DNA from: Entophlyctis helioformis
Taxonomy: Eukaryota; Chytridiomycota; Chytridiomycetes; Chytridiales; Chytriomycetaceae
Assembly: GCA_025526915.1 (NCBI GenBank)
Contig: JAHLKH010000249.1
Coordinates: 1 to 31,115, forward strand
Length of the DNA: 31,115 nt
Direction of reading: 5' to 3'
The notes beneath the pieces are model-generated. The model did not search any database and was not told the origin of the DNA. It was given only the letters and a program-made list of their open reading frames with translations. The first letter of the stretch is position 1. Every line of letters starts with the position of its first letter. Shown in pieces: positions 1 to 31,115 of the stretch. A program made the translations under genes and the position numbers.

Positions 1-33
1 CTGTGAGGTGTATCGGTGGACTGGCAGATAACA

Positions 34-109
34 CTGCAGTAGGGCTCTTAGATTCATTGGTTACATGGAGCAGAGGGGGTTCGGGACTACCTGCAGTAGG
101 GCTCTTAGA
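34..109. repeat. 19-nt direct repeat pair upstream of the Fanzor gene
   Basis: CTGCAGTAGGGCTCTTAGA occurs at 34-52 and again, identical, at 91-109. A shorter match (CTGCAGTAG) lies at 301-309. The repeats precede the first recognisable Fanzor coding sequence and may belong to the 5' part of the element, but no second copy of this region is available in the window for comparison. Confidence 0.6.
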
Positions 110-147
110 GAGCAGCTGGGGAAGATGGCATTGCGCGTAGCAGGCAA

Positions 148-3100
148 ATGGCAATGGCGGGTCGCGTGGCCGGGTGCCGCGGCTTTACACTCACAGAGAA
201 GCAGTTGAACGCGCTCAAGAAGAAGCTCGCAAAGGCAGCTGAAAAAGGCCGAGGCGAGGAAGGAAAGCAAGGCCAACAGGACAAAGTCAGGCCGGCTTGC
301 CTGCAGTAGTATACCTACTGGCTCGAGACGGGTGTAAGTGATGTATGCTCTGCCACGGGTCTTGAGTATGCTTGCTGACATGCGTGTTTTTGACAGATAC
401 GTGTTTCGCTCACGACGGGCACTACGTTTGAAGCTTGAGAAGATGGGCCGCATCATTACAGCGCGATTCATGACCCTCGTTGCGGCCATCGGTGAGAAAG
501 TGCGAAAATCTAAAAGGATTGCGACCAACCGACCTGCTGCGACCACAACCAATCGACCTGCTGTTGATGAGACTGATTGTCCAAGCTTCAGTAAGCTGCT
601 GCAGGTACGATTTAGGATTGCCATTCTGCCTGTCTGCATTGCTTTGCATGTGCTGACTCAGAGGTTGGCGTGATATCCAGGCCTTGTTGTCGAGTGACTC
701 AAAGAGCATCAAGGTGCTCGGCAGCGAAGCCAGGAAGACGCCAAAGAAATGGACGCGCCGTCTGATCGTCGAGGACACATTTGCAAAGGTGTACTCGTTC
801 ACGGTCGGTGCTCGGCAAGCCGGGCTTATTGTGATCGGCGCCCTCATTGAGGATCTGCTCGATCTCGACCTGGATGCGCCGCTCCCCCCAAGTACCACAT
901 GTACAAGTGGTTCAAAGGAGAGCAGGTCAGGCACTGTTTCTTGGACCTTGACTTCAAGGGCATCGACAATCTCGGCGACCATGCCAGCATCGACGGCCTC
1001 GGCGGCGTGACCAAGGCGCAGTTCTTGTCTGGACGATTTACCCTCAGAAAGGACGTCCTTGCACACCTCATGTACGGTTCAAGTTGTTACAATCAGGAGA
1101 GCATGGACCCTCGCTTTGGAGACCCGGTACAGCTGGCAACGGGCACGACGCTCGAGATCTGTCTGCACGAGAAGGTCGAGAAGCCCAAGACGGCCGAGGA
1201 GTCAAAGGACACTGAGGATGACGAGGACGCCGAAGAGTATGAGGACATTGAGGATGTCGAGGACGCCGAAGAGTATGAGGACGTTGAGGATGTCAATGAG
1301 TATGAGGACGCCGAGGACATTGACGATGCTGAGGACGCCGATCAGCCCGACATTCACGAGCAGCCTGAGCAGCAAGCAGCAGCAGCAGGACCACCAGCAG
1401 TGCCGACAGCCAACCAGCTGCTCACGGCATTCATCAGCAGCACCTCTGGTGGCGAGACGTCCGTGACCTGCATGCTACGCCACTTGTCGTACATCTTTAC
1501 TGGCAAGCAGATGGCTAAGCCAGATTTGAAGATGGAGACGACCAACGCGTGGATCGTCACGGCCATGCAGCTGATGTTCCATCGCGAATGGACGCGGGGG
1601 ATGGTGCACACCAACGCGGTCAAGGTGTATGAGACCAAGAAAGGCAAGCAGCAGGACGTCGCGATCCCGAAGGACATGCAGCAGGACGTCGCGCAACAGC
1701 CGGCTCTACCATACCTCCTGGACGGCAGCTTCTGCCCGGACGCAGTGAATGACATCTTTAGCAACCTCGCCAGAGAAGTGTGCACCATACTCGCACGCAC
1801 TACATTGGAAGTCAGTTCGACCTGGCGGTTGATGCGGCCCTCCAGCTGGTACCCGGTGCATCTTACGCGCAGGCAGTAGCGTGGGTTAAGCACCTGAAAC
1901 AGCAAGCCAAGGATGCCAAGACCGCCAAGGCTGCTGTTGCCAAGGCTGCTGTTGCCAAGCGTGCTGCCACCGACAACACCGAGTCAGGACCATCGGCGGC
2001 CAAGAAAGTGAGGTGCGAGAGCGTTGCGCCAGCCCCATCGACGGCCGCTCAGGATGCCACCCCTTCTAAAGCAACTCACAAGAGAGACCGGTCCAGCACT
2101 CCGTCAGCCAATGAGGGTGCTGCGAACAAGAAGCCATGCCACAAGAAGACTGCCAAGGACGCCACGTCAAGCACGCCTTCAGACACGGAGGGCAAGGTCA
2201 CTGTCGAGTACCTCCAGCATTGGACGTGCTTGCTGCAATCATGCTCGATGAGTCGCTGTCGCAGATCGGAAGGTTCAACGCGCTGGTCAACCTTGGTGGA
2301 CGAAGGAGCATCAAGCTGTGCCCGCAGCCATCCAGCCGCGATCCATTCGTCCTTGTCACCGAGACCACGCTCTTTTGGTCGGTGATGGGGACAAAGGATG
2401 AGCGCATGAATGGCAAGCAGGATCCAGCACTGAATGGATTGCGAAAGCGTCTCCTGGCCGCGATCAGCAGTAGGTCGCACTTGTTTATGCCATGCTTACA
2501 TGATGAGATACTAACACTCCACTCTTCTCAAAGAGCCTGGCTCACAGGCCTTGACACTCGAGTCATTCAACAGCGAGATCGAGCGCGCGTTCAGCTCAAG
2601 CCGCGAGCTGTGTGTCATGGACATCCTGCTTCCTGGACTCGCCTCGGACAAGCGACGGTATCAAACGCCGGCAGAGGCCCAAGCAGATATGGACGCGGCC
2701 AACGCCAAGGCAAAAGAAGACGCCATAGCCAAGGCGACGCAAGGGACTGATTATCGGCATATGACTCACGAGCAGCGTGAGGAGCATATTCAGGCTGTGA
2801 TCAAGGCTGTGCGTCCAGCGAGACCAACCAAGCGGACACGGCTGAGCAACGTCATGACGGATGGATACACCATCTGCCACTGGCTCTCGATTATCGCACA
2901 GACCGTCTAGAGTCGCCTTGCAGTATGTGCCGTGCTTGAATGTTTTGGTGTACACATTGGTTCTGACCACTGCCTTGCTCTGCAGGTTCCAAACGAGCAT
3001 CCAATAAGGCGTTTTCTGCCCAGCTTCAAAGCCTCATTGATGCGACTAATACTGGTGACTGCGAGCCTGATTACCTGAATGGCACATGTGAGTTGCTGTG

Positions 3101-4524
3101 CCAATCCAGACGCACACTTGTTGTCCACACCGACTGACATGCCATCCACAGCCGCCGATCCAGCCGACCCATCAGCCGCCAAGCCAAAAGCGACCAATCC
3201 TGTAAGTCACTTGCCTGCCAACCTCGCGCATTGGTGCACATGCATTGTGCATTCCTCACTCATGTCATGGCATGACAGGCCAGCGCAACTTTAATGCATC
3301 CCAGCGACTGCCCAATGTTGCTGATGCCAACAAGCTGTTCACCAACAAGGACTTTGTTCGCGTTGTCAGCTTTGATTGGGGCAAGCGGTACCTGTATGGC
3401 GCGTCCAGCATGCTGGTCAATGTCGAGGACAAGACATACACGATGGAGTCCAACTACGTGCTCTCCTCTGGCATGGCACGAGCCGAGCACAGCCTTCAGC
3501 GGTGGTATGCATGCAATGACTCTGCCACGCGCACTCTTGACCAGATCAACTCACAGTGCCTGCCTCCTGTGCCAGGCTCAACAATCGATATGCTAAGGCA
3601 ACTGACGTCCACGAGGTTATTGCATTCAAGACAGCAAAGCATGCCGATCCAAACGTCAAGCCTGGCGAGAGAGCCTTTTGGGATCTGCGCTGCCATGCGT
3701 ACTGCACGCCATTCCTGAATGCACGGGTACGTTTTCCCTGTTTCTGGATGCTCATTGCCATGACCGCCATGCTGCTTGATCGCCTGCTGATTGCACTGCA
3801 TGGCATGGCATGGCATGGCATTCCACAGAAGGTCAAGGCCGAGCGTTTTTCCATGCGCAGCAACAGCATGTCTGATTGCGGAAACGCTCTTGAGGGCATC
3901 ATGAATCTGGCAGGATCGAAGACTGGAGAGCGCGCATCTCATGCATCTCAAGGCCTCCCTGTCGACCGAACAAAGTCGCAAAGGACAACATTCCCGTTGT
4001 GTGGGCATTTGGCATTGACTTTACAGGCCAAGGTGGCCGGCACGCTGTGTTTGAGAAGTTTCTCATCAGGCATCTGCGGTCGTCTGGATATGCCTACGTG
4101 CGTCTGATGCCACGCTGTCCATCCATCTGTGCACCAACTGACCACACGATCATGCACACACACACAGATCTACCGCTGCAACGAGAACCTGACCAGCCAG
4201 ATGTGTCCGCAGTGCAAGCAGCGGATCCCAGACAAGAACCGCACCAACCTGCGACGCTACGAGTGCATACCATGCAAGACCGTCTACCACCGCGACGTGC
4301 TTGGAGCCACCAACATCGGGATGGTCGCACAGGGGCATCTGTTCCATGGACAACGACCGCTCTACTTGACGCACACGCCAGTCGATCCGCCTGTCATCCA
4401 GCAGCCTCCAGCACCGGATCAGCCTGTCGACCAGCGGCGTCCAAGACAGCCACAGCGTCCAAGCACAGCGTCCAGACAGCCACAGCGTGCCAGCAAGTCA
4501 CCTGTCACTCATCCCACACAGTGA
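148..4524 (+). pseudogene. Fanzor (TnpB-like RNA-guided nuclease) gene, multi-exon, frame-broken
   Basis: The 3' half shows the Fanzor/TnpB core: a RuvC-I motif SFDWGKRYLYGA (Asp codon 3374-3376); the block IPVVWAFGIDFTG; NENLTSQMCPQC with the alternative Glu at 4183-4185; a zinc ribbon with Cys codons at 4204, 4213, 4264 and 4273; and HRDVLGATNIGM with the RuvC-III Asp at 4294-4296. The N-terminal half has a lysine-rich start, a long acidic repeat (about 1190-1350) and a KKPCHKK-type basic stretch. Introns are inferred at 605-680, 2470-2533, 2923-2985, 3202-3278, about 3503-3573, 3727-3830 and about 4100-4167. Comparison with the right copy shows lesions near 890 (C run), 1793, 2205, 3278 and 3975 (frameshifts) and a TAG at 2908-2910. 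The start codon is uncertain (148 or 154). Known Fanzors are RNA-guided DNA endonucleases; activity from this copy is unlikely. Confidence 0.8.
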
Positions 4525-4533
4525 CTTGTTTGA

Positions 4534-5806
4534 CTACCACACTTTGAATCGGGGCACCTCCCGATCGACCAATAGGGTCACTTCAATAGAAGGTGAGCAT
4601 CTCGTTGGATGTGCCTCGCCCGCCTGTCGTCGCATGCTCTTGCTGACTCGAACCTTCCATCGTGTGATATGCGGGTTTGCATTCGACGCCTCTCGGGTCG
4701 AATTTAATTCCAAAATTCTTGGTAATTGTATGAATATCGGGCCCAAGAATGTATTATTGCGGGAACGCCTTTGGAGGGGTTGGCAAAGAAGGGGGCAGAG
4801 GAAGGGGGCAGAGGAAGGGATCGGCGGTGGGATTGGTGGCGGCGCTGATCCAGAAGCCGCCAACTGTCTTTTCATGTCTACAAGCTCCTTCTGCGCTGCC
4901 TCGAGTGCTTCGGACAGTTGTGCGATCCTGGCCTCGTTGGCGCTCGTCTCGCTCTGCAGCCGCTCGACCGCGTCGTCGAGGGCCATGCTCTTGTTTTTGG
5001 AGTTGCGACTCGTTCGCCAAGTCTCGCCAACTGCGTCCCCGTCGATGCACATGGCCGCGTAACGTATCAGTATTGTATGCCAGAGTGACCAGATCGCTTG
5101 TCCATCCTGGACGATTGTTCAAATAGGCCAAGCCAAGCCAAGCCAAGCCAAGCCAAGCCAAGCCAAGCCAAGCCAAACCATGCCATGCCAAGCCAAGCGC
5201 CATACCTATTGTCAGGGCCGTGACTGTAAAGATGATGCTTTCGGACATAAAGTCTGAGCCCAGTTCAACGGCTCTGATGTCGTTGAGCGGCCGGATCGGC
5301 TCGACGATCTTGTAGTCCAGGAACCGCATCTTGAGGCCCATATCGACTCGATGGTACATCTGTCGCGCAGGTGAGTGGCAGTCGGCGACCGCATCGCCAG
5401 GCCAGCCACACAGATGGGACTCACCTGCGCCACACCGATGCAGAAGTCCTTGAACTTTGGGTTGGTCTAGCAGAGTGCCGTGAGGCGGAGAGGGTCGTGG
5501 TTAGCACATGAGGCTGGCGATTGACCAACGCCGGGCTGGCTGGCAGACCAACCTTTGCCTGGGTGCGGTGCGGTCAAGTGCGGTGCGGTGCAAGCTGGGT
5601 CAGTCGGCTGTTTAATGAGCTGGCACCAGATAAACAGCACCGGGCGACGGCGGCATCGTGAGGCGAGCTGGCAGCCGTCGATGGGCAACCCGGTGCGTGT
5701 GGGCATGCAAGGGCCACTGCAGACTGACTCTGGCTTTGATGGTGTTTGCAAGCGGCTTCGACAGCGTCTTGATGAGCAGACTGCCGAGCTTGACGGTGGT
5801 GGCCAT
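4534..5806 (-). CDS. OPA3: OPA3-like mitochondrial protein with element-derived C-terminus
   Basis: Four exons join in phase: 5729-5806, 5425-5466, 5206-5359 and 4534-5030 (256 aa). The product starts MATTVKLGSLLIKTLSKPLA and continues with NPKFKDFCIGVAQ, MYHRVDMGLKMRFLDYK and a hydrophobic segment (SESIIFTVTALTIG), then GETWRTSRNS and a coiled coil (about residues 105-150). This is the order seen in OPA3 family proteins, which act at mitochondrial membranes. A proline-rich stretch follows. The frame has no stop in host DNA; it crosses 4743 and uses 69 codons antisense to the Fanzor tail, ending at a TAG at 4534-4536. The normal C-terminus has therefore probably been replaced by the insertion. 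Intron 3 carries an AGCCA minisatellite. The start codon is 34 bp from that of divergent NDUFB7. Confidence 0.85.
4541..4743 (+). ncRNA. Candidate Fanzor guide-RNA (omega RNA/fRNA) scaffold at element 3' end
   Basis: This non-coding tail begins 17 nt after the Fanzor stop codon and ends at the element boundary. By hand alignment it differs from the right copy's tail at about 16 of about 203 positions, far fewer than the neighbouring introns and C-terminal codons. Visible structure includes a 7-bp stem (ATTCGAC 4680-4686 with GTCGAAT about 4697-4703) and a small CCAA/TTGG hairpin (about 4710-4722) just before the terminal motif. In studied Fanzor/TnpB systems the scaffold RNA comes from the 3' end of the element and the guide from the flanking DNA; if so here, the guide would begin at 4744 with CAAGAATGTATT. 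It also overlaps the antisense 3' end of OPA3. The assignment is inference from position and conservation. Confidence 0.45.
5127..5198. repeat. AGCCA minisatellite in OPA3 intron 3
   Basis: About nine tandem copies of the pentamer AGCCA run from 5127 and degrade into variant copies (AACCATGCC) to about 5198. The array sits inside the last OPA3 intron (5031-5205), next to its 5' splice site at 5205. Confidence 0.9.
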
Positions 5807-5840
5807 GTGTTGGTGTTTGCGAGACGAACCAAATCTCAAC
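5807..5840. promoter_or_regulatory. 34-bp divergent intergenic space between OPA3 and NDUFB7
   Basis: The two start codons (OPA3 on - at 5806, NDUFB7 on + at 5841) are separated by 34 bp. Transcription start sites must lie inside this gap or within the opposite gene, so the 5' ends of the transcripts probably overlap or share a bidirectional core promoter. No TATA box is visible. Confidence 0.45.
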
Positions 5841-6651
5841 ATGGCGGCTGGTCACACGACGACGACGCTTCGCCTCGTAAGTGCCCGCGAGCCCGCAGTG
5901 CTTGGGTGCTGCTCGTGCGCCTGCCGCTGTTCCTGCCAAAGCGGGCGGTATGGCTGGCTGGCGTGCTGGCTTGTGGGCTGCCCGGCAGGCTTGCTTGTCG
6001 GCCGCATGGACGGGCAGACACTGGCCTCGTTGAAGGGAGCGTCTGCTCATCTGCCAAGCCAGCCAGCCAGCCAGCCAGCGAACCGGCCGGCCAGCCCTGT
6101 GAGGGCCGCCGTGTTGGCCAAGTGCAGGCTGACGACTGCTTTCTCGGGCCCGCACAAACACACCAACACACCAACACACCAACACACCGACGCACCGACG
6201 CACCGACCCACCAACTGCGGCGCTGCATGGGCCGTCTCCAGCAACGTACATTACCCAGGCCGAGCTCAACAAGACGCAGATCCCGCTCGCCTGGCGCGAC
6301 TACTGCGCTCACTTGCTGCCCGAGCTCAACAAGTGCCGCAGAGACAGCATGTTCATGCCGTGGAAGTGCGAGGAGGAGAGAGTCACCTGGATGAAGTGCC
6401 AGTACGACGAGTAAGTGCATTGCTGTCTGCGCTCTGCCAGCCTCTTTGGCTCGGCCATATTATCGCTGCAGCCTGCATTTTGGTGTGCGATCGCGAGCAT
6501 GACGAACCTGAACGTCACGACGGGCGAGCAGGTCCAACTGACACTGTGACGATCGCCTGCAATGGACAGCTACCAACGGAGAATGCGCAAGCTGGAACGG
6601 CGCAAGGCGGCCCGCGAGCTCGCTCTTGCAGATGCCGCTGCCGATGTTTGA
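5841..6651 (+). CDS. NDUFB7: NADH:ubiquinone oxidoreductase subunit NDUFB7 (complex I)
   Basis: Three exons (5841-5876, 6259-6410, 6570-6651) give 89 aa with consistent phases and canonical gtaagt donors. Exon 2 encodes IPLAWRDYCAHLLPELNKCR, then MPWKCEEERVTWMKCQYDE, the two CX9C (CHCH) pairs that define NDUFB7/B18, an accessory subunit on the intermembrane-space side of mitochondrial complex I. Exon 3 gives the basic helix YQRRMRKLERRKAARE and an acidic end. The length fits the family (fungal members about 80-110 aa). The short first exon (MAAGHTTTTLRL) is the least certain part. Its presence indicates a complete respiratory complex I. Intron 1 (5877-6258) is unusually long and repetitive. 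Confidence 0.9.
6154..6211. repeat. Tandem ACACACCAAC/GACGCACC repeat in NDUFB7 intron 1
   Basis: Several head-to-tail copies of a roughly 10-nt unit (ACACCAACAC) pass into a related 8-nt unit (CACCGACG). They lie inside the 382-nt first intron of NDUFB7 close to its 3' splice site at 6258. Confidence 0.8.
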
Positions 6652-6986
6652 ATGCGGCACAGCCATCCCCATCCCCATCCACATCCCCATCTACATACAA
6701 CCTTGCCGCCAGAATCAGCAGAGCAGAACCAGCAGCACCACACTCTCCAACCGACCAACCGGCAGTTTCAACGCGCTGGACCGCAGCTTGTCCGTTTCTT
6801 ACGTTGTCTCTCGTCTTCCTGTGGCCGGCCAGATCTCTCGTGGCCATGCTGGAACTTTGGGCGAATGAACGAGCACTTTTCAAGCCGCAGCGACCAGCGT
6901 GGACCACCCGTGTTCTGGCATGAGTTTCTTTTTATAGTGCGAATGTGAGAAGAGTGAGGGTGAGGGACTGATGTGCAATTCCATGT
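6652..6986. other. Convergent intergenic region, NDUFB7/EFR3
   Basis: These 335 nt separate the stop codons of NDUFB7 (+) and EFR3 (-). The region holds CCCCATCC-type short repeats at about 6665-6695 and no coding sequence, RNA gene or mobile-element fragment that I can recognise. It presumably contains both 3' untranslated regions. Confidence 0.6.
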
Positions 6987-9900
6987 CTATGAGCTGGTCT
7001 CGAGACCAAGCATGTCAGGCTCGCGAAGCTTGACGCCCTTGAGACTGCCGACGCTGTCAGAGGTGCGCATACGCTGTTGGCTGATGCTGCGTGCGCGGCC
7101 AAGTCCCGGAGTTGCTTGTGCCTCCTTGGCAGACTCTTTTGACCGAACAGTCAGCCAGTCCATCTCGACAGAGTCGACCTTGACGCGGAACGCGCCAGAC
7201 GGCGATGGTCGGATCGAAGGCGTGGTGTTGTGGACACTGCCACTGGCAGTGTTGACAGATGGGGGGCTGGAGGCAGCGGCGGCAGCAGCGGCAGCGGCAG
7301 CGGCAGCAGAGTGACCCGATTTTCTGTTGGTTGGTTCGATGGTGCATGCAAGCAAGATCATCGTTAGTCGCCATCGACTTTCACAGGCGGTCTGCTCAGA
7401 CAAAAACGAGCAACACAGTCGCGGATTCTTACCCAAACGTCACGGCAATCGACTTGAGCAGAGACGACACGTTTTCCTTTGAAGCACCCGTTGCCTCTGC
7501 AGTGATGGCGTCAATGTCGAGGTTGGATGTGTCCAGGATCTTGCCAGACTCGGCAACCGTCTTTGGCTCGTTGGCAAGCGCATCCTTCATGTCTTCGATG
7601 CGGATTGTGGTCACGGGCATTTCAGACGCTGATCCAACTGAGCGAAGCGAGGACGGCGTATGCTTCATGTGAGTGGGAGAGGGCGTCCGGCGATGGGATT
7701 GGCGGCGGCCAAGGCCAGCAGGGTTGGCATCTGGAACACCAAGACGCGTTGATTCACGGCGGATAACTGAGTACAGACCAAGGAGTGTGGCACGGACATG
7801 TCAGTTGTCGCATGCAGCATCGGAACCGCAGCCACAGGTGGGTGGCATCAACGGCAAAGGCTGAAAGAGTGAGTGTACTTACGCGGACGGCCGTTGGCAC
7901 CATTTGCAGCAGCTGGCACTTCCCATGGGAGCGCATTGGCAGACAAACGCGGCTCGATGCCCTCAATGTCCTTGAGGCGAGAGTCGGCAACGAGCAGGCC
8001 GATCACCTTGGGGCGAGACATCAGGCTGCTGTCTGGTGTGCGGAGCTCGTTTGCCAGAGTGCCTTCGGTCTCGCTGAATGCCCGTGTACCCAGCAGCTGC
8101 AGTGCCTCTGCGGTCAACTCAAACCCAGGCGACCACTGCAGGTTGTTGAGGCGGGCCTGCTTGATACCAGACGCATACTCCACAAGCTCCGAGATGCCCA
8201 GCTGTGTGCCGGCCACAACAAAGTACTCTGTCACGAGGCTGGCAATGGCACGTCGATGTGCTGCAGACGTCACGCGCCCGTCCGTGACATGGTTCTGGAG
8301 GCGGAACAGAACAGGCACGCTCATGTACAGATCCTCGTGAGCCAGTTGACTCAACATCTGTGCGGCAACCAGTCCAAAGGACACGTAGTCGGCCGGATTG
8401 TTGGTTTCCCGCAGCGCGCCTTCGAACATGGTCCGCCAGAGTGTGGAGTGGAACTGTGCACGCAAACAGCGCATTCAGAGCAACAGCGTGTCAGCAACCA
8501 GTGCCAGCCTCGCCAATGACGCAGCGCCAACCAAGACATCCCAAACAAACGAGCAAGGCACATACAGACGCAATGCTTTGACACTCGGCGCGCTCCTTCC
8601 ACATTGGAGGGACGAGATACAGCGCCTTGGACAAGAAGGGATGGTAGAGCAGCCGCACATCTGCACCAGAGCAACAATAAAAGACATTGTCAGTCTGGCC
8701 ATCCGCCATCCCAATCCAATAGTGCTCGCGATAGAGCGGCCAGCTCACCGGCGGCTGGGTGGGACAGAGCGCGCAGGGTTGGCGCGACCAAATCAAACGA
8801 GATGGCCGTGGGCACAATCGAGTGGCGCTTTTCATGGCCTGTACGTTGATTGCCGTACACCGACAGAACTTGGTCGAGCGAGCGGAGGATAAGGCCGCAC
8901 GAGAGCGGGGTTTCGTATTCGCCTTGGAGGCGATTCACGAGGAACGAGAGAATGTCATTGATCTGGTTCGGGTACGCCAGGTGGTACGCCAACGAGCCTG
9001 AACATTCAAGCAGCGTGTCAGCGGCTGTGCAAGGCCAAGCAGGTACAGGACAGAGGCTGCTTGGACTTTGACACTCTCGACCAAATGCACATACCGATGG
9101 CTTCAACCAGAGACTGCTGCAGTTTTGCCTGGGAAGCCATAAAGGCCTGATCCAGGGTTTGAGGCATCTCTGCAGAGGATTTGAGATGGCGCACAAACGT
9201 CTCCAATAGCTCGGGGATCGTGAGGCCGGCAATGCCCTCTCCATCCGAAATCAGGAACGTGAGAATGCGGGTGACGGTTGTTTTGCTGCTGGGCTGCGCA
9301 TCCGACTCGAGGCGCTCCAGCATGAGCGATAGGATCACATAGTGGTACTGGGACTGGTAAAGTGCGCCATGCATGTGTCAGCGCACGTGCTGCTATCGAA
9401 AAGGCCGATGCAAATAGGGGCAAGCGTGTCGGACGCACCTGTACCACAGCGGTGATGGACTGGATCACATCAAGGGCATAGCCTGTCGAGCTCCACACCT
9501 TGCGATCGTCCAGGTACCTGCCAAAACGGAAAAAGTGTGGGGGGCGAGTCCAAGTCAGCAGCCCCGTACGGATCGCAATGAAACCAAGCAAGCGTCGCAT
9601 CGTCTATACCTGACAACCACAATCAGAAACTCTTTGAGATTGGCAACGTTCGCCTGGCTAAAGAGACCCTTGATGCAGGTTTTTGCCGAGTGCTTGAGCT
9701 CGTCATCGGTAATAAGCTCGTCCGTGATGGATGCACGCTTCGAAAAGATGCTGGGCGATAACGCGTCGCCGGTCTCTGGACGCCGCCGAGATGCACCCAT
9801 GTTGGCCAGAATGGCAGGCACAATCTTTTGGATGTACGGCTGCAGGTTTGGGCTCAGCATAAAAGAGTCACTGCCGCAAACGGCCTCGAGCGCCTTCAGG

Positions 9901-11135
9901 CCCGAGAGACGCGTCCTGTCGACAACAAGCGTGGGATAGTGAGCGCACAATAAGCATCGTGAATGAGCACGTTGGCGTGTACGCATGCATGTGCGATAGG
10001 ATGAGCAGGGCTTACTTGTGCTGCAGAGTGCTGTCGGAAGACTCAAAGGCGGCCTCGTTGCAGAACTTTTCAATTAGCAGAGTGTACACGGACGAGAACT
10101 CGTTGTCGATGACGTTCTGATGGTTGTGGAGAGCACTGAAGAGGATAAACTGTGGTGGCACGCGGACAGAGTCAGCAATCACACGAAACCTTACGAGCCA
10201 ATGCCCACAATCCCGCTCAATGGCGGACAGAGCAAGACAGCAAGACAGCAGGGCAATTGGGCAGTCGCAAACGAACCGTGCTTGTGGCCTGCATGACCAG
10301 ATCGGGATCGGGCGAGTTCAGGACATCAAGGATGATGCGCAAGACGTTCTTTGAGATGAGGTTTGAGTTTTGGCGGCACTCGCTCAGCAGCGAGTGCAGG
10401 ATCTGCAGCGTCACTCTCACGTAGCTTGGCACGAGATCAGCGTGTCGAGTGGGATCGGAGCATCAGGATACCCGCACCGCGCAACAAAATGGCATGTGCC
10501 ATTCATCCGATTGGATGCAGGGCGGCGGGGATGGCACAGCGGCGGGGATGGCAAAGTGTCAGTGATGGACGATTCCACAAGCCGATTGCCTGGTGGTCGC
10601 TCGCAGTATGTGTGTGTGTGTGTGTGTGTGTGCTAGCCAGCCAGCAGAGACAGTGAGCAACGTCTGCAAGGGCCTGCCACGGCTCTACACCGAGGCAATG
10701 GCGCACAGCTGAGCGGGCGGCAGCAGGGCCTCGGCCGGGCGGGCGGCGTTGACGGCCAAATTTGGTCACACGCCAACACTGCCAAGCCGTGGGCTTCCCT
10801 CACACACACACACACACACACACACATGCTGGCACGCTGGTGCGGACGGGCAGCGATGGGCAGCGATGGCCATCGACGAGGAGCGACGAGGGGGCAGAGA
10901 TGCGCAGCCGCCAACGGTCCACTCACCCGTAGCGAGACTTTTTGGAATCCAGCTTGACCCGCTTCTCGAGGTAGGCGCCAATCTTGGGCAGCTTGTGCGG
11001 CTTGGTGGTTGCGTAGAATATGACCAGCGACAGCGCCGACCCCTTGGGGCCTTCCTCGCCGGGCGCTGTCGGGTAGACGTTGTTGACCAGGCTGACATGG
11101 TTGTAGCAGAAGCTGCAGTAGGCGGGCGTGGCCAT
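6987..11135 (-). CDS. EFR3: EFR3-like plasma-membrane scaffold protein for PI 4-kinase
   Basis: Eleven exons join in phase: 10927-11135, 10277-10424, 10016-10149, 9610-9915, 9439-9517, 9095-9353, 8749-8997, 8566-8660, 7883-8453, 7433-7730, 6987-7323 (894 aa). The N-terminus has a cysteine-containing start (YCSFCYNHVSLVNNVYP) and LPKIGAYLEKRV, followed by helical-repeat sequence (ILHSLLSECRQNSNLISKNV; TRLSGLKALEAVCG; LKHSAKTCIKGLF), matching the EFR3 pattern of a palmitoylated Cys-rich N-terminus plus an armadillo/HEAT-like rod. The C-terminus is Ser/Ala-rich with a poly-Ala run from a GCT/GCC repeat (7266-7311). EFR3 anchors the Stt4/PI4KIII-alpha complex at the plasma membrane. Length is close to the family's 780-900 aa. 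The first intron (502 nt) is exceptionally long and carries complementary dinucleotide repeats. Confidence 0.88.
10609..10632. repeat. (TG)12 microsatellite in EFR3 intron 1
   Basis: Twelve uninterrupted TG units on the + strand. In the EFR3 pre-mRNA (- strand) this reads (CA)12 and is complementary to the (TG)13 formed by the repeat at 10801-10826. Confidence 0.95.
10801..10826. repeat. (CA)13 microsatellite in EFR3 intron 1
   Basis: Thirteen uninterrupted CA units on the + strand, reading (TG)13 in the EFR3 transcript, about 170 nt upstream (in transcript order) of the complementary (CA)12. Confidence 0.95.
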
Positions 11136-11508
11136 GGCTGCGGCTGCGGCTGCGAGGGCGAGTGCGGGTGCGGGTGCGGGTGCTGCTGGTTGAAGGCTGC
11201 TCGCTGCTGCTCGCTGCTGCTGCTTTACGTCTGCTGCTTGCTGCTGAGCACTGGGCTGGGTCAGCGAATCGCACCATGGCCAAAGAGAGCGTCAGCAGCC
11301 TGCATGCACGGCCAGTGGGCGATACACCGGCGCAAGTGGGCAGCCAACCTTTTTGGGGTGGCCCGTTGGTCGGTTGCGAGGTTGGCCTGTGGGGCAGATT
11401 GTCAATCATTGCCCAAACTGGCCGGATAGCAGGCGGGTCACGTGGGAATGCACGTGACTGGATGGCCGGCCAATCAGCGGCTCATTGTCAGCAGCAGCGG
11501 TTTGCCGC
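11136..11508. promoter_or_regulatory. Divergent promoter region, EFR3/MCY1
   Basis: The 373 nt between the two divergent start codons contain GC-rich GCTGCG/GCGGGT/GCTGCTC short repeats (11130-11240) on the EFR3 side. On the MCY1 side there are two TCACGTG palindrome-type boxes (11438-11444, and 11451-11457 in reverse) and a CCAAT box (11470-11474). No coding sequence was recognised. Confidence 0.5.
11438..11457. promoter_or_regulatory. Paired TCACGTG (Cbf1-type E-box) sites upstream of MCY1
   Basis: TCACGTG at 11438-11444 and its reverse complement CACGTGA at 11451-11457 lie 12-13 bp apart, about 50-70 bp before the MCY1 start codon. In yeast this heptamer is the Cbf1/Met4 site of sulfur amino-acid genes. 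Finding two in front of a cysteine-synthase gene suggests sulfur-responsive control; use by this fungus is inference. Confidence 0.5.
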
Positions 11509-13141
11509 ATGGCAACTCGGGGCCGGGCAGCTGCTGCGACGCTCGTTGTGCTGGCGTTGGCCGCCTTGGTGACGGCCAGAGCACTGACCGCACGGCGGAG
11601 GCAGCGGCATGCAACCGCCGTCCGTCCAGTCACGGTCGACGGCGTCGTCGGCCTCATTGGCAACACTCCGCTGATTCGCATCGAGTCGCTGTCCGCCGCA
11701 TCGGGCTGCAACATCCTCGCCAAGGCCGAGTTTCTGAACGTTGGCGGCAGCACAAAGGACCGCATCGCTTTGGGCATCATCCAGGACGCCGAGGATCGTG
11801 GCCTCATTGCCCCGCACACGGGCTGCACCATCTTCGAGGGCACCGTCGGATCGACCGGCATCTCGCTGGCCGTCATTGCCCGCGCAAAGGGCTACAACTG
11901 CCACATTGTCATGCCAGGTCTGCGGCTTGAACACGCCTTCTCCACCACCAGCTGTTTGCCTGTCATCCCATCCCATCCCATCCCATCCCGTGGCGCGGCA
12001 CTCTTGTCTGACTTGCTCTTGCTCGTGGCGTATGACGGCCATGCTCCACACGCTTGCTCCCGAGACAGACGACCAGGCAAAAGAAAAGTACGACATTCTC
12101 GAGGCCCTCGGCGCGACCGTCGAGCGCGTGCGGCCAGTGTCCATTGTCGACAAGGGCCACTTTGTCAACGTGGCCCGGCGGCGTGCAGACGAGATGAATG
12201 CGGCTGCCGATGAGGCTGGATCGGCCGCCAGAGGCTATTTCTGCGACCAGTTTGAGAACCTGGCCAACTACAAGGTGCGCCTATACGGCTGCTCTGCTCA
12301 GCTGCTGGCATCGACTGCTGCTGACTTCTGCACATGTCTGCTGCAACGCTGGCTGTCGGATGGTTGCCAGACTCACTTGCAAACCACCGGACCGGAGATC
12401 TACGAGCAAACCAAGGGCTGCATTGACGCCATTGTCCTTGGTGCTGGTGCGTTGCCCATCTCAGCGCATGCACTCTTTCGTGCATCTGCTGTGCGGCTGT
12501 TCAATCACGCGTCTTTTGGACACATGGATCTGATGCATTGCCCCCTGGCTGCTTCATGGGTTGGCGCAGGCACTGGAGGGACACTGGCTGGTGTGGCACA
12601 CTACCTGAAGCCGCGCATCCCAAAGCTGCACGTTGTCTTGGCGGATCCAGACGGAAGCGGCCTCTACAACAAAGTCAAATTCAACGTCATGTACGCCTCG
12701 GAGCAGGCCGAGGGCAAGCGCAAGCGCCACCAAGTGGACACGATCGTCGAAGGCGTCGGTATCAACCGGCTCACATCCAATCTTGCCTTGGCACTCGAGA
12801 GCGGATCAATTACAGATGCCGTGCATGTTACTGACTCGCAGGCGGTGGAAATGTCGCGGTTCCTTATGCGCGAGGATGGTCTCTTTGTTGGGAGCTCCTC
12901 GGCTGTAAACTGCGTGGCTGCGTTCCAAACAGCAAAGAAGCTCGGCCCAGGACACACAATCGTCACAATGCTTTGTGACAGCGGCACGCGGCATCTGACC
13001 AAGTTCTGGTATGCACCGTGCCTTGATGGTCCGCCAACAAGCCACAGCTCTAACACTGTCGCCTACCGTGCATTCAGGAGCAGCGAATATGTCCATCGCT
13101 ATGGGTTGACACCGACAGCAAGTGGCCTTGAGTTTCTGTAA
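11509..13141 (+). CDS. MCY1: Cysteine synthase 2-like PLP enzyme, membrane-anchored (MCY1 type)
   Basis: Five exons (11509-11917, 12069-12274, 12371-12446, 12570-13008, 13078-13141) join in phase to give 397 aa, against 393 in yeast Mcy1. An N-terminal hydrophobic helix (TLVVLALAALVTARAL) is followed by basic residues, as expected for an outer-mitochondrial-membrane anchor. The PLP fold-type II core shows GLIGNTPLIRIESLS, GGSTKDR with the Schiff-base Lys, EGTVGSTGISLA, GAGTGGTLAGV (phosphate-binding loop), GLFVGSSSAVN and MLCDSGTRHLTKFW. Family members synthesise cysteine from O-acetylserine and sulfide or act as cysteine synthase-like lyases; the exact substrate cannot be read from sequence. 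The last exon was chosen because it restores the family ending (KFWSSEYVHRYGL). An AATAAA signal follows at 13148-13153. Intron 1 holds an ATCCC repeat. Confidence 0.9.
11963..11990. repeat. ATCCC pentamer repeat in MCY1 intron 1
   Basis: Five tandem copies of CATCC/ATCCC lie in the 151-nt first intron of MCY1 (11918-12068). Confidence 0.85.
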
Positions 13142-13157
13142 AATCCGAATAAATCTT

Positions 13158-13176
13158 GGCCCGATATTCATACAAT
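13158..13176 (-). repeat. Solo copy of the Fanzor element terminal motif
   Basis: On the - strand this reads ATTGTATGAATATCGGGCC, identical over 19 nt to both Fanzor element ends (4725-4743 on +, 26368-26386 on -). The following CAA-like bases are also shared. No further element sequence adjoins it: the side where the element would lie (13177 onward) does not resemble the element tail. It begins 16 nt after the MCY1 stop codon, directly behind the AATAAA signal. It may be a severely truncated insertion, a target site, or a shared 3'-end element. Confidence 0.7.
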
Positions 13177-13433
13177 GAGCGACGAAAAGGCATGATTGGC
13201 ATGATAACAACGCCATTCCTTTGGCCAAGCTTGGCGCAGCAACTGACCGTTGTGCCAACCGTGCGGCTCGCTTGCAAACCAAAACCTGCATACCCGCCAT
13301 CTCCTCTCGCTCTCCCCTTCGTCACCAATCCGGTCATCTTGTCCACACCATCCGACCAAACTGGCACCGACAACTCGTTCAAACACCAACGCCAACCTTG
13401 TCTTTGGGTTTGGGCGGGCAGGCTGACCAAGGG

Positions 13434-14486
13434 ATGTCGCGCGGCTCTGGTATGTCCATCCGTTGTAAAGCACCCATGCTCGCGCTGGCGCTGGTCTGTT
13501 CATAGACCGCTCGCGGTTACGCAGGGCTTTGGCTGTTGTAAGGCTGCCAGAACGCGTCTGTTGCTGACAAAGGCAATCCAGATGGCGCTGCGCAACTTGA
13601 CGACGGCGCTCAATCCGCAGAGGCATCTGCCATTAGTCATGCAGACACGCCAGGAACAGCCGATAGTGATCATCCCGTCGCATCCGCCGGAGGCCTTGGC
13701 GCCGACTCTGCTCCAGATGCCTCTGCAAAACAAGACAGTGGCGATGGCGGACCGGCCGGTGGTGTTGACGCTGCAGACAGCTCCCTGTCGGCGGCCCCGG
13801 CAGCCAGCGATGAAAATGCCGGGGGCGCTGACGCCGGGCATGCTGGAAACCCTGTCAGTGGCGATGGATCAGACCAGGCGGCCACTTCACCAGAAGATCA
13901 AGATGTCGCCGTTCTAGAGTCAACCATGGGCCAGATCCGAGCGGATATCCAGCAGCATGAGCGCGAAGACGCCGCAGTTGACAATGAGACGGTCATGGTC
14001 ATCGGAGCTCTGGACGCTCTGGCCATTGCTGACGGGGCTGGAGCGGATGCGTCATCAGCTTCCCAAGCTACTGGGCCAGAAGGAAGCAGCGAGGCGGCAT
14101 CAGCGGCAGCAGCATCTGGCCTTGCAGCAGACCCCAATGCCAGTCCAGGCTTTGGCAACATTCTCTTTTCCAATGACCGCGTCCATCCTGTCCCACCCTC
14201 GACGCGCACCATTACAAGCCCAATCCCTACCGATCTGGGTGTTGGGTTTCAGTTTGTAAACGTCGACTACGAGGCCGATCCGGACGCCTTGTACCTGGAC
14301 TTGACCACCATCATGAGCCGATCTGCATCTGTCGAGGAGTTTCTCTTGGATGAGGCCAGCATGTCGACGGCAAGATTGGCAAAGGCGCTGCAGCTGCAGC
14401 TGCCGCCGCGACAGGAAGCTCCGGTGCTGCATCGTCGCAAGAGGCTCCTATTATCCGCCAACGTCGCCTACCATGTCGTCGTTTGA
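13434..14486 (+). CDS. Unrecognised Ala/Asp/Ser-rich protein, possibly the N-terminus of CFAP184
   Basis: A tiny first exon (13434-13449, MSRGS) followed by 13543-14486 gives an in-phase 319-aa frame ending in TGA. The 3' splice site would be the uncommon TTGTAAG, a type also needed in YAK1. The first 150 residues are low-complexity Ala/Asp/Gly/Ser. A better-structured part follows (LGVGFQFVNVDYEADPDAL, LDLTTIMSRSASVEEFLLDE). I do not recognise the family. CCDC96/CFAP184 proteins normally carry a long acidic N-terminus and the downstream CFAP184 exons start within this frame's 3' end in another frame. A weak intron (donor near 14362, acceptor near 14413) would fuse the two in frame, so this may be one gene. 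Confidence 0.4.
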
Positions 14487-16202
14487 CAAGCCCAGTGGTG
14501 GGCATCATCACCATCACGACGGCAGCGAGGATGGCGATGATCATCTCAGACAGGACCAGGACGGCGAGTTTATGGACGGCGAGAGCCATGACGACGAAGG
14601 AGACGGCGCCAAGCAAGAAAATGATCAGGCGCAGGCACATGAGCCACCTCCTGAAGTTGAAGTTGACCGCGAGGCCATCATTGCATCAATCAAGCAAAAC
14701 TTGGAGCTCAAGGACAAGCTGGGCCAGCGGAATGTGATTCTGCAGAACAAGCTTGGCGAATACTTTAAGAAGAAGCGTGTAAGTTTGCTTCATGCATGTG
14801 CATGCACAGTGACATTCTTGGCATTGGACTGTTGGCACAGACTGGTTGACACGTGATTGCCCCACAACCAGTCGGACGACACTCGCGACGGCGAGAAGAG
14901 CGTGTCCGACCAAGAACAGCGCTATGCCAACTGCATGTCCTCACTCAACGAGCTGCGGGCCGAATACAACTCGATAAACGTCACCAACCAAAAGGTTGTG
15001 AGCGAGTACAAAAGCAAACTCGAAGAGCGCGTCGAAGAAGTCACGGCAAAGGCAGACGAGTTTTGGAAGTACAAACGAACGGTTGCCCTTGGCGCGGAAA
15101 ATTCTCGCACCGGAAAGCCCTGCCTGTCAAGATCGTGGACCAGCTCGAGTCAACGGAGCGCAAAAAGGAAAACGAGGTTGTGGCAGTGCGGCTGGAAAAC
15201 ATCAAGCTTCGGAACAAGCTGCGTCGCCATGAGCAGCTCCTCAGGCAAAAGGTGCGTTCTCACAGAGTCGCGACAGGTTCCATTGTGTGGCTGCATGGTC
15301 ATTGATGCTGATGCACGCATTTGACGATTGCCACGTCGATCTCGATCTGCTACACACGGAGCAGGAAGAGCTTGCAGACGGTCTTCACCTTATCGACTTT
15401 GAGCAGCTCAAGATCGAAAACCAGACATACAATGAGAAAATAGAGGAGCGCAACGAGGTGAATATTTTCGAGGCGAGGCTATGCTGTGTGCGATCGATGT
15501 TGGCAAAGCACTGACGCAATCGACGATTCTGTGCTGGACGGATGGCTGTGTGTGCAGGAACTGCTGAAGCTGCGCAAAAAGATCACCAATGTTGTGCAGG
15601 TGCTGACGCATGTCAAGGAAAAGCTGCAGTTTGTTCAGGTAACGCAGCATGCGGCTGCCACGGACGAGTGCATTTGACTGATCCGCGAGAATCTCCTGCC
15701 AAACGGGGGATGGTGTGTGACAGGGGGAGACGGTCGAGTTGAAGCAAGAGCTCAAGAAGCTGGACGAGGAAGTCACTGCCCGCCGCGACTCTCTGCCAAT
15801 GGCCAAGCAGGAACGCGACATGCTGCGCAGCACCAACACACTGCTCCGCCAAAAGAATGGCCTGCTCGGCAACAACAACCTGCTGCGCGACTATGGAGAG
15901 AAAGTGGTGCGTCTGTTGTGGATGGGCTTTTGCAGTGCCGAGACACAGCCGTGGGGCGGATCGACTGGCTGATCCATTGACGTGCATGTTTGTTCTTGTA
16001 ACGCGTGGTGGACGGGGACGAACGGCCACATCAGGACGAGAGCAAGGACTTGCGCACGAGGATCGAGGATCTGCAGCGGTACTACACGGAGCTCATCAAC
16101 GAGACGCACCGGCTGCGACGCAAGATGCAAAAGGCGCAGCTTGTGGCGCAGATGAACATGACCATGAATACGACCATGAACATGGACACGGTCAAGGCGT
16201 GA
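14473..16202 (+). CDS. CFAP184: CFAP184/CCDC96-like axonemal coiled-coil protein (apparent frameshift)
   Basis: Six exons (14473-14778, 14872-15251, 15365-15457, 15558-15638, 15724-15906, 16035-16202) encode about 403 aa of acidic N-terminus and coiled coil. The family signature is clear: VRLENIKLRNKL, then EELADGLHLIDFEQLKIENQ, TYNEKIEERNEELLKLRKK, VQVLTHVKEKLQF and NGLLGNNNLLRDY. CCDC96/CFAP184 works in motile cilia and flagella as an axonemal structural protein, so the organism makes flagellated cells. Exon 2 is 380 nt, one short of a multiple of three: the frame changes at the AAA in 15113-15115, between ENSRTGK and LPVKIVDQLE. This is either a real 1-nt deletion or a homopolymer sequencing error. 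The start codon is uncertain (see the preceding entry). Confidence 0.85.
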
Positions 16203-16999
16203 TGTGGTTGGAGGGGGGGTCGTTTGCAGCGTTGGGCCGGCAAGGGGACGAATGAAGCGCCAGAGGGATCTGTTCTGTGTGTGTGTGTGTGTGTGCGCCA
16301 GTGTATGTGCGTGCGTGAATCTGTGTTTGTGTTTGTGTGGGCAGCGGGAGTCATGCCAACGACCTCGTCAACAATCAACGTTTGCAAGCCAACCTGCAGC
16401 AACGACAGACGCCTGCAAGCCAGCCCGCCAGCCCGCCAACCATCACGGCACACCAGGCACACCAGGCACACCACCAGGCACGCAAGGAGCCTCTGCCGGT
16501 GCATCTGCACGTCTCTGCCTGCATCCCATAGTCCAGCCACCTGCACCGTCTGCACCGTCTGCACTCGCACCGCAGCAGCAAGCTTGTTCACACACGCCGC
16601 TCGAGCCAACCGCCACGGCCAAGCAAGCCCCGTGCAGCGCAGACCTTGCCAGCCAGTCAACCAACCAACTAGCCAAGCCAGCCAACCAGCTAGCAGCCGC
16701 CGGCTAGTATGCCTCGAGCCACAAGCCCTGCGCCGGCTTTCGACTCCAACGCCCCCTCTTGTATCGGCATATCAGCACCATGCAAACCAGGCTGGTACGT
16801 CCTCGTGGACCCGCTTGCGTCGGTCTGTCCATGCGCTTGTGTGCGTGCCTGCTCGTGCCTGCATGTGGGCATATGAGGCCTATGCGGCCTGCTGCACACG
16901 CCGTAGATCCAAGGCTGGCGCCGTCGCTTGGCATGCCTGCCGTGCGTCCCGTGCCGTTGCTGACTGCCATTGTGCACAGGCATCGCCTCGGGCACTCGC
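16203..16999. other. CFAP184-YAK1 spacer and probable YAK1 5' leader
   Basis: After the CFAP184 stop come TG repeats, then C-rich sequence with CACCAGGCA repeats (16447-16482) and CCAGCC/AACCAGC runs. An open frame from 16353 splices in phase (donor 16795, acceptor 16979) into the YAK1 exon at 16980, but its composition is that of repetitive leader sequence and it resembles no kinase N-terminus. I treat it as probable 5' untranslated sequence with an intron, though translation from 16353 cannot be excluded. Confidence 0.5.
16276..16299. repeat. (TG)n microsatellite upstream of YAK1
   Basis: About ten TG units in the CFAP184-YAK1 spacer, followed by looser TGTGTTTG repeats to about 16340. Confidence 0.85.
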
Positions 17000-23056
<6,057 letters not shown>

Positions 23057-23275
23057 ATCGGCCAGGCTGTTGGTCCTGCTGGTGGATGCGCACTTGGATG
23101 TATGGGGTATGATGAGGACTTTGTTAAACAATGAACCGAGGCTTGTGTTCAGATGTTCGGGTGGGTTGTATTTGATAGAAAAAAACGAGGCTCGCCAGGA
23201 ATGCCTTGGCAAGCCAGACAAGCAAAACGCGCGACAAGCCTCGGGGCATTGGCACGGGATCACCTCTAGTCTGGA

Positions 23276-24979
23276 TCAGAGGATGCTGTCCATCTTTGCA
23301 TAGACGTTAAAGACACTGGATACATAGCGCGGTGGTGAGTAGGCGTGAGGGACAAACGGGCCAGCAACAGCGCACTCAGTGTACAGCAGGAGCTCGGCAG
23401 ACTGACCCTGCCATGACTTCCGTTGTGCCGGCATTCTTGACCTTGTCCGAGTAGTTGGCGTGCTCCTGGAGCAACTCGTCGGCTTTTTGGAAGGCTGCCT
23501 CGCGCTGCGCGTGGCTCAGACCCACCAGAGCGTTTTCAAGCACGTTTGCGGCGTACGCGGCACAGACCATGGCGACTGTTCTCCTGTTGGGAGGAGGGCC
23601 GCGGCCCAGCAGGCAGTCCACAGCGCGCTGCACAATGTCTTCTTTGATCTTGACGTCGACAAGCGGATGTGCGGGGAGGTCGAAGAAGACGTAGTTGACG
23701 CGGTCTGTGCGGAGAACGCCCTTGTCGACGAGTCCCTTTGCAATGCGCTCACGGACCTGCTTGAGCTGGTAGCCAATCTTGGCCAAGTTCCACGTCTCGC
23801 CTGTGATGCCCACCGTGCCACGGAGCCAGTCGCATGAGTCTCTGGTGCATCCAAGGGTAGTCGGGCAGAGGAGGGCACTCACCGCTGAGCAGATCGACCC
23901 AGTTGCCGATGCTGTCCACCTCGGTCTTGATGTAGCGGAGGGCCTCGTCCAAAAGGACCTCGCCAGTCAGACGCTCATCCGTGACCTCGATCAGACGCTC
24001 AGCAAAGGGCCGCTTGCGGGGCTCCTTGACAACGTTGATGCGGTTGCGCAGAGACAGCTCCACAAGGATGGTGCCGCGCAGAACCTGAGCGGCAGTGGCA
24101 GGGACGCGACGCGAGCATGAGCGACACGAGCACACATCCACGATATGCGACATGGGGTGTGCGACGGTGCCGTGGCAGGCCGACTTACATAGGAGATGTT
24201 GTCGTTCCAAAAGGACAGCCGGCCCTGTAGCGCCACCACACAGGCGTTCCCAAGGGGCGAGTGTCAGTTGCTGCCATTCCCACATGCTCGACGACTGCAG
24301 ATCCACAAGCCACGGCGCGCATGCACATCAGCGCCACTGCTGTCGCGGTGGGCCAGCACACGCCGACGTGATGGACGGGTCGGGGCTCGGCAGGGCTGCC
24401 GGCAAGCCCGCCCGCCAGCAAGCCCGCCAGGCAGTCACGGCACAGCACGGCACGGCACAGCCCGTTTGCGCCCGAGGCCTGCTTGGTGCTCGCTCGAGGC
24501 ATGGAGCCACACGGCGTCGCATGCTGCGTCACAGGCACGGTGCAGGCACTGTGCAGGCCGGAGGCGCCACTGCCTTGAACGATGACGGCTGCCCGCCAAG
24601 CGAGCATGCACCTGGGCAGGGCAGGGCTGGCATGCACAGACGGTCACTGCGGTAGGCGCCAAACAGCCAGAGCGGCCGGCCAGCCAGCATAGCCAGCACA
24701 GCCAGCACACACCTCATTGTCCTTGTATCCAAGCAGAAGGATTTCCTCGAACAGCGTCAGCTTCTTGCTCTTGCCGCCCTTGCCGTTGTTGTCGTCGTCG
24801 TCGAGCTCGTCCCGCTCGTGCTGCACCTGGCCGCCGCCGCTGCCGTTGGGGCTGCCAGAGAAGTCAACGTTGGCGTCGTCGGCGGCCCCAGCCGACTTTG
24901 GTGCATTGTCGTCGTACTCTGTAAAGTCGTTGCTGTTGCCGCCGACGTTGCGGCGTCGTTGCGTAAGCCCTGCAGACAT
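23276..24979 (-). CDS. VPS74: VPS74/GOLPH3 Golgi PI4P-binding adaptor
   Basis: Five exons (24713-24979, 24189-24224, 23883-24084, 23407-23800, 23276-23315) join in phase to 312 aa; human GOLPH3 has 298 and yeast Vps74 345. The N-terminus is acidic and disordered (MSAGLTQRRRN, LDDDDNNGK). The GPP34 fold follows: LTLFEEILLLGYKDNEGRLS, FWNDNISYVLRGTILVELSL, TGEVLLDEALR, WVDLLSGETWN, QLKQVRERIAKGLVDKGVLR, YAANVLENAL and the ending AGVFNVYAKMDSIL. These are hallmarks of GOLPH3/Vps74, which binds PI4P on Golgi membranes and retains glycosyltransferases via COPI. Exon 2 is only 36 nt, behind a long 488-nt first intron. The gene converges with YAK1 (219 bp between stops). Confidence 0.93.
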
Positions 24980-25265
24980 TCGCTGTGCGGCTGTCGAGAC
25001 ACCGAGGAAGCGCTGGGTCAGTGCTGTGCCCTGCTGTGCCTTGCTGTGCGTTGCTGCGCTCTGCTGCAGACAGAGACGTCTGTCTGTTGGCAGCCTCCAA
25101 CTTACGGATTTTGATCACAAAGGCAAGTGCAGCGAGCACCGCCACCAATAAAAGCCGCACTCGAGTGACATGAGAGATGGACGAGCAACGGACGAGATGG
25201 AAACGCTGGCCAGGGCCAGGCAGGGAGGACGAGGGGTTCATTCATCGCAGACGGCAGCTGCCAGT

Positions 25266-26339
25266 CTATTGCACCAGCCCACGCGCCACAGCAATCTCGG
25301 CGTTCATGATGCTGCTGCCGGCCGCACCCAGGATGGTGTTGTGCGACAGCAGTGTCAGCTTGATGTCAAAGACGTTGCACGGACGCACACGCCCCACCAC
25401 GATCGCGTTGCCCTTGCCTGTGCCGAGATCCAGACGCGGCTGCGGCCGGTCAGGCGCCAGCGTCACCACGACGGCCTGCTGTGGCGCCGACGGCACGCCC
25501 AGACGCTGCGCCTCGCACACGTATGCAGAGAGAGCGGCCTGCACCTGCTCGACGGTCGGTGCGGGACGCTGCTTAAACTCGATGTTGACCGACTCGGTGT
25601 GTCCGTCAATGACGGCGACACGGTTGCAGCTGGCAGACACGCGCAGGTCGGGCGCCGCAACAAACGACGTGCGATCGCTGCTGATCGAGCCCAGGATCTT
25701 GCTCGCCTCTTCCTCCATCTTCTCCTCCTCGCCAGAGATGTGCGGCACGACGTTGCCGAGAATGTCCAGGCTGGGCACGCCGGGGTATCCGGCACCCGAG
25801 ATGGCCTGCATGGTCGTCACGACGACGCGCGAGAGCGGGCCAAAGGCGTCCATGAGCGGCTTCAGAGCGACAACCAGGCCGGTCGTGGAGCAGTTGGCGT
25901 TGGTGACCAGGAAGCCCTGGCGCAGGCCGTGCATCGACCGCTGGTGCGCAACGAGATCAAAATGGTCCGGATTCACCAGCGGCACAATCAGCGGCACAGT
26001 GGGGTCCATGCGGTGGTTCTTGGCGTTGGAGAGCACGCCCATGTCTGCGCGCATAAAGGCCAGCTCGACGTCGCCGGCCACCGACGAGTCGAGTCCCGAG
26101 AAGACGATGCGGCAGCCCTTGAATCGGGCGGGATCGCACGGCTCGATGGTGAGGGCAGCGGCCGCCGCGGGAATGGGCGTGTCGAGCTTCCAGTTGACGG
26201 TCGAGCCGTACGGCTTGCCGGCCGAGCGCTCGGACGCACCGACGGCCTGCACAAAGAACAGCGGGTGGTTGTCGAGCAGCTGGATGAAGCGCTGGCCAAC
26301 GGTGCCGGTCGCTCCCAGAACGCCGACGGGGATGCTCAT
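25266..26339 (-). CDS. HOM2: Aspartate-semialdehyde dehydrogenase
   Basis: A single-exon gene of 357 aa, the usual length for fungal Hom2. It starts MSIPVGVLGATGTVGQRFIQ with the NADP-binding GxxGxxG loop. The catalytic Cys lies in VTNANCSTTGL (about residue 155), followed by ISGAGYPGVPSLDILGN and the C-terminal dimer-domain sequences DGHTESVNIEF and LGAAGSSIMNAE. The enzyme reduces aspartyl phosphate to aspartate semialdehyde, the branch point towards threonine, methionine and, where present, lysine. The chosen ATG matches the family start; the frame is open upstream into the Fanzor element but without homology. Only 28 bp separate the ATG from the element's end, so the native promoter has been displaced or the element now contributes the 5' leader. 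It is intronless, unlike its neighbours. Confidence 0.95.
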   Translation of the reverse strand: MSIPVGVLGATGTVGQRFIQLLDNHPLFFVQAVGASERSAGKPYGSTVNWKLDTPIPAAAAALTIEPCDPARFKGCRIVFSGLDSSVAGDVELAFMRADMGVLSNAKNHRMDPTVPLIVPLVNPDHFDLVAHQRSMHGLRQGFLVTNANCSTTGLVVALKPLMDAFGPLSRVVVTTMQAISGAGYPGVPSLDILGNVVPHISGEEEKMEEEASKILGSISSDRTSFVAAPDLRVSASCNRVAVIDGHTESVNIEFKQRPAPTVEQVQAALSAYVCEAQRLGVPSAPQQAVVVTLAPDRPQPRLDLGTGKGNAIVVGRVRPCNVFDIKLTLLSHNTILGAAGSSIMNAEIAVARGLVQ

Positions 26340-26367
26340 GATGAGTTTTGGGGAAACGGCTGCTTTT

Positions 26368-26571
26368 GGCCCGATATTCATACAATTACCAAGGATTTTG
26401 GAGTTAAATTCGACCCAAGAGGCGACGGATGCAAGCCCACATATCACACGATGGAAGGTTCGAGTCAGCAACGAGCATGCGACGACAGGCGGGCGAGGCA
26501 CATCCAACAAGCATCTCACCTTCTATTGAAGTGACCCGTTAGGTCGATCGGGAGGTTCCCCGATTCAAAGT
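26368..26571 (-). ncRNA. Candidate Fanzor guide-RNA scaffold, right copy
   Basis: This is the non-coding tail of the right element, about 92% identical by hand count to 4541-4743, with the CCAA/TTGG hairpin kept while its loop changed. The 7-bp stem seen in the left copy is partly disrupted here. If the Fanzor rule holds, the guide would start at 26367 and read AAAAGCAGCCG towards the HOM2 start codon. A GAGTCA/TGACTC motif (Gcn4-like half of the consensus) lies at 26462-26467. Confidence 0.45.
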
Positions 26572-26673
26572 GTTGTTGTTGGCAGACATGGCAGCATGAT
26601 CTGATCCCATGAGGCCACATGCGACTTGAAGGGAAGCAGATCAGGTGACGGAGGCTGCTGGACGACAGGCTGA

Positions 26674-29600
26674 TCAGGCGGTGTCGCGAGCAGCATGATG
26701 TGATGTTGTGCACGCCGCTGGATGAGATATGATTGCCCGATGTCTGCAGGTCTCTGGCGTGGCTGGATTGCTGTCGGCTTTGGTGTGTGTCAAGTAGAGC
26801 GGCCGGTGTCCAAACAGCAGATGCCACAGTGCGACCATTCCGATGTTGGTGGCTCCAAGCACGTCTCGGTGGTAGACGGTGGTGCAGTCTGTGCACTCGT
26901 AGCGTCGCAGGTTGGTGCGGTTCTCGTATGGGATCCGCTGCTTGCACTGCGGGCACATCTGGCTGGTCAGGTTCTCGTTGCAGCGGTAGATCTGTGTGTG
27001 TGTGCATGATCGTGTGGTCAGTTGGTGCACAGATGGATGGATGGATGGCATGGCATATCCAGACGCACATAGGCACATCCAGACGACCACAGATGCCTGA
27101 TGAGAAAGTTCTCAAACACAGCGTGCCGGCCACCTTGGCCTGTAAAGTCAATGCCAAATGCCCACACAACGGGAATGTCCTTCTCTGTTGGCTTGTCACA
27201 GCGGCCTTGAGATGCAGCTGATGCGCGCTTGCCAGTGGTCGAGCCTGCCAGCTTCATGATGCCCTCAAGAGCGTTTCCGCGATCAGACATGCGTTGCACG
27301 CATGGGAACCGCTTGGCCTTGACCTTCTGTGGAATGCCATGTCATGCCATGCCATCCAGTGCAATCAGCAGGCGATCAAGTAGCATGGCGGTCATGGCAA
27401 TGGGCATCCAGAAACAGGGAAAACGTACCCGTGCATTCAGGAATGGCGTGCAGTACGCATGGCAGCGCAGATCCCAAAAGGCTCTCTCGCCAGGCTTGAC
27501 GTTTGGATCGGCATGCTTTGCTGTCTTGAATGCAATAACCTCGTGGACGTCGGTTGCCTTAGCATATCGATTGTTGAGCCTGGCACAGGAGGCAGGCACT
27601 GTGAGTTGATCTGGTCAAGAGTGCGCGTGGCAGAGTCATTGCATGCATACCACCGCTGAAGGCTGTGCTCGGCTTGTGCCATGCCAGAGGAGAGCACGTA
27701 GTTGGACTCGAGGGTATAGGTGAAGGTTGCCAGATCGACCAGCATGCTGGACGCGCCATACATGTACCGCTCGCCCCAATCAATGCCGACAATCCGCACA
27801 AACCGGTAGCCCTTGTTGGTGAACAGGTTGTTGGCTTTGATGATGTCGCGCAGTCGCTGCGAGGCGTAGAAGCTGAGCTTGCCCTGTCATGCCATGACAT
27901 GAGTGAGGAATGTGCAATGCATGTGCACCAAAGTGCGAGGTTGGCATGCAAGTGGCTTACAGGATTGGGCGTGTATGGCTTGGCGGCTGACAGGTCGGCA
28001 GGATCGGCAGCTGTGGATGGCATGTCAGTCGGTGTGGACAACAAGTGGCGTCTGGATTGGCACAGCAACTCACATTCGCCATCCATTGATCATGCCCATC
28101 ATGCCCATCATGCCCATCATCATCGTCATCGTCATCATCAGGCATGCCATCAGCAAGGCTGGGCTGCTCGCCTAAAGATGCCATGTTGGAGCATGCAGAT
28201 CAAGGCGGCAGTCAGAACCAATGTGTGCACCAAAGCATTCAAGCACGCCACATACTGCGTGGCGACTCTGGACGGTCTGTGCGATAGTCAGCGCCAGCTG
28301 AAGATGCTGTATCCGTCCGTCCGGAAGCTGCCCACCGCGGTCGGTTTGCTTGGACTTGCAGGAGGAAGACCATCGATCACGGCGTCTATAAACTCCTGGC
28401 GCTCCTTGCCAACCAGACCCTCGTGCTCAGCCAGTTGCATCGCATCAGCAATGACTGCGTCATTTGCTTGGACCTGCTCAAACACCTCCTTGTCGGCCTC
28501 GTCTGGCGTCTGATAGCGGCCTTTCTTGGGGCGGAGGCCGGGAAGGAGTATGTTGAGGATACGAGCTCCTTGCTATTGCTGAACGCCTTCTTGATCGTCC
28601 TGTTGGATGATGCGAGGCCCAAGCTGGCTTTTTGGTAGTCTTGGATAAAAGTGGAGTGTCAGCATCATATCATGTAGACATGGCATAAACAAGTGCGACC
28701 TACTGAGTACAGCAAGGAGCTGCAGTCGCAAGTATGCCAAAGCAGCACTTTGCTCGCCACGGATGCGATCACACTACTCCCCATCACCGCCCAAAAGAGC
28801 GTTGTCTCGGTGATGAGGATGAAGGGATCGCGGCTGGCTGCTTGCGGGCACAGCTTGTTTGTCGTGCCAGCAAGCTTGGACAGCTCGTAAAAGATCACGA
28901 TCTCTGACCGAGACACATCAGGCACAAGCGTCTTGAGCTCGTGCAGCTCTTGCGGGACTGTATCAATACCACTGTCCTCAGTGGCCGAGGAAGAGCTGGA
29001 TGCCGCGTCCTTGGTGGTGGCTGCCTTCCTGCCCCGTCGCTTCTTGGGCCTGCCGCCCTTGTTGGCTGACGAAGAGGTGGACCGGCCCCGCTTGAGACTT
29101 GAGGTGGGAGGAGCAGTATCCAAAGTGGCCAGCGGTGTGGCGTCCTCAATCGCCGGTGGTGTAGCGTCCTTGGCAGCCTTGGCAGCAGCAGCCTTGGCGG
29201 CCTTGGCAGCCTTGGCGGTCTTGAAAAGTGCCGCAATCCACACTCTCACGTCCTCAATGGATGCACTGGGCATCAGCTTGAGGGCTGCAGTGACGGCCAG
29301 CTCAGACTGGCTAGAGATGTAGTGCCGCGCAAGCATGCCACACACATCCCTGGCCAGATTGCTGTAAATGTCGTGCCTTGCATTCGCGCAAAGGCTGCCA
29401 TCAAGCCTGTAGGGCAAGACAGCCTCCATAGTGCCCGCGTGCACAGCGTCTGCCGTCTGCGCACTTGTGTGCATCAAGGCCGACAGCTCTGCATCTGCCT
29501 GCACCACGGCTGACAGGATCGCGTCGGCCTGGATTGTCACCGTCTGCTGCGTCGCGTCCATCATGTCGGCATCCATCATGGCTGCTCGCATCGTGTCCAT

Positions 29601-31115
29601 CTGTGCCATGTCCATCATGGCTGCTTGCCGCGCGTCTTTCTGGAACGTGTCGCTGTGCCGTGGCCGCCTGCTGCATTGCATCAATCAGTGACATGTCCAT
29701 CAGCATCGTGCACGTCTGCATCATGTCCATCCGTACCGTGTCATCCTGCAGCTTGGCTGCGTTGGTTTGCAGCACCCTCCGCGTCCAGGTGCGATGGATC
29801 GTCATTTGCATGACTGTTACGATCCAGGAGTGGATGGCATGCTTGGTGCTTCGGCTGCACCATCATGCTGTCCGCCAGGACATAGCCAAGATGGCGCAGC
29901 AGCATGTCCACAGCACCGCCTCCACCTGATATACTGCTGGTGAGGGCCGTAAGCAGCTCATTTGCTGATGGAACTGCTGCTGCTGGTGGTGGTGGTGGCG
30001 GTTGGACGGCTGAAGATGAAGCGCCGGTGCTGCTGGCTGCTGTTGGCTGATTGTGCACATCATGGTCGTCCTGGATGCATGGGTCGTCAGGCTGCACAGG
30101 CAGCTTGTGCTCATCGTGCTCGTCCTGCTCGTCGTGTTCATCCTGCTCATCCTGCTCGTCCTGCTCGTTCTGCTCGTCCTGATCGTCGAGGTCGCCATGC
30201 ATGTTGGGTTGCTTGGCAATCTTGGCAGTATCAAAGGCGCAGATCTTGAGAGCCGTGTCACTGTCGAGAGTCACCAAGCTGCCATAGCGAGGGATCTTTG
30301 TGTCGCTGCTGTGCGGGCCGGTGCCGTACATGTGCCAAACAATGATGCCCTGCTTGTGAATGCATCCACCTGACAAGAGCGTCGCGCTCTCGTCCTCATC
30401 AAAGTCCTCCGGGTTGACATAGTAATACTGCGTCAGCTTGCCTTGGCTTGCCTCCAGGACACAGTACTCCAGAGGCAGAGGCGCGTCTGCATCAGCTTGA
30501 CCAGATCCGCGACCATGGCGCCGATCAAGGCAAGGGCAGCACGCCACAAGCCGGCCGTGAATAGTAGACTGTGAGGGTGGTGTTGTGGCTGATTGAACTG
30601 GGTGTCTGTTCGGCGAGTGGTGTCTTGGTTTGGGGCCCAAAAAACTTGGTGTTTGCGAGATCGCATGACTGCATCTCCTGCATACCACACAAGTCAGCAT
30701 CCACAAAGCCAAGCAAACAGAGCAGCATGCCGATCAAACCCCATACCGCCATTTTGACAATCTGCTCAGGGCGGCTGTGTGCATTGCCTTTAGGTCTTGG
30801 CTGTCCTTTGGGATGGGTGGCCGCGGCAAGTGTCATGACTGGCATCGCAATCATGCGGCCGAGCTTTGCAAGCTTCTGACGAGTTGCCACTCGACTGCCA
30901 GCAACCCATCTGTGGCATGACACACGTGTCAGCAAGCACATTCAAGGCACATGACATGCCATATGTCGCGTACGCCTTCTTCTTGCCAACAGTTCCGCCT
31001 TGCGAGCATGCAGGCCTGACTTCTTCTTGTTCTCTCTGATGATCTCCTGTAGTGTGGCCTTCTCTTTTTTCTTGGCACGCTCCTTTGTGTGCGCAGCCCG
31101 CTTGGCTGCCGTGAA
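26674..31115 (-). pseudogene. Fanzor nuclease gene, right copy, N-terminal half frame-broken
   Basis: The RuvC half appears intact across introns: IVGIDWGERYMYGA (Asp codon 27779-27781), IPVVWAFGIDFTGQGG, NENLTSQMCPQC (alternative Glu at 26974-26976), zinc-ribbon cysteines, and HRDVLGATNIGM (RuvC-III Asp at 26863-26865), ending at a stop at 26674. The N-terminal half shows lesions relative to the left copy: near 30530 and 30495 (frameshifts around the A(L)IGAMVADLVK block), 29835, 28566 and 28305. It also carries a (DEQ/DEH)n acidic repeat (30100-30190) and a Met/Asp-rich insertion (29480-29690) missing from the left copy. The C-terminus after the zinc ribbon differs from the left copy. The 5' end is cut by the window. 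A full-length active nuclease is unlikely; a truncated RuvC-domain product is conceivable. Confidence 0.8.
30100..30195 (-). repeat. Acidic-codon tandem repeat in right Fanzor gene
   Basis: Short repeats coding for Asp-Glu-Gln and Asp-Glu-His (DEQDEQDEHDEQDEH) occupy the linker where the left copy has a different, longer repeat unit (EDAEEYEDIEDVEDAEEYED, about 1219-1330). The position is conserved but the repeat unit is not. Confidence 0.8.

What the first reader, a model, noticed from the sequence alone, without database searches (positions are those of the whole stretch)
148..4524. Intron-rich Fanzor (eukaryotic TnpB-like RNA-guided nuclease) in a chytrid-like genome
The left copy, and its partner at 26674-31115, carry DWG (RuvC-I Asp), NENLTSQMCPQC with the glutamate shifted next to the zinc ribbon, CxxC...CxxC, and HRDVLGATNIGM (RuvC-III Asp). 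That order is the rearranged catalytic site of Fanzor proteins, known from a chytrid among others. At least seven introns are inferred, several at the same place in both copies, so the family was domesticated to nuclear splicing before these copies separated. The N-terminal half is not one I can match to a described Fanzor.
Basis: partly seen in the sequence, partly recalled or inferred. Interest (0 to 1): 0.9.

Follow-up and report, generated by a model that had tools for sequence, protein, structure and literature searches.

The report
FEN1-like/Fanzor double-nuclease transposon in chytrid
A chytrid fungus carries at least 150 copies of a jumping gene whose longest copies likely encode one spliced protein with a predicted flap-endonuclease-like DNA cutter at the front and a predicted RNA-guided (TnpB/Fanzor-type) cutter at the back, a pairing not found in the papers searched.

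Summary
The contig belongs to Entophlyctis helioformis (Chytridiomycota). Both window copies carry the TnpB/Fanzor RuvC triad and zinc ribbon (Pfam PF07282 above cut-off), split by introns at the same places. The left copy is frame-broken; both run off the contig ends, so both lack their front part. Genome-wide, 150 of 150 scored places (205 candidates) match the zinc ribbon over cut-off. Complete copies are about 9.9 kb with short terminal inverted repeats. A single spliced reading frame of about 1,500-1,750 codons can be modelled from an N-terminal domain through to RuvC. That domain has seven FEN1-like acidic residues in order; low-confidence models match 5'-nucleases (47 of 50 structural rows for the better one), but sequence tests fail. 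In 32 of 32 linked cases it lies upstream, same strand, of RuvC. Both halves are under purifying selection (dN/dS 0.20-0.62). Two oddities: introns are more conserved than exons, and the element's ends are far more alike than its middle. Untested: transposase activity, Fanzor-tree placement, one mRNA; a guide-RNA fold test was inconclusive. I read it as a TnpB/Fanzor-type nuclease likely fused to a FEN/XPG-type nuclease on a high-copy transposon.

The parts
1..4743 (+). Left copy of the element (front part missing; runs off the contig's left end)
   Evidence: shared 3' terminus at 4743 with unique flank after it; similarity to L035 starts at 176
178..2808 (+). Predicted exons of the variable middle region of the protein (178-305, 397-499, 681-925, 988-1777, 1903-1960, 2116-2469, 2534-2808), rough model
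   Evidence: own splice model; no RNA evidence
3279..3504 (+). RuvC exon 1, catalytic Asp codon 3374-3376 (FDWGKRY)
3576..3726 (+). RuvC exon 2
   Evidence: junctions as in NCBI models P0002, P0003, P0006
3829..4097 (+). RuvC exon 3; frame-broken in this copy near 3978-3996
   Evidence: open in the right copy
4168..4524 (+). RuvC exon 4: Glu codon 4183-4185, zinc ribbon, Asp codon 4294-4296, low-complexity tail
   Evidence: PF07282 38.3 bits at 4165-4317; junction as in P0004
3202..3278 (+). intron, RuvC half
   Evidence: junction as in P0002, P0007, P0008
3505..3575 (+). intron, RuvC half
3727..3828 (+). intron, RuvC half
4098..4167 (+). intron, RuvC half
4533..4743 (+). conserved 3' terminal block of the element (place where a guide RNA would be expected; not shown)
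   Evidence: 40 matches from 40 scored of 212 candidates genome-wide; fold test inconclusive
26368..31115 (-). Right copy of the element (front part missing; runs off the contig's right end)
   Evidence: zinc ribbon 40.5 bits at 26842-26994
27651..27872 (-). right copy RuvC exon 1 (IDWGERY); one search puts its start at 27883 by the junction used in NCBI models
27429..27579 (-). right copy RuvC exon 2
27069..27326 (-). right copy RuvC exon 3, open
26828..26991 (-). right copy RuvC exon 4 with Glu, zinc ribbon and last Asp (model end approximate)
26368..26579 (-). right copy 3' terminal block; element ends 28 bp before the ATG of an aspartate-semialdehyde dehydrogenase-like gene
   Evidence: gene name recalled from its sequence
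13158..13175 (-). bare 18-nt copy of the 3' terminus with no element upstream

Best explanation
The window holds two front-truncated copies of a high-copy, roughly 10-kb chytrid transposon that likely encodes one spliced protein joining a predicted FEN1/XPG-like 5'-nuclease to a predicted TnpB/Fanzor-type RNA-guided RuvC nuclease. Shown by calls: the RuvC/zinc-ribbon half, the intron positions, the copy number, the shared ends, the upstream same-strand linkage of the N-terminal domain, and purifying selection on both halves. Inferred: that one mRNA and one protein span both halves; that the N-terminal domain cuts DNA; that a guide RNA comes from the conserved 3' end. Proposed mechanism (inferred): an RNA made from the element's 3' end and flank directs the RuvC half to cut the matching site that lacks the element, the FEN-like half trims 5' ends or flaps, and repair from an element-bearing copy restores or spreads the element. 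The movement enzyme itself is not identified.
Against: P0001's best Pfam match, XPG_I_2, is below cut-off (E 0.038), and the L035 version of the domain has no Pfam match; phmmer and profile search of the PDB gave no nuclease; hhalign to FEN1 was no better than column shuffles (6 of 40 as good locally, 37 of 40 globally). NCBI gene models of the two halves are separate fragments. No guide RNA structure was supported. No transposase and no target-site duplication were found.
Confidence: 0.58

Rival explanations
1. Two neighbouring genes in one transposon: a FEN/XPG-like nuclease gene upstream and a separate TnpB/Fanzor gene downstream, never joined in one protein.
For: NCBI models split the region: P0001 covers only the N-terminal domain, P0002-P0008 only later parts; a 9.9-kb element could hold two genes.
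Against: A single spliced frame spans about 7.4 kb in two diverged copies; the NCBI fragments may be broken models of decayed copies. The splice model forces a single frame, so it cannot exclude two genes.
Confidence: 0.25
2. The element is a TIR transposon of the Academ type, in which an XPG nuclease belongs to the transposition machinery, and the RuvC half acts as the transposase itself rather than as an RNA-guided nuclease.
For: Academ elements are recalled to carry XPG nucleases; two complete elements have short TIRs; no other enzyme was recognised in the sections searched.
Against: The zinc ribbon and triad are TnpB-type; no target-site duplication was seen; no held paper has both words Academ and XPG, so the recall is untested.
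Confidence: 0.15
3. An ordinary Fanzor with a lineage-specific N-terminal extension that is not a nuclease; the FEN-like motifs are coincidental.
For: Sequence-level tests of FEN homology failed; Pfam XPG_I_2 is below cut-off; the models are of low confidence.
Against: Seven ordered acidic residues kept in 3 of 3 sequences and 47 of 50 structural rows to 5'-nucleases would be a strong coincidence.
Confidence: 0.13
4. The many copies ending at GAATATCGGGCC are spread by a one-ended or target-primed process (Helitron-like or LINE-like), not by cut-and-paste.
For: Precise 3' end with variable front truncation; 63 exact copies of the last 18 nt (reversed-pattern control 0), of which 10 have no listed RuvC half upstream; A-rich first four flanking bases, 52% A over 26 flanks, of which 24 are of this class. 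Bao and Jurka describe one-ended, front-truncated Fanzor1 families in Chlamydomonas (PMC3627910, passages read).
Against: No duplication adjacent to both ends in the 7 front-truncated copies with both ends at hand; introns are kept, so spliced mRNA is not the template; no Rep, helicase or reverse transcriptase in the four sections of the L035 model searched.
Confidence: 0.3

Closest known systems
Fanzor1/Fanzor2 (eukaryotic TnpB-like nucleases), e.g. SPu-1 of the chytrid Spizellomyces punctatus
   Same: RuvC D/E/D triad with the Glu before a TnpB-type zinc ribbon; carried on transposons; chytrid host (PMC3627910 and PMC11423790, passages)
   Different: SPu-1 is described there as about 2.1 kb with one 633-aa open frame, 33-bp TIRs and 17 full-length copies; here about 9.9 kb, about 20 predicted exons, 1,500-1,750 codons, a FEN-like N-terminus, at least 150 zinc-ribbon places
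TnpB of IS200/IS605 and IS607
   Same: zinc ribbon and triad (NCBIfam guided_TnpB 9.5e-7, IS200_TnpB 7.4e-6)
   Different: far below the NCBIfam cut-offs; spliced, eukaryotic, much longer
FEN1/XPG/EXO1 5'-nuclease superfamily
   Same: order of acidic residues; structural rows
   Different: no significant sequence match; the protein search with this domain returned one relative, from the same species
Academ transposons (recalled: XPG nuclease on a eukaryotic DNA transposon)
   Same: would be a precedent for an XPG nuclease on a TIR transposon
   Different: recalled to carry their own transposase and no TnpB-type zinc ribbon; not tested
Helitron-associated Fanzor1 families CRe-1, 2, 3 of Chlamydomonas
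   Same: fixed 3' end with front truncation
   Different: those are described with insertion next to TTTT-like sites and frequent duplications (PMC3627910); neither was seen in the copies examined here

Membership tests
TnpB/Fanzor nucleases | TnpB-type zinc ribbon (TNB) | tested here: met
   PF07282 43.6 bits, cut-off 26.3; both window copies over cut-off
TnpB/Fanzor nucleases | RuvC triad D, E before TNB, D | tested here: met
   motifs read in both copies; layout as in PMC11423790. Motif-level only
TnpB/Fanzor nucleases | guide RNA from the element's 3' end | tested here: inconclusive
   RNAalifold z -1.87 over 55 copies, covariation below the null mean; no Rfam match at gathering threshold
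TnpB/Fanzor nucleases | RNA-guided DNA cleavage | not testable with these tools
   needs purified protein
Fanzor clade proper | placement within the Fanzor tree | not tested
   no reference Fanzor sequences were obtained; protein search returned 7 proteins, all E. helioformis
FEN/XPG 5'-nucleases | seven conserved acidic residues in order | tested here: met
   invariant in 3 of 3 sequences; FEN1 positions recalled
FEN/XPG 5'-nucleases | sequence-profile match over curated cut-off | tested here: not met
   XPG_I_2 E 0.038, 13.9 bits against 24.2; hhalign not above shuffles
FEN/XPG 5'-nucleases | FEN/PIN fold | tested here: inconclusive
TIR DNA transposons | terminal inverted repeats | tested here: met
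   L037: GAGGGGGGGGTAATTG against the reverse complement of its 3' end, GAGGGGTGGGCAATAG, 13 of 16; L039's G-run is two bases longer; L035 lacks the outermost bases
TIR DNA transposons | target-site duplication | tested here: inconclusive
   none obvious in the 3 elements with both ends read
TIR DNA transposons | encoded transposase | tested here: inconclusive
   no transposase family over cut-off in Pfam for 4 of 4 sections of the L035 model; Zn_ribbon_IS1595 at E 0.19 on the zinc ribbon; a diverged or trans-acting one is not excluded
Academ | Academ transposase with its zinc domain | not tested
   no reference sequence at hand

The most novel reading that the evidence does not exclude
A single transposon-encoded protein carries two nucleases, a FEN1/XPG-type 5'-nuclease and a Fanzor-type RNA-guided nuclease: a natural cut-and-resect machine that homes and homogenises its own ends across a fungal genome, with introns kept under stronger constraint than its coding exons.
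Probability: 0.48. Interest if true: 0.88.

Novelty: new variant of a known kind. Interest (0 to 1): 0.78.

Why it matters
Fanzors have been described on many kinds of transposons, Helitron and Sola2 types among them (PMC3627910, passages), and PMC10432273 says that what they do for their transposons remains to be tested (Discussion passage). A natural fusion with a FEN-like nuclease would suggest that RNA-guided cutting and end processing can be coupled in one protein, and would offer a ready-made fusion to test for genome editing. The high copy number and the homogenised ends make the role of such a nuclease testable in one genome. Introns that are better conserved than synonymous sites would be a puzzle in their own right.

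Tried and rejected
Rfam on the window: 0 matches at gathering threshold. RNAalifold on the 3' block: z -1.87, 2 of 40 shuffles as low, covariation 0.12 against a null mean of 0.53, so no clear support for a guide RNA. phmmer, profile and hhalign links of the N-terminal domain to FEN1: not significant; one search's query was joined before the junctions were worked out and holds a few intron residues; a first hhalign run wrongly included proteins of this family in the FEN1 set and is discarded. First AF2 model with Foldseek: no FEN among the 50 listed. PHROGs and NCBIfam for P0001: nothing. PF12813 across the genome hit 3 stretches at 2 other contigs (C1, C38), not the elements. Paper searches on Academ with XPG and on XPG nucleases with transposons gave nothing relevant. 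A first count of the two 3'-end classes (36 and 19) used a filter that missed part of class 2; the recount is 29 and 26.

In one search, 52 copies were used after dropping identical rows and loci with 900 or fewer mapped positions. In one search, 2 of the 26 flanks in the composition table are class-2 tails that the filter missed. In one search, alignment pieces with stops were dropped, and dS above 2 in two N-terminal pairs is saturated. In one search the XPG and RuvC lists are what the capped searches printed.
Full report
Where it is. The window is the whole of contig C249 (31,115 bp) of a 29.57-Mb, 482-contig genome. Protein searches with the family's two halves return hypothetical proteins of Entophlyctis helioformis only (1, 7), and the contig lengths given for three of them (153,846; 92,861; 22,057) equal those of contigs C49, C103 and C307 of this genome. 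The organism is a chytrid.

The observation. The motifs are present in both copies, and introns lie at the same places in both. All four RuvC-half junctions recur in NCBI models of the same genome: the first in P0002, P0007 and P0008, the second in P0002, P0003 and P0006, the third in those three and P0005, the fourth in P0004. The zinc ribbon passes PF07282's cut-off in both window copies, and the spliced C-terminus of the sister copy L035 scores 43.6 bits, E 3.4e-11. The left copy has a frame break in RuvC exon 3; the right copy's four RuvC exons are open. Both copies are cut by the contig ends.

Copy number and structure of the element. One search gave 55 matches to the RuvC half from 40 scored of 275 candidates; one search gave 40 matches to the 3' terminal block from 40 scored of 212; one search gave 150 places over the zinc-ribbon cut-off from 150 scored of 205. 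So the family has at least 150 places. Two 3'-end classes exist among the 55 distinct ends in hand: 29 end at GAATATCGGGCC or a variant of it, 26 carry an extra tail of about 50 nt ending CCCACCCCTC. Extending three class-2 copies upstream gave elements of about 9.8-9.9 kb (L037, L039, L035). L037's ends match as inverted repeats at 13 of 16 positions; L039 has the same ends with a G-run two bases longer; L035 lacks the outermost bases. Their 5' 1.4-1.5 kb is present at 40 scored of 92 candidate places.

One gene or two. P0001 matches 218 stretches in the genome (116 scored of 403 candidates, list cut); the listed ones merge into 85 places. 32 of these have a listed RuvC or 3'-end place within 16 kb downstream, all 32 on the same strand; the wrong-side control is 0. 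The other 53 have none in my capped lists. A simple splice model finds one open frame from the N-terminal ATG to the RuvC stop in L039 and L035: 19 and 21 exons, 1,750 and 1,741 aa when trained on family exons; 1,639 and 1,508 codons with a codon table that leaves L039 and L035 out. Twelve shuffles reach at most 78 codons and score 2.8, against 109 and 81. L037 gave a shorter model of 1,059 aa; it has lost one base in exon 4 relative to L039. The model assumes one gene, so a two-gene arrangement remains possible.

Selection and two oddities. dN/dS is 0.20-0.38 for the N-terminal exons (3 pairs, two of them with saturated dS) and 0.45-0.62 for the RuvC exons (7 pairs), so both halves have been coding and useful. 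First oddity: the element is a mosaic. Between L035 and L039 the 5' 1.5 kb is 90-96% identical, the next 6.5 kb 61-78%, the last 2 kb 85-90%; four further pairs, which cover only the back part, rise from 52-81% to 80-95% towards the RuvC exons. Homogenised ends are what repair-driven copying from other elements would leave, but other kinds of recombination are not excluded. Second oddity: introns are better conserved than exons. Over 52 copies, mean pairwise diversity is 0.067 in introns (splice sites removed) against 0.107, 0.069 and 0.135 at codon positions 1, 2 and 3; the zinc-ribbon exon alone, at 0.050, is lower than the introns. In the N-terminal half, introns are 83.7% and exons 68.7% identical between L035 and L037, and 65.4% against 58.1% between L035 and L069. 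I have no explanation; constrained intronic RNA or regulatory sequence are candidates.

Mobility. No transposase family passed its cut-off in the four sections of the L035 model. No target-site duplication was seen in three elements with both ends, nor next to both ends of the 7 front-truncated copies with both ends at hand. The last 18 nt of class 1 occur 63 times exactly, the reversed pattern 0 times; 10 of the 63 have no listed RuvC half upstream, one of them in this window as a bare motif far from either copy. The first four bases after class-1 ends are A-rich. This resembles the one-ended behaviour of Fanzor1-Helitron families in Chlamydomonas (PMC3627910, passages), but the evidence is thin.

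What is known. PMC3627910 (passages) describes the Spizellomyces element as 2.1 kb with a single frame; the terms XPG, exonuclease and intron do not occur in its text. The text of PMC10711439 has none of the words intron, chytrid, copy number, XPG, exonuclease or fusion (find); PMC10432273 was searched for six words and two passages seen; PMC11423790 was read in passages. Searches of 5.39 million open papers for Fanzor (82 papers, 40 listed), Fanzor with intron (36, 12 listed), and at least three of TnpB, Fanzor, flap endonuclease, XPG and exonuclease domain (20, 10 listed) showed no title or abstract start on such a fusion. Subscription papers were not searchable.

Verdict. A real feature, larger than reported: a high-copy chytrid transposon with a TnpB/Fanzor-type nuclease and, likely in the same protein, a FEN/XPG-like nuclease. 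New variant of a known kind.

Noticed in passing
RuvC-half introns 3202-3278, 3505-3575, 3727-3828, 4098-4167 and their homologues in 52 copies: Introns are more conserved than most of the flanking exon sequence (diversity 0.067 against 0.135 at third codon positions; only the zinc-ribbon exon is lower), and introns are likewise more conserved than exons in the N-terminal half.
   Followed up: partly
L035 against L039 whole elements; wl, wr, L032, L033 back parts: Step-like mosaic: the ends of the element are 80-96% identical between copies whose middle is 52-81% identical.
   Followed up: partly
13158-13175 minus strand, and 9 other genome places: Copies of the element's last 18 nt without a listed RuvC half upstream; the one in the window is a bare motif followed by AAGA.
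   Followed up: partly
26300-26375: The right copy's 3' end lies 28 bp before the ATG of an aspartate-semialdehyde dehydrogenase-like gene (name recalled from its sequence), so it may affect that promoter.
   Followed up: no
19046-23056 plus strand: A long open frame rich in glutamine repeats that continues a kinase-like gene; it looks like a DYRK/Yak1-type kinase (recalled).
   Followed up: no
contig C249, both ends: The contig is bounded by two copies of the same repeat, so the assembly probably broke at these elements.
   Followed up: no
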